DNA from: a virus
DNA: 46,934 nt
IMG/VR virus record: IMGVR_UViG_3300022539_000142
Location: 1 to 46,934 of that record
Direction: 5' to 3' (one strand)
Within the stretch, counting starts at the first letter, position 1. Every line of letters starts with the position of its first letter. Positions 1 through 46,934 of this stretch are shown here, piece by piece. The notes under the pieces were generated by a model. It had not been told where the DNA came from and ran no database searches. It was given only the letters and a program-made list of their open reading frames with translations. The translations under genes were made by a program, and so were the position numbers.

Positions 1-2332
1 TAAAGGTTTCTCCGTCAACTTGTAAGGGATGCAACATACATTTCCTCATAATCTTTATAGTCTCATCTGCTTTGTCCTCATCAACGATAACATAGATAGC
101 ATCAAGTAAGTTAATGAAGATGTCTATCTTGTCCCCAAATTCTCTGTAGAGTTTTACAAGGGACATATTAAGTAGGTCTCCGACAGTTGACTGAGGCTTG
201 TAGGAATAAGCGCTCCTGAAAAGATCTCCTTCCTCTCCAGGCTTCGGCCATCGACCAAGAAATCTGTGCCTCCTGCCAAGGAGGTTTGTCAGATTCCTTG
301 TCTGTCGGAGCTCATTCTGTATCCTCATATGCCAGAGTTGTAAGTGTGGGTCTGTCTCCTTATCAATCCGTATGAGTTCCTTAGCTTCTTTCATGCTGAC
401 GTTTAGCTTGTTTGCAAGCACCCCAGGGCCAGCACCATAGTTTCGTGCATGTCGTAGCTTCTTACCTATATCCCTTTGAGTTTCAGTCACCTCTCCCACA
501 GGAACTCTGAACATAGTAGAGGCTTTCATTATATGAACGTCCCAGTTCATTACTTTTCTTTTCTTCTTAGAAGCTCCAAAGGAATTCTTGAACATCTTTA
601 TTAGCTTATGGTCATGGGATAGGTACGCAGTGACAACAGCCTCTGCTTGTACATAGTCAGCTGAAACATACCTCTGTCCTTTTCCTGCAACATAGAATAT
701 CCTTACCTCCTCAGGGATATTCATGAGATTTCCTGGGCCATAAGGCAGAATGATACTACCAGAAGAGCTCCACCTACCAAAGGACTTCTGGTGCTCCTCT
801 TCATCGTAGAGCCCTGTCTTCTTCTTTTGCCTTTGCATGGTAGCTCCGGTAATGTTGTAGCTGGTATGGACACGACTCTCAGGAGATATGGTGAAGTTTA
901 TGAAGCTGGATAACTTATGGCTAAGCTTCTTAACTTTGACAATCTTCTCAAGGGTTGTATTGTTGCTTATCCTTATTAGTTTACGGAAGGCCTCTTCATC
1001 AGTAGTTACTTTCCTTATATCAGAAGCTTTCTTGCGCCTCTTGAATTGAATGGGCAAGCTCATGTCTACATAAAGAAGTTGCGCCATTTGCTTGGGTGAG
1101 TTGAAGTTGATCTTCCTTCCTATCTCGGTATCCAGCTCAGCCTCAAGAGTGGAAAGTTCCTCACTTGTCTCCTTCTCTGTCTTTGCTCGCAGCTCATTAT
1201 CCACGTAAATCCCCTGGAGTTGGAGCATCATGGAAGGCTCAACTTGGGACATCTCGAAGTCAAAGGTGTGTCTTGCCCTCTGCTTATCAAGCTCTGCTTC
1301 CATTACAAGCATGATCCCATAGGTATTGGCTGCATCACAGCAGTTATAATAGGTAGGCATTTCATGCTGGAGTTGTTTCCACCTTGGTACGTTCAGGCAT
1401 ATAGAAGCTTGGAAGCCTAAGTTTCTTGGGACTTCAGGCCAGCAGACATGGGTTGCTACCATAGTATCAAATATGATGTTCTTGCAGTGGATTCCATTGT
1501 TATGCCAGAGAACTGCTGCATCGTAGGAAGCGTTCTGCATGATTAGTTCTTTGGTAGTCAGTACCTCTCCAAGGAGTTGCCATGTCTGCAACTCAGCATC
1601 CAGACTATACCTTGGTTTTCTCTGCTGAAGGAACTCGAATGACACAGCGTGCTTTGGACTATCAGCAATCCCCATAATGTCTATGTGTGAGCCTGGACTG
1701 CTTGTTTCAATATCTACAGATATTGGCCCTTTGTGTTCTTCAAGGAGCCAGTTAAGGTATTCCAGGAACCTGCCCTTCGAAACGCCAGCCTGCAGAACTC
1801 TATCGTCTACTGGAAGATCTGGAGTCCTAGAGTTTGTAAGGGCTTTCCTTAAATCCATTATAGCTTGCCAATGGAGTGGCCAGTCATAGCCTATTGCTTG
1901 AGGATGCCAGGTGGGTAGAACTTTCTGCCCTGGCACAAGGGTTGACTCACAGATGTAGCCACGAGCTGCTTGAATACTGGTTAGTCCTGTAAGGGCATAA
2001 AGGGCATGTCTGCCAAGGGGTACGACAAGGTTGGGTCTGTACTTCTCTATTTCCTTCTTAAGGAACTCAACGAAAGCCTTCATCATTGGCTTGTAGATGA
2101 GCTGCTTGGAATCTTCATAGTAAAACTCTATCTTATTCCCTGGTGGCCTTTCTCTAGCTACATTAGCAATCATACATTCCTGGCGGACGATGTTTGCTTG
2201 AGCAAGTAACTGGTTGAGGGTTCCACCAGCTCTGCCAATGAAAGGTCTGCCTGACTTGTCTTCTTCCTCACCAGGAGCTTCACCGACAAACATTATGTTT
2301 GCTGTTACAGGGCCCTCTGTTTTGACAAAAAT
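1..2332 (-). CDS. DNA polymerase I family (PolA) with N-terminal uracil-DNA glycosylase domain and 3'-5' exonuclease; C-terminus cut by window edge
   Basis: This is the replicative DNA polymerase of the phage. Residues about 1-170 form a family-4-type UDG domain, with a GEAPGEEEDKSGRPF motif and a WHPQA motif carrying the catalytic-type His. I see no four-cysteine Fe-S set in it. An exonuclease follows, with VDIET near residue 205, an N-x3-D element and YNCCD. The polymerase has motif A SADYVQAEA near 558, motif B R-x3-K-x3-H-x3-YG near 620, and motif C IVDED near 750. The position that is Phe or Tyr in most family members is His, and the usual HDE is VDE. The frame opens after a TGA at 2395-2393 and has no ATG, GTG or TTG before an ATG at 2293, which lies inside the first UDG beta strand. 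An ATT at 2332 sits 8 nt after GGGAGG, so I place the start there. SPO1-type phages are known to have a UDG-PolA fusion. The last few dozen residues lie beyond base 1. Confidence 0.9.
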   Translation of the reverse strand, partial: MFVKTEGPVTANIMFVGEAPGEEEDKSGRPFIGRAGGTLNQLLAQANIVRQECMIANVARERPPGNKIEFYYEDSKQLIYKPMMKAFVEFLKKEIEKYRPNLVVPLGRHALYALTGLTSIQAARGYICESTLVPGQKVLPTWHPQAIGYDWPLHWQAIMDLRKALTNSRTPDLPVDDRVLQAGVSKGRFLEYLNWLLEEHKGPISVDIETSSPGSHIDIMGIADSPKHAVSFEFLQQRKPRYSLDAELQTWQLLGEVLTTKELIMQNASYDAAVLWHNNGIHCKNIIFDTMVATHVCWPEVPRNLGFQASICLNVPRWKQLQHEMPTYYNCCDAANTYGIMLVMEAELDKQRARHTFDFEMSQVEPSMMLQLQGIYVDNELRAKTEKETSEELSTLEAELDTEIGRKINFNSPKQMAQLLYVDMSLPIQFKRRKKASDIRKVTTDEEAFRKLIRISNNTTLEKIVKVKKLSHKLSSFINFTISPESRVHTSYNITGATMQRQKKKTGLYDEEEHQKSFGRWSSSGSIILPYGPGNLMNIPEEVRIFYVAGKGQRYVSADYVQAEAVVTAYLSHDHKLIKMFKNSFGASKKKRKVMNWDVHIMKASTMFRVPVGEVTETQRDIGKKLRHARNYGAGPGVLANKLNVSMKEAKELIRIDKETDPHLQLWHMRIQNELRQTRNLTNLLGRRHRFLGRWPKPGEEGDLFRSAYSYKPQSTVGDLLNMSLVKLYREFGDKIDIFINLLDAIYVIVDEDKADETIKIMRKCMLHPLQVDGETF

Positions 2333-2334
2333 GG

Positions 2335-2655
2335 CTAAATCCTCCCTGTGTCCTCTAATAATGCTCTTAGCAAATAGAGATAGTTTATAGAGTCAGTTAT
2401 CTTCTCAATCCAAGCTTCTCGAGTGGCAGCTTTTCCTCTGTCTATATCTCTCAAGTAGTCATATAGTGCAACTATTTGTTTGGCCATCATACCTGCGAGG
2501 GCTTGTTCAGGAAGCCTGCTTTCTAGTGCTGCTGCCTTTTTAAAGTTGTGAAGTCTGTCTCCCTCTCTAGAGTAAGTGCCTTTGCGGTTTTCCAGGAGTG
2601 CATCACCAAAGGCTCGCTGTTCCTCAATCACCTTTAGAAATCTATCTGGTGTCAT
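2335..2655 (-). CDS. MazG-like / nucleotide-modification-associated all-alpha phage protein
   Basis: This 106-residue protein has the DRLxNF ... DSINYLYLLRALLED pattern seen in small all-alpha phage proteins related to MazG or DUF1599-type nucleotide-metabolism proteins. The assignment comes from pattern recognition only. The start follows a GGGAGG ribosome site 7 nt upstream. Its stop codon overlaps the spacer between the ribosome site and the proposed ATT start of the polymerase gene, so the two are probably translationally linked. A role in nucleotide pools next to the polymerase is plausible but inferred. Confidence 0.7.
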   Translation of the reverse strand: MTPDRFLKVIEEQRAFGDALLENRKGTYSREGDRLHNFKKAAALESRLPEQALAGMMAKQIVALYDYLRDIDRGKAATREAWIEKITDSINYLYLLRALLEDTGRI

Positions 2656-2839
2656 TCTTCAACCTCCCTTGAGTTTTCTTCCTCCCATGCTTTACTACAC
2701 GTACACCAAGGTGTATTTGGTACCAGTATACCTGTGCAGTCCTCAAGTCTAATCTCTCAGCAATAACACTTGTTGGAAGTCCTTCCTTTGTTAGCTCTAT
2801 AATTCGTGCTTTCTTAAGTACAGTTACTTTATACCCCAT
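2642..2839 (-). CDS. Small helix-turn-helix protein
   Basis: This 65-residue basic protein has a helix-turn-helix-like stretch at residues 8-35 (ARIIELTKEGLPTSVIAERL), as in resolvase- or transposase-type DNA-binding segments, and a basic tail rich in Lys and Arg. It overlaps the end of the gene before it and the start of the gene after it, which is typical of a tightly packed operon. It may be a DNA-binding regulator or a replication accessory. I cannot name a family. Confidence 0.65.
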   Translation of the reverse strand: MGYKVTVLKKARIIELTKEGLPTSVIAERLDLRTAQVYWYQIHLGVRVVKHGRKKTQGRLKNDTR

Positions 2840-3290
2840 TTTTATTTAGCTCAAGGATTCTTGACTGTGCCTTTGCAAGTAGTATTTCTAGATCTCTTTT
2901 TTGTTCTACTACCTGCTTTACTATCTGCCTTTCTTCTATCAGGTGTTGCCTCAAGGTTGCTATCTGTTTCTTCAAGGACTCAATCAACTCGAGGATTGAT
3001 CTGCCAATAGTTACTGCATCCATTGGCTGTGCGACAGCCTTACGGATAGGCTTCAGCACCTGAGGCTTGTAGTCCCTAAGCTTTATGAAGAAGCCTATAC
3101 GTCCTCTCACTGCATATCCTCTCTTCACGTACTTGCCGAGGACGGAGGACACTTCCTGTTGCTGATATTTGTAGTCCAGTTCACGTACCATCCAGTGAGA
3201 AGTGATCGTAGCTTTCTTCTCCAGTTTATTCCAAACAGCAGCTAGCTTTACTGCTAAGCCTACAGATTTCCTTGGTTTGATTTCTTCCAT
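2829..3290 (-). CDS. Winged-helix-like protein with C-terminal coiled coil, function unknown
   Basis: The protein is about 153 residues long when started at the ATG at 3290, which follows GGGAG by 9 nt; a TTG two codons earlier is possible. The N-terminal half (VRELDYKYQQQEVSSVLGKY...RGYAVRGRIGFFI) resembles a winged-helix domain with a wing. Residues about 100-150 form a heptad-rich coiled coil. This suggests a dimeric DNA-binding protein. No family was recognised. Confidence 0.65.
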   Translation of the reverse strand: MEEIKPRKSVGLAVKLAAVWNKLEKKATITSHWMVRELDYKYQQQEVSSVLGKYVKRGYAVRGRIGFFIKLRDYKPQVLKPIRKAVAQPMDAVTIGRSILELIESLKKQIATLRQHLIEERQIVKQVVEQKRDLEILLAKAQSRILELNKNGV

Positions 3291-3568
3291 AAGCAAATAT
3301 CTCCCACCAAAAGATCCTTCCTCCCATCAAACTCCATGCAGTCCAGTGGACTGTTAGCATAAATCTTGCAGCCTTCCTTAGTTAACTGAGGACAGATATG
3401 AGGTATGATTACTCGGATTGAACCTTTGTACCTGAATACTTTACAGCCTCTAGCTTTGTAAAACTCCATGCCATCCTTGTCAGGCATTGGCGTAGGTATT
3501 GCTAGTATCTTACAGCATGCTTGACACCTGATGCAGAGCTTCCTTTTCTTAGTTGCATTTAAGGACAT
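3260..3568 (-). CDS. YkgJ-like zinc/iron-chelating cysteine-cluster protein
   Basis: This protein of about 102 residues has an N-terminal C-x2-C-x2-CC cluster (CIRCQACC), then C-x6-C-x8-C and a late Cys. This is the arrangement of the YkgJ/UPF0153 'zinc or iron chelating' family, whose biochemical role is unclear. I chose the ATG at 3568 because AGGAGG lies just upstream; the frame extends nine codons further. It overlaps the next gene by about 30 bp. Confidence 0.75.
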   Translation of the reverse strand: MSLNATKKRKLCIRCQACCKILAIPTPMPDKDGMEFYKARGCKVFRYKGSIRVIIPHICPQLTKEGCKIYANSPLDCMEFDGRKDLLVGDICLWKKSNQGNL

Positions 3569-3576
3569 ACTTCCTC

Positions 3577-3816
3577 CTATTTCTTTGCCCACCAAGCTCT
3601 CCTTATTAATTCTGCAGGACTTACTTGTTCTGCTCCCATTCGTAGAGCCTTATCTATCATTAAGGTGCTGGTTAAGTCATAGTGAGGGTGCTTTAGAAGA
3701 GAATGAGACTCCTGATACCAGCTCCTTTTCATGTTAAGCTTTTCACCAGCAAATCTATGAAGCTCTTCTTCGCTCTCTGTACTGACCATGTGGCCTATGA
3801 AGTCAACCAAGATCAT
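3577..3816 (-). CDS. DUF4031-family small protein
   Basis: This 79-residue protein begins MILVDFIGHMVS and continues LHRFAGEKLNM...HPHYDL...MGAEQVSPAELIRR. This matches the known DUF4031 pattern: MILVD, an aromatic/His core with HYD, and a terminal 'GA..v...ELvRR'. Its function is unknown. A GGAGG site precedes the start. The 93 bp upstream (3817-3909) contain no gene that I can support. Confidence 0.8.
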   Translation of the reverse strand: MILVDFIGHMVSTESEEELHRFAGEKLNMKRSWYQESHSLLKHPHYDLTSTLMIDKALRMGAEQVSPAELIRRAWWAKK

Positions 3817-3909
3817 TCTCTTGCTTTACCTCCATTTTCTGATTAACTTTGTTTCTCCAAATTTTACCAAAAGTCAAAATTTAGAAAGTTAAGCTTAGTT
3901 ATTCTTCAG

Positions 3910-5226
3910 CTATTCATCTTCCTTCTCCATGTATTCCTTAATTCTCTTGACTGCTGTAGAGTACGCTTCTAATGAGTTATCAACTCCTTCACAGATCAGC
4001 TTCATTTCCAACCCAGCCTCGATATGAGCACCACAGCCCATAAAGGGATCATATAGCTGCATACCTGGGAGGGATACCCTTTCCAGAAGATCTATCAATA
4101 ATGGAACAGGCTTCTCATAGGTATGAAGCTTGCTGTCTGGTGGAACAGGAGGACATTCCTTCCAGTCAGGCATCCCTTCCTTGATTATTTTACTATCGTC
4201 TTTGCGAATATACATAAGCATTTCATAGCAACTGGATGGCCAAGCGCTTGGAACATTGCACTGGCCTACTTCCCGCTTAATCCAGATCAGGGGCTTCACA
4301 TGGACTCGCCAGCCAGCTTCCATGAAAAGGTGCCTCAGACTCCAGAAGTGTTCAGGAGCTACGAAGACGTATCCGTGAGCATTTGAAGTGGTAAACCTGA
4401 AAGATTCGTGGGCAAGTGCAACGTACAAACTTCTGGCCTTCTCACCATCATCGCTGATCTTGAAGCCTGATGAGGTCAATGCTCCACCTGTTCTACCTCC
4501 AAGTGCTATGGCCAATTCATCTGCGTTGATTCCATATAAGGGATCTGTGAGCAATATGTCCTTGCAATTATTAGGCAAAGCCATCATATGCTCTACTGCA
4601 TCTATATGATGAAGTTTGAAAAGATCTTCTCCTTTAGAGACGGCCTTCTCAAACTCCTTCAATCCTTTCATAGCTGCATCCAGCTTCTGCAATCCTTTTG
4701 CAGCCTTTTTAATTTCAGACTTCTTCTTTGCAGATTTGAGCTCCGGAAAAGCTTCAATCATTGCAGCCATATCAAGCTCGCTTATGACAGTACCTTTTGT
4801 CTTTCCCAGAACCTTTGCAGTATCCTCCAGGGTGTGTCCACCCTCTCTACCGGAGACAGCTGTACCATGTATTTCTTGCATAAGGATGTGGAATTCTTTA
4901 ATAGCAATAGCATTCTCAGCAGGAGTCAATTCTTTCCTCTTGATGTTCTCCTCAATCTCCCATAGCCTCATCATCCTGGGGTCAGCAATGTCTTCATAAA
5001 TAACTTTGACCTTTATACCCTCGAGGATACAAGCAGCTAGTCTCCTTCCACCTACTATCAATTCGTTGTTTCTGTTAATTACAATAGGCTGAATTTGGCC
5101 AGTATCTCTAAGGGATTTACCAAGCTCTTGGAGATCACCAAGGTCTTGCCTGTATCTTTCCAGGCCTTCTTTGACTGTGATCTTAAGTGGGTCGAGGTAG
5201 AAGAGGCCAGTATTTTGTTTTGTCAT
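3910..5226 (-). CDS. ParB-like nuclease domain fused to a beta-order DNA methyltransferase
   Basis: This 438-residue protein has a ParB/Srx-like N-terminal domain (about 10-95, with GGRRLAA at 59-65) and an HTH-like middle (about 130-160). The C-terminal half is an S-adenosylmethionine-dependent DNA methylase. The catalytic motif reads DPLY at 228-231 instead of DPPY. The SAM-binding motif DPFMGCGA is at 393-400. With motif IV before motif I, this is the beta-class order. ParB-methylase fusions are common in phages, where they modify phage DNA against host restriction or may act in regulation. The start follows an AGGAG site by 8 nt and lies within the end of the upstream gene. The Pro-to-Leu change may affect activity. 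Confidence 0.88.
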   Translation of the reverse strand: MTKQNTGLFYLDPLKITVKEGLERYRQDLGDLQELGKSLRDTGQIQPIVINRNNELIVGGRRLAACILEGIKVKVIYEDIADPRMMRLWEIEENIKRKELTPAENAIAIKEFHILMQEIHGTAVSGREGGHTLEDTAKVLGKTKGTVISELDMAAMIEAFPELKSAKKKSEIKKAAKGLQKLDAAMKGLKEFEKAVSKGEDLFKLHHIDAVEHMMALPNNCKDILLTDPLYGINADELAIALGGRTGGALTSSGFKISDDGEKARSLYVALAHESFRFTTSNAHGYVFVAPEHFWSLRHLFMEAGWRVHVKPLIWIKREVGQCNVPSAWPSSCYEMLMYIRKDDSKIIKEGMPDWKECPPVPPDSKLHTYEKPVPLLIDLLERVSLPGMQLYDPFMGCGAHIEAGLEMKLICEGVDNSLEAYSTAVKRIKEYMEKEDE

Positions 5227-5374
5227 ATGAGATGCTCCTGCATTGTTTTAATCTCTTTAGTAAGTCCTCTTGGGCAGAGCCTTGGATGAGTTTAGTAAAG
5301 CGTATCGTTGAGCCATAATGCTTTCGCATCCTTACCCTGTCACTATACTTTCCAAGGTCTATAAGTTCTCCCAT
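5183..5374 (-). CDS. Small basic protein of unknown function
   Basis: This 63-residue ORF is rich in Lys and Arg. Its start overlaps the stop of the gene before it (TAATG-type junction), and its last 44 bp overlap the start of the ParB-methylase gene in another frame. No domain was recognised. The continuous operon packing supports it, while its ribosome site is weak. Confidence 0.5.
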   Translation of the reverse strand: MGELIDLGKYSDRVRMRKHYGSTIRFTKLIQGSAQEDLLKRLKQCRSISYDKTKYWPLLPRPT

Positions 5375-5586
5375 TATGTAAGCCCCAATTTCTTTAAGAG
5401 TTCATAGGCTTCAGGTGTAACTGTAATCTTTCTCTCAGTAGTTTTCTTCTTGCCTTTAGTGCTGACCTTGACAACAGTAGTTTCAATAAGGTCATGGTGC
5501 CTTTGTTTCCTGTAACCATCAAGGAAGGCTAACTGCTCCTCGGGAGGCATCAGCATGAAGTTTGGCCTTAACTGTTCAAGCTTCAT
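5374..5586 (-). CDS. Small conserved-looking protein of unknown function
   Basis: This 70-residue protein is predicted to be helical, with a charged centre (KGKKKTTERK) and a C-terminal 'TPEAYELLKKLGL' helix. The start overlaps the preceding stop codon (ATGA), so translation is probably coupled. No family was recognised. Confidence 0.6.
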   Translation of the reverse strand: MKLEQLRPNFMLMPPEEQLAFLDGYRKQRHHDLIETTVVKVSTKGKKKTTERKITVTPEAYELLKKLGLT

Positions 5587-5777
5587 TTGACAAGCTCTAG
5601 TCTACTCTCTGACATAGAGACAAGAGCATCGCAGTTATCGCATCTGTAAAGATGAATCGTATAGAGATAACTTTCTTTTATGCCCTTAGATGGAGCCCTC
5701 TTGATTATTACACAATTTGCTGGACTAAAGACGGCCCACTTGCATTTGGGGCAGTTTACTTCAGTGTGTTGGCTCAT
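5583..5777 (-). CDS. Zinc-ribbon protein
   Basis: This 64-residue protein has CPKC near the N-terminus and CDNC near the C-terminus, separated by a beta-rich stretch. This is a treble-clef or zinc-ribbon layout. It resembles the following gene (CPAC ... CQDC), so the two may be paralogues. A strong AAGGAGG site precedes the start. Its role is unknown. Confidence 0.7.
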   Translation of the reverse strand: MSQHTEVNCPKCKWAVFSPANCVIIKRAPSKGIKESYLYTIHLYRCDNCDALVSMSESRLELVK

Positions 5778-6041
5778 GGTTTGTCCTCCTTCCCATCCTC
5801 AGGTGGTGTTATCTTTTCTACCTCAACAAGTTTCAATTCATCTTGTACTACCTGACTGAGGGCACCACAGTCTTGGCAAAGTAGAAGTGATATCATAGCT
5901 AACATAGCCTTCCCAGTAGGAGATTGTGTAGCACCAAGTTTCTTGTATATAGCTATGTTTGTTGCAAAGATCTGGCACTTACAGGCAGGACAGCTAACTG
6001 GTGGTAATTCGTTAAGGTTGACTCTGATCTGGGCTTGCATT
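5774..6041 (-). CDS. Zinc-ribbon protein, paralogue-like to its neighbour
   Basis: The protein is about 88 residues long from the ATG at 6041, which follows GGAGGAGG. A second ATG at 6082, with AAGGAG upstream, would give 102 residues but overlaps the preceding gene by about 70 bp. CPAC and CQDC pairs form one predicted metal site, with a hydrophobic helix between them and an acidic tail. No function is known. Confidence 0.68.
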
Positions 6042-6224
6042 CTTCCTCCTCCCGTGCCCATAGGTCTGTCTCCATTGCTCATATCTTTCTCCTTCTCTAT
6101 AATCTTTCAGGACTTCCATGACCGTAAGCATAACTTCGACTCTTACTTCACATACTTTAGAGGGAAGGCTTCCACCTCTTGACAGAGCTTCCTGAACGAT
6201 CATATCTGCTATTTTGTTTATCAC
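6012..6224 (-). CDS. Small helical protein of unknown function
   Basis: This is a 70-residue ORF with a GTG start at 6224 and no good ribosome site; an in-frame ATG seven codons later is possible. The sequence is helical and charged. It follows the structured noncoding stretch 6225-6443, so its translation may depend on that RNA. No family was recognised. Confidence 0.45.
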   Translation of the reverse strand: MINKIADMIVQEALSRGGSLPSKVCEVRVEVMLTVMEVLKDYREGERYEQWRQTYGHGRRKNASPDQSQP

Positions 6225-6443
6225 TGGAATAATAGGCTGGGAGCAGTTAGGGCTGTGGTACTACTGTGTACCCTACTACCTTCACCACTCCAAGCCTTGT
6301 GCTGGCAGGCCCTAATGGGTTTTATCTCTGGCGGCGACTTAGAGAATTGCTTCTCCATACTTCAGTGACCCCACTCCAGATCATGTACCAGTGAGGGAGA
6401 CCGTAGCTGCGTGTGTCGTGCTTGCCACTGCCAGCACCTGTAA
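6225..6443 (-). ncRNA. Candidate structured noncoding RNA between two genes
   Basis: This 219-bp gap in an otherwise tightly packed operon holds several exact inverted repeats. A 10-bp pair (6299-6308 with 6428-6437, GTGCTGGCAG and its complement) closes a domain. Inside it are a 7-bp stem (6369-6375 with 6390-6396, one G-U on the minus strand) and a 7-bp hairpin (6340-6357) whose minus-strand loop is the stable GNRA tetraloop GCAA. Outside it is a GGTAC hairpin (6257-6272). The GNRA loop favours the minus, or operon, strand. I do not recognise a tRNA, a group I intron core or a known ribozyme. It could be a cis-regulatory leader for the 6012-6224 gene or a processed small RNA. Confidence 0.5.
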
Positions 6444-7019
6444 TTAATCCTCTATTGGTGACGCTTCTGCTGCCACCATCGCATTAATCTGGTTCCTGGT
6501 TACACCCTGATACTCACTCAGGGTCATCGAGACGATAACTGCGAGGCCTACCCAGTTCTGCTCAGCAATAGCTGTGGCAGTAATTGCAGGAGTATTCATA
6601 TTAATCTTCATGCCATCAGCGAATCGCTTTTGCATATTGATCTTGGACTGGCGCTTTGTCTGTCTACCGTCCTTAGTTATTTCGTTCCGGTCACCAGGCT
6701 TGGGTACCCAAATCCTCTTATACCCTGTCCAGCCATCAATGTTAGTCTCACCATCTGACATGACACCTCCGTTATCAGCAAGTGTGACTTTGAAAGCAAT
6801 GGCATGTGCCTCTGCTTCGTAGGTGACTCCCACTACATTACCCCTGTAGTTTCCACCAGGAACTAGAGGTTCAGGTTTGTACTCATCCTCGAGGTCATAA
6901 TCTGTTTCGAGGCCTCCCTCTGCCTGCTCCTCATCGGAGATGAAAGATTCCTCTTCCTGATTCTCTGGGGTTTTGTTGCCCAGAACTCCACCGTCCTCTA
7001 CCTTCTCTTTTCTTGCCAT
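6444..7019 (-). CDS. OB-fold-like, DUF669-type ssDNA-binding candidate
   Basis: This 191-residue protein starts at the ATG at 7019 after an AAAGGAG site; the frame extends 11 codons further. After an acidic, disordered N-terminus (about 60 residues), the pattern 'PGGNYRGNVVGV ... IAFKVTLA ... Y.GVTRNQINAM' matches phage DUF669-like proteins. These are found beside recombination genes and are thought to bind single-stranded DNA. Its position directly downstream of the Sak4-like ATPase and the RecB-like nuclease supports a recombination or replication role. The assignment is by pattern and context only. Confidence 0.6.
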   Translation of the reverse strand: MARKEKVEDGGVLGNKTPENQEEESFISDEEQAEGGLETDYDLEDEYKPEPLVPGGNYRGNVVGVTYEAEAHAIAFKVTLADNGGVMSDGETNIDGWTGYKRIWVPKPGDRNEITKDGRQTKRQSKINMQKRFADGMKINMNTPAITATAIAEQNWVGLAVIVSMTLSEYQGVTRNQINAMVAAEASPIED

Positions 7020-7051
7020 GTGACTACTCCTTTCTAAAATGGTTAAAGTCA

Positions 7052-7072
7052 AAAGGTCAAAAATTGACCTTT
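7052..7072. promoter_or_regulatory. GTCAA palindrome, site 1
   Basis: Perfect 9-bp inverted repeat AAAGGTCAA / TTGACCTTT with a 3-nt spacer, 33 bp upstream of the start of the ssDNA-binding candidate. It is one of eight dispersed copies and is proposed to be an operator or stoperator. Confidence 0.75.
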
Positions 7073-7081
7073 CTGGGTTTG

Positions 7082-7324
7082 TTAAACAAATGCTGAGAGG
7101 GTAGCAAGGGCCTCCTTTAGTATTCTCCTGGTAGTACGAAGGCTATTTTGGAACTCACTACCTATGTTTGGAGAGTCTCCTGCTGCTTCGACATCGCTCT
7201 CGTCTTCTGGAGTGGAAGCCAATTGAGTTGCCTTCTCCTTGATGCTACAACCCAAATCACGCAGCTCTTCCATGAGCCTCCTTAATCCTTCCACTTGGGT
7301 CTCCTTACTAACTTCTGTCATCAT
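7082..7324 (-). CDS. Small helical protein of unknown function in the recombination block
   Basis: This 80-residue protein has two helical halves separated by an acidic linker. It is translated from an ATG overlapping the stop of the Sak4-like gene, after GGGAGGAAG. Its position between the ATPase and the ssDNA-binding candidate suggests an accessory recombination role. No domain was recognised. Confidence 0.55.
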   Translation of the reverse strand: MMTEVSKETQVEGLRRLMEELRDLGCSIKEKATQLASTPEDESDVEAAGDSPNIGSEFQNSLRTTRRILKEALATLSAFV

Positions 7325-8106
7325 TACTTCCTCCCTTCTTTAAACTTCTTAACACCCCTCTCATATGCTCTAAGAAGGGCTTGGAAGCTGTTACCAAATT
7401 CATCAGGTAACAAGTGTTCAACTCCACTTAAGCGACTTCTAGCCTTGTAGTGGCCCTGGGGTACTGTCCTCATATAGTATATAGTCTGTGCTGGATCACC
7501 CTGTTTCTTAGCAGGAATCTGCCTTGTAAAAGCACAGTATACTTCAGAGAAATAACCAGGGATCATCTGGGCTAGCTGACCAGTTAAAAGTGGTTCAATG
7601 CCTATTATGGCTCCAGTTTCCTGATCTTCTCTGATGCGTAAATGTGAGATGATAACGACGTTGCAGGGGAAGTTTGTGATCTGTCGAAGCTTCCCTTCCA
7701 TCAAATTCCTTACCATCATGAAGTGAACATTCCAGATAGGGCCACCAGTTGCTGAGCGTTTTGGATCGAGCTGTAATGCACGCTCCATAGCTGTATCAGT
7801 TAGGGTACTTGTACTGTCGACTATGACAGTAATGTACTTTCCATCCAAGACATCTTGCTTGACATCTCTAACAGCCTTCTCAAACGTTACCCAGCCAGCC
7901 GATGTCTGAGGGATTGTTTCATAGTCAAAGTCCTTCCCTCTATATATCTGCATGGTATCATCACTGTCGAAGACGAAACCTGGAGTGGGAGTGGTACTGG
8001 CGAAGACTGACTTACCTGTTCCATAGTCTCCAGTGATATGGAACTTCCACCATTCAGTGTCGATGGTTATGTCCTTGGCACTTCTCCTAGCTGTTGCTTC
8101 TTGCAT
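7324..8106 (-). CDS. Sak4-like RecA/AAA-type ATPase (single-strand annealing/recombination)
   Basis: This 260-residue P-loop ATPase has Walker A GDYGTGKS at 26-33 and Walker B TVIVDS near 95. A sensor-like IISHLRIRED segment is followed by 'GIEPLLTGQLAQMIPGYFSEVY', the hallmark of phage Sak4 / AAA_24 proteins. Members of this family promote homologous pairing with a partner ssDNA-binding protein. It lies between a RecB/Cas4-like nuclease and an OB-type candidate, which is the usual phage recombination cassette. A GGAG site precedes the start. Confidence 0.87.
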   Translation of the reverse strand: MQEATARRSAKDITIDTEWWKFHITGDYGTGKSVFASTTPTPGFVFDSDDTMQIYRGKDFDYETIPQTSAGWVTFEKAVRDVKQDVLDGKYITVIVDSTSTLTDTAMERALQLDPKRSATGGPIWNVHFMMVRNLMEGKLRQITNFPCNVVIISHLRIREDQETGAIIGIEPLLTGQLAQMIPGYFSEVYCAFTRQIPAKKQGDPAQTIYYMRTVPQGHYKARSRLSGVEHLLPDEFGNSFQALLRAYERGVKKFKEGRK

Positions 8107-8115
8107 AACTAACTC

Positions 8116-9072
8116 CTATTCAATTACTATCAGCTCTTTCTCTGGCACCGACTTAGTCACTTCCCAAGGCTCCTCCTCAAAGAACCCTTCAAGCACTTCC
8201 TTTCCAAGGGGTGCATTCTGTTCACACAGGGGAGCATAGGTACATCTACCATAGCGGTAGCAATTATCATGCTTCATAGGCCAGACACCTCTCTCTTCAT
8301 TCCTGAGCATATCTTCAGCTGTACTCATGAGAGAGATTCTCCAGGATTCAAGATCTCCATCTGTATAGATCTGTGGAACCCTCTTGAAGTCTATCTTAGG
8401 TTCACCGTACAAACCTGTGACTTTGCTCTTGTAAGCACTTATATGGTGAATAGCTATGAAGCAGCCTTCAGGTGGCTCTTTGTTGACTCGCTTGCTTGCA
8501 TAGGAGTAACCCATGAGCTGGGCGCTTCTGTTAAGGCGGGATTCTACGAGGCTCATTGACTGGCCAGTACTCTTCTGGTCGAGGTGCCAAGGCATTTGGT
8601 TTAACTCAAGGCCAAGATCAAGTTTTCCTGTGAACCAGAAGCCTCCTTGATATGCTATAAGGGGGAAGGTTAGCTGCTCCAGTTCACTAGGCATCATCTT
8701 AATCTGAAATACCTGTTCAACCGAAGTCACCTTCAGCATACCTTCATCAAAGTTGAAATGACCAATGTAGGCAACCAGTGATTTCAAGCAATTCTCAAGG
8801 GTTCGGTAGTCGTCTACGAAGATTTGCTTAGCAGTTTCTTCTTCCCAGGTTTTCTTGATGCCAGCAATAGCACATTCAATGGCTTTGCCATCTCGTGTCC
8901 AGCCATTCTCCAGGATATGGCGGTAAAAACCTTCCATACCACCATGCCAGGTTGAGCCATATCTTAGTGCTGTTGAGCCTTGGTTGGGTTTAAGTCCTCG
9001 GGTGTTTTGCCAGTAGGATTTGCGGTCACAAGTGTCTTGCTGTTCTCTTTTAGTATTGTCTAGTTTTAGCAT
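8116..9072 (-). CDS. PD-(D/E)XK nuclease, RecB/Cas4-like with probable Fe-S cysteines
   Basis: This 318-residue protein has an N-terminal 'STALRYGSTWHGGMEGF' helix, as in RecB-type nucleases. A 'TGKLDL' Asp is followed by 'HLDQKSTG', giving D ... D-x-K catalytic residues. One Cys near the N-terminus (TCDRKSYW) and three near the C-terminus (NC..YGRC...PLC) fit the AddB/Cas4 four-cysteine iron-sulfur arrangement. It is probably the exonuclease partner of the adjacent Sak4-like ATPase. It follows the structured gap 9073-9259, with a hairpin about 30 bp upstream of its start. Confidence 0.85.
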   Translation of the reverse strand: MLKLDNTKREQQDTCDRKSYWQNTRGLKPNQGSTALRYGSTWHGGMEGFYRHILENGWTRDGKAIECAIAGIKKTWEEETAKQIFVDDYRTLENCLKSLVAYIGHFNFDEGMLKVTSVEQVFQIKMMPSELEQLTFPLIAYQGGFWFTGKLDLGLELNQMPWHLDQKSTGQSMSLVESRLNRSAQLMGYSYASKRVNKEPPEGCFIAIHHISAYKSKVTGLYGEPKIDFKRVPQIYTDGDLESWRISLMSTAEDMLRNEERGVWPMKHDNCYRYGRCTYAPLCEQNAPLGKEVLEGFFEEEPWEVTKSVPEKELIVIE

Positions 9073-9259
9073 TCCTTAACCCTTTCTGCTCATAAAGCAA
9101 TACGTGGCCTGATGCCACTTTGGGTTTGGTAGTAAAACTGCTGCTCACTCTTGCACTCCACTGACTGTCTAGTCTGCTAAGATAGACAGACAGCTTCACA
9201 GCGCGCATGAACAGCAGCTCTGTTCCTGCTCACCTCCCAGTAAGTGGGACTGTATTGGA
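9073..9259 (-). ncRNA. Candidate structured leader or small RNA upstream of the nuclease gene
   Basis: The 187-bp gap has no supported gene but holds three exact hairpins: GAACAG-5 nt-CTGTTC (9209-9225), CTGTCTA-11 nt-TAGACAG (9165-9189) and GTGGC-5 nt-GCCAC (9104-9118). The last lies just upstream of the nuclease ribosome site. It resembles no tRNA. It may be a 5' leader controlling nuclease translation or a processed RNA. Confidence 0.4.
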
Positions 9260-9673
9260 CTACTCGATTCCTGGAAGCGTGATTCCCAAGCTGTCCAGAA
9301 GGGCCTTTGCAACCTTCTGCTCTTTCTCAGACATCTTGCTGAGGTTTGCAGCAACTTCTGTAACAGAGATCTTGGGAGCTGCAGGGGCTCGGACTGACCA
9401 GTCACTCTTCATCAGGCCATCGAAGACCTTATTGATAGAGTCTTCTGCGTCCTTGCCTGCTCTACCAGCTGCAGCATCACCGAGCTTATGGCCAAGGCCA
9501 AAAGGGCCAAGTAAAACCTGGATCTTTTCAGGAAGGCTCTTGAAAGCAAATGACATTGCTCCCTTTGTCCCTCCGGCAACAGTAATGATCACTGTACCTG
9601 GCTTGGTAGCCAAGTCTTTAGTGAGCTTTTTAGGTCTTTTTACTGTTGCAGCTTCTGGTTTTGTTTCTGCCAT
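9260..9673 (-). CDS. Phage protein of unknown function
   Basis: This 137-residue protein starts after GAGGAG. It has a basic Ala/Lys-rich N-terminus and a compact middle (TVIITVAGGTKGAMSFAFKSLPEKIQ). A charged helical C-terminus ends in a hydrophobic, Pro-containing tail. No family was recognised. It sits between the RHH protein and the recombination genes. Confidence 0.7.
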   Translation of the reverse strand: MAETKPEAATVKRPKKLTKDLATKPGTVIITVAGGTKGAMSFAFKSLPEKIQVLLGPFGLGHKLGDAAAGRAGKDAEDSINKVFDGLMKSDWSVRAPAAPKISVTEVAANLSKMSEKEQKVAKALLDSLGITLPGIE

Positions 9674-9675
9674 GA

Positions 9676-9849
9676 CTACTTCTCCTCTTTTAAAAAGGTT
9701 TCAATTATATACCTTAGCAGATACGCTAGGGTATAGTCCTTATCCAAGGCTATTTGTCGTAGCCTTCTATGCACGTCAGGGCTAAGTAGTACCTGAACCC
9801 ACTTAAATCCACCTCCTTTCTTTTGCTGGTTGTTAGGCACTTTGCCCAT
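9676..9849 (-). CDS. Ribbon-helix-helix DNA-binding protein
   Basis: This 57-residue protein starts at the ATG at 9849 after GGAGG; the frame extends 15 codons upstream. Residues about 16-54 (WVQVLLSPDVHRRLRQIAL...LAYLLRYIIETFL) fit a ribbon-helix-helix fold: one beta strand and two helices. Such proteins are dimeric and bind short palindromes. It is a natural candidate reader of one of the repeated operators in this genome, but that link is inference. Confidence 0.75.
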   Translation of the reverse strand: MGKVPNNQQKKGGGFKWVQVLLSPDVHRRLRQIALDKDYTLAYLLRYIIETFLKEEK

Positions 9850-9917
9850 TTCGTCCTCCAGTTTATGAAGAACATAATAACATTTTTTGCCCAAGATGTC
9901 AAGACTTTAATTCAAGG

Positions 9918-10175
9918 TTAGATATGCACAGTAGGCTCAATATGCTGTTCCTTGCGTATCTCCTTTATAACAGGATCTTTTAATGCATGAGCAAGTGCAT
10001 CTCCTAACCTTTCTACAGCTATGACCATCGAAGCTATCTGTCCAGAGCCTGTAAAGGGAGACATCAATAGCTTTACTTTCTCCTCTAGTAGCTGTATCTT
10101 CTGGTCTTGCTTGTCCATCAGCATTGCATAACGCTGGATACGCTTCTCCAGCATTGCTTTTGTTACTCTTGGCAT
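9918..10175 (-). CDS. Coiled-coil protein of unknown function
   Basis: This 85-residue protein has a strong N-terminal coiled coil (about 5-40) and a helical C-terminus. It starts after AAGGAGGTGAG. No domain was recognised. Confidence 0.65.
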   Translation of the reverse strand: MPRVTKAMLEKRIQRYAMLMDKQDQKIQLLEEKVKLLMSPFTGSGQIASMVIAVERLGDALAHALKDPVIKEIRKEQHIEPTVHI

Positions 10176-10179
10176 GGTC

Positions 10180-10416
10180 TCACCTCCTTTTTAAAAGTTC
10201 ACATCTTTTGCTTTGTATTGCTTGGACACTACGGGCTAACAGCAAGTGAAGCATTACGTCGGAGTGCCATCTCGCCATAATCAGGTTGCATTCCCTCTCG
10301 CTCCACCTTTCAAGCCTAGCAGAAGCCTTCGAATGCTTATGATAGTATTTAGCTCTTTGTGCATTGCGCTTCTTAGTATGCCTTAGCCTCCATTTCTTGT
10401 TGTGCTTATAACTCAT
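10180..10416 (-). CDS. Myb/SANT-like HTH protein
   Basis: This 78-residue protein has a very basic N-terminus (Lys/Arg/His-rich). A SANT-like tri-helical motif follows, with 'RWSERECNLIMARW' opening it and 'LLARSVQAIQSKRCELLK' as the recognition helix. This layout is common in small phage DNA-binding proteins. It starts after AAGGAGGTGAT. Confidence 0.65.
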   Translation of the reverse strand: MSYKHNKKWRLRHTKKRNAQRAKYYHKHSKASARLERWSERECNLIMARWHSDVMLHLLLARSVQAIQSKRCELLKRR

Positions 10417-10428
10417 TCTATCACCTCC

Positions 10429-10650
10429 TTATTGCTCACCATCATAAGATAACATTCCCAAAAGGCCTCTTTCCTCTGACGATAGCTTGTGATTTACGCA
10501 GGCTAATTGCTGCTCAACTTGAAATCTGGTACCCCATGTCAGACATTCCTTGAGAAATGCCTTGAGAAATTCTGACTGCTCATTATCTGATTGGTTTGCG
10601 AGTAGAGCACCGATGTAAGACCAGCTTAATTCTTGTAGACCTAGCTTCAT
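10429..10650 (-). CDS. Small helical protein of unknown function
   Basis: This 73-residue protein starts at the ATG at 10650 after GGAGGTGAT; the frame runs nine codons further up, into the ligase gene. The sequence is helical, with one Cys pair far apart. It is translationally linked to the ligase stop. No family was recognised. Confidence 0.6.
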   Translation of the reverse strand: MKLGLQELSWSYIGALLANQSDNEQSEFLKAFLKECLTWGTRFQVEQQLACVNHKLSSEERGLLGMLSYDGEQ

Positions 10651-11495
10651 TCTATCACCTCCACGGCGACTGCACAAATAGGTACTCCACCTATAGTTTT
10701 GTCCTTCTCATGCTTGACCTTCAAAGTGCAACCAATAAGATCTGCTCTATTGTTCCAATACATCTTTCTCTTGGCATGATCAAGTTTACCAGCACCTACG
10801 GAGAAGTGGGTGCCATCATCTCCTCTAACTTCAAAGGCTCCGATCATTCCCTTAGGATTACCTTCTTTGGAGATAGCTTCAGTTATTGAAGCTATGTAAT
10901 ACTCATCCTCCTCAGTAGGCTTGAATTTCAGCATATAGGAGCTGCGCTTCTTCTCATATTCAGAAATAGCACTACGGAGTATGATGCCTTCATAGCCCTC
11001 ACTGGTATAGGCATTTGCCTGTTCCAGCCAGTTCTCAGGAGTAACAATATTGTAGGGGACTCGGATTAGTGGCCCTTCGAAGCAGCCAATCTTTTCCTTG
11101 AGGACTAAAGTATGAACCCTTTGCCACTGAGATGCTGCACCTTGGTGGTCAAAGACGTGGAACTCTAGCTGTGCAGTATCAGGGTTAGGATTCACCTTTC
11201 TACTTGCTGCAGAGTGTATTCTTTCGAAGTTCCAACCATGTTTGTAAAGCTCCCCATCAAGCTCAAGGAGACTGTTTTTGAAGCCTTCCCTGAGTGCCTC
11301 CTTGATAAGGTCAAAAAACTTGAACTCATTTCCATAGCTACTCAACAGTACAGGCTCATCGTGGAACCACTCAACCCTACACCTTTCCCCTTTGAGTTTT
11401 GGCTGGGCGAACATGGAGTCTCCTAGACTCCTTACCAGTCTGTCGGATACTAGCTTTGCTAGCATTATTCCTTCTCGCTTTGGTCTTTCAGCCAT
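10647..11495 (-). CDS. ATP-dependent DNA ligase
   Basis: This 282-residue enzyme seals nicks in phage DNA. It has motif I KLKGER with the adenylated Lys at 33; the usual Asp two positions on is Lys. It also has 'LELDGELY' (motif III-type Glu near 82), 'EGYEGIILR' (motif IV) and 'YMLKFKP' (motif V). The C-terminal 80 residues fit the OB domain. The length matches minimal ligases with only the nucleotidyltransferase and OB domains. The start follows AAGGAGGTG by 8 nt and overlaps the preceding gene by 31 bp. Confidence 0.9.
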   Translation of the reverse strand: MAERPKREGIMLAKLVSDRLVRSLGDSMFAQPKLKGERCRVEWFHDEPVLLSSYGNEFKFFDLIKEALREGFKNSLLELDGELYKHGWNFERIHSAASRKVNPNPDTAQLEFHVFDHQGAASQWQRVHTLVLKEKIGCFEGPLIRVPYNIVTPENWLEQANAYTSEGYEGIILRSAISEYEKKRSSYMLKFKPTEEDEYYIASITEAISKEGNPKGMIGAFEVRGDDGTHFSVGAGKLDHAKRKMYWNNRADLIGCTLKVKHEKDKTIGGVPICAVAVEVIE

Positions 11496-11647
11496 TTGTT
11501 TAACACCTCCTTTTCATACTCCCTACCCAGGTTAAAAGCTTCCCAAATTCTCTCGTGATTCTCCATAAAGTTCTCTGGCAGTTTGTTGGGTGCTGATAAG
11601 CTTATCAATTTCCCAAGAATTTCCCGTTCTTTAACCGATGCTGTCAT
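11465..11647 (-). CDS. Small helical protein of unknown function
   Basis: This 60-residue protein, predicted to be alpha-helical and charged, starts after GGAGG and overlaps the ligase start. No family was recognised. Confidence 0.6.
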   Translation of the reverse strand: MTASVKEREILGKLISLSAPNKLPENFMENHERIWEAFNLGREYEKEVLNKWLKDQSEKE

Positions 11648-11841
11648 TGTCTTTTACCTCCTTTATAGTATTCCCATTTACAGTGTACTCCACTACTACC
11701 TCCCTGGTCTTCCGGCTGATAGTCGTAGTAGCTGAAGAAATAGTCCTGGTTCCTCTGTAGATGCTTGAGCCGGTCAGGTAGTGGCTTCCAAGCTCTTACC
11801 AAAGGGTAGTAAGTGGCATCTATGATTAGGACTTTGTTCAT
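11644..11841 (-). CDS. Small protein of unknown function
   Basis: This 65-residue protein starts at the ATG at 11841, which overlaps the stop of the preceding gene (ATGA), so translation is coupled. It has a hydrophobic start (MNKVLIIDATYYPLVRAW) and an aromatic-rich middle. No domain was recognised. Confidence 0.55.
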   Translation of the reverse strand: MNKVLIIDATYYPLVRAWKPLPDRLKHLQRNQDYFFSYYDYQPEDQGGSSGVHCKWEYYKGGKRQ

Positions 11842-12017
11842 TCTTTCTTCATTACCTCTTCCAGCCTGGAAAGCCAATCATCCAGAAACATCCTATGCCT
11901 ATGAAGTGAATCTTCCATTGAGGCTGCTGTACTCTGCATTACACCAGCTGCAACTCTGATAGCATTTCCTCCTGATCTGACATCATCAGCTCCAAGGAGT
12001 GTTATGAATTCAGCCAT
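11838..12017 (-). CDS. Small protein of unknown function (59 aa)
   Basis: This short ORF begins MAEFITLLGADDVRSGG and ends RLEEVMKKE. It starts after AAGGAGGTAAAC and its stop overlaps the next start by ATGA. The centre (AIRVAAGVMQSTAAS) is followed by a charged helix. The ribosome site and coupling strongly support it. No family was recognised. Confidence 0.7.
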   Translation of the reverse strand: MAEFITLLGADDVRSGGNAIRVAAGVMQSTAASMEDSLHRHRMFLDDWLSRLEEVMKKE

Positions 12018-12019
12018 GT

Positions 12020-12178
12020 TTACCTCCTTCCTAGGTTTTGACGCTCGACGTAGTTACCACAGTGAGGACAGGTAGAACCATAGCCACCGTTATAAGCCTG
12101 CCACCACTTGCGAGCCTTCCACATTCCCACCAGGAAACCTATAATAACTCCCATTAAGATAAGTGCGATGCTATCCAT
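12020..12178 (-). CDS. Small single-pass membrane protein with a CPHC motif
   Basis: This 52-residue protein has an N-terminal transmembrane helix (residues about 3-20, IALILMGVIIGFLVGMW). A basic/aromatic stretch and CPHCGNY follow near the C-terminus. A GGAGGTGAG site precedes the start. The topology suggests a cytoplasmic zinc-hook tail. Its function is unknown. Confidence 0.7.
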   Translation of the reverse strand: MDSIALILMGVIIGFLVGMWKARKWWQAYNGGYGSTCPHCGNYVERQNLGRR

Positions 12179-12183
12179 CTATC

Positions 12184-12609
12184 TCACCTCCTCTCCCTCT
12201 TAAGAAATTCCTTCTCTGCATCAGAGAGTTTCCCCTCTATCCTTTCAATATCTTCAAGGGAGTAATGATCCTCCTTCATGAGGGTCAATCTCCTCATCTT
12301 GTCCGAGTCATCATCCATAATAACCCTCTCCACCTTCCCATTCTTATTCTTCTTAAAGGCTATGAAAGGGGAGAAGGCTATCCTTTTTAGGACTATCCAG
12401 AACCTGGAGTCCTCAAATCTACTAACTATTTGGAACTGGGAAGCAGTAACAGGGTCTATCTTGGCAAGGACTTTTAACTCCTTAACAAACAACTTCTTCT
12501 TATCCTTCTGATCTTGTCGAGAGTCAGCTGGAAAGAGCATCTGCTCTCCTGTCTCCAGTTCATTGCCAGCTTTCTGCAACCATCTGATAATTATTTCTTG
12601 GGCATCCAT
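12184..12609 (-). CDS. Phage protein of unknown function
   Basis: This 141-residue charged protein has a helical N-terminus, a beta-containing middle (RFWIVLKRIAFSPFIAFKKN) and a helical C-terminus. Its ribosome site is weak. A GTCAA palindrome lies only 11 bp upstream of the start, so binding there, or the RNA hairpin, could control its expression. No family was recognised. Confidence 0.6.
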   Translation of the reverse strand: MDAQEIIIRWLQKAGNELETGEQMLFPADSRQDQKDKKKLFVKELKVLAKIDPVTASQFQIVSRFEDSRFWIVLKRIAFSPFIAFKKNKNGKVERVIMDDDSDKMRRLTLMKEDHYSLEDIERIEGKLSDAEKEFLKRERR

Positions 12610-12619
12610 TTGTTTCCAG

Positions 12620-12640
12620 AAAGGTCAATTAATGACTTTT
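12620..12640. promoter_or_regulatory. GTCAA palindrome, site 2
   Basis: AAAGGTCAA, spacer TTA, ATGACTTTT (two mismatches from perfect symmetry), 11 bp from a start codon. This is too close to act as a promoter for that gene, which argues for an operator, a stoperator or an RNA-level role. Confidence 0.7.
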
Positions 12641-12655
12641 ATACTTGGTTATTTA

Positions 12656-13012
12656 TCAGTATGGCAATCTTTTGTGATCTACAATGAACTTAGAATACCA
12701 CTCCATATACTCTGAAGGCAGCATGTATGATGTTACCTTGAAATCTTTATCTTCATCTACAAAGTATATGCCTCCATCTTTCACGTCTACCCAGTACCAT
12801 GATCCATTGATCTTTACCTTTGTTTGCACATGGTCTGAGCCATCTATTTTTCCAAGTGCTACTGCAGTATCAAAGACCTCTACGAGAATTGCGGTTGCGT
12901 AGATGACTTTGTGTCTGCATAGTGGATCGAAGGGTAGTCTGGCTGAGTCAGTTGTTCTACACCCTACCATCAGAAAGGCCATTACAGCCAACACTAACAT
13001 TACTCTTTTCAT
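12656..13012 (-). CDS. Lipoprotein with transglutaminase-like C-H-D pattern
   Basis: This 118-residue protein has a signal peptide ending in a lipobox (LMVGC, lipidated Cys18), so it should be anchored in the cell envelope. After it, Cys32 in 'DPLCRHKV', His61 in 'SDHVQTKV' and Asp76 in 'WYWVDV' are spaced as in the transglutaminase-like cysteine protease fold, including the typical 'G.WYWVDV' strand. A phage lipoprotein made from the early arm could act in superinfection exclusion; that role is inferred. The catalytic assignment is tentative. Confidence 0.7.
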   Translation of the reverse strand: MKRVMLVLAVMAFLMVGCRTTDSARLPFDPLCRHKVIYATAILVEVFDTAVALGKIDGSDHVQTKVKINGSWYWVDVKDGGIYFVDEDKDFKVTSYMLPSEYMEWYSKFIVDHKRLPY

Positions 13013-13029
13013 CTTTCTAATCCTCCCAG

Positions 13030-13452
13030 TTAAGGTTTACCACCAGAGACAAGTATCGTCCTTGCTACTGGATATACCTGAATCAGCTTCTTTATCAAGT
13101 CTTCCCTTGCCCACCCATTAAGTACCTTTGGACAGATTGGACAAGTGCTCATCTCTATATCCCGCCTCTCCAAAGGGAGCTTCTTCAATCGCTCAGCCTC
13201 CTTCACAGTAACCTTCCTTGATTGAAGGTAAGGCATCAACTGCTCATTTAGCATTGTCTCCATATGAAAGAACTGAACTGTCTCACCCTCACAGAGGTAG
13301 CAGTGAGTTACTGCTCGTATCAAGTATGGCTTAGGAGGAACTAGGGGCTTTTTTCCTTTTGGTACTGCCTTTGGAGTTACTCCTAGAGACTTTGCCAGAG
13401 CCCTTTCTTTTGCGTTTAGCCTGTTCCACTGTGCTTCGCTTACCTGTACCAT
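13030..13452 (-). CDS. Zinc-binding protein of unknown function
   Basis: This 140-residue protein has CYLC and CPIC pairs about 55 residues apart, predicted to bind one zinc. It has a basic N-terminus and a helical tail. It starts after AAAGGAG and overlaps the C-terminal 40 codons of the preceding gene in another frame. No family was recognised. Confidence 0.7.
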   Translation of the reverse strand: MVQVSEAQWNRLNAKERALAKSLGVTPKAVPKGKKPLVPPKPYLIRAVTHCYLCEGETVQFFHMETMLNEQLMPYLQSRKVTVKEAERLKKLPLERRDIEMSTCPICPKVLNGWAREDLIKKLIQVYPVARTILVSGGKP

Positions 13453-13747
13453 GTGCTATCTCCTTTCCAAGAGGTTTGACCCTACCACTCTTACTAACGA
13501 AGAAGACTTTGTCTTCAGAAATTTCAGGTACCTTGCTGAGGTAGATAGTCCACTTGCCATCCTCCGACTCCCTTGAGATATTTAGTACGTCTGCAAGCTC
13601 CTTATAGGCACGCCTTAGCTTCATCCTTTCCCTATAGAGCTGTATCCTTAAACGCTCCATCTCTTCAAATGAGGAGCACTTAATAGCAATGCACTCACCA
13701 CCCTCTGAAGAAAGGACTTTGTCAAAGATCTTCTGAATGCTTATCAA
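13331..13747 (-). CDS. Protein of unknown function with Lys/Ser-rich tail overlapping the next gene
   Basis: This 138-residue protein starts at a TTG after GGGAGGTGAAACAGA. Residues 1-95 look folded (helices, then WTIYLSKVPEISEDKVFFV). The last 40 are a Lys/Arg/Ser-rich tail lying entirely inside the following gene in another frame. The overlap of about 122 bp is far longer than elsewhere in this genome. An A-AAA-AAG run lies inside it. Confidence 0.6.
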   Translation of the reverse strand: MISIQKIFDKVLSSEGGECIAIKCSSFEEMERLRIQLYRERMKLRRAYKELADVLNISRESEDGKWTIYLSKVPEISEDKVFFVSKSGRVKPLGKEIAHGTGKRSTVEQAKRKRKGSGKVSRSNSKGSTKRKKAPSSS

Positions 13748-13762
13748 TCTGTTTCACCTCCC

Positions 13763-13957
13763 CTATTTTATCCATACCTTTTCAATAAAGATTGCTCCAC
13801 CGTCACGCACTCGCTTGAGCAGTCGCTGAAAAACCTTTGATGGGTCTATAGACATTACTCCACTGTCCTGGAATGGTATTTCAGGGGTAAAGTCATGGTG
13901 CTCAATTTCTCTTCCTGTTCTACCGTAGCTGGTTACTCTAACTCCTGGTTTCATCAT
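13763..13957 (-). CDS. Small protein of unknown function
   Basis: This 64-residue protein starts after GGAGGTGAG and overlaps the end of the preceding gene by 20 bp. It has a mixed beta/alpha composition. No family was recognised. Confidence 0.6.
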   Translation of the reverse strand: MMKPGVRVTSYGRTGREIEHHDFTPEIPFQDSGVMSIDPSKVFQRLLKRVRDGGAIFIEKVWIK

Positions 13958-14096
13958 ATCTCACCTCCTTCTTTCCTGGCCAGACATCACCTAGGGTTGC
14001 CTTGGTTGGCTTTCTTTCCCTTGGAGCATACCGTCTAAGGAGTTGTTCGAGCTTCTCCCTAGTCAGCTTCCCATCAATGAGAATGATCTTGCTCAT
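13938..14096 (-). CDS. Small basic protein of unknown function
   Basis: The 52-residue form starts at the ATG at 14096, which overlaps the preceding stop as ATGA. The upstream ATG of the same frame lies deep in the previous gene and lacks a ribosome site. The sequence begins MSKIILIDGKLTREKLEQLLRRY. No family was recognised. Confidence 0.55.
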   Translation of the reverse strand: MSKIILIDGKLTREKLEQLLRRYAPRERKPTKATLGDVWPGKKEVRYDETRS

Positions 14097-14362
14097 GCCA
14101 TAGTACATACAGTACAAGTGTATATAGTGGAGGGGTAAGGCCTGAAGTAAAGCATCCCAGGGGGATACCTCTCTCCGCATGCACTACAGGGAACTGTGAC
14201 AGCTGCCCAAGGTTCGTTTGTAATAGTGATGAAGACCTTATCCTTCTTATGGTTGTAGATAGCTTTCACTACTGACCAGCCTTCATCGATCCACCTCCAT
14301 ACAGCGTCCCTTACCCAGGGACTACTACTTCGAGTGGTTATTAGTTCTTTTGTTTCGGGCAT
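14093..14362 (-). CDS. Zinc-ribbon protein
   Basis: This 89-residue protein has CSAC and CTVC knuckles in its C-terminal third. It has an N-terminal Trp-rich region (SPWVRDAVWRWIDEGWSVV). It starts after AAAGGAGG. Its function is unknown. Confidence 0.68.
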   Translation of the reverse strand: MPETKELITTRSSSPWVRDAVWRWIDEGWSVVKAIYNHKKDKVFITITNEPWAAVTVPCSACGERYPPGMLYFRPYPSTIYTCTVCTMA

Positions 14363-14570
14363 TGCTTAACCTCCTTTCCAGATACTTAGTGATTAAGTTT
14401 TCGATTGTATCTCTACATGTTACACAAAGATCATTGATCCACATTTTTGTTCTGCTCTGTGGTTTAAATGGCTTCGAGTCAGAGAGCACTATTTCGCAGA
14501 GCGCAAATGTACCGGCACTTCGGGCAATTTCCCTCTGGCATGCATCACAGAAGGTCTTTGTCTCTTTCAT
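14325..14570 (-). CDS. Zinc-binding protein
   Basis: This protein of about 81 residues starts at the ATG at 14570, 8 nt after GGAGG. CDAC near the start and CVTC near residue 50 form a probable zinc site, and a basic helical tail follows. It overlaps the following gene by about 38 bp. No family was recognised. Confidence 0.65.
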   Translation of the reverse strand: MKETKTFCDACQREIARSAGTFALCEIVLSDSKPFKPQSRTKMWINDLCVTCRDTIENLITKYLERRLSNARNKRTNNHSK

Positions 14571-14575
14571 CTCTT

Positions 14576-14779
14576 TCACCTCCTCTTATAGTCTTCACAA
14601 TCTTTTGCTGACGACATCTTCCGCTCGTAGTCATCCTCTGTATCCTTGAACTGATCTATTCTCCAATGTTTCTTTCTGCAGTATATTTCTACGTCCCAAC
14701 CTAAGGTATCGTCAGACCAATCCTCCTCTGCAGGTATAACAACAAAGTCTATGCAGGACAAACAGATCTCGTCTGTCAT
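14576..14779 (-). CDS. Small acidic cysteine-containing protein
   Basis: This 67-residue acidic protein has CLSC near the N-terminus and single Cys residues later. It starts after GAGGAGG. No family was recognised. It belongs to the run of tiny metal-binding-type proteins. Confidence 0.6.
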   Translation of the reverse strand: MTDEICLSCIDFVVIPAEEDWSDDTLGWDVEIYCRKKHWRIDQFKDTEDDYERKMSSAKDCEDYKRR

Positions 14780-15117
14780 TTCTTCCTCCTCTTATGGCTT
14801 GTATGCTTTCGTTGCTGCATCTTCAAGCCCTTTAGCTTCCTACGTTTCTGCCTTTGCATCTCTGTGAAGGTATCTCTTGCATCCCCTGCTCTGGGTGGTT
14901 GCCGTAAGGGGCCTATTGCTGGCCAGTCCGCTGGCATTGTACTTAAAGCAGCGACTGCAAGCAGCATAGCTCCAGCTCCTCCAGCAAAGAATCTCTTACC
15001 TACTCTGTATGTCTCACTTGCCTTAACCTCCTTCCCACAGGCATCACACCAGAGAACTTTGGGATCTACTACAGACCTTTCAACCCTTGTGTCACACTGT
15101 ATATGTAGTAGTGGCAT
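14776..15117 (-). CDS. Small zinc-knuckle membrane protein with basic tail
   Basis: This 113-residue protein has a CDAC pair near residue 24. A hydrophobic Gly/Ala-rich segment follows (about 44-62, AGGAGAMLLAVAALSTM) that could span the membrane. The C-terminal tail is very basic. The start follows AAGGAGGTGAT. The GTCAA palindrome 15146-15166 lies about 30 bp upstream. Its function is unknown. Confidence 0.62.
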   Translation of the reverse strand: MPLLHIQCDTRVERSVVDPKVLWCDACGKEVKASETYRVGKRFFAGGAGAMLLAVAALSTMPADWPAIGPLRQPPRAGDARDTFTEMQRQKRRKLKGLKMQQRKHTSHKRRKK

Positions 15118-15145
15118 CAGTAATCACCTCCTTTCCACTAAGCGA

Positions 15146-15166
15146 AAAGGTCAATTATTGACGTTT
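15146..15166. promoter_or_regulatory. GTCAA palindrome, site 3
   Basis: AAAGGTCAA, TTA, TTGACGTTT. On the minus strand the last codons and stop (CGT CAA TAA) of the 15155-15325 gene are part of the palindrome. It is the only copy that touches coding sequence. Confidence 0.75.
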
Positions 15167-15325
15167 CTTGGGTTTCCTTCTGTAGTCAGGTCGAACCTCT
15201 ATCTTAACTCCAGGCATCTTCTTTTCAAGTACACGTCTTGCCTCTTCAGCTTCTTTCCGTGTGTTAAACTGTTTGTAAACCCAGAACTCATTCTCAGCCT
15301 CCACTGTTACGCTGTATTGCCTCAT
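15155..15325 (-). CDS. Small basic protein of unknown function
   Basis: This 56-residue protein starts at the ATG at 15325, 10 nt after GGAGG; an ATG eight codons earlier overlaps the previous gene more. The beta-alpha-beta-like sequence 'YSVTVEAENEFWVYKQFNTRKEAEEARRVL' resembles small SPOR- or RRM-like folds, but the evidence is weak. Its stop codon lies inside a GTCAA palindrome. Confidence 0.6.
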   Translation of the reverse strand: MRQYSVTVEAENEFWVYKQFNTRKEAEEARRVLEKKMPGVKIEVRPDYRRKPKKRQ

Positions 15326-15599
15326 TTGCTGCTTGCCTCCTATTTGCATGCATCTTAATCCAGGCCACCATGTTCTTCTCTGACTTCCAGCAGGTAAGAG
15401 GTGCTTCGTTGTAGAAGAAGCTGACTATATCAAACATCCTTGTAATATTGATATCGTCTGCACGGGCAAAGCTTTCAGTCAGGTCATTACAGATTACAGC
15501 CTGGAGGAAGCTTCCAGGAGGTGCGCCGTCTTCAATATAGCTCCTTACACCTTGCCTTATATGTTCAGGCAATCTGTCATAGTTAGGTTCTTTAGGCAT
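15294..15599 (-). CDS. Conserved phage protein of the 'LPEHIRxGVRxYIEDGxPPGSFL' type
   Basis: This 101-residue protein has the pattern 'RLPEHIRQGVRSYIEDGAPPGSFLQAV.CNDL..SFARADDIN...FDIVSFFYNEAP..CW', which I recognise from many phage genomes as a small uncharacterised protein. A strong AAGGAGGTGAT site precedes it. No function is established. Confidence 0.75.
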   Translation of the reverse strand: MPKEPNYDRLPEHIRQGVRSYIEDGAPPGSFLQAVICNDLTESFARADDINITRMFDIVSFFYNEAPLTCWKSEKNMVAWIKMHANRRQAANEAIQRNSGG

Positions 15600-15888
15600 C
15601 TTCTATCACCTCCTTATTTTCTTTAAGCCACTCAACTTCGTAGCCTAGTTCCTTGTAGTGCTCCTCGAAATACTTGGCATTATGGGAGCCCTGAAAACTT
15701 ATCTCTTGGCCATCTACTTGCAGGAACCAGCTGAACCTTCCGTTTACTAACTTGCAACCAGCTTTATAGTGGTCAATCTTAACCTGTGCCTTCTTCCTAC
15801 AAGGAACACACTGTGAGTGGCTTATCTGGTCTTCTGGCCCTTCTTTCTCACCCAGATCTTCACCACAATCTGCGCAGATTACTTTCAT
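15592..15888 (-). CDS. Zinc-ribbon protein
   Basis: This 98-residue protein has an N-terminal zinc ribbon with CADC and CVPC. A beta-rich C-terminal half follows (GRFSWFLQVDGQEISF). It starts after AGGAGG. Its function is unknown. Confidence 0.68.
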   Translation of the reverse strand: MKVICADCGEDLGEKEGPEDQISHSQCVPCRKKAQVKIDHYKAGCKLVNGRFSWFLQVDGQEISFQGSHNAKYFEEHYKELGYEVEWLKENKEVIEDA

Positions 15889-15893
15889 GTGTT

Positions 15894-16286
15894 TTACCTC
15901 CTTCTTTCAACCACAGCATACTTTACCTGCCAGTCAATACCTAAAAGCCTGAGACACCAGTCAAAGGGAATGACTTCACCCTCCTGTATCATGTAGACAA
16001 GCTTCTGTGCTAACCAGGCTGCCTCGATCTCAGTGTATACACCTTTACCTACGTGACCAAGGTATGAACTGAATACTATGCCGGCGGTTGTCTTTCGAGC
16101 TATTTCTCGTAAGTAAAGTTCCATTGGGTATACTGAGGTTTGTACTTCTGTGTTATTAGGATTATAGATGAAAGATGCTGGAAAACGTTTAGTTATAAGA
16201 GCGATTTCTTTCTTTTCCCTTGGTGAATCATATATCAGCTTTGAGTGCGCATAGTATATTGTACTACCCATTTTTGGCTCCTTCAT
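15894..16286 (-). CDS. Nucleoside deoxyribosyltransferase-like / DUF4406-like protein (tentative)
   Basis: This 130-residue protein opens with a 'STIYYAHSKLIY..PREKKEIALI...FP..FIYNP' Rossmann-like start, as in DUF4406 and deoxyribosyltransferase-type proteins that begin with 'YiAhp'. The later conserved acidic residues are not clear. A role in nucleotide or nucleotide-derived signal metabolism would fit the SLOG-like gene nearby. Low certainty. Confidence 0.55.
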   Translation of the reverse strand: MKEPKMGSTIYYAHSKLIYDSPREKKEIALITKRFPASFIYNPNNTEVQTSVYPMELYLREIARKTTAGIVFSSYLGHVGKGVYTEIEAAWLAQKLVYMIQEGEVIPFDWCLRLLGIDWQVKYAVVERRR

Positions 16287-16319
16287 AGTTTATCACTACC
16301 TTTCTTAAGTAGTATCGAG

Positions 16320-16487
16320 CTACTTCTTGACAGTAAGCGTCAAGGTAAGCTCTTTGACATCAGTGCTGAAGGGACGTAGCACATAGACATCACTGATCGG
16401 GAAGTTCTCATTGTCAGTGGTAAACCGCACACTGCCCTTGCAATCATACTTGACCTTATATACTGCTGTGATTGACTTGTCAGCCAC
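16320..16487 (-). CDS. Small protein of unknown function (55 aa)
   Basis: This ORF starts at GTG 16487 after GGGAGGTGATACAG and reads MADKSITAVYKVKYDCKG..., ending LTLTLTVKK. It is predicted to be all-beta. It fills the gap between its neighbours and its ribosome site is excellent. No family was recognised. Confidence 0.65.
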   Translation of the reverse strand: MADKSITAVYKVKYDCKGSVRFTTDNENFPISDVYVLRPFSTDVKELTLTLTVKK

Positions 16488-16523
16488 CTGTATCACCTCC
16501 CTTCCTCATTATCTAGGCTTTCA

Positions 16524-16730
16524 TTAGAGAGATTTAACTACTCGGAGAGCATATACTTTTACAGCTGCTCTTATAAAGGTTCTGAAGTCTGTATCCAGTC
16601 TATACATCTTAGCGATCTGGAAAAGGTCAATTTGCTCATCTTCATTCAGTTCACTAGGCGGAGGATTCACCCTGAGCAGTTCCTCTTCTAGTTTCTCAAA
16701 ATTTTCTATATACGCTGCAAGCTTGTCCAT
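16524..16730 (-). CDS. Small helical protein of unknown function
   Basis: This 68-residue protein starts at the ATG at 16730, after GGGAGGTGAT. It is predicted to be helical and acidic in its first half. No family was recognised. Confidence 0.6.
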   Translation of the reverse strand: MDKLAAYIENFEKLEEELLRVNPPPSELNEDEQIDLFQIAKMYRLDTDFRTFIRAAVKVYALRVVKSL

Positions 16731-16749
16731 ACGTATCACCTCCCTTCTA

Positions 16750-17109
16750 TCATACTAAGATAACTGGTCTGCTTGGATGGAAATATTCCCACTTACTGAT
16801 AGTATCTTCAGTTCCACCAGTTCGATCACTGGCAATACAAGCAATCAGGACATCAGACTCACGTGCTATATCCGTATTCCTTATAAAGCCAGCACCTCTG
16901 CCATACCGCTTCCAGTCTGCAGGGAACCAAAGGGTAGAAGTCTTATAATTTTTTGCAAGGAGCACAGCAAATCTGTCTCCGCCCTTTGGACAGAGGCCAG
17001 AGCAGATACGGTCTCCTGGTTGATAGACTGATAAGAAGGCTACTTCAACCAAGAGGAGATCGTCTTCCGAGTCTCTGCGTCTTGTGCCTATAATACCGAT
17101 TGTCTTCAT
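16750..17109 (-). CDS. SLOG-family (YspA/DprA-like Rossmann) protein
   Basis: This 119-residue protein has 'IGIIGTRR', 'CSGLCPKGGDRFAVLLAK' and 'RNTDIARESDVLIAC...GGTEDTI'. These are the nucleotide-binding hallmarks of the SLOG superfamily (DUF2493/YspA branch). These proteins bind nucleotides or NAD-derived ligands, and some act in conflict systems. The exact ligand here is unknown. Confidence 0.82.
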   Translation of the reverse strand: MKTIGIIGTRRRDSEDDLLLVEVAFLSVYQPGDRICSGLCPKGGDRFAVLLAKNYKTSTLWFPADWKRYGRGAGFIRNTDIARESDVLIACIASDRTGGTEDTISKWEYFHPSRPVILV

Positions 17110-17381
17110 TGTCTCATCCTCATTCTTGATGCTTCTTCAGCCCACTGTGCCCAAGGCTCATCAATAGTGGGCTGGGAAAGAATCTGGGCAAGTGCAAGCC
17201 TGTGCCAGCAAAAGTCATGATGCCTGCCAGCAGGACAGTCACATGTCCATAACTTACTCCGTCTAATGTAGTGGATTGTATAGGTGTGCTTACCATCTTT
17301 AGAGATGCAGACCTCACCTGTCGTTTCAAAGAACTCGAAACGGTAGATGAGGCCTTTATGCTGTGTTGTCCAGACTTTCAT
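17106..17381 (-). CDS. SWIM-type zinc-finger protein
   Basis: This 91-residue protein starts at the ATG at 17381, which overlaps the preceding stop. The motif C-x-C-x(n)-C-x-H (WTCDCPAGRHHDFCWHRLALAQIL) is a SWIM zinc finger, a DNA- or protein-binding module usually found in larger recombination proteins. Here it stands nearly alone. Confidence 0.78.
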   Translation of the reverse strand: MKVWTTQHKGLIYRFEFFETTGEVCISKDGKHTYTIHYIRRSKLWTCDCPAGRHHDFCWHRLALAQILSQPTIDEPWAQWAEEASRMRMRQ

Positions 17382-17566
17382 TAGTGATAAGGTATTAATA
17401 TTATAGTTCTGTTTCCGCCCACTACAGGGCACTCGATACGAAGCTCCTCTTCCTCAGCGTCGAAGGTATACACATATTCAGTAGGGTTGCGGTTCTGCCG
17501 GAGTAGCTTTGCTACACCTTCAAGGAAGAATGGGACTACACTTCCGTTAATTGTAGTTTTATACAT
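17381..17566 (-). CDS. Small protein of unknown function
   Basis: This 61-residue protein starts after AGGAGGTGAAG. It is mostly beta with an acidic middle (DAEEEELRIE). Its stop overlaps the start of the SWIM-finger gene, so the two are likely co-translated. No family was recognised. Confidence 0.6.
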   Translation of the reverse strand: MYKTTINGSVVPFFLEGVAKLLRQNRNPTEYVYTFDAEEEELRIECPVVGGNRTIILIPYH

Positions 17567-17577
17567 GTCTTCACCTC

Positions 17578-17745
17578 CTATCCACTAAAGCCTTTCCATA
17601 ACCTCAACACCCTCGATGCTTCACCCCTTGTCCAGAAAGGGCCAACCTTTGTCTTATCTATCTTTGGCCTTCCCCAGGCAGAGAGGTATCGAGCAGGTAC
17701 TGCGATTGCTAAGTACATTGGGCGCACTATCCACCAAGTTTCCAT
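17578..17745 (-). CDS. Small basic, tryptophan-rich protein (55 aa)
   Basis: This ORF starts at ATG 17745 after GGGAGGTGAGTAAG and begins METWWIVRPMYLAIAVPARY. A short hydrophobic N-terminal part could associate with the membrane, and the rest is basic. The ribosome site supports it. No family was recognised. Confidence 0.6.
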   Translation of the reverse strand: METWWIVRPMYLAIAVPARYLSAWGRPKIDKTKVGPFWTRGEASRVLRLWKGFSG

Positions 17746-17766
17746 GCTTACTCACCTCCCTTCGTT

Positions 17767-18012
17767 CTAGACTCTCATCTCGATTGAATAAAGATAGCGA
17801 TCATGCCACTGGATCTCCGGTTCTCCTGAACACAGTTTTCGGATCTCTTCAATAATCTTCTTTTCATGAAGCCTTGAAATATTATGCCTCTCATAGACGA
17901 AGGATGGGCCAAAGGTCAGTGTAACATAGACTCCTAGCTCACTATATGTAGGTTCGGCCAGTTTCTTTATCCTATTAATTTCACCTATTAACTTCTGTAT
18001 ATCCTCTATCAT
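17767..18012 (-). CDS. Small protein of unknown function
   Basis: This 81-residue protein starts at the ATG at 18012 after AAGGAGGTGAAG. It is alpha/beta in composition (GVYVTLTFGPSFVYERHNISRLH). A copy of the repeated hairpin (18031-18095) forms its 5' leader. Confidence 0.6.
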   Translation of the reverse strand: MIEDIQKLIGEINRIKKLAEPTYSELGVYVTLTFGPSFVYERHNISRLHEKKIIEEIRKLCSGEPEIQWHDRYLYSIEMRV

Positions 18013-18030
18013 GTCTTCACCTCCTTTACA

Positions 18031-18095
18031 GTCATTCAAACCAGTGCTCTAATCAGCTTTTCTCCCCAGCCTAGAGCACTGGGTTCAATAACTAC
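18031..18095 (-). repeat. Intercistronic hairpin element, copy C
   Basis: On the minus strand the element begins at a UAG and continues TTATTGAACCCAG. It forms an 11-bp perfect stem (CCAGTGCTCTA with its complement) and ends in TTGAATGACT, close to the next ribosome site. It is homologous to 18541-18588 and 18829-18876. The UAG closes a 3-codon mini-ORF (ATG GAT AGG TAG) that has its own GGGAGGTGAT site. Confidence 0.65.
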
Positions 18096-18116
18096 CTATC
18101 CATACTTATCACCTCC

Positions 18117-18344
18117 CTAATACCTGTTCCCACACTTGTCTTCCTGTATGGGATAGTCGTCTTTGACTGGCTGTGGATTGAGTGGCCTCAAAGTCCTTTC
18201 AGGCATATCCTGCATGGCATAGGCAAGTAAGGCATTCTGAAATACCTTTATTGCTGCAGACTTGACCATTGATAGTTCAGGGTATAGCCTGACCCACTTC
18301 CCATCTTTCTTCTCAAACAGTCCGTACATTCTTTTCTCTTTCAT
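18117..18344 (-). CDS. Small protein of unknown function
   Basis: This 75-residue protein begins MKEKRMYGLFEKKDGKWVRLYPE, a beta-hairpin-like start. It has a helical middle and a Pro-rich end. The start overlaps the end of the preceding gene. No family was recognised. Confidence 0.6.
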   Translation of the reverse strand: MKEKRMYGLFEKKDGKWVRLYPELSMVKSAAIKVFQNALLAYAMQDMPERTLRPLNPQPVKDDYPIQEDKCGNRY

Positions 18345-18345
18345 A

Positions 18346-18522
18346 TCATACCTTACTATAAACGAGCTTGTCCCCGAATCCCTTACTCATACCCTCAACG
18401 AAGTGCTCAATCTCTTCCTTTGGTACTACAAAGTCTCCACAGAAGTCGGCGTCTATGTATATAGCAAGCTCTGCATGTGTGTCAGTGTCTTCATGTGTGC
18501 GCTCTATTTCTATCTTCTCCAT
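18346..18522 (-). CDS. Small acidic protein of unknown function
   Basis: This 58-residue acidic protein starts at the ATG at 18522 after GGGAGGTGAT. Its leader is hairpin copy A (18541-18588). No family was recognised. Confidence 0.6.
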   Translation of the reverse strand: MEKIEIERTHEDTDTHAELAIYIDADFCGDFVVPKEEIEHFVEGMSKGFGDKLVYSKV

Positions 18523-18540
18523 GTCAATCACCTCCCTTCA

Positions 18541-18588
18541 ATAGTTGTTCAGGCCAACACCCATGCCGGTGCTGGACTCAACAACTAA
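18541..18588 (-). repeat. Intercistronic hairpin element, copy A
   Basis: On the minus strand it reads UAG (the stop of the upstream gene), then TTGTTGAGTCCAGCACC, and later GGTGTTGGCCTGAACAACTAT. The outer AGTTGTT/AACAACT and inner CCA/TGG and CACC/GGTG segments pair, with bulges between. It ends about 12 nt before the next ribosome site. Confidence 0.7.
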
Positions 18589-18812
18589 TCCTCATAGTAA
18601 GTTTGCCTTCTGGTATGCCCACAAGTACACTCCTTACCTTCTATAAATGAGCCACAGTAACCACAGAATGACTGGTATATTTCTTCAACAGTCTTTCCTT
18701 GTGATACTAACTCCATTGCTTTGCTTATGTTTTCAACACCATGTAGCATCAACTGAGAGCCAGTGTGCATAGTGCCGCAGTTGGGACAGTATGAATATGT
18801 ATAGGCATTCAT
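18585..18812 (-). CDS. Zinc-ribbon protein
   Basis: This 75-residue protein has CPNC, CGYC and CTC-type knuckles (up to two metal sites) flanking a helical middle. It starts after AAGGAAGG, just downstream of hairpin copy B. Its stop codon is the UAG that opens copy A. Its function is unknown. Confidence 0.68.
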   Translation of the reverse strand: MNAYTYSYCPNCGTMHTGSQLMLHGVENISKAMELVSQGKTVEEIYQSFCGYCGSFIEGKECTCGHTRRQTYYED

Positions 18813-18828
18813 CTAAACTACCTTCCTT

Positions 18829-18876
18829 CATAGTTGTTCAGGCCAACACCCTGGCGGATGCTGGATTCAATAACTA
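18829..18876 (-). repeat. Intercistronic hairpin element, copy B
   Basis: Minus strand: UAG (upstream gene stop), TTATTGAATCCAGCATCC, loop, GGTGTTGGCCTGAACAACTAT. It is nearly identical to copy A in both flanks but differs in the loop, as expected for a conserved stem. Confidence 0.7.
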
Positions 18877-19077
18877 TATCTCACCATAGTTAAACAGCGG
18901 GCATTCCAGCCTCTCATAGCATGTCCTCTTATATTGTTGTACTGGAGGACTGTCCATAAGATATACTGCTACCCATTGTCCATCAGGTAAGCATCGGAGG
19001 CTATTAATCTCACTGTCTGGTGGCTGTACTTCCCTGGCTCTTTCCAAAGCCTTTTCAACAGATATTCTCAGTGCCAC
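18874..19077 (-). CDS. Small protein of unknown function
   Basis: The 67-residue form starts at GTG 19077 after AAGGAGGTGATTAAC. It has an N-terminal helix, then a beta-rich half (DGQWVAVYLMD) and two Cys. Its stop UAG opens hairpin copy B. No family was recognised. Confidence 0.58.
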   Translation of the reverse strand: MALRISVEKALERAREVQPPDSEINSLRCLPDGQWVAVYLMDSPPVQQYKRTCYERLECPLFNYGEI

Positions 19078-19108
19078 GTTAATCACCTCCTTATGAATTG
19101 ATCAGTCA

Positions 19109-19129
19109 AAAGGTCAATAAATGACCTTT
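19109..19129. promoter_or_regulatory. GTCAA palindrome, site 4
   Basis: AAAGGTCAA, TAA, ATGACCTTT (one mismatched pair). It lies 2 bp beyond the stop of the 19131 gene and about 30 bp upstream of the next start, filling the intergenic gap. Confidence 0.75.
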
Positions 19130-19130
19130 C

Positions 19131-19313
19131 TTAATAATCATAGTCACCTTGCACAGAAGCTACTATGTGCTCCTCATCAGCGAGCATGTTCCAGACTTCG
19201 ACCCTCTCATCAGCTTCATTGAAATGTACTTCAATAATATGGTTATGACTATCTGGAACAGCATCCAATAGTTTAGCTGCCTGTCTAATCAGCTCTTGTG
19301 GGATTGTCTTCAT
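19131..19313 (-). CDS. Small acidic protein of unknown function
   Basis: This 60-residue acidic protein starts after GGGAGGTGATTTAGT. A helix is followed by a beta-hairpin (IIEVHFNEADERVEVWNMLADEEHIVASV). Its second half resembles that of the 19837-20022 protein (VDIAFDDKKISIYNTDG), so the two may be distant paralogues. Confidence 0.62.
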   Translation of the reverse strand: MKTIPQELIRQAAKLLDAVPDSHNHIIEVHFNEADERVEVWNMLADEEHIVASVQGDYDY

Positions 19314-19329
19314 ACTAAATCACCTCCCT

Positions 19330-19836
19330 TCAATCATTGAACTGTAAATATATAAACCCATTGTTAAGGACATTATACCATAATACACCCCAGCTGTAAA
19401 GCTCCAATATTAAGGCTACACAGTTATATTCAAGGGTGTACGGTGTACGGTGTACGTGTACGTGTAGGCCCGTGGATACACTTTGATACAACCTGTACGT
19501 GTACGGGTGTACAAGTCCTTGGACATATATCTCCTTAACTGTGCCGAGCTTGGGGTGAGTCAGATTTCCTTCTTTAAGTATATATAAAATATATATATAA
19601 AAAATAAGAAAAGACTCTAAGCATTTTTTAAGCTTAGAAGGATTTAAGGATTTTAGTGTCACTTAGTGGTCATTATTGCTTATTTTGGGTTAAGAAAGGT
19701 CAATAAATGACCTTTTGACTTGGTATTGTTATAGCTGTGTCAGTACACGTACATTGTGTGACATAGTGTACCTAGACCCGTACACGTACACGTACACGTA
19801 CAGATGTACAGGCTGATTTGTTTGTTTAAGGTTGGT
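19330..19836. other. Gene-free region with inverted TGTAC/GTACA arrays and AT-rich core; candidate replication origin
   Basis: I see no credible gene in these 507 bp. Seven TGTAC motifs lie at 19437-19512, mostly 6-7 bp apart. Seven GTACA motifs in inverse orientation lie at 19743-19810, four of them at 6-bp period. Between them are an almost pure A/T tract (19573-19611), a CTAAGC/GCTTAG stem (19617-19637) and a GTCAA palindrome (19695-19715). Iteron arrays around an easily melted tract are the usual layout of a phage origin. A regulatory or terminator role for parts of it is possible. The initiator protein is not identified. Confidence 0.55.
19695..19715. promoter_or_regulatory. GTCAA palindrome, site 5
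   Basis: AAAGGTCAA, TAA, ATGACCTTT, the same sequence as site 4, inside the origin-like region. Confidence 0.75.
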
Positions 19837-20022
19837 TTACATAAAGTAATCAAAATCCCTTTCTGCTACAAGTGTACCGTCTGTATTGTATATGGAAATC
19901 TTTTTGTCATCGAATGCAATGTCTACATGGTGTGCATCTGGGCTATAGTCCGCTACCCATTCACCTATGGCTATAATCTCCCTTACTGAGAACAATGCCA
20001 AGCACTTATGCTTTAATACCAT
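19837..20022 (-). CDS. Small protein of unknown function
   Basis: This 61-residue protein starts at the ATG at 20022 after AAAGGTGGTGAT; two GTG codons lie further up. It reads MVLKHKCLALFSVREII...HHVDIAFDDKKISIYNTDG and is of mixed fold. It lies just downstream of the 20044-20069 terminator, so its transcription needs readthrough or antitermination. No family was recognised. Confidence 0.58.
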   Translation of the reverse strand: MVLKHKCLALFSVREIIAIGEWVADYSPDAHHVDIAFDDKKISIYNTDGTLVAERDFDYFM

Positions 20023-20043
20023 TGGTATCACCACCTTTCCAGT

Positions 20044-20069
20044 AAGAAAAGGCGGGCTTTCACCCGCCT
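20044..20069 (-). terminator. Intrinsic terminator of the first leftward unit
   Basis: On the minus strand a 7-bp GC-rich stem (AGGCGGG/CCCGCCT) with a 6-nt loop is followed by TTTTCTT. It lies 10 bp after the stop of the 20080-20421 gene. It is the clearest terminator in the window and separates two short genes from the rest of the left arm. Confidence 0.8.
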
Positions 20070-20079
20070 CCCTTGGTTG

Positions 20080-20421
20080 TTAAACCAGGCCTAACTTGTC
20101 CAGTACTGCTATCTCTTCCTTGGTTGCCTTTAGCCTTGCCTCGTAAACCTTTTTCTTCATGGTAGCCTTGGATTCACCTGGTTTAGTCCACTGATCCTTC
20201 TTCAGCGTAGCCCATACTTCAGCCACCTTTGCCTTCCGCTCATCATCGGTGTAGTCCTTGCTATTCATGCCAGCAGTGCTGTCTATCAGCTTTTGGCACA
20301 GGCCGTGTAGTTTACAGTTGGCTTGCATGGTCTGGGGCAGGTCGGACACCTTGTACTGCACACCATACAATGATAGCGTACCCTTGGTGAAGTCCTTGGT
20401 CATCTTTCGCTTGGTAGTCAT
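20080..20421 (-). CDS. Second gene of the leftward promoter unit, unknown function
   Basis: This 113-residue basic protein starts after AAGGAGGTGAT. It has a beta-like start (TLSLYGVQYKVSDL) and a helical Lys-rich C-terminal half with repeated 'KATMKKKVYEARLKATKEEI'. It is transcribed from the strong promoter at 20621-20649 and is followed directly by a terminator. An early regulatory role is plausible. No family was recognised. Confidence 0.7.
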   Translation of the reverse strand: MTTKRKMTKDFTKGTLSLYGVQYKVSDLPQTMQANCKLHGLCQKLIDSTAGMNSKDYTDDERKAKVAEVWATLKKDQWTKPGESKATMKKKVYEARLKATKEEIAVLDKLGLV

Positions 20422-20455
20422 AGTGTATCACCTCCTTCCATATACAGCGTTAGCG

Positions 20456-20584
20456 TTATGATAAGCCCTTGGTTGCTATGGGAAACAGCTTCCGTAATAG
20501 CCTACGCTCATCTGGCGTACACTGTGGCCAGCGTTCTCTAATCACCCTACGCATTACCATGCGCCTTATGAGCTTGTGTATCAT
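20456..20584 (-). CDS. First gene of the leftward unit: 42-aa basic protein
   Basis: This ORF starts at ATG 20584 after GGGAGGTGAT, 36 bp downstream of the promoter -10 box. It reads MIHKLIRRMVMRRVIRERW then CTPDERRLLRKLFP, and is highly basic and helical. Small basic proteins in this position often bind nucleic acid or RNA polymerase, but no function is known. Its short size makes it easy to miss. Confidence 0.7.
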   Translation of the reverse strand: MIHKLIRRMVMRRVIRERWPQCTPDERRLLRKLFPIATKGLS

Positions 20585-20620
20585 GGTATCACCTCCCACC
20601 GTAAAACCGTTTTTGATTTC

Positions 20621-20649
20621 ATTGTACACTGTTCCAATTGAAATGTCAA
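20621..20649 (-). promoter_or_regulatory. Strong sigma70-type promoter for the left arm
   Basis: TTGACA (20649-20644), a 17-bp spacer and TACAAT (20626-20621). The spacer contains a CAATTGGAACA motif that recurs upstream, so a repressor bound there would block the promoter. Confidence 0.85.
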
Positions 20650-20881
20650 GTTATTTCTCAAACTGGCCGTGGGTGCGGGTTTCCCGAGGTCACTGATCAA
20701 TTGGAACACTTAATGGAACAACCAAATGAAACTGAATTGGAACACCCTTGGAACACCACAGGAAGACCCCACCAAGCCCCATGACCCCCTTATGAATGCT
20801 ATTGATTGGATTACTCAGGCTACACATGCCAAGTTTTTAAACCAAGTGCTTAGGACTTCCTAAGTGGTTGTTGGAACAACC
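20630..20881. promoter_or_regulatory. Array of (T)TGGAACA motifs, candidate operator cluster
   Basis: Motifs sit in the promoter spacer (20630-20640, minus orientation) and at 20698-20709, 20711-20722, 20734-20745, 20747-20757 and 20866-20881. The last is a perfect palindrome, GGTTGTTGGAACAACC. Five copies read on the plus strand and one on the minus strand, between the two divergent promoters. The interval 20700-20930 contains no supported gene. Confidence 0.65.
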
Positions 20882-20883
20882 AG

Positions 20884-20904
20884 AAAGGTCAATAATTGAC
20901 TCTT
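20884..20904. promoter_or_regulatory. GTCAA palindrome, site 6
   Basis: AAAGGTCAA, TAA, TTGACTCTT (one mismatched pair), 3 bp from the TTGGAACA palindrome and about 30 bp upstream of the candidate rightward -35 box. Confidence 0.75.
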
Positions 20905-20936
20905 TGGCTTATTTAACCTAACCTTGAATTAAACCC

Positions 20937-20965
20937 TTGACATTCTGGGTTTATTGTGGTACGGT
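20937..20965 (+). promoter_or_regulatory. Candidate rightward promoter for the structural arm
   Basis: TTGACA is followed by a 17-bp spacer and TACGGT, a poor -10 box (three of six consensus bases). It lies 35 bp before the small-terminase start. The position and perfect -35 suggest a promoter, possibly one that needs an activator or a phage factor. Confidence 0.5.
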
Positions 20966-20999
20966 TACCTTAACTAGTGTAACTTTATTTGGAGCATCT

Positions 21000-21458
21000 A
21001 TGACGGCAAAGTTTGAGCTTGATACTGAGACCTTGATGGATCTGGAAGAGATAGGCCTGACTAATAAGCAAGTGGCTGTTGAGGTAGGCTGTCATCCAAT
21101 GACCCTCTCCAGAAAGATCGCTGATGTACAGAAGAAGCAGGGTCTCCTTTTGCAGTATAGAGCCATCCAATCCCTCCAACTTACGGAGCTACAAGCTCGT
21201 GTCCTCGAAGCAATAACTCCTGAGAAGATTAATGAAGCGCCTTTACGAGACCTTGTGATTGCCTTTAAGGTCTTGAAGGATAAGGAGCTTAATCTTGATG
21301 GGAAGCCTTCAGATATCAAGGGTTTGGTAGCTTACCTTATTGAGCTTGAGAAGGAAGACCTAGCTCTAGCAAAGCCTGTAGATGCTGTCGATGCAGAACA
21401 TGAGGAGGTGCAAAATGACAAGGAAATAACTGATCCAGACTACGTACCGGAGGTGTAG
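21000..21458 (+). CDS. Small terminase subunit candidate
   Basis: This 152-residue protein starts at the ATG at 21000 after GGAG; the frame extends 21 codons upstream into the promoter. Residues about 15-45 (MDLEEIGLTNKQVAVEVGCHPMTLSRKI) are a helix-turn-helix. A helical oligomerisation-type middle and an acidic tail follow. The HTH plus the position just before the large terminase is the usual signature of TerS, which recognises the packaging site. The assignment rests on fold and context. Confidence 0.72.
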   Translation: MTAKFELDTETLMDLEEIGLTNKQVAVEVGCHPMTLSRKIADVQKKQGLLLQYRAIQSLQLTELQARVLEAITPEKINEAPLRDLVIAFKVLKDKELNLDGKPSDIKGLVAYLIELEKEDLALAKPVDAVDAEHEEVQNDKEITDPDYVPEV

Positions 21459-21463
21459 AAGCG

Positions 21464-21682
21464 ATGTTTAAACAGGTACTGAAGAAATGTGGAACCTGTA
21501 GTGGTGCAGGACATTTTGCGATAATGGCTGATCTCAGTGTCACTGCAGGTGATTGCATAAGTCATTATGAAGTCTGTCCTACTTGTAAGGGAAGAGGTAT
21601 GGAGGAGACTAACACATTTATAGATTGTGGGAGCTGTGACGAATGCTTTGTATATGACTATGCTGGGTTAGGAGGAGGTTGA
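21464..21682 (+). CDS. DnaJ-type cysteine-rich (CxxCxGxG) zinc protein
   Basis: This 72-residue protein has CGTCSGAG and CPTCKGRG, the DnaJ central zinc-finger repeat, plus a third CGSCDEC cluster. Such small proteins are frequent in phages. The role is unknown, perhaps in assembly or redox. It sits between the two terminase genes. Confidence 0.72.
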   Translation: MFKQVLKKCGTCSGAGHFAIMADLSVTAGDCISHYEVCPTCKGRGMEETNTFIDCGSCDECFVYDYAGLGGG

Positions 21683-21683
21683 G

Positions 21684-21875
21684 GTGCCAGGGCAAGTCGC
21701 AAGAGTGAATGGTTATCAGACAACTTGGGGTGGTAAGCTTGTAGGTAAGGGAAAACCAGGGAGGTCGAAGAAGAAGGCTCAGACTCAACTCAATCTCTTA
21801 AGGGGTAAGAAGCATGGGTGGAGGCCTACAGGTGCGCCTGCAAAGTATAAAAGGGTCGCTAAACCAGGAAGATAA
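21684..21875 (+). CDS. Small basic protein of unknown function
   Basis: This 63-residue protein starts at GTG after GGAGG. It is very rich in Lys, Gly and Arg (GKPGRSKKKAQTQ ... RGKKHGWRPTG). Its last base overlaps the large-terminase start, so translation is coupled. It could bind DNA during packaging. No family was recognised. Confidence 0.6.
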   Translation: MPGQVARVNGYQTTWGGKLVGKGKPGRSKKKAQTQLNLLRGKKHGWRPTGAPAKYKRVAKPGR

Positions 21876-23359
21876 TGGAAGCATCAGTTCTTGCAAAATT
21901 GAAAGAGTGGAAAGAGAGTCCCTTGCTCTTTGTAATTGAGTGCATTGGTGCAACTCCTTCAAAACAGCAAACTCAGGCTCTTAGGCTTCTTCCAAAGGCT
22001 AAAAGACTTACCATTCGTAGTGGCCATGGAACAGGAAAGGATGCCTTTGCTTCATGGGCAGCAATATGGTTCAGCTCTACCAGGACTTATCCAAAGGTTC
22101 CCTGCATAGCACCAACCGCTCATCAGCTCCAGGACGTACTTTGGAGTGAGATGTCAAAGTGGTTGAGGCAGTCGAAAGTTGCTGATGAGTTCGTCATTCA
22201 GAAAGACAAGATATTTCATAAAGCAGCTCCGAAGGAATGGTGGATGAGAGCACTCTCTCCATCAGTCAAGGCTACCAAAGAGGAGCAGGCTGAAACGCTT
22301 GCTGGTCTTCATGCTGAACATATGCTGATAATTGGTGATGAAGTAAGCGGTATAAAAGATCCAACATTCATTCCCCTTGAAGGTGCCATGACTCAGGAGG
22401 ATAATAAGGTTATCCTTATTAGTAATCCGACTAAGAATACTGGTTATTTCTTCGATACTCACTTTGATCCAACTATATCTAAGAAATGGACGAAGCTTCA
22501 TTGGGATTCCAGAGAGAGTGAGCTTGTTACTGCAGATATGATTAGCTACTTTAGGGATAAGTATGGAGAAGGTAGTAATGTCTGGAGAATTAGGGTAGAA
22601 GGGAATCCTCCTCTTGATGATGAAAGTACTTTCATCCCACTATCTTGGGCACTGCAGTGTGTGGGGAATACTATCGAAGTCGATCCTGAGTGGCCTCTAT
22701 ACCTTTCTGTTGATATAGCTAGATACGGAGAAGATGATAGCATCATCTTACCAAGGAGAGGTATGAAGATAAGCCGCTGGGATCGCTTTCATGGGAATCA
22801 CACAATGGATCTTGCTCACCACGTTGTCAGGAATTTCAATGACTTAGAAGCTAGTGGAGTTGTTCTCGATGAGATTGGCGTAGGAGGTGGAGTCGTTGAT
22901 TGGCTGCAGAATGACCCAAGGGGACTTGGACAGAAGGCTGTTGGGCTTAACGTTACAGAGGCCTCAAGTGACAAGAAGAAATGGCACAGACTTAGAGACG
23001 AACTCTGGGATCGAGTGAGAGGTCACTTAATGCATACCAGACTAGACCTTCCCGATGAGACGGTGAAGATGTTTGGGAAGGACTGGAACATTGGGCATCT
23101 CCTTGCCAATGAGCTGGCTGGCCCAAGGTACAAGATGGATAAGAATGGAGCTATTCAGATTGAGAGCAAGCTGGATATGAAAGCACGAGGAATCACATCT
23201 CCAAATATTGCAGATGCGCTCATTATGTCTGAATTCTTCAACAATGTAGCCTTTGCAATGTGGGGGAAGAAGGAGAAGGAAAGACAAGTAAAGAGGCAAT
23301 TCTCTCCTGCATTTCCAGCACCTCCTCAGAGCCCTCAGGCATGGATGACTCAAGGATAA
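21875..23359 (+). CDS. terL: Large terminase subunit (packaging ATPase and nuclease)
   Basis: This 494-residue protein pumps DNA into the capsid and cuts it. It has an ATPase domain with Walker A GHGTGKD at 50-56 and Walker B LIIGDE at 151-156. A coupling-type 'LISNPTKNTG' segment is near 181. The RNase H-like nuclease domain has VDIARYGEDDS at 279-289, VVLDEIG near 330 and NIADALIM near 461, which provide the acidic metal ligands. The length is normal for TerL. The family resembles P22/Sf6-like terminases, as expected with the portal type. Confidence is high. Confidence 0.93.
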   Translation: MEASVLAKLKEWKESPLLFVIECIGATPSKQQTQALRLLPKAKRLTIRSGHGTGKDAFASWAAIWFSSTRTYPKVPCIAPTAHQLQDVLWSEMSKWLRQSKVADEFVIQKDKIFHKAAPKEWWMRALSPSVKATKEEQAETLAGLHAEHMLIIGDEVSGIKDPTFIPLEGAMTQEDNKVILISNPTKNTGYFFDTHFDPTISKKWTKLHWDSRESELVTADMISYFRDKYGEGSNVWRIRVEGNPPLDDESTFIPLSWALQCVGNTIEVDPEWPLYLSVDIARYGEDDSIILPRRGMKISRWDRFHGNHTMDLAHHVVRNFNDLEASGVVLDEIGVGGGVVDWLQNDPRGLGQKAVGLNVTEASSDKKKWHRLRDELWDRVRGHLMHTRLDLPDETVKMFGKDWNIGHLLANELAGPRYKMDKNGAIQIESKLDMKARGITSPNIADALIMSEFFNNVAFAMWGKKEKERQVKRQFSPAFPAPPQSPQAWMTQG

Positions 23360-23369
23360 GGAGGTAGTT

Positions 23370-23798
23370 ATGTTAACAAAAACTTATTTTGTTGTAGTAT
23401 TCATATTGATTGTGTTGCTTGGCTTTTGGAGCTGGACTAACGCAGAAGAACAAAAATTCGGCTACGGTTTTGACTTCAAAGGGACTCCTATTGCAATTGC
23501 TATCCCGCTGGGTCAGTCAGACTTTACTGTATCTGCGTGGAAGGTAACTTACTATGAACATCTAACAGCCGAGGTAGGACTTATAACACTTATTAATCCG
23601 GCTGTACCAGGGTATTACGAGATGCTAGGTTGTGAGAATATACCACTGGTTTTAGCATTACGTCGTCATCTTAACGAAGTAGACTTGTACTGGGTTTATC
23701 ATGGTAATAAGAAAGTTGTGAAGGCTACCAAGGAAGAGTTTGAGAAAAGAAAGACGGAAGCACAATATATGTGTGTACTGGAGAGTAAGGACATATAG
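23370..23798 (+). CDS. Membrane-anchored or exported protein of unknown function
   Basis: This 142-residue protein starts after AAGGAGG. Residues about 5-23 are a transmembrane or signal segment (VVVFILIVLLGFWSW) followed by NAEEQKFGYGF. The rest is a beta-rich globular domain with two Cys. A signal-bearing protein between terminase and portal is unusual and may be a host-envelope factor. No family was recognised. Confidence 0.62.
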   Translation: MLTKTYFVVVFILIVLLGFWSWTNAEEQKFGYGFDFKGTPIAIAIPLGQSDFTVSAWKVTYYEHLTAEVGLITLINPAVPGYYEMLGCENIPLVLALRRHLNEVDLYWVYHGNKKVVKATKEEFEKRKTEAQYMCVLESKDI

Positions 23799-24499
23799 TG
23801 GCTGCAATTCTTCCAAGAGAAGGGCCTGGCCTTGAAGAGGTGGCCCCTGGCATAGCACGCCAGAAAAGGGAGGCTAAACGACAGCTTCCAGTAGATACGC
23901 TTCTAGCACTTGTATCTGGTGGTATCGCTCCTATATCAAGAGGGGCAGCTATGAGAGCTGTAGCTGCGACGCCTTTCAAAGCTGCACGTCTGGGATATCA
24001 AAGGGGTATAACTAGGGTTCCACAGCGAGTACTTGATTGGGTTGAGAAGATCCGTATCATGCCTGCCCATAAGACGATGCGTGGGCAATTTAGGACTGGA
24101 ACCAAGGAGCTGGAGCTTTTCCCCAGAAGGGGTGAGCTTATGAGGGGAGCAGAGAAGACGCTCCAGGAAGAACTTGCTCATGCAGCTCAAGCTGAAGCAT
24201 CTAGGAGAGGGAAGAAATGGGCTAAGCAAGCATGGGGGCAACATAAGGAATTTGGGCAAAAACTTGCTTATCCCTATGGCTATGCAGCAAGTCCAATAGA
24301 GTATGGAGCTAAGAGTCTGGCTAAGGAAGCAATGGCTCTGGACATTCCTCTGAGCCCTAAAATATATAAGGGCATGCTTCAGCGGGGAATGCAAAAAGCA
24401 CTGCGAAGGGGGAAGACCACTGGAGAGATCTTGGGAAGGACTAGGGGAATAGGAGAGAAAGGGATTTTGACTGAATTGATAGAGGGAGGAGTCTTTTAA
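23798..24499 (+). CDS. Protein of unknown function with a metallopeptidase-like EELAH motif
   Basis: This 233-residue basic protein starts at GTG, overlapping the previous stop. Its middle reads 'ELFPRRGELMRGAEKTLQEELAHAAQAEA' followed by 'SPIEYGAKSLAKEAM'. This resembles phage-encoded HExxH metallopeptidase-like regions with a downstream 'P.E..A' ligand, but the first His is Glu. It may be an inactive relative or only a helical match. It precedes the portal and may be a head or ejection component. Confidence 0.55.
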   Translation: MAAILPREGPGLEEVAPGIARQKREAKRQLPVDTLLALVSGGIAPISRGAAMRAVAATPFKAARLGYQRGITRVPQRVLDWVEKIRIMPAHKTMRGQFRTGTKELELFPRRGELMRGAEKTLQEELAHAAQAEASRRGKKWAKQAWGQHKEFGQKLAYPYGYAASPIEYGAKSLAKEAMALDIPLSPKIYKGMLQRGMQKALRRGKTTGEILGRTRGIGEKGILTELIEGGVF

Positions 24500-26335
24500 A
24501 TGCCGATAGCAGATCGCGAAGAAAGTCCTTCATCAACGGGAGCCACAGCGTCAGATGATAAAGATCTGAACCAGCTTATTGATTGGCTTAAGAAGGCAGA
24601 GGAAAGTACTCCGGAGAAGAACTACAGAAAGGATTCTAAGGAAGACTATGCCTTCTACGCTGGTGATCAGGACACTGCTACCATTAAGCAAGATCTTGAG
24701 GATTTGAAGCGACCGTGTACAGTGTATAATGAGATCAAGCCTAAGGTCGATATGCTTGTTGGTATGGCTGCGCAGACCAAGCATAGAGCTACTGTTATAC
24801 CTATTGGCATGGAAGATGAGCCCCTGGTCGAAGTTATGGCAGGCACCTTACTTCACTTCCAGAAGAAGGCGAAGATTCTGAGGAAGGAACTTGAGTGCTT
24901 TGAGCATACAGTGAAGAGTGGAAGATCACTCCTCTGGTTCTATATTGACAAGTCCAATCCTTTCAAGCTTGTGATTAAGGCCAAGAGGTTTCCTGGAGGA
25001 AATTTCTACTTAGATCCTGACTCCCAAGAGTATGACATGTCAGATGCTAGGTACCTGTTCCTTGATAAGTGGCTTACTGAGCATCAGATAAAGCAGTTTT
25101 GGCCGGATTTCAACATATCAATGGCTCAGCAGTATAGCAAGGATGCTGACTCGCCAAGCTTTTTCGATGAGGGAAGGGAGAAGTATAGAATTGTAGAAGG
25201 CTGGTACTATAAGTTTGTAGACGTTATCTACTTCATAAACCCTATGACTAACAAGGTAGAGTACTTACCTCCTGCAGAATTCAAGGCATTTGAGAAGACT
25301 ATGCAAGAAGGGCTTCCTCTTCCTGGTGGTAAGGTTTTTGAGTATGAGGAACCAATTCAGCAGCAGAAGTCTTTCAAGAAGCAGTATCATTATATGATTT
25401 TCTCTGGTGTGAATAAGCAGGAAGGTGGCCCAAGCCCATATAACTGGGAAGGCTTCCCTGGAGTACTTTTTGCAGCGTACAAGGAGCATGATACTAATGT
25501 CTGGTTTGGTGCAATAAAGAATGGAAAAGATCCACAAAGGACTCTGAATGTCAACAGGAGACAATTGGTTCATCTCCTGCAGACCCTGCCTAAGGGTGTA
25601 TTGAAGCATGAAGTAGGAGCAGTAATGAACATTGATGAGTATGAGACAAAATCTGCTGAGCCTAACTTTCACCTGGAGGTTGCCAAGGGAATGTATGAAA
25701 AGGTTGGCTTTGTTGAGCAACCCAGGATTTCGCCTGTCTATGGTTTGCTTGACAGACTCCTTGTTCAAAGTATTAAGGATGAAATGGGGACTCAGGATTC
25801 ACTTATGGGAATCCAAACTACAGGTAGGGAACCAGGAATAACTGTTAAAGCAAGGCAGCAGACTGGAATTGCTGTGCTTTATATACTGTTCGATAACTTC
25901 AGGGAGTCAAGGCTTCAGGGTGGAAAGATACATATGTCCTTGATTCAACAGTATGTTACAATGAAGCAGGTTGTTAGAATTGAAGGGCCTAAGGGAGCTC
26001 AACTTTTAGAGATCAACTCACAGATGAATCCAGAGATGGGTGGCTTCAATGACATTTCTGCTGGAGAGTTTGACTATGAGGTTGAGGAAACACCTGAAAC
26101 TATGGTTATCAGGGCAGCTACTGCTCAGATGCTTGTAGACTTCTCACAGAATAATCCTGGTACAATTCCTCCAGATGTCATTCTGGAGTATACTGATCTG
26201 CCGTTCTCGGCAAAGCAGAAAGTCAAGGAATTCTGGCAAGCTCAACAGGATGCAGCTAAGCTGGAGAAAGATAGAGAGTATGAGCTTCGTCTGAAGGAGA
26301 TTGAAGCTAAAAATAGACCTAAATCTAAGGAGTAG
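24500..26335 (+). CDS. Portal protein (P22 type)
   Basis: This 611-residue protein forms the dodecameric ring for DNA entry and exit. The N-terminal part has 'YRKDSKEDYAFYAGDQ' and 'YNEIKPKVDMLVGMAAQTKHRATVIP', the characteristic start of P22-like portals. A long alpha-helical stem and a charged C-terminal helical tail (LEKDREYELRLKEIEAK) follow. Its position right after the terminase module supports the call. Confidence 0.9.
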   Translation: MPIADREESPSSTGATASDDKDLNQLIDWLKKAEESTPEKNYRKDSKEDYAFYAGDQDTATIKQDLEDLKRPCTVYNEIKPKVDMLVGMAAQTKHRATVIPIGMEDEPLVEVMAGTLLHFQKKAKILRKELECFEHTVKSGRSLLWFYIDKSNPFKLVIKAKRFPGGNFYLDPDSQEYDMSDARYLFLDKWLTEHQIKQFWPDFNISMAQQYSKDADSPSFFDEGREKYRIVEGWYYKFVDVIYFINPMTNKVEYLPPAEFKAFEKTMQEGLPLPGGKVFEYEEPIQQQKSFKKQYHYMIFSGVNKQEGGPSPYNWEGFPGVLFAAYKEHDTNVWFGAIKNGKDPQRTLNVNRRQLVHLLQTLPKGVLKHEVGAVMNIDEYETKSAEPNFHLEVAKGMYEKVGFVEQPRISPVYGLLDRLLVQSIKDEMGTQDSLMGIQTTGREPGITVKARQQTGIAVLYILFDNFRESRLQGGKIHMSLIQQYVTMKQVVRIEGPKGAQLLEINSQMNPEMGGFNDISAGEFDYEVEETPETMVIRAATAQMLVDFSQNNPGTIPPDVILEYTDLPFSAKQKVKEFWQAQQDAAKLEKDREYELRLKEIEAKNRPKSKE

Positions 26336-26340
26336 CAGAA

Positions 26341-26514
26341 ATGACAGACATTAATAAGCAAGAGCTTCTGGCGCAGATAAACAAGCTGTTACACGAAGTC
26401 AGAGGTCGACAGGAAACATGTACTGACGACGATGCTTATAACTTCAGTGAAGGCCAGATTTCGGCCTACGAAGAAGTTACGTATTTATTAAAAGACAGTA
26501 AACCTAAAGAATAA
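26341..26514 (+). CDS. Small acidic helical protein (57 aa)
   Basis: This ORF begins MTDINKQELLAQINKLLHEV and ends KDSKPKE. It starts after AAGGAG. It fills the gap between portal and scaffold-like genes. It is predicted to be helical. No family was recognised. Confidence 0.65.
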   Translation: MTDINKQELLAQINKLLHEVRGRQETCTDDDAYNFSEGQISAYEEVTYLLKDSKPKE

Positions 26515-26527
26515 AGGAGTTTAACTA

Positions 26528-27493
26528 ATGACCACAACAGTAGTAACCGTTGAGTCGCAAGAGGCTGATGAAGCTAAGTTAGCGCTTGAGGACTTACACA
26601 AGGACGAAGGCGACAAAGGTGAAGGCGATAAGGGTAAGGCTGAAGGGGATAAAACTGAGGAAGAAAAAGCTGCAGATGTTGCAGCAGCCGAGCTTGCTGA
26701 AAAGCTCAAGCCCATTGAGAAAACAGATGGGTCAATGGAAACTGCTGATGAAGCAAAAGCAAGAGTCGATGCTGAAATAGCAGCAGCTGCGGAACCTACT
26801 GAGGCTGAGAAATTGGCTGAGGAAAACAAGGATCTCCGTCAAATGCTCCGCACCGTCAAGCGTGATCAGGTGCAGATGAAAGCCAAAGTTGACCGGCTTT
26901 CTATGAAACCTGCAAAGGAAGAGGGAAAGGCTGAGGGAGATGATGATGAAGGTGGAGATGCTGATGAGGGTGGTAAGAAGAAGGTAGACGAAATACCTCT
27001 AAGCCGTGTGGAAGAGCTTCAAGGGGCTATAACCCAGATAGGGCAAGAACGAGGTGCTTCGCTAGATATACTCCTTGAAACAATGGCACAGGGATCGTAT
27101 AAGGATGTGCGGGAGGTCTGCTCAAGAGGCAACTTCGATGATATGTTCGAAGCTATTGCACAAGAGGCCAGTAAAGATGGTAAGAACTATGACGAGACTT
27201 TACTTGAAGTAGAACTGAACGTCTGGGCTAAGGAGAACCCGTACAGTTACATGTATGATCTTATCCAAAAGTATCATCCTGCTTACAAAAAGGAGGAGGG
27301 TGCTGCCAAGCCGGGTGAGAAGGAAGATAAACATGTTGTCGCCGATGCTCCGGGAAATATAGCAGACAAAGGTGGGGACAGTGATCTTAAGAGTGGCTGG
27401 ACTTCTAAGAGGATTGATGATTTACCTGAAGCAGAACTGGATGCTGTTCCAAAAGATGTCTATGACAAATACATGTTAGGTGAATTAGACTAA
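26528..27493 (+). CDS. Scaffold-like capsid assembly protein
   Basis: This 321-residue, very acidic, Glu/Lys/Ala-rich protein has a long disordered first third with repeated 'KGEGDKG' runs. A coiled coil (about 95-125, ENKDLRQMLRTVKRDQVQMKAKVDRL) and a folded C-terminal part follow. Its composition and position directly before the major capsid gene fit a scaffolding protein. The sequence shows no specific family. Confidence 0.72.
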   Translation: MTTTVVTVESQEADEAKLALEDLHKDEGDKGEGDKGKAEGDKTEEEKAADVAAAELAEKLKPIEKTDGSMETADEAKARVDAEIAAAAEPTEAEKLAEENKDLRQMLRTVKRDQVQMKAKVDRLSMKPAKEEGKAEGDDDEGGDADEGGKKKVDEIPLSRVEELQGAITQIGQERGASLDILLETMAQGSYKDVREVCSRGNFDDMFEAIAQEASKDGKNYDETLLEVELNVWAKENPYSYMYDLIQKYHPAYKKEEGAAKPGEKEDKHVVADAPGNIADKGGDSDLKSGWTSKRIDDLPEAELDAVPKDVYDKYMLGELD

Positions 27494-27507
27494 GGAGGTT
27501 AAGGATT

Positions 27508-28548
27508 ATGGCAACTACACCTAAAACGCAGTTTCAGACCAATGACGCCTTGACCAGGAAAAAGTGGGCGAAAGACCTTTTCAGGATCATCCTTCCAGCT
27601 GTTGAGTATAACTACCTAGTGGGTACAGGAACTGACTCAATCGTACAGCTGAGGACAGAGCTTGGTAAGGGAGAAGGTGACAAGATCACCTTTGGAATTC
27701 GTCTGCCCCTAACTGGTGCTGGTGTCGTTGGTAGAGATACGGTCGAGGGAAATGAAGAGAAGCTGATCTTCAAGGACTTTGACATGACCATTGAGGAGTT
27801 GAACCATGCAGTTGATACTGGTGGTAAGATGGATGAGCAAAGAATCCCTTACGACCTGATGATAGAAGGGAAGAATGCTCTCCAGGACTGGTGGGCTGAT
27901 AAGCTGTCGGAAATTCTGATAGCTACACTGTGTGGAAATACCAGTTTTACGATTGCTGGTAAAACCTTTGCTCAGGCCTGTACTGCTCCAACTAAGGCCT
28001 TGACAGTAAATGATACGGCCGAAGCAAGTATCTCATCCGCTGACACAATGGATCTTCACTTCTTGGACAGGATGAAGCAGAGAGCTCAGATGCCTACAGC
28101 AGGCACTAATGAGCGCAAGGTACGGCCCCTTAAGAAAGGGGGCAAGAATTACTTCCGAGTAATTATGCATACCTATGTTTTTGATGCTCTGCGTCAGAAC
28201 ATGAACGTAGGGCAGTGGGGTGACTTGCTGAGGAATGCTCAGAAACTCCAGATACCTCAGGTCGAGTTTGAGTATAATGGAATGCTCGTTACCAAGTCGG
28301 AGAGGTGTACATCGCCTTATACCAATGTGTACAGAAGTGTACTAGTTGGCTGTCAGTCCGCTACGTGGGCTTGGGGAGGTGCTGGTGAGAGTAAGGGTTC
28401 GGTAATGGCCTTTGTGCCTTACGAGAAGGATGCCAAGCGGTACGTCATGATCAGAGGCGGAGGCATCTTTGGAGTGAAAAAGGTAGTCTTCCAAGCTGAG
28501 GACTATGGCGTCGTGACTGGCTCCAGTTACGGAGCAGCATTGACATAA
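27508..28548 (+). CDS. Major capsid protein (N4 gp56 / DUF4043 family)
   Basis: This 346-residue protein should form the shell. The pattern 'RKKWAKDLFRIILPAVEYNYLVGTGTDSIVQLRTEL.KGEGDKITFGIRLPLTGAGVVGRDTVEGNEEKL.FKDF' is typical of the N4 gp56-like capsid family. The C-terminal 'ALLVGCQ...AWAW'-type region is also present (SVLVGCQSATWAWGG). AAGGAGG precedes the start. The pairing of an N4-type capsid with a P22-type portal is seen in several podovirus-like groups. Confidence 0.9.
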   Translation: MATTPKTQFQTNDALTRKKWAKDLFRIILPAVEYNYLVGTGTDSIVQLRTELGKGEGDKITFGIRLPLTGAGVVGRDTVEGNEEKLIFKDFDMTIEELNHAVDTGGKMDEQRIPYDLMIEGKNALQDWWADKLSEILIATLCGNTSFTIAGKTFAQACTAPTKALTVNDTAEASISSADTMDLHFLDRMKQRAQMPTAGTNERKVRPLKKGGKNYFRVIMHTYVFDALRQNMNVGQWGDLLRNAQKLQIPQVEFEYNGMLVTKSERCTSPYTNVYRSVLVGCQSATWAWGGAGESKGSVMAFVPYEKDAKRYVMIRGGGIFGVKKVVFQAEDYGVVTGSSYGAALT

Positions 28549-28561
28549 TAGGAGGTCTGTT

Positions 28562-28972
28562 ATGACAGATAAATTTAGTCACAAGCTGGCTAACAATTAC
28601 AAGCTGGCAATGAGTGGGTTGTTCATACAGACTGCTATTACTGCTGCGACGTACAACATTGTCCGTATTCCCAGTCATGCCCTTGTACAGGATGTCTGGC
28701 TTGAGGTTACAGAAGTTTGTACAGCGGCTGCAACAATCACTATCGGATGGGGAGCCTATGGCTCAGTGTCTGCACAGACAGCGGGCTTTATGTCGAATGA
28801 CATAGCAGCACCTCAAGACCCAGTTGGGCTTAGGAGAGCCCAAAAGGACAATCTACTCACGTTTCCAGGCAGGTACTTTGAGGCTGGCAGCAGCATTTTG
28901 ACTGTCACAACCACTGGTACCTTTACTGCGGGTAAGTTTAGAGTGTTCATGGGATACTCAGTTATCCGCTAA
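28562..28972 (+). CDS. Capsid-associated (decoration-type) protein candidate
   Basis: This 136-residue beta-rich protein follows the capsid gene and starts after GGAGG. The regular strands (YNIVRIPSHALVQDVWLEVTEV...TITIGWGAY) suggest a decoration or head-completion protein. The following 180-residue protein has a similar layout. No family was named. Confidence 0.6.
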   Translation: MTDKFSHKLANNYKLAMSGLFIQTAITAATYNIVRIPSHALVQDVWLEVTEVCTAAATITIGWGAYGSVSAQTAGFMSNDIAAPQDPVGLRRAQKDNLLTFPGRYFEAGSSILTVTTTGTFTAGKFRVFMGYSVIR

Positions 28973-29031
28973 ACCTTGAAACTCTTAGGGGTTCCTCAAC
29001 AGGAATCAACTTAGAATTAGGAGGTTCTATT

Positions 29032-29574
29032 ATGGCTAATATAGTAGATCTCAGGCGGACTGACCTGAGAAGCAATGTATTGGAGAATCCGTATTGGATT
29101 ACTTCAAGGGAGATAACGTGTCCTACCCATGACGCTGTAGTTGTTGGACTTTTCTCTTTTCCAATTACTCTCATAGCTTCATCTCTGTGTGAGGCTTGCT
29201 ATGGTAACAGCAAGATTATCATTCAGGAGGCAGTATGGGAGATAAACACAGCGTTTTCTGGGGGTACCCCAGCGCTTATCGCAGGTATACAAACTCTTGA
29301 TCTCCAGACGACTCTGGCCTATACTGACTCTAACGAGAATGCACTTATAGAGTCTGTTGCAGGTTCAGGTGTGACTAACTCTGCGGGCGTATATCCACTT
29401 CATGTGACCAGTGCCTTTGATACTGCCAGAGTTGCAGGGCAGCATGCAACTGATTACGTCATTACACCAGCTGATACTGTTGTTCCTTGTATAACAGTTA
29501 ACCCCTCAGGTGGTATGACAGGTGGTTCTGCGTTCTTGCACTTGCTGATCGCAGTGGTACCTCAGGTGACCTAA
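29032..29574 (+). CDS. Capsid-associated protein candidate, similar layout to its neighbour
   Basis: This 180-residue beta-rich protein starts after AGGAGG. It has 'VVVGLFSFPITLIASSLCEACYGNSKIIIQEAVWEI'. Like the preceding protein it may be a head decoration or vertex protein. The 59-bp gap before it holds a short imperfect hairpin (GGTTCCTCAACAGGAATC) of unclear meaning. Confidence 0.6.
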   Translation: MANIVDLRRTDLRSNVLENPYWITSREITCPTHDAVVVGLFSFPITLIASSLCEACYGNSKIIIQEAVWEINTAFSGGTPALIAGIQTLDLQTTLAYTDSNENALIESVAGSGVTNSAGVYPLHVTSAFDTARVAGQHATDYVITPADTVVPCITVNPSGGMTGGSAFLHLLIAVVPQVT

Positions 29575-29578
29575 GCGT

Positions 29579-29599
29579 AAACGTCAATAATTGACGTTT
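29579..29599. promoter_or_regulatory. GTCAA palindrome, site 7
   Basis: Perfect AAACGTCAA, TAA, TTGACGTTT, 5 bp after the stop of the decoration-type gene and 72 bp before the next start. It has C/G in place of the G/C of other copies, changed in both arms, so symmetry is kept. Confidence 0.8.
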
Positions 29600-29670
29600 C
29601 TGGCGTGACTGCTTCTGGACAGGTGGAGGCTAACTGCCAAGTCTCCACCTTTCTAAACCCTGGAGGTGCT

Positions 29671-30324
29671 ATGGATAGGTTGGAAATCAGGACAGAGGTA
29701 GAGAATATTATTCAGGACTCAAGCTTTAGCATTGAGACCCTGAATGGTTATATCAACCAGTGTATCTTGTATGCTGGAGCACAGGTTGACATACCAGATC
29801 TGAAGAGAATTGATGTTGTTGATACAGTTCTCTCCCAAGCATATATAGGTCTGACTGGTCTAACTGGCGGCTTCTCAGGAAAACTGAACAGAGTCAAGGA
29901 TGCTGATGGAAATGATATAGCTATTGCTGCCAACCTCGATCTGTTAATGGATGAGTATGACATGGATGAGGTTGGTGATGTTGAGACTGTTGCTCTGGAG
30001 GGCTCTACCCTCTGGTACCAGAAAATACCTGAAACAGTAGAGACTCTTACTGCTTTGTACTACCGGAACCCTGCTATCCTAAGCACTGATGATGCCTCAC
30101 CCAGTGACTTCCCTGAACACCTACACAGAAATCTCTTTGTGCATGGAACTGCTTGGATCATCTACGACCAGATAGAAGATGATGCTGAGGAAGCAAAGGT
30201 GAATGCCAGGAGTCAATTCTGGCAGTCTTTCAGTGAGGACAATAAGCATTCTGGAATTGTTAAACTTAGAGAGTGGTTGGCTAAGACCAGGAGACATAAC
30301 ATCAGTAGTAGCTGGAGGCAGTAG
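29671..30324 (+). CDS. Neck/adaptor (head-completion) protein candidate
   Basis: This 217-residue protein starts at the ATG at 29671, after TGGAGG; the frame extends further up across the palindrome. The helical start 'MDRLEIRTEVENIIQDSSFSIETLNGYINQCILYAG' and a body with 'VETLTALYYRNP' and a helical end resemble P22 gp4-like head-tail adaptors. The position after the capsid genes supports this. Confidence 0.7.
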   Translation: MDRLEIRTEVENIIQDSSFSIETLNGYINQCILYAGAQVDIPDLKRIDVVDTVLSQAYIGLTGLTGGFSGKLNRVKDADGNDIAIAANLDLLMDEYDMDEVGDVETVALEGSTLWYQKIPETVETLTALYYRNPAILSTDDASPSDFPEHLHRNLFVHGTAWIIYDQIEDDAEEAKVNARSQFWQSFSEDNKHSGIVKLREWLAKTRRHNISSSWRQ

Positions 30325-31229
30325 TGGCTAAACAACTGAACTTGTTCAGAGGAGCTATAGGTATCAATAGTAAAGTTGATCCTGCTCGTATCAAATACGA
30401 TCCTGAAACCGGTATAGAGGAGTTGGCTGCTGGAGTCAACATTGATATTAGCAGCTCTAAAAGGGTGGGTAGAAGGAAAGGCTATACTCTGAGATTGGCG
30501 AAGGCAGCACATAGCCTGTTTTCCTGCGGTGAATATTGTCTGTTTGCGAGTGGCAATGCCCTTTGTGTGCTGGAGCCTGATTATACATGGTCTGCTATAA
30601 GGAATGTTACTGTAGGAGCTAGGGTGAGCTATGCTAAGATTGGGACTGACATTTACTATGCCAATGGCTATGAGAAGGGTATTGTCAGGGATAGAGTTAG
30701 CTATGGCTGGACAGCTGCTAGCTATGTTGGCCCTGCTACTACGAAGGTCTTCAGCGATCCACCTGTAGGGCATTTGCTTGAGGTCTACAATGGAGTGATG
30801 TTGATAGCCCAAGACAATGTTATCTGGTACTCAGAGTCGTTTGCTCCTAGTTGGTTTGATCTTGCCAAGAACTATGTACAGCTTGGTGAGAGACTTACAA
30901 TGATGAAAGCAGTACAAGGTGGCATCTATGTAAGTACGGAGAAAGAGACCTTTGCCTATAGAGGTGAGACTGTCAAGGAGCTTCGGCAGACAAAGGTGGC
31001 TGACTATCCAGCTATTGAAGGTACTGCAGTTACAGCAAGTGCTTCAAGGATTGGAGATGGTAGTGTAACTGGCATAGCTGCTCTATGGGCTAGTACTAAG
31101 GGGATTTGCTTTGGTGGGCCTGATGGGAACTTCAGGAACCTTACAGAAAGGAGGTTGGACTATCCCTTTGCTAGGTATGGTGCAGGATTGTTTAGGGATG
31201 GAAAGTATATTTGTTTACTAAAACCTTAG
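30324..31229 (+). CDS. Tail/stopper protein candidate (P22 gp10-like beta-propeller type)
   Basis: This 301-residue protein starts at GTG, overlapping the previous stop. The beginning 'LNLFRGAIGINSKVDPARI' and repeated blade-like strands (SLFSCGEYCLFASGNALCVLE, VSYAKIGTDIYYANG, VYNGVMLIAQDNVIWYSE, GGIYVSTEKETFAYRG) resemble beta-propeller stoppers that seal packaged DNA, such as P22 gp10. It follows the adaptor, as in P22. The assignment is moderate. Confidence 0.65.
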   Translation: MAKQLNLFRGAIGINSKVDPARIKYDPETGIEELAAGVNIDISSSKRVGRRKGYTLRLAKAAHSLFSCGEYCLFASGNALCVLEPDYTWSAIRNVTVGARVSYAKIGTDIYYANGYEKGIVRDRVSYGWTAASYVGPATTKVFSDPPVGHLLEVYNGVMLIAQDNVIWYSESFAPSWFDLAKNYVQLGERLTMMKAVQGGIYVSTEKETFAYRGETVKELRQTKVADYPAIEGTAVTASASRIGDGSVTGIAALWASTKGICFGGPDGNFRNLTERRLDYPFARYGAGLFRDGKYICLLKP

Positions 31230-31238
31230 GAGGTTGTT

Positions 31239-31949
31239 ATGACACTTAGATTGAGTACATTGCTTAGAGACCAACTGATGGGAGAGGTAGTAACTATAAC
31301 TGGTACTGATATACTTGTACCGGCTGGTGCTGCTAGCTATGAGAGTACTGTCGTCAATTTTTTCACAGCTGGTTTTCATCCAGGGATGATCGTCAAAGCT
31401 GATGGTTTTGTTAGTGACGAAAACGATGTCTACTCTCTAGTTACAAAGACTGACGCTGATGGGCTTCAGTTAACAGTTACTGTGGCAGATGCGGATCAGC
31501 TGGTTCAGGTAGCAGCCACTCCGTCGATTACCATTGCTGCTGTGCCTCAAAGCTTCAAGGACATATTCACCTACGGAATTCTAGCTATTTACACTGGCGC
31601 ACAGCCTGCAACAGCGGATATAGCTCCGACAGGAACCTTGCTGCTCTTGATCACAGAGTCCTCTGGTGCTGTTGTGCCTGGCACGTTGACTAATGGGCTG
31701 CAGTGGGATGCTCCGGTAGATGGCGTTCTTGGAAAGGACGGCACAGTATGGTCGGATGCAGGACTAGCGACTGGTACTGCTGGTTGGTTCAGGTTCTATA
31801 CCAATCTCTATGAGAACAGCGGTAGTGGTTGTAACTTTGACGGAGCAGTAGGAACTAGTGGTGCTGAATTGAATCTGTCCTCAACTTCGATTGTGCTGGC
31901 TGCAACGACAACTATTGATGAGTTTGAGGTAACTCTACCAGCGGCATAA
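31239..31949 (+). CDS. Tail/appendage protein of unknown function
   Basis: This 236-residue protein is rich in Thr, Val and Ala with beta strands. It starts after AGGAGG. The 'GTLTNGLQWDAPVDGVLGKDGTVWSDAGLATGTAGWFRFYTN' part resembles domains found in fibre-associated virion proteins. No certain family. Confidence 0.6.
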   Translation: MTLRLSTLLRDQLMGEVVTITGTDILVPAGAASYESTVVNFFTAGFHPGMIVKADGFVSDENDVYSLVTKTDADGLQLTVTVADADQLVQVAATPSITIAAVPQSFKDIFTYGILAIYTGAQPATADIAPTGTLLLLITESSGAVVPGTLTNGLQWDAPVDGVLGKDGTVWSDAGLATGTAGWFRFYTNLYENSGSGCNFDGAVGTSGAELNLSSTSIVLAATTTIDEFEVTLPAA

Positions 31950-31953
31950 GCTT

Positions 31954-32586
31954 ATGGCTGTTTCTGGATGGGCTGATCTAACATTACCTGCACTGACTGG
32001 TGCAGGTGCTGGTAACTTCAGAGGGGAGCCAGAACTTCCAGCTCTTACTGTAAGTGCGATTGGTGGTGCCAGTAGTGGTTTTGGTAGTGTCACCTTACCT
32101 GCACTTACTGTTGCTGGCAAGAGGGGTGCAGTTGTTGCACTTACACTTCCTGCCCTTACAATCTGTGGTTCTGGAGCTCCAGGTGGATCTGCTACGGTCG
32201 ATCTACCAGCCTTGGAGGCTGAGGGATTTGGTGGTGGATATGGAGATGTAGCACTACCCACTCTCACAGTTTCTGCTACTGGAATACCTGGACTCCTGGG
32301 TTCCTCCTACTTAGAGCTACCGAGGCTTACTGTCAGTGCAGATGGAGTTGTACGGCTCTTCAGTGAGATAGGCATTACCTTACCAATGCTCACTGTTGCA
32401 GCAACAGGATTGGAAGGGCTATTTGGAACTGCTGACATTGACTTGCTAGGGCTTACAGCAGAGGCTACAGGGTATGTCGAGACTGATGGAGAGGCAGATG
32501 TGAACTTGCCAATACTGGTAGTTCTTGGTCGTGGAGTAGGCCATACCTATAGATTCTATGATTATATCTTGAGGCATGAGAGATAA
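31954..32586 (+). CDS. 'LPxLTVxAxG' repeat protein
   Basis: This 210-residue protein is built of about ten tandem repeats of roughly 18-22 residues centred on '(D/T)LPALTV(S/A)A(T)G'. Gly-rich turns alternate with two short strands, as in beta-solenoids. Examples are LPALTVSAIG, LPALTVAGKR, LPTLTVSATG, LPRLTVSADG and LPMLTVAATG. It is probably a virion surface or fibre-linked structure. A further repeat (DLPSLFACGTG) opens the next gene. Confidence 0.68.
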   Translation: MAVSGWADLTLPALTGAGAGNFRGEPELPALTVSAIGGASSGFGSVTLPALTVAGKRGAVVALTLPALTICGSGAPGGSATVDLPALEAEGFGGGYGDVALPTLTVSATGIPGLLGSSYLELPRLTVSADGVVRLFSEIGITLPMLTVAATGLEGLFGTADIDLLGLTAEATGYVETDGEADVNLPILVVLGRGVGHTYRFYDYILRHER

Positions 32587-33170
32587 TGGATCTTCCAAGT
32601 CTATTTGCCTGTGGTACTGGTACAGTTCCTGAGTGGGATGACTACTTGGGACTCTGTATGGAGCTGTCCCTGCTGGCACCGACACAGTATGCTAACTATA
32701 GCTTTGATGCTTTGTGCCAGTTTGGTGACGTCTACCTGGGCAGTAATGATGCTGGTATATTCTCCCTAGATGGTAATACTGATAATGGTATCCATATAGC
32801 TGCATTCTTTGAGCTGTTGCTGACAGACTTTGGCATTCCTAATCAGAAGAGGATAAGGAAGGCTTATCTTGGCTATGAGGCTTCAGGCTCACTGGTACTA
32901 GAGGCTAAAGATGATGACAATAATGTTCGAAGGTATACAGTTGGAGCAGCCTTGGATGACCAGAGGCAATACGGAGTACATGTGCCAGTTGGCAGGGACG
33001 GTAAAGGTAGATATTGGACTTTTAGATTGGAGAATGTTGACGGATGTGACTTCAGTGTTGATAGTATTGATGTACTGGTGACAGTCCTTGCGAGGAAGTC
33101 AGGTAAGACAAGCGTTAACGCTGGCAGGTTTCGTATTCCTGTCCCTGGTGTCTATGGAGTAGGAAGCTGA
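32586..33170 (+). CDS. Virion protein candidate, unknown function
   Basis: This 194-residue protein starts at an ATG sharing a base with the preceding stop (TAATG). Its first residues (MDLPSLFACGTG) look like one more unit of the repeat in the previous gene. The rest is alpha/beta with 'YGVHVPVGRDGKGRYWTFRLENVDGCDFSVDSIDVLV', similar to tail protein end regions that fold as a jelly-roll-like beta domain. Confidence 0.62.
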   Translation: MDLPSLFACGTGTVPEWDDYLGLCMELSLLAPTQYANYSFDALCQFGDVYLGSNDAGIFSLDGNTDNGIHIAAFFELLLTDFGIPNQKRIRKAYLGYEASGSLVLEAKDDDNNVRRYTVGAALDDQRQYGVHVPVGRDGKGRYWTFRLENVDGCDFSVDSIDVLVTVLARKSGKTSVNAGRFRIPVPGVYGVGS

Positions 33171-33577
33171 TGTTTATAAGTCTCAATATATTCGATGCAG
33201 CTCTTGAGCGGATCGTTCAGAGTGCTGAGGTACAGTATGTTTGCAGCCATGAGCCGACTGCTTTTAGCGAGTTGGCTGACTTTGCGCTTGCAGGAATCAG
33301 TATTGACGCCAGTAATTTTATGGGGCCACTGGATGGCTGTGTAGACTGTGAAGTACTGAGCAGAATGATAGTCGTGTTGGCCACGACTGGAGTAGGTAAT
33401 AGGGATGGCACTGTTAGTCATGTTGCTTTAGCAAGCGAGAGCGAGCTTCTGTTTGTAGTGTCCGGTGGGTCAGCAGAAGAGATAACTGCAGGACAACCTT
33501 TTGTGGTGAGAGATTGGTGTATAGTTGCTGAGTATGTCGAAGGTGGCTGTGAAATACCTGAAGGATACCTTGATTGA
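33170..33577 (+). CDS. Virion-operon protein of unknown function
   Basis: This 135-residue acidic protein overlaps its neighbours (TGATG and ATGA junctions). It is beta-rich with several Cys (VQYVCSHEP, CVDCEV, DWCIV, GGCEI). No family was recognised. Confidence 0.6.
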   Translation: MFISLNIFDAALERIVQSAEVQYVCSHEPTAFSELADFALAGISIDASNFMGPLDGCVDCEVLSRMIVVLATTGVGNRDGTVSHVALASESELLFVVSGGSAEEITAGQPFVVRDWCIVAEYVEGGCEIPEGYLD

Positions 33578-35349
33578 TGATACCACCTAAGGTAAAATTG
33601 AGTGGAGATGAAAGTAAGGCAGAGAAGCTGAGAGCCTTCGGGCTAAGTCAGCTACAGGTTCTACATAGAGATATGGCTTTCAGAGGCCTGCAGCAAAATG
33701 TTCGAAGGGTCATCTTCGAGGATGGTACTTCTGTGGTGGTGAAGTCTGTGTTTGGTCTGGATGAAGTTAATATCTTCGTTCCTCCAGCTGAGGTTGAAGA
33801 GGTTGAGATAGCTGAGGAGGTGGAGATAGAAGAGGCTAAAGTGACGCTACTGGGAGGTAGAATCGGTCTGCGAGGTGGCCCAGCAAGTGTAGTTGTCTGT
33901 AATCCAGAGACGATTCAGCCAATGACTTGGTCAGATAGAAATCCTGAAAGCATGGAGAGGAGCACTCATGAGCCTATAAGAGTGGATGGTGGAGTATCCC
34001 CCTACAAATGGAAAGTTAGTGGAGAAGGTTATTGGCTTGATGCAGCGCATTCACTTAAGGTGTTAGAGAATGTACGTGGAGATGTCCTTGGCTGCAGCAT
34101 AGAACTTTACGCAGATAATACGATCTGTGGCGTTGCTCGGATAACGGTGACTGATGTCTGCGAGCAAGTCGTGAATGGTGAAGTGTCTTACGTTAAGGCA
34201 CTGGAGTGGTTCGAAGCGAATCCCACAGAAATGGATAGGGGCACTAAGTTGCTACTGCATATAACTGGTGGTGCAGCGCCCTATGTATGGAATGTTGAGG
34301 GGAAGGGATTCTGGTTTGATGAGGAGCATATACTACAAGAGATAACAACAGACAATAAGTGGGTGCATCTCTATGCAGAGGCAAGCTCCATTGTTCCAAT
34401 AGAGATTTGGCCCTTTCATGCTGGTGCCTGTCCTCCAGCCAATGTTACTGTACGAGATGACTGTGATGGTGAAGTAGCAGGTGAGATTGGGATAGTGGAT
34501 ATAGAGGAGCTAGCTTGGAAGGATGAAGTTGGATCTATAGCAGCATGTACTTTAGGCTCAGTAGATCTGGAGTGGAGAGGTGGAGTTCCACCTTTCTGGG
34601 TTGTGATAGATAACTATGATCAGTTCTCTATTCAATGGCCTATTTTGCCTGGACAGGCACTCAGACTGGATAGAGACGCAAGGGTCTGGGTAATGGTAGC
34701 TGCTTGTGGAGAGAAGACTGGAGTTACTATTACAGATACCTGTGGGAGTAAGATTAGTGGGGAGATTGAGGTCAAGCGGGCTGACACACCTATAGAGTGG
34801 GACTATGACAATAGTGATGAGGAAATAGATCAGAGTGAATCTGGTGTTCCTATTGTTGTTACTGGGGGTATAGGGCCTTACAGATGGGAGGTATCACCAA
34901 GTGATAAGTTCAGTCTTGGTACGACAGAAACAGAGGGGCCTACAAATACTCTTAGTGCAGCTGGTGATGCCTGTGGAATGTGTACGATAACAGTGACTGA
35001 CTGTTGTGGAGATGAATGCACTGGGAGTGTGAAATGTACAACAGGAGTTTGGGCTCCTAAAGGTGACTATATATCAGCAGATGGAGGAGGTGTAGTAGGC
35101 AATCCCTGTCCTTGTTGTGCTGATTCTGAAGTTATAGTAGGATCTAGGAAATATAAAATTGATGGGGATGATTGCAGCTGTTACGTAGCTGGAAACACTG
35201 CGACGTGGACAACTGTTCCGCCTGGTGCACCAGCTTTACCACCTTGTGGCAGTCCTCATGATTGCTGCGGAAATGAGTGTGATGATATATATGGTGATCG
35301 TTGGTGTGCTTGGGGTCGTATTCATTACTATGAGTGGGAGTGTGCTTAA
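33574..35349 (+). CDS. Ig-like repeat appendage protein with Cys-rich C-terminus
   Basis: This 591-residue protein has a basic/acidic head domain (1-100) and then four tandem repeats of about 90-100 residues. Each follows the 'GG..PY.W.V.G.GFW ... ITVTD.CG...GE' pattern: GGVSPYKWKVSG, GGAAPYVWNVEG, GGVPPFWVVID and GGIGPYRWEVSP. These fit Ig-like or PKD-like beta-sandwich modules common in phage adhesion proteins. The last 80 residues contain about eleven Cys, including CPCC, CSC and CC pairs, and are possibly disulfide- or metal-stabilised. It probably binds host surfaces. Confidence 0.72.
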   Translation: MMIPPKVKLSGDESKAEKLRAFGLSQLQVLHRDMAFRGLQQNVRRVIFEDGTSVVVKSVFGLDEVNIFVPPAEVEEVEIAEEVEIEEAKVTLLGGRIGLRGGPASVVVCNPETIQPMTWSDRNPESMERSTHEPIRVDGGVSPYKWKVSGEGYWLDAAHSLKVLENVRGDVLGCSIELYADNTICGVARITVTDVCEQVVNGEVSYVKALEWFEANPTEMDRGTKLLLHITGGAAPYVWNVEGKGFWFDEEHILQEITTDNKWVHLYAEASSIVPIEIWPFHAGACPPANVTVRDDCDGEVAGEIGIVDIEELAWKDEVGSIAACTLGSVDLEWRGGVPPFWVVIDNYDQFSIQWPILPGQALRLDRDARVWVMVAACGEKTGVTITDTCGSKISGEIEVKRADTPIEWDYDNSDEEIDQSESGVPIVVTGGIGPYRWEVSPSDKFSLGTTETEGPTNTLSAAGDACGMCTITVTDCCGDECTGSVKCTTGVWAPKGDYISADGGGVVGNPCPCCADSEVIVGSRKYKIDGDDCSCYVAGNTATWTTVPPGAPALPPCGSPHDCCGNECDDIYGDRWCAWGRIHYYEWECA

Positions 35350-35565
35350 TTGAAAGACTTGTCATATTTGAAAGTATTCGATCAGAAGGTTCTCAGGAGT
35401 ATAAGAAGGATATTGAAGAAAGGCTTTACTGCTAGAGACATTGAGGAATTTCTTGGACAGCCTGAAGCATCTATGACTCCTGGGAAGGCAGAACTGATGC
35501 GGAAGATGGGTTGGGAACTTAAAAAACCTTGTGGAGGGTGTAAGAAAAAGAAGGAGGAGGCATAA
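35350..35565 (+). CDS. Small basic protein of unknown function
   Basis: This 71-residue protein starts at TTG, 9 nt after GGGAG, one base after the previous stop. The helical 'VLRSIRRILKKGFTARDIEEFLGQPE' resembles a helix-turn-helix-like fold. The tail has CGGC and a Lys-rich end. It overlaps the next start by one base. Confidence 0.5.
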   Translation: MKDLSYLKVFDQKVLRSIRRILKKGFTARDIEEFLGQPEASMTPGKAELMRKMGWELKKPCGGCKKKKEEA

Positions 35566-36935
35566 TGACTTATGTAACAGTACCAGCCCTATCTGCAATA
35601 ACTCCTCAGTCAGTAGCTGGCAATACTGCTTCGCAAATGGCAGCAGAGAAGTTTGCAGATGCTAAGGCGTATGCAGGAGAGGCCTTTACTTCAGCAGATG
35701 GTTACCTTGAGATACTAAGTGCACTTTTTGCTGGAGCTACCATGCCTGATGTTGACATCAGCTATGCTTTTCAGCAATCTGTGTTAGATGCTGAGATTGA
35801 GAGCAAGAGGCCAGTTGCGCCTACAGATGATGAGCTGACTCCTACTATTCCAACTCTGCCAAGCCTTGGAGCTATCGAAGGAGTCATTATTCCAAGTGTT
35901 GACCTTCCTATTGATGATACTGGTGAACTGGTAGCTGCCTTTAACTTTGACGAGGCAGCTTATGTCTCAGCACTGTTAGCTGCTGTTAAGGAAAAACTGC
36001 TTGCTTTTGTAGAGGATGGCGGTACAGGTCTGGGTGCTGATGTTGAGGATGCAATCTGGGCCAGAGCACAAGCAAGGCAAGATATTGTTAATGAGAGAAC
36101 TTATAATGATGCGCTTAACTACTTTGCAGCGAAGGGATTCACTATTCCTCCTGGAGCTTTGGCAGGTAGGATTACTGAAGCACTTGCTGAGCAGACCAGA
36201 GCCAATGCACAACTGAACTATGAGATAATGATTGAGCAGGCAAAGTTAGCTCAAGATATGACGAAGCATACTTTGACTATATCAGTCCAGCTTGAGGGAG
36301 TTGAGAAGCAGTTTGCTAGTAGTGTTGCAACAAGAGCTCTTGACAAAGCGAAGACCGCTGTTACTGTTATAGTGGATGTTTACAATGCTAAGGTTGCAGC
36401 GTATGCTGCAAGGTCTGAAACTGCAAGGACACAAGCGCAAGTGGCTGAGATAACAGCTAATGTACAAATTGCTACCAACCTTAACACTGTAGAGGTCTAC
36501 AAGGCTGGTATGGATGCGTATAAGGCACAAGTTGTTGCTGAGCTTGGAATAGTAGAGAGTGTGGCTAAAGTCTATGGTTATAAAATAGCTGGTTATGAGG
36601 CAGATGCAAAGGTAGCTGTTGCAGTACTTGGAGCTCAGATTGCGAAGTTTGAAGCTGAGGTTACTCAGGCTAACAACCAAACGACCCTGTCCTTGAAAGA
36701 AGCGGAGTTGACTTTGAATAGCTACCTTGGTAGCCTTGCTATACAAGAGAGAGCTGTCGAAGGAAGCGCAAGTATTGCTGCACAGCTCGCAGCAAGTGCA
36801 CTGAGCTCTGTAAATGCTAGTACAAGCCTTGGCTACAATGTTGGGCTGAGTAGATCTGATGGCGTTACTGCAAGGCAAGCAGTTTCTAATGCTGCTTCCT
36901 TGGCGGAGCGTCATACTTACACCCATGAAGCATAG
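35565..36935 (+). CDS. Long alpha-helical virion protein candidate
   Basis: This 456-residue protein is Ala-rich. After about 150 residues of mixed fold with Pro-rich links (PTIPTLPSLGAIEGVIIPSVDLPI), the rest is almost all helical with coiled-coil character (about 190-430). It could be an internal or tail-channel protein delivered with DNA. The gene is followed by two further internal-protein candidates. No family was recognised. Confidence 0.6.
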   Translation: MTYVTVPALSAITPQSVAGNTASQMAAEKFADAKAYAGEAFTSADGYLEILSALFAGATMPDVDISYAFQQSVLDAEIESKRPVAPTDDELTPTIPTLPSLGAIEGVIIPSVDLPIDDTGELVAAFNFDEAAYVSALLAAVKEKLLAFVEDGGTGLGADVEDAIWARAQARQDIVNERTYNDALNYFAAKGFTIPPGALAGRITEALAEQTRANAQLNYEIMIEQAKLAQDMTKHTLTISVQLEGVEKQFASSVATRALDKAKTAVTVIVDVYNAKVAAYAARSETARTQAQVAEITANVQIATNLNTVEVYKAGMDAYKAQVVAELGIVESVAKVYGYKIAGYEADAKVAVAVLGAQIAKFEAEVTQANNQTTLSLKEAELTLNSYLGSLAIQERAVEGSASIAAQLAASALSSVNASTSLGYNVGLSRSDGVTARQAVSNAASLAERHTYTHEA

Positions 36936-36944
36936 GAGGTGAGC

Positions 36945-37589
36945 ATGGTAAGTCGAGCGCAACTTACGAGCATGAAGCGTATGGGCTTCAGTGATGAAGA
37001 CTATGCAGAATGGCTTAGGAGATCAGTTGCAAGGAGGGAAGACATTCAGGCTCATGAAGTAACCCTTCGAGAGATGATGGAAACTGGTGCTACTGGAAGG
37101 GAAAAGTTGAGAGAAGCTGGCCTTGGGAAAAGACTTGGAAGGGAGCATGAGTTTAGGCGACCTGAACAGGCTGCCAGGATTGGTGAGTTTGAAGCTAGGG
37201 CCGGAGAAGTTAGAGGTAGGACAGCTGCAGAGGAGTATGCTCTAGGGTTCAAGAAGTCTGAGGAACAGACCATAAGAGACATTCTGCGACAGTCCAAGGA
37301 ACTGGGAAGGCTGGATATAAAAGCGCTGGAACAAGATCTTGATATAGAGGCAGCAGTCCCTGGTGAAAAAGTTTCTAAAGCTGCAGTGCCAGCAACTGCT
37401 CCAACAGGCGTAGCTAAGCCAGGAAAGGGAAAGAGAAAGCTTCGTCCTTGGATACGTAGGGAGGTGTTTGGTGGGCCTAGGGCAATTAGTCCATTGGCTA
37501 GAGCTGCCTACGGCTATCGCAACATTGCAGATTGGCTTAAGTTCGCTGGAAGGAAGGGAATAGAGTACGCCTTTCCAAGGAGTGAATAA
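36945..37589 (+). CDS. Internal virion protein candidate
   Basis: This 214-residue basic protein starts at the ATG at 36945 after GGAGGTGAG; a GTG two codons earlier is less likely. It is helical with many Arg and Lys and a Pro/Lys-rich linker near 150-170. Its stop overlaps the start of the 1539-residue gene. The composition matches the 23798-24499 protein, and both may be ejected with DNA. Inferred from context. Confidence 0.55.
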   Translation: MVSRAQLTSMKRMGFSDEDYAEWLRRSVARREDIQAHEVTLREMMETGATGREKLREAGLGKRLGREHEFRRPEQAARIGEFEARAGEVRGRTAAEEYALGFKKSEEQTIRDILRQSKELGRLDIKALEQDLDIEAAVPGEKVSKAAVPATAPTGVAKPGKGKRKLRPWIRREVFGGPRAISPLARAAYGYRNIADWLKFAGRKGIEYAFPRSE

Positions 37590-40500
37590 TGCCTGACTTA
37601 ATAGATCAGATAATGTCACGAGCGCTGTCTAGAGATGCAGGAGCAGGAGCAAGGAGACTTGTAGCTGCAAGGAAAAGAAGGGTTGAGAGTCTCCTGGGTA
37701 AGCGTGCCGATTTGCTTGCTCAGCCAGACTTGCTGGAAAAGAGGGTTGCTGCTCATGCAGGTGCTTTCTCACTGTCTACTAGAAGACCAAGGACAAGGAG
37801 GTTTCAGAGCAAAGTAGATGCTCTTGAAGAGCAAGCCAAGGGTACACCGCAGGCAGGTTTTGCTAGTGAATTGATGCAGGAATATACTGCTGCTTTGCAA
37901 GATCCCAACTATTTGGGCTTATCCAATAGGCAGCTATTAGCTGCAGTCTCTCAGAACTTGATGCGAGCGAGACCTGAGGGAAAGGGCAGTTCCAGGCTTG
38001 AAAAAGCTTATAGGTATAAGTGGCGAGCTGATACGAGTCTAGGCAATCTCTTTGGTGCCTTTGGTGAGGATAAGGATGTTAGAGCATTGCCTGGTTACGA
38101 GCAGTATCTGGAGAAGCAAAAGGAACTGCCTGTTGAGGAATGGCATACTGGGCCAGGTGAGGCAGCTGCAATTGGTGCAGGCTTTACTGCTGCACTGATG
38201 GCAGGAAGTAAGATACTTGGAAGAGCCGCAATGGTTACTCCAGCTCCTGGTGCTAGGATAGTTGGAGGAGCTCTTCTAGCTATTCCTGAGTTCATGGCTT
38301 TTGATGCTATTCACAATGTTATTGCTAAGACTGAGTGGGGAAGAGCTAGGGAAGGTACTTGGAGGAAGATCGGTGCTGATCTACTTGCTGGTGGTGTTGT
38401 CATTGGAGGTGGGTATAAGGCTACTGCCATTGCTCTAAGGAAAGCTGCTGAGAAAGCTATTCTCTCTAAAACTGCGATTGATATTCTTTCAAAGCATCCA
38501 ACCGCAAAAAGTGCTATTGAGGCTGGTAAGGCACAGCGAGCTGCTAGGGCTGCTACAGTAGAAGTTGATGCAGCTATGGAAGCTGGTATATCTAAGGAAG
38601 ATGTGCTTAGCAAGGTCATGGAGCTAGAAAGTCTGCGGGGAAGAGCTCCAGGTGAGGTGGCTAAGGCTGGTGAAGTAGCAAGACTTACTGGCGTCCTGAG
38701 AAAGCGTGGGAGAGTCTTAAGAGAGGAAGGAATGCCTGCTTGGTTGAGAGAAGGAAGAGAGCCTCCTGCTAGAGGTAGACTTGCTGCTAGGCCTTATATA
38801 CTGGAAGCCAAAGGGCCTATACAAGAAGTACTTTCGGAGAGGGCTAGAGTTAGAGTTGGTGGTAAAACTGCTGAGAGAGTGGCACAGGAGATTGCTAAGG
38901 TTCAGATGCCCCTTAAGACTATGGGAGCTAGAGAGGCTGGTAAAGCATTTGCTAAGTTACCTGAAAAGAATGCTGAAAGAGCTCTGAAGAAAGCAGGCAG
39001 GAAAGGAACTAGGACTGCTGTTGCTGAAGAGGCAAGGCTTGTGGAGCTTGAGAAGAAGCTTGCTGAACGTGAGGAGACTTATCTGCAAGCTCTTATGCAG
39101 CGGGAAGATGAGTTAGAAGCTATCTATCTTACTAGGCTTGAAGCCAGAGAAGCTGCCCTTGAGGAAACATATGCTGCTGCCAAGGTGCGTGCTAAGCAAC
39201 GGACTAAGGTAAAGGCTAAGAAGAAGGTGCAGAAGGATGTTGAAGTTGTTACTCCTGGCAGGGTTATGGCAAAGGAGGAAGTCAAGGCTGGACTGCTGGC
39301 AGCTAGGAAGGTTAAGAGTGTTGAGGGTGTTAAGGGTAAGGTAGATAACACAGTCGCTCTTTGGTTGGAGTATGGAGACCTCAAAGCTGCTTTTGAGGCT
39401 GGGAGAATTAGGCCTGGTACGCCTCAGGTGAGAAGGCTTGTTAATATCGAGAAGGAGTTAATCAGAAGAAATGAAATGAAACAAGGGGAGGGACTTCTGA
39501 CTAAGAGAGGTGAACCTATAAAGGTCAAGCCAAAGGTAACCAAGGTTTCTCCAGAGGCTACTGGACTTGCTGATGCAGAAAGGGCAGCTATGGAGGCTGT
39601 TGAGAACGAAGTCAAGAGGACTGTAAGCCTTGAGGAAGCAGGTCTTGTAGAGGCCATTAAGGGTGGTGTTGAAGAGACTCTTGGTGAAGGTGTAGAGAGG
39701 AGTGGAAAGGATCTTGTTGATATTATAAAGGATAGTGGAAAGCTCTTTGGTGCAATTGGTTTGTTTGGTTCAGTTACTCTTGCATCACTGTTTGAGCCTG
39801 ACTCCGCAGAAGCATCTATGTTTGCTAAGACAGGAGTTACTATTGCAAAGAATATTGCTAATGCAGCAAAGGGAAAGACTAAAGAGGCTATGGCTAAGAT
39901 GGCCAAGAGCTGGAAGGATGCTGGTTTTCTCCATATCCCTGCTGCAGATGGAGCTAAGGAAAAGTCTGCATTTCAAGAAGTTCTTCGAACTGCTCCAATG
40001 GCTATTGAAGAACATGGAAGTCTGGTTAAGAATGTCAAGGCAGAGGCTACTCCATTTAGCTTGGTCAGGGTGCTATCACCTTACACCTCTGGAGAGATTC
40101 TCTACAAGACAAATCCTGTACCTGAGATAGGTATGGTTCAGTCAGCAATTGGTAACAATGCTGGAGATGCTTTGAAGGTTGTCGGGAACATCTTTAGAGA
40201 TGTACCTAATATAGTGCCAAAGGGAGCTGCTAAGGACATCATGCAAACTATGTCTCCGGTAGCCAAACGGTACTCTGGAGAGATTGTGGCTCTAAGAGCT
40301 GTTGAGTTTGATCTTGACAAAGCTACCAAGTCCTTCGATAAACTGTATAAGGCACTTGTTAAGGAAAAGGGAGAGATGCACATACCTGCCCTTGAAAAAC
40401 TTGAAGAAAGGATGGCTAGGCTGACTGTTGCCAGGGATGAGCTGGCGCCAGTACTTGATGCTTACCTAGCAGAATGGGAGACAGCTGCCCAGGGGCTTGC

Positions 40501-42208
40501 AAAGAAATATCCGACAACTCGAATTGCCCTGGCTGCGGAGGACACAGTTGAGTATACTAAGTATCCCTGGTTGAAAGGGTTAATAACTCCAGAGGAGGAG
40601 GAGGCAGTTGTTTGGTTGAAAAACCTTCACGAGACTTATGCTGTCAGAATGGCTGAGACTGGCCACAAGGTAATTGAAGGCCCTTACGTTCATCATGCCT
40701 GGCATCCTGATTGGCTTGAGGAGGCTGCTGTTAGGAGATTAAAGGAGTTTGGGATTGACTCTAAAGGAGTCCCATTCTCCAAGTTCTATCACAGGGCTAA
40801 GTATAGTAGGATGATGATGCCAGACATTAACTATACCATGCAGAGATATGCAATGGATGCTGAGAGGAGAATCCAATGGAGTCAGTTCTGGGGTAAGGGC
40901 AGGAAGGATAGCTGGTATGCCCATAAGAGGTGGGTTGATCACTTTGGCTCTAAAGATCAACAGATTTTCTGGAGGAAGATTGCTGATGGAAGTGTTCCTC
41001 CAGCGCCTACGAGAGCCAATGTTATCTCGAATATATATACCTCCTTTGAAGTTCTAAGGCTTCTGGCCTTCTCTCCATCAGTAGCTCTTAAGCATTACTT
41101 CAAGAACGTTGGTACAATGTCTGCTATGGGAGTGGGTAACTTCATGTCCCACCTACCAGAAGCTATGGCTGCAGCTGTTAGAGGATCGAGGAATTCACCA
41201 GAGATGAAGTCGTTGTATAAACGCTTTGGTGTAGAATCACCTAAGGGCAAGAAGAAGCTATTTAATGAGGTTGCTGATTCCTTCATCACCCAGATTCACA
41301 GGATGAATATGATTGCTGATCTAGATTTTGAGTCAGTAATTCCTTACAGAGTTGGATTCTGGCAGGCAGTTACCAAGAAGATGCAATCGTTCAACCGCTG
41401 GGGTAGTATACCAGTTAGAGCTATAGAATCCTTGGATAGGCACCATACTGTAGTAGCTGCTTGGGAGATGGCAGCCAAGAAAGGTATGACTGCACAGCAA
41501 GCAGTTTATGGGATTTACTCCAATATCCTTAAGCTCAACTTCCTCAGTGGAGCTGCTAATCCTTCTTGGATAAGGAATCCGAAGATTAGGGCTATGGTAC
41601 TGTTCCAGAATACTGTCTTCAAGATTATGGAAAGAAGGTTGATGGTTGGATGGAGAGCTGGGAAAGATGTCAAGACTGCTATAGGCGTGATCAGACATCA
41701 GAATATACCAAAGACTTTGAAAGAGATGGGTGAGATTGGAAGGTATGTTCTAGGAGCTGAGAGGGAGATGAAGCAGAATATGATCTTTGATGCTCTGACA
41801 GCAAGCAAGGATGTCTTTGGAACACCAATGCTGCAGCAAGCTATGAGGGAAGCTATTCTGTCTGGGGCTATCCTGATGGGAGGAGGTATTGTTGGTATGA
41901 ACTTGATGCCTCAAGTCTATCATATGCCACTGCTAAGGACAGGTGCTAAGGCTCCGACACTAGCTATAAATCCATTCCTTAATGCAGCATTCAGGACAGC
42001 AGGAGAAAGGGAAACGGCAGCTGAGTATGGTATTGAGAATGACTTTCTTATAACACAGTTTACGAAGAATTGGCTGAAGAGTACAGGCTATCTCCCACAG
42101 ACTCTGAACAAGGTAATAAGGATTACACAGGATGATGTTCCTGAGATCTATAAAGGCTCTAGATGGCAATACTTCTTTAGTGTTCCTGCAGCTGGAGAGC
42201 ATTACTGA
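37589..42208 (+). CDS. Large internal/ejection-type virion protein (1539 aa)
   Basis: This is the largest gene in the window. Residues about 185-250 hold two hydrophobic segments (AAAIGAGFTAALMAGSKIL and GGALLAIPEFMAFDAIH). About 470-540 is a charged coiled coil. A hydrophobic stretch lies near 720 (LFGAIGLFGSVTLASLF). The C-terminal third (about 1130-1400) resembles the end domains of large polyvalent phage proteins, with 'FNRWGSIPVRAIESLDRHHTV ... FLSGAANPSWIRNPKIRAMVLFQNTVFKIMERR'. Its size and gene order parallel podovirus proteins that form the DNA-ejection conduit. No enzymatic motif (transglycosylase, protease) was seen. Confidence 0.68.
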   Translation: MPDLIDQIMSRALSRDAGAGARRLVAARKRRVESLLGKRADLLAQPDLLEKRVAAHAGAFSLSTRRPRTRRFQSKVDALEEQAKGTPQAGFASELMQEYTAALQDPNYLGLSNRQLLAAVSQNLMRARPEGKGSSRLEKAYRYKWRADTSLGNLFGAFGEDKDVRALPGYEQYLEKQKELPVEEWHTGPGEAAAIGAGFTAALMAGSKILGRAAMVTPAPGARIVGGALLAIPEFMAFDAIHNVIAKTEWGRAREGTWRKIGADLLAGGVVIGGGYKATAIALRKAAEKAILSKTAIDILSKHPTAKSAIEAGKAQRAARAATVEVDAAMEAGISKEDVLSKVMELESLRGRAPGEVAKAGEVARLTGVLRKRGRVLREEGMPAWLREGREPPARGRLAARPYILEAKGPIQEVLSERARVRVGGKTAERVAQEIAKVQMPLKTMGAREAGKAFAKLPEKNAERALKKAGRKGTRTAVAEEARLVELEKKLAEREETYLQALMQREDELEAIYLTRLEAREAALEETYAAAKVRAKQRTKVKAKKKVQKDVEVVTPGRVMAKEEVKAGLLAARKVKSVEGVKGKVDNTVALWLEYGDLKAAFEAGRIRPGTPQVRRLVNIEKELIRRNEMKQGEGLLTKRGEPIKVKPKVTKVSPEATGLADAERAAMEAVENEVKRTVSLEEAGLVEAIKGGVEETLGEGVERSGKDLVDIIKDSGKLFGAIGLFGSVTLASLFEPDSAEASMFAKTGVTIAKNIANAAKGKTKEAMAKMAKSWKDAGFLHIPAADGAKEKSAFQEVLRTAPMAIEEHGSLVKNVKAEATPFSLVRVLSPYTSGEILYKTNPVPEIGMVQSAIGNNAGDALKVVGNIFRDVPNIVPKGAAKDIMQTMSPVAKRYSGEIVALRAVEFDLDKATKSFDKLYKALVKEKGEMHIPALEKLEERMARLTVARDELAPVLDAYLAEWETAAQGLAKKYPTTRIALAAEDTVEYTKYPWLKGLITPEEEEAVVWLKNLHETYAVRMAETGHKVIEGPYVHHAWHPDWLEEAAVRRLKEFGIDSKGVPFSKFYHRAKYSRMMMPDINYTMQRYAMDAERRIQWSQFWGKGRKDSWYAHKRWVDHFGSKDQQIFWRKIADGSVPPAPTRANVISNIYTSFEVLRLLAFSPSVALKHYFKNVGTMSAMGVGNFMSHLPEAMAAAVRGSRNSPEMKSLYKRFGVESPKGKKKLFNEVADSFITQIHRMNMIADLDFESVIPYRVGFWQAVTKKMQSFNRWGSIPVRAIESLDRHHTVVAAWEMAAKKGMTAQQAVYGIYSNILKLNFLSGAANPSWIRNPKIRAMVLFQNTVFKIMERRLMVGWRAGKDVKTAIGVIRHQNIPKTLKEMGEIGRYVLGAEREMKQNMIFDALTASKDVFGTPMLQQAMREAILSGAILMGGGIVGMNLMPQVYHMPLLRTGAKAPTLAINPFLNAAFRTAGERETAAEYGIENDFLITQFTKNWLKSTGYLPQTLNKVIRITQDDVPEIYKGSRWQYFFSVPAAGEHY

Positions 42209-42220
42209 TGAATAGTTAAG

Positions 42221-42241
42221 AAACGTCAATTATTGACTTTT
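42221..42241. promoter_or_regulatory. GTCAA palindrome, site 8
   Basis: AAACGTCAA, TTA, TTGACTTTT (one mismatched pair), in the 49-bp gap between the 1539-residue gene and the next small gene, 16 bp before its start. Confidence 0.75.
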
Positions 42242-42257
42242 TAACTGGGGGGTTATT

Positions 42258-42440
42258 ATGGATGGAGCTTATATGCTGGGATACGTAGCTGGCATGAATG
42301 TTGTTGTGATTGCTGCAGTGAAGATGATAGTCAGCTCCTCAGAGAAAAAACTTGGAAAGCGAATTGATGATCTGTGGAGTGCTTTTGATAGGCATGGTCA
42401 TAAAGACTTGAATGGCAATGGTGCCAGGGTTACTAGATAA
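42258..42440 (+). CDS. Small single-pass membrane protein
   Basis: This 60-residue protein has one transmembrane helix (residues about 5-26) and a charged tail ending 'DRHGHKDLNGNGARVTR'. It starts after a GGGG-rich weak ribosome site, directly behind palindrome site 8. It could be a small holin-like or spanin-like component, but the lysis genes lie 3.6 kb away, so this is uncertain. Confidence 0.55.
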   Translation: MDGAYMLGYVAGMNVVVIAAVKMIVSSSEKKLGKRIDDLWSAFDRHGHKDLNGNGARVTR

Positions 42441-42448
42441 AGGAGGTT

Positions 42449-42781
42449 ATGATGAGAAGACTTAAAATGTTGCTGGACGGCTATCAGTCAACTACGATCC
42501 CAGCGATAGATCCATCTGATTATATCAATGCAAGAGTTATGTCAGGTGGTGGAGTAGAGAGCGAGACAGTGCCTACTGGTGCCAAGATTGTATTGTTCTC
42601 TGCAACAGGTAATTTCTATCTTAGAACTGGTGGTGCAGCTGCTGTGCCAAGCGCTGATGTTACAAATGGTACTGGCTCAGAACTCAATCCTCTCGCAAGG
42701 TTGGTAACTCCAGGAGAAACCTTGAGTTTAGCTGCCCCTGCAGGAAAAGCTGTTATAATAACAATGGCATATTATAAATAA
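42449..42781 (+). CDS. Small virion protein candidate
   Basis: This 110-residue beta-rich protein follows AGGAGG; the second ATG at 42452 has better spacing than the first. The 'SETVPTGAKIVLFSATGNFYLRTGGAAAVPSADVTNGTGSELNP' pattern is typical of small phage head or fibre-linked proteins of unknown function. Confidence 0.6.
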   Translation: MMRRLKMLLDGYQSTTIPAIDPSDYINARVMSGGGVESETVPTGAKIVLFSATGNFYLRTGGAAAVPSADVTNGTGSELNPLARLVTPGETLSLAAPAGKAVIITMAYYK

Positions 42782-42789
42782 GGAGGTGC

Positions 42790-43305
42790 GTGATGTTTGC
42801 TATATTTAATCACTTACCCCAAATGGTGGATCTATCAGATGATCCTGCTCCGCAGCTAGGTGGTGATCTGGACTATAATGAGAAGTGTCAGACGTTTAAT
42901 ACCACCTTGACGAGCGACGATATGGCTTCAGGAGACATTATCACTGTAACCTTTGGGGAGACAGTAGCCTTCGGAAAGTTAGTGTATCCCGATGGTACTG
43001 CTAATGAGTACATGCTTGCTCTTGGAACGAATGCTGCTGTGAAGCACCCAGCTATGGGAGTAGCATTGGAGGCTAAGAACAATGGCGAATCAGGCAAGAT
43101 GCTAGTGCGTGGTCTTATCAGAGATGCAACGTATTTCTCGGGATTTGCTTTGGGGGATATTCTGTATCTAAGTGATGCAGCTGCTGGCAGTTGGCTCAAT
43201 GCTGCTCCAGGTGACTTGGGTGATATTGTCCAAGTAGTTGGTTGGGTACTTGCTGCCAACTATGCCTTTTTTATTCCCTGTTACACTTACATAGAGGTAG
43301 CGTGA
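42790..43305 (+). CDS. Tail-fibre-associated virion protein candidate
   Basis: This 171-residue protein carries 'DDPAPQLGGDLDYNEKCQTF' near residue 14, a motif often found at the start of phage fibre proteins. A beta-rich domain with 'AFGDILYLSD'-type turns follows (FALGDILYLSDAAAGSWLNAAP). The start follows AAGGAGGTG. The stop overlaps the next start (TGATG). Confidence 0.62.
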   Translation: MMFAIFNHLPQMVDLSDDPAPQLGGDLDYNEKCQTFNTTLTSDDMASGDIITVTFGETVAFGKLVYPDGTANEYMLALGTNAAVKHPAMGVALEAKNNGESGKMLVRGLIRDATYFSGFALGDILYLSDAAAGSWLNAAPGDLGDIVQVVGWVLAANYAFFIPCYTYIEVA

Positions 43306-44300
43306 TGGCTGAATTGAGTAAGGTAGATAATCTTGCCTATGGAGACATAGCTAAGTTGATCGAGATTGCCGCTGCAGATATAGCTAAAGTATATGGACTG
43401 GAATGGCCTGCTGGCGTAGGCAGCGGAGACAGAGGAGTGTATGCTGGTGGTATTAGCTTCACGAATGTTATCGCCTATATCACTATTTCATCACCCAGCA
43501 ACGCTACTAATTTTGGAGATCTGACTTCTACCAGATATGGCTCTGGAGCTGTTTCGAACGGAGCCAATAATAGAGGTGTGTTCGGCGCAGGAAAATCAAG
43601 TAACATTATGGAGTATATTACTATTTCTTCTGAAGGCGATGCTACAGACTTTGGTGATCTGTTAATTGATGGTACTAATGCAGCAGGTGTGTCTAATGGG
43701 ACTAACGAGAGGGGCTGCTTTGCGCTGGATGCAGGCACGGGCAATGTTATAGAGTATATTACTATTAGTATCCTCAGCAATGCTGTTGACTTTGGAGACT
43801 TAGTCCGTGACCGTGACTTTCTAGCTTCTGCTGATAACGGGACTAATGACAGGGGACTATTCATAGGAACCAATGTTGCTGTAACAGGTAGAGAGATAGA
43901 CTATATCACCATTTCATCAACTGGCAATGCTATTGACTTTGGAGATTTGACTATAGATATATTCAAGCATGATGGAACCTCTAATGGTACTAATGATAGA
44001 GGAATATTTGGGGGAGGAACTCCAGATGGTGCAAATGATACTGACGTGATAGATTACGTTACTATCTCGTCCACTGGTGACGCTACCGACTTTGGAAACT
44101 TAACACTTAGCAGATCGCATACGAATGCTTGCTCTAACGGAACTAATGAGCGAGGGGTATGGATACAGGGATACGATTACGACCTTACAGTAGGTGTCAA
44201 TATTATGGACTATGTTACAATTAACTCTACTGGCAATGCTTCTGATTTTGGAGATGCAACCGAAGAAAGGTATAATGGTGCAGCAACTTCTAATGCTTGA
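43305..44300 (+). CDS. 'YITISSTGNATDFGDL' repeat fibre-like protein
   Basis: This 331-residue protein starts at the ATG at 43305, coupled to the previous stop; the frame extends further up. After about 50 residues it has six tandem repeats of about 40-50 residues with 'N.I.YITISS.GNATDFGDLT..R', 'SNGTN.RG.F.GG'. This repeat family is frequent in phage tail-fibre-like proteins and folds as a propeller or lattice. It probably forms the host-contact part, with the glycosyltransferase next to it. Confidence 0.7.
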   Translation: MAELSKVDNLAYGDIAKLIEIAAADIAKVYGLEWPAGVGSGDRGVYAGGISFTNVIAYITISSPSNATNFGDLTSTRYGSGAVSNGANNRGVFGAGKSSNIMEYITISSEGDATDFGDLLIDGTNAAGVSNGTNERGCFALDAGTGNVIEYITISILSNAVDFGDLVRDRDFLASADNGTNDRGLFIGTNVAVTGREIDYITISSTGNAIDFGDLTIDIFKHDGTSNGTNDRGIFGGGTPDGANDTDVIDYVTISSTGDATDFGNLTLSRSHTNACSNGTNERGVWIQGYDYDLTVGVNIMDYVTINSTGNASDFGDATEERYNGAATSNA

Positions 44301-44313
44301 TAACTGAGGTTTT

Positions 44314-44976
44314 GTGAAACCAAATCTATTGGTAACAACTCCAGCTTATGGTTGCATGGTTCACCAAGACCATAAGAAGTCATGTCTCCAACTGCAGGCT
44401 GGAGCTATCAAGGATGGGATAGGAGTAGAATTCCTAGATATAGGGAATCAGGTTACGAAGAAGGCTCGTAACAGCATGATCTCCTACTTTTACTTCCATA
44501 AGGAATTTACTCACTATATCTGCCTGGATGCTGACGTTGGTGTTGCTTCGGATTGCTTTCCTACCTTACTCAAAAGACGTGTTGATATTATTGGGATACC
44601 AACACCGCTGGCAGGTTATATAGATGGTGAGCCAGCACTGAATATAGGGCCAGTCATTCAAGAGTACGATGGCTATGCAGAGGTTGAGTACGCTGCGTGT
44701 TCAGTCGTGATGTTCTCCAGAAAGGCTGTAGACACTATAACCCCTACCTGCCAGCACTATACAGATGATCCCAGGTTTTCGAGGGGAGCATCGCTGACTG
44801 AGATAGTTTACGATGTGTACTTACCAGGCGTAATGGAAGGAGTCTATCGGCCAGAAGACATGGGGCTCTATCACAGGCTAAGGAAGCTTGGGTTTCCTAT
44901 GCACATAGAGTACACAGTCTGGATTAAACACAACAAGATGGTTGGATTGGAGGCTTACCGACATGGAAATAACTAA
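44314..44976 (+). CDS. Glycosyltransferase-like protein (GT-A, DxD motif)
   Basis: This 220-residue protein starts at GTG after GAGG. It opens with 'LLVTTPAYG', then 'ARNSMISYFYFHKEFTHYICLDADVGV'. The LDAD carries a DxD metal/nucleotide-sugar motif at 72-74, as in Anp1/GT-A-type enzymes. A later 'EDMGLYHRLRKLGFPMHIEYTVWIKH' matches the end of such domains. It may glycosylate virion or host-surface components. The specificity is unknown. Confidence 0.78.
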   Translation: MKPNLLVTTPAYGCMVHQDHKKSCLQLQAGAIKDGIGVEFLDIGNQVTKKARNSMISYFYFHKEFTHYICLDADVGVASDCFPTLLKRRVDIIGIPTPLAGYIDGEPALNIGPVIQEYDGYAEVEYAACSVVMFSRKAVDTITPTCQHYTDDPRFSRGASLTEIVYDVYLPGVMEGVYRPEDMGLYHRLRKLGFPMHIEYTVWIKHNKMVGLEAYRHGNN

Positions 44977-45856
44977 GCAAATTATCAAGGACACGGAGAG
45001 GCTGCTGGATAAGACTAATGTTTTTAACCAGATCACGACACGAGCGGCAGACCCAAATGCAAGGTCGCTTGTGGAGTTTCATACATTTACTGATGACAAG
45101 CTTCAGAGGATAGCTGATGCAATGCCTGAGATCAATAGGGCGACAAGGTGTCTTGGTCGGTCTAAGACGCAGACAACGAACAAATTAATGACCCTTACCA
45201 TGCTGGCTGACGCCTCTCCGTATCGGGCTCTTGTGCAATGTCTGGCCCAAGTAGAACACAAGCGAAAGGCTGTCAAAGAGAACCGTTTCAAGCTGTTGAA
45301 GGATAGAGTTCAACTGGGAAAGTTGGAGATCAGGTTTGCTAATGAGAGAGACCCTTATGAAAGTGAACTGATTGAAATAGAGATCGAGCGACTTGCTTCG
45401 ACCATGTCAGATACAATGCTTTACATCGAGGGCGCTCTCAAAAGCATTGCTTCCTTTCAGTCATCTTATACGCAAATCTGTAAGAACAAGGGCATCCCGG
45501 AGAACTGGGATGAGATGGATTTGGAGAAGGCAGAGGTCGGGCATCACCTTCGCATGGCTTTTCTACATGCTTACAGAGACGTAATGGCTCATGGAAGGCT
45601 TGGGATGGGGACACTCGAATATCTGCAACAGTTTGGCGTTCATCCTCATAAAGCTGCTGCAATAGTACAAGGCTACATCAAAGTCAGTCAAGGGAACCTC
45701 AAGACGGTTGATTACGAAGATCTTGAAGTGTTCCTTGATGGCTGCGTGGAGCAATTTAAAGATGCTTACAAACAGGTCTTGAAGAGGATCGGCATAGACA
45801 ATCTCTATGAGAGCTGGTATATGTACCAGGAGGATGAAGATGGATTACATTCCTAA
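44963..45856 (+). CDS. Helical protein of unknown function
   Basis: This 297-residue protein starts at the ATG at 44963, 9 nt after GGAGG and inside the end of the glycosyltransferase gene. It is mostly alpha-helical with charged helices and a few Cys. No family was recognised. Its end overlaps the endolysin start. Confidence 0.6.
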   Translation: MEITKQIIKDTERLLDKTNVFNQITTRAADPNARSLVEFHTFTDDKLQRIADAMPEINRATRCLGRSKTQTTNKLMTLTMLADASPYRALVQCLAQVEHKRKAVKENRFKLLKDRVQLGKLEIRFANERDPYESELIEIEIERLASTMSDTMLYIEGALKSIASFQSSYTQICKNKGIPENWDEMDLEKAEVGHHLRMAFLHAYRDVMAHGRLGMGTLEYLQQFGVHPHKAAAIVQGYIKVSQGNLKTVDYEDLEVFLDGCVEQFKDAYKQVLKRIGIDNLYESWYMYQEDEDGLHS

Positions 45857-46259
45857 GTACTTCAAGCCTTATGAGCTTGTTCCTAGGTCGACCTACGAGT
45901 TGCTGAAGAATAGGCCTTGGATTATTTGGCAGCTCTTTGATCCACGTACGCTCCTTGTTGGAGACCGTCTGAGGAAGAGGTATGGAAAGATGGTTGCTAA
46001 TGATTGGTTCTGGGGCGGGAGGCATCAGTATCGTGGTTGGCGTCCAGCTAGGTGTAAGGTAGGGGCTACCTACTCACAACATCGCTTTGGACGTGCAGAG
46101 GATCTTGTTCCTCAAGAGTGTACAGTTGAGGAGATATGGGGAGACATAAAGGCAGGGAACAACTTCCTTTACATAACTTGCATCGAGATCGGAGCTAAAG
46201 TTACTTGGCTCCATCATGATGAGAGAAATTATGGGGGGCTCTTAATCGTATCACCATAA
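45840..46259 (+). CDS. Endolysin, peptidase M15-like (L-alanyl-D-glutamate/D,D-carboxypeptidase type)
   Basis: This 139-residue enzyme starts at the ATG at 45840, after AGGAGG. The zinc-binding signature S-x-H-x2-G-x-A-x-D is present at 79-88 (SQHRFGRAED). A later 'WLHHDERN' (123-130) supplies the third ligand. This is the M15A pattern of phage endolysins that cleave the peptide stem of peptidoglycan. It lies directly before the holin. Confidence 0.83.
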   Translation: MDYIPKYFKPYELVPRSTYELLKNRPWIIWQLFDPRTLLVGDRLRKRYGKMVANDWFWGGRHQYRGWRPARCKVGATYSQHRFGRAEDLVPQECTVEEIWGDIKAGNNFLYITCIEIGAKVTWLHHDERNYGGLLIVSP

Positions 46260-46268
46260 GGAGGTAAT

Positions 46269-46715
46269 ATGGGTATCTTATCAAGTTTGTTAGGTGGCGG
46301 AGTTGAAGGACTTTTGAAGGGTGCTGGCTCCCTTGCGAAGGACATTAGGACAGCTATAACTGGTGAGACAGCTCTCTCTTCTGAGGCAAGGGCTGTTATA
46401 GATACCAAAGTGATTGAGCTTGAAAAGGTGCTTGCTCAATTAAAGGTTGAAACTGATAGGCTGCGAGCTAACATTATTATTGCTGAGACAAAGTCGCAGT
46501 CCTGGCTTGCTAGGAACTGGAGGCCTATTTTGATGCTTACAATAGTGGCTATCATAGCTAACAACTTTGTCATCTTCCCTTATGTAAGCCTCTTCACTAC
46601 GAAGGTGACTATGCTGACTCTGCCAGACCATCTCTACTCATTACTAAAGATAGGTGTAGGTGGCTACATTGTTGGAAGATCAGCTGAGCAAGTGGCCAAG
46701 ACTATAAAGAAGTAA
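46269..46715 (+). CDS. Holin of the 3TM type
   Basis: This 148-residue protein starts after AAGGAGG. It has a Gly-rich N-terminus and a helical stretch. The pattern 'QSWLARNWRPILMLTIVAIIANNFVI' follows, with a C-terminal 'LLKIGVGGYIVGRSAEQVAK'. This matches 3TM holins (PF11351-like) with a conserved RNWRP before the membrane segment and 'GGY..GRS.E' at the end. It makes the membrane hole that releases the endolysin. Confidence 0.83.
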   Translation: MGILSSLLGGGVEGLLKGAGSLAKDIRTAITGETALSSEARAVIDTKVIELEKVLAQLKVETDRLRANIIIAETKSQSWLARNWRPILMLTIVAIIANNFVIFPYVSLFTTKVTMLTLPDHLYSLLKIGVGGYIVGRSAEQVAKTIKK

Positions 46716-46718
46716 AGG

Positions 46719-46907
46719 CTAAGCTTTATTACCAATAACAAGTAACTTTGCAATCTCGTTAGTAATGGCCTTAGCAGCTGCCTTAGTTACCTTTCTATCG
46801 TGGTTGCGTAAGGCCATTTTTACTAGGTTTTTCTGGAATGGTTGCAGCTCTACACTTGAGTAGTTGTATCCCAACCAGTCCTCAAACTCCTTATACATAT
46901 CCAACAT
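46719..46907 (-). CDS. Small leftward protein of unknown function
   Basis: This 62-residue basic helical protein starts after AAAGGAGG and converges on the holin gene with only 3 bp between the stops. No terminator hairpin is visible in between. It may be the last gene of another leftward operon outside the window. No family was recognised. Confidence 0.65.
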   Translation of the reverse strand: MLDMYKEFEDWLGYNYSSVELQPFQKNLVKMALRNHDRKVTKAAAKAITNEIAKLLVIGNKA

Positions 46908-46934
46908 CTCTTCCTCCTTTCTTTGTTCACTTAA

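Follow-up and report, generated by a model that had tools for sequence, protein, structure and literature searches.

Translation of the viral gene that fuses UDG, 3'-5' exonuclease, and family A DNA polymerase domains most likely starts at an AUU codon, at positions 2332–2330 of the minus strand (a probability of about 0.68). The gene lies at one end of an IMG/VR virus record, IMGVR_UViG_3300022539_000142, whose 46,934 bases form the window analyzed here. The position of the start at ATT 2332 is strongly supported by comparison with related sequences, whereas the use of AUU as such is what we infer. The features concerned are collected in Table 1.

Table 1. Features around the start of the polymerase fusion gene, in window positions.
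Feature	Positions	Strand	Basis or remark
UDG–3'-5' exonuclease–family A DNA polymerase fusion gene	2..2332	-	777 codons counted from ATT; cut by the contig end
UDG domain	1880..2317	-	PF03167, 91 bits (curated cut-off 24.3); fold of type-4 UDGs 1l9g, 1vk2, 1ui0
ATG, first of the frame; internal Met, residue 14, second in first UDG strand	2291..2293	-	no Shine-Dalgarno match; predicted model
Codons for FVKTEGPVTANI, from ATT to first ATG	2294..2329	-	coding and conserved in the family; profile and predicted model
Predicted hairpin ACAGGG (2349–2344)/CCCUGU (2312–2307), over most of the Shine-Dalgarno and the AUU	2307..2349	-	RNAfold; weak
ATT, proposed AUU start codon of the fusion gene	2330..2332	-	aligned with relatives' starts; no canonical start upstream in frame
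106-aa gene, phrog_6802 (E 3.3e-23)	2335..2655	-	TAG at 2337–2335, 2 nt before ATT; last codons contain the Shine-Dalgarno
GGGAGG, Shine-Dalgarno	2341..2346	-	8 nt (2340–2333) before ATT; sequence and relatives
TGA, in-frame stop bounding the open frame	2393..2395	-	sequence read directly

The fusion gene is recognized by the Pfam domains UDG (PF03167), DNA_pol_A_exo1 (PF01612), and DNA_pol_A (PF00476) and by phrog_17; with PF00476 at 148.4 bits against a cut-off of 34.3, it belongs to the family A DNA polymerases. Its open frame on the minus strand runs for 797 codons from the TGA to the contig end at window positions 1–2, where the C-terminus of the polymerase is lost. After the TGA the frame reads CTC TAT AAA CTA TCT CTA TTT GCT AAG AGC ATT ATT AGA GGA CAC AGG GAG GAT TTA GCC up to the ATT, and then TTT GTC AAA ACA GAG GGC CCT GTA ACA GCA AAC ATA up to the ATG at 2293–2291, which is followed by TTT GTC GGT. 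A sequence-only reading of this DNA had stated that ATG, GTG, and TTG are absent from the frame between the TGA and the ATG at 2293, and that the ATT stands 8 nt after GGGAGG; direct reading of the minus strand bore out every coordinate. Almost every other gene called in the window combines a canonical start with a Shine-Dalgarno match of 4–8 bases, and all three types of stop codon are in use.

Homologues were gathered from phage records and, by alignment-guided scans, from IMG/VR. Codons were numbered from the Met at 2293 as 0, which places the ATT at −13. The near-relative set comprises 36 sequences at 43–65% identity, with L091 the closest (65%). At column −13, 26 of the 36 carry ATG and one carries GTG, so that a canonical codon stands exactly in the place of the window's ATT in 27/36; in the nine others, an ATG is found one or two codons away, at −12, −14, or −15. 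L091 carries AAAAGGAGGAAATTGATG at the ATT position and reads AAAAGGAGGAAATTG-ATG-TTTATC around its start, and MFVKTEGP in L095 aligns with IFVKTEGP in the window. Microcystis phage Mel-JY34 (L002) and MW202489 (L003) have ATG at −13 too. The alignment of the UDG N-terminus with homologues, which had been proposed as a check, thus gives a uniform answer, with all 36 starts 12–15 codons before the position of Met 2293, where the relatives have an internal Met or Phe.

The 12 residues encoded after the ATT (FVKTEGPVTANI) score 32.6 bits on a profile of the relatives, which themselves score 18.3–34.0; the best of the 53,572 other stop-free 12-mers in the window reaches 12.9 bits on the same profile. 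Upstream of −13 (2332), the polymerase frame has no similarity to the relatives. The similarity ends at the ATT, which argues that the start does not lie further upstream. Together, the start columns and the profile indicate that translation begins at or directly beside ATT 2332 and that ATG 2293 is internal. The codons flanking the ATT are TTA, GCC, and TTT, which leaves the ATT as the sole near-cognate of AUN type at this place.

In a predicted model of the protein (mean pLDDT 85.7), the first UDG strand spans residues 13–17 counted from the ATT, and the 12 residues that precede it are well ordered (pLDDT about 93–95). The sequence-only reading had put the ATG at 2293 in the middle of this strand and had credited the ATT with restoring it. 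The Met does fall inside the strand, as its second rather than its middle residue; most of the strand is kept without the ATT, and what the longer form regains is the ordered segment and the first strand residue.

The ribosome-binding region is in keeping with a start at the ATT. At the corresponding position the near relatives carry AAGGAG, GGAGG, or AGGAGG, and in the window GGAGG is found at a spacing of 8 nt. The stop of the upstream gene lies no more than 15 nt from the polymerase start in 26 of 35 near relatives, and the distance in L093, L232, L102, and L106 is 2 nt, the same as that between the TAG and the ATT of the window. This shared gap places the start at 2332 independently of the protein alignment and fits coupled or assisted initiation. 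The Shine-Dalgarno may be partly paired in a hairpin predicted by RNAfold. Its energy is −10.7 kcal/mol in the window, compared with −3.7 to −8.9 in five relatives; as it is no better than in shuffled sequences (z −0.08), sequestration of the site was set aside and the hairpin is kept only as a weak feature. Searches of the window for RNA families and tRNAs returned nothing, so no phage tRNA or known leader element is present. Nor does any other in-frame ATH or CTG codon with a Shine-Dalgarno give evidence for AUU use elsewhere in this phage; those with the longest matches mostly stand directly before an ATG or in open reading frames opposite called genes.

In the proposed mechanism, GGGAGG would position the ribosome at the AUU, where the initiator fMet-tRNA would pair at two of three bases. 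Ribosomes terminating on the 106-aa gene would probably assist initiation. The product would have a full-length UDG N-terminus, fMet-FVKTEGPVTANIMFVGEAPG, and its predicted N-terminal peptide is fMet-FVKTEGPVTANIMFVGEAPGEEEDK, as opposed to MFVGEAPG from a start at 2293. An AUN start behind a Shine-Dalgarno is read less efficiently by the initiator tRNA and is restrained by IF3; in this phage, polymerase expression would then be low and would depend on IF3 and on the 106-aa gene. In E. coli, excess IF3 inhibits reinitiation less when a Shine-Dalgarno is present than when it is absent (PMC2268962). The family as a whole would not share low expression from AUU, all close relatives having ATG or GTG. 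It is conceivable, if rather doubtful, that the AUU start puts the polymerase dose under the control of host IF3 and of the ribosomes ending the preceding gene, as a brake gained recently by one base change.

The survey of starts covered 194 distinct mapped homologues, window included, with records very near the window left out. Among them, the AUU at the polymerase gene is private to the window genome (1/194). Only the window and L035 (IMGVR_UViG_3300044842_000302) have no ATG, GTG, or TTG between −45 and −3; apart from L035, all relatives examined start with ATG, GTG, or TTG. In L035, the codon at −15, which is ATG in its relatives and lies 45 nt before the Met of the UDG motif IMIVGE, is AAG. 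This AAG is an implausible start and may reflect an error or mutation, or else a longer form. Close relatives with ATT or ATG may exist. The exact DNA pattern around the polymerase start had no second copy in viral contigs, a single-protein scan for close relatives confirmed none, and a pattern search for Shine-Dalgarno–ATH–xVKTxGP starts matched 19 contigs, all of which lacked a UDG motif. Genome-contig matches mostly covered the UDG part of the query alone and were left aside.

The AUU start, for which its alignment with 27/36 starts, the GGAGG, and the 2-nt gap speak, has to be weighed against readings in which nothing unusual is used at this position. The real population may have ATG, with the ATT an assembly base error, or the assembled genome may have lost its start by mutation. 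Such an account is unlikely, though it carries real weight. A single substitution, T to G at 2330 on the minus strand, would restore ATG, and the codon is seen once among the homologues surveyed; the apparent start loss in L035 and the nature of the record, an IMG/VR contig with the gene running off its end, point the same way. Against it, per-base consensus errors are rare in assemblies, and inserting or deleting one base in the T run near the ATT never yields a canonical start. All 777 codons of the frame remain open, and the window's other large genes appear intact. Moreover, the private changes P80Y, Q537M, and Q741N take two base changes each and so are not single base errors. General gene decay was also considered as a cause of start loss and rejected, because the four private changes of the window at otherwise invariant columns are no excess over those of L091 (four), L096 (four), or L242 (eight).

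Initiation at ATG 2293, with a UDG 13 residues shorter, is the choice that a gene caller would make, being the earliest canonical start in the frame, and MW202489.1 is annotated in this way. It is very improbable, since it would discard 12 conserved, ordered residues with the first residue of the strand and would set the window apart from 36/36 near relatives; the absence of a ribosome site, noted earlier, is borne out by the lack of any Shine-Dalgarno match. Even L003 has ATG at −13: its annotated start is the internal Met (locus 2501) despite the ATG 13 codons upstream (locus 2462), and the public start is likely misannotated. Fusion of the polymerase to the 106-aa protein by a −1 frameshift, which the sequence-only reading rightly ranked below the AUU start, is less probable again. 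The polymerase frame, which is −1 relative to the 106-aa reading frame, does overlap it by 58 nt, and the overlap contains the tetramers A_AAC (2386–2383) and U_UUG (2374–2371), but it holds no X_XXZ_ZZN heptamer. Both tetramers are poor, so a proper slippery site is lacking; in E. coli, U_UUG shifts at just 1.8–3.6 times the background level, and the motifs that shift do not include A_AAC (PMC4066793). In addition, the polymerase-frame sequence upstream of the ATT is not conserved, and no homologue examined fuses the two proteins, homologues of the 106-aa protein being separate genes, several of them far from the polymerase. The slimmest chance belongs to a different upstream non-canonical codon, such as the ATT ATT at 2362–2357, which is in frame; against it stand the lack of a good Shine-Dalgarno before it and of any similarity to relatives upstream of 2332.

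Non-canonical AUU starts are already known as a kind, and an instance in a phage polymerase would be new if confirmed; none was found published in the limited open-access literature consulted. In E. coli, AUU is the sole start codon of infC, which encodes IF3, and of pcnB, and IF3 discriminates against it, according to the passages citing these cases in PMC13009471 and PMC5472188. Both are genes of cells, and their autoregulation or limitation has been measured, whereas the window gene is a phage polymerase whose putative AUU start is not conserved. Further cases are the S. aureus genes cvfC1 (AUU), ccpN (AUA), and citZ (AUA), whose starts, in poor medium, produce about 10% of what AUG does (PMC13009471). 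Like the start proposed for the window, these starts are driven by a Shine-Dalgarno, and the AUA of citZ, too, is confined to a single lineage; conservation of AUU among orthologues is accordingly a supportive rather than a defining feature. In contrast to the window, the S. aureus cases are backed by retapamulin profiling (cvfC1 was detected by Ribo-Ret) and reporters, and the starts of cvfC1 and ccpN are conserved between species and have an extended Shine-Dalgarno. The window site is good, yet it is not of the extended type reported at other non-canonical starts and may be partly paired; like the absence of AUU from all relatives, this somewhat weakens the AUU reading. Streptomyces sigR, which starts at GTC and is repressed by IF3 (PMC5472188), likewise has a strong ribosome-binding site and a non-canonical start overlooked by gene callers; it differs in its codon, in the proof of IF3 repression, and in conservation across the genus.

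Few AUU starts have good support, and gene-calling programs are built in a way that overlooks them; an annotated window polymerase would lack 13 conserved residues. If real, the start would let the influence of IF3 and of reinitiation on phage polymerase dosage be tested in a natural setting, and comparison of start-codon columns across IMG/VR relatives can reveal further cases of the AUU type.

An N-terminal UDG on a family A polymerase is also found in phrog_17, in 9qhs (the phiLo polymerase, which at 1142 aa is longer than that of the window), and in Mel-JY34. The window domain belongs to the UDG superfamily, as PF03167 scores above its cut-off and Foldseek matches 1l9g at E 2e-15; with TIGR00758 at 101.8 bits, below the curated cut-off of 125.3, it falls outside family 4 UDG proper. 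In family 4 UDG, four cysteines bind the Fe-S cluster. The window UDG has none of the four: the N-terminal Cys pair has no space, RERPP stands in place of KCRPP, and the next Cys aligns with Phe. The motifs GEAPGEEED and HP are kept. In the polymerase domain, NLMNIP stands for NLQNIP and NLLDA for QLHDA, which correspond to Q537M, Q741N, and H743L counted from the ATT (724–722, 112–110, and 106–104, minus strand); these columns do not vary among the other 36 near relatives, and two of the three changes need two base changes. The small phrog_6802 protein is mobile, being encoded directly before the polymerase in the window and several kilobases after it in L099 (9527–9832) and L101. A ParB-like/DNA methyltransferase gene (window 3910–5226, minus strand) lies upstream of the polymerase, as it does in most relatives, where small variable genes usually separate the two.

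Follow-up and report, generated by a model that had tools for sequence, protein, structure and literature searches.

The window, by which we mean the whole stretch of 46,934 nucleotides analysed here, is an uncultured virus record that is not closed. Leftward early genes occupy 1-20.6 kb, and rightward packaging and structural genes, including those for TerL, the major capsid protein, the tail and other structural genes, follow from 21,000. Besides the polymerase, annealing protein, exonuclease and ligase listed in Table 1, the early region encodes a protein in which a ParB-like N domain is joined to a methyltransferase. A near-identical contig, G019, extends 1,082 bp beyond the right end of the window, and because this extension encodes the C-terminal portion of a helicase of the DUF3987 type, the helicase gene probably lies between the two ends of the window. 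Both helicase and polymerase are conserved across the phage family.

Close to the switch in gene direction, between the leftward genes 19131-19313 and 19837-20022, lies a region of about 0.5 kb in which we found no credible gene. It had originally been described as a gene-free stretch of 507 bp, and its internal open reading frames are indeed short and have no matches in the relatives; nor was a conserved protein found to be encoded in this region in the relatives, a finding that had been named in advance as grounds for discarding the origin proposal. No known RNA was matched.

Other repeats occur elsewhere in the window. Five TTGGAACA words, one of them inverted, lie at 20630-20878 directly upstream of the gene that probably encodes the small terminase, and the cluster could be an operator or a packaging site. 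At 43464-44255, six repeats of 57 nt, 61-75% alike and spaced by 138-156 nt, lie inside a late gene that probably encodes a tail fibre or another repeat protein.

Table 1. Features of the window discussed in the text
Feature	Coordinates	Strand	Basis or context
Family A DNA polymerase, cut by contig end	2..2293	-	replisome context
Sak4-like annealing protein	7324-8106	-	early region
Exonuclease	8116-9072	-	early region
ATP-dependent DNA ligase	10647-11495	-	early region
Whole non-coding region, proposed origin	19330..19836	.	ORFs, repeat score, stability
Left iteron array, 7 TGTAC (mostly GTGTACG), two sub-clusters	19436..19513	+	repeat counts, shuffles
AT-rich core, candidate DNA-unwinding element	19572..19631	.	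least stable 60-mer of the window
Small stem-loop beside core, CTAAGC (19617-19622) / GCTTAG (19632-19637)	19617..19637	+	sequence
Element AAGCTTAGAA beside AT tract	19630..19639	+	10-mer comparison with relatives' cores
Palindrome AAAGGTCAATAAATGACCTTT between core and right array	19695..19715	.	one of eight genome-wide copies
Right iteron array, inverted, 7 GTACA (CGTACAC)	19743..19811	-	repeat counts, shuffles
Gene beside array, candidate partner	20080..20421	-	family members near array in most relatives
Probable small terminase subunit, an HTH protein encoded upstream of TerL	21000..21458	+	HTH broadly conserved, array word changes

Repeat arrays and the AT-rich core

The left array consists of seven TGTAC copies (19437, 19444, 19451, 19457, 19494, 19500 and 19508), which face seven GTACA copies in the right array (19743, 19749, 19780, 19786, 19792, 19798 and 19806). 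Only three copies in the region have the opposite orientation (TGTAC at 19767 and 19805, GTACA at 19509), and two of these three belong to palindromic TGTACA. The inverted seven-plus-seven arrangement of the original prediction was thus confirmed by counting, and it exceeds both controls: across 20,000 first-order shuffled versions of the region, the smaller of the left and right counts never rose above 4, and its best value elsewhere in the contig is 3. The short tandem periods that had been noted also hold, with steps of 6-8 bp between the copies within each sub-array. The window contains 11 copies of the longer word GTGTACG, eight of them in the region, against an expected 0.96. In a scan for inverted and tandem 6-mers the array locus gave the highest score of the window (216), followed by a runner-up of 105.

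The A/T tract and the small stem described earlier between the arrays are both present, the tract spanning about 19574-19609. The 60 bp starting at 19572 form the stability minimum of the contig, as none of the 46,297 other 60-mers is equally unstable. Like iteron origins, the region has a short repeat, specific to the replicon, in multiple copies in non-coding DNA, adjoining an AT-rich region of low helical stability. The element AAGCTTAGAA beside the A/T tract represents a kind of 10-mer that, searched for as AGCTTAGAAA allowing at most one mismatch, was found in 7 of 12 relatives' cores, compared with a maximum of 4 in 200 shuffled sets, and was absent from most of the validation set introduced below.

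Related phages and their repeat words

Relatives were gathered from the viral collection by terminase, palindrome and repeat-word searches; the exact 16-mer TGTAC pattern alone missed relatives with other words. No DNA similarity was found between the region and annotated or known phages. The layout of two inverted arrays with an AT-rich or poly-A core between them recurs in another 17 contigs, clearly in about 14 and weakly in three (L121, G022 and G023). Within the family, which is large and consists of uncultured tailed phages, the array locus is flanked by the leftward early genes on one side and by the terminase genes on the other. G003, G021 and G022 are complete relatives. The copy number varies among the relatives, so that seven plus seven is not a fixed feature.

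The TGTAC word was found in only two of the 17, G020 and G024, the remainder having other words. G020 (3300010411_000003) carries TGTAC, an AT core and GTACA at the equivalent place, with a TerL about 58% and a polymerase 53% identical to those of the window. Elsewhere the word is CGGTAAC (G003), CGGTAAA (G013 and the near-identical G004), GGTACTA and GTGCTA (G008), TGTAGG (L112), GTGTATC (L124), GGTAATG/CGGTAAC (L125), CAGTAA (L126), GGTGAAC (L187), AAATAAC (L188), GTGTAAA (L189), AATAACA (G007, split by poly-A at the contig ends), GGTAATG and GGCAACG (G021) or CGTAACG (G026). Many of these words contain GTA and to our eye they look loosely alike, as might be expected after drift from a single ancestral site. 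Contigs of relatives also break in or near the poly-A core, G007 at 1 and 47028 and G006 at 1; G006 starts inside poly-A and only one side of its array is visible. The proposed origin region can therefore be expected to be lost or split often in metagenome assemblies.

We ranked the locus against whole contigs. In a first set of 13 contigs, the array had the top inverted/tandem score in all except G013, and the least stable 60-mer lay inside the array locus in 11, a count that is partly circular because the set was partly found through AT minima. For validation, nine further contigs were found by their capsid protein and both measures were computed over each whole contig. The stability minimum and the top array score fell at one place in G024, G025 and G026; the global stability minimum of G021 coincided with the second-best array score. 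On inspection, the arrays were clear in G021, G024 and G026, and weaker ones lay at the stability minima of G022 and G023. No clear array was seen in G025, G027, G029 or G032; of these, G027 begins close to TerL, G029 is cut at the contig start, and the coincidence of measures in G032 resembles protein-coding sequence.

These comparisons bear on the main rival explanation, a pac site at which a terminase subunit would bind the repeats on both sides and cut the core. In the window, only 1-2 kb separate the array from the gene for the probable small terminase, and there is a precedent in P1, whose 161-bp pac carries seven hexamer repeats, TGATCA/G, which packaging proteins recognise and at which pacase binds and cuts (PMC10028697). 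However, the HTH of this probable small terminase is broadly conserved, with about 61% whole-protein identity between the window and G003, whereas the word changes completely, and in G003 the array lies about 12 kb from TerL. Moreover, P1 pac is located inside a gene, pacA, unlike the non-coding region described here, which holds the genome's stability minimum between its arrays; a packaging site need not be the least stable DNA of a genome. We therefore regard a pac site as unlikely. The probable small terminase was also rejected as a reader of the arrays, given the conservation of its HTH across differing words.

Some relatives carry interrupted genes. In L099 (3958-6462) and G025 (27644-30145), TerL is interrupted in frame after residue ~53 by an insertion located at a Walker A-like motif (SGHG|...|TGKDA) and probably an intein. 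The polymerase is split near residue 617 by about 0.9 kb in G008 (32090-32946) and G006 (16935-17884), either by an intein or by an intron. The MAG bins holding L186, L187, L188 and L189 are assigned to Desulfobacterales, Bacillota, Erysipelotrichaceae and Woesebacteria. As these four contigs point to conflicting phyla, we make no claim about the host.

A dispersed palindrome

A GTCAA palindrome had been listed, with the A/T tract and the small stem, among the elements enclosed by the arrays. It does lie between the arrays, but as one of eight near-identical copies of AAA(G/C)GTCAATWATTGAC(G/C)TTT in the window (7052, 12620, 15146, 19109, 19695, 20884, 29579 and 42221), where about none would be expected. 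All eight are within or adjoin intergenic gaps, in early and late regions alike. Several relatives carry 5-12 copies, and a search with the palindrome pattern recovers relatives from the viral collection. In the late region of G003, the copies lie 1-5 bp past a stop codon and 17-22 bp ahead of the next start. Because the palindrome occurs in relatives with other array words and is missing from G020, which shares the TGTAC word with the window, it is an element apart from the arrays, probably a separate genome-wide regulatory element outside the array system. The set perhaps resembles a genome-wide operator or stoperator set.

The arrays themselves could in principle serve as operators to which an early-gene regulator or antirepressor binds, the AT tract then being the promoter region. 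The region is upstream of leftward early genes, and the stoperators of cluster A mycobacteriophages illustrate that operators can drift together with their regulator (PMC6550527). On the other hand, the arrays are kept inverted about the genome's least stable DNA, leftward genes carry on beyond the far side of the region (19837-20584), and the palindrome already resembles an operator set. An operator function of the arrays thus appears quite improbable to us.

Candidate initiators and GC skew

No clear initiator match was found among the early proteins of the window that were scanned, and the genes 19131-19313, 19837-20022 and 20080-20421 gave no Rep-like match. D5_N, Rep_3 N-terminal and lambda O-type (Phage_rep_O) domains were searched for in ten family contigs and not found, and the region contains no DnaA box, either perfect or with one mismatch.

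Many relatives carry early paralogue pairs, represented by 12184-12540 / 13331-13747 and by 9260-9673 / 20080-20421, the copy at 9260-9673 being the more conserved of the latter two. Neither family had a Pfam match or a PHROG with a function, and their AlphaFold models, which were of moderate quality, matched no PDB fold at E below 0.4. Both families were considered as readers of the arrays and rejected, as their similarity does not track a shared word. The family of 20080-20421 is a candidate partner of the array as a lead only.

The protein content also bears on a centromere-like site for partition or nucleoprotein assembly in plasmid-like maintenance. Sites of the parS type likewise have short inverted or direct iterons, and the phage encodes the ParB-like domain fused to a methyltransferase. 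Yet no ParA was recognised among the proteins scanned, and phages that differ in their word share the ParB/methyltransferase protein at 41-60% identity. We consider this explanation very improbable; both the operator and the centromere readings are less likely than a pac site.

The cumulative GC skew had been suggested as a check, a minimum elsewhere counting against the origin proposal. The minimum of the window was found at 20,945, 1.1 kb away from the arrays, and that of the circular G003 at 344, both at the switch in gene direction. The skew of leftward genes is equal on the two sides of the arrays (third positions -0.067 vs -0.052). Because the skew follows gene direction, it is uninformative and allows no conclusion about an origin.

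Proposed replication origin

We estimate a probability of roughly 0.75 that the phage replicates from this region, as an origin whose iterons are split and inverted and whose core unwinds. Origins of bacterial replicons are usually built with iterons next to AT-rich DNA that unwinds (PMC5043065), and the placement of the arrays around the least stable DNA fits an origin with an unwinding element. That the layout persists through changes of the word speaks for iterons and an initiator, and fits sites that change together with the sequence-specific protein reading them. The original proposal of a candidate origin is thus strengthened by the relatives, which keep the layout and its place around the least stable DNA and change the word.

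The sequence gives the arrays, the stability minimum of the core, the genes for helicase and polymerase and, across the relatives, a shared place and layout with differing words; from these we infer initiator binding, core melting and a start of replication at this locus. A phage-encoded initiator would bind the short tandem iterons of both facing arrays, and the two resulting nucleoprotein arrays would strain or wrap the DNA, melting the AT-rich core. The phage helicase of the DUF3987 type and the family A polymerase could then be loaded at the melted core. Copies inside one phage remain alike, but the word drifts from phage to phage, presumably alongside the initiator.

The odds seem to us evenly balanced on a broader proposal drawn from the same comparisons, namely that this uncultured family uses a split inverted-iteron origin read by an undescribed initiator family whose specificity is diversifying very fast. 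Phages sharing more than half of their protein residues would then mostly use different iterons. More than ten phages of the family would form a natural series with one origin plan and different words, which enables a search for the reader protein by co-variation and a study of how initiator and site change together. Inverted short arrays around the stability minimum of a contig could also serve as an origin finder for uncultured phages.

Comparison with known systems

In lambda-type origins, initiator-binding repeats adjoin an A+T-rich region that melts (PMC5043065), and the proposed origin resembles them in having repeats beside an AT-rich core. Ectopic copies of the lambda origin have been shown to inhibit the phage (PMC4488673). 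The lambda iterons, however, are inverted repeats of 19 bp that adjoin the AT region inside the O gene, whereas the units in the window are 6-8 bp long and lie on both sides of the core in non-coding DNA, with no Phage_rep_O domain. Herpes simplex oriS has inversely oriented initiator boxes with an AT-rich spacer between them (PMC12543377), an arrangement like that of the inverted arrays, but it consists of three boxes read by an SF2 helicase initiator in an unrelated virus, in contrast to arrays of seven or more.

The closest known architecture is that of the origins of phage-inducible chromosomal islands (PICIs), comprising SaPIs and Gram-negative PICIs, in which two sets of short iterons flank an AT-rich putative melting site and the iteron sequences are shown separately for each element (PMC6092414). 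In 2018 the authors stated that this organisation occurred in no other known bacterial replicon (PMC6092414). Two iteron sets flanking an AT-rich region are also what we find in the window, and the likeness to a PICI origin in the way it might work is good. Unlike a PICI, the owner of the window is a tailed phage with its own structural genes rather than a helper-dependent satellite, and the array is not directly 3' of a recognisable Rep or Pri-Rep gene, with no D5_N domain in the ten contigs. Because of the missing Rep neighbour and the phage's own structural genes, we do not claim membership in the PICI class. If our interpretation is true, the two-sided iteron origin described as unique to PICIs would also exist in self-sufficient tailed phages.
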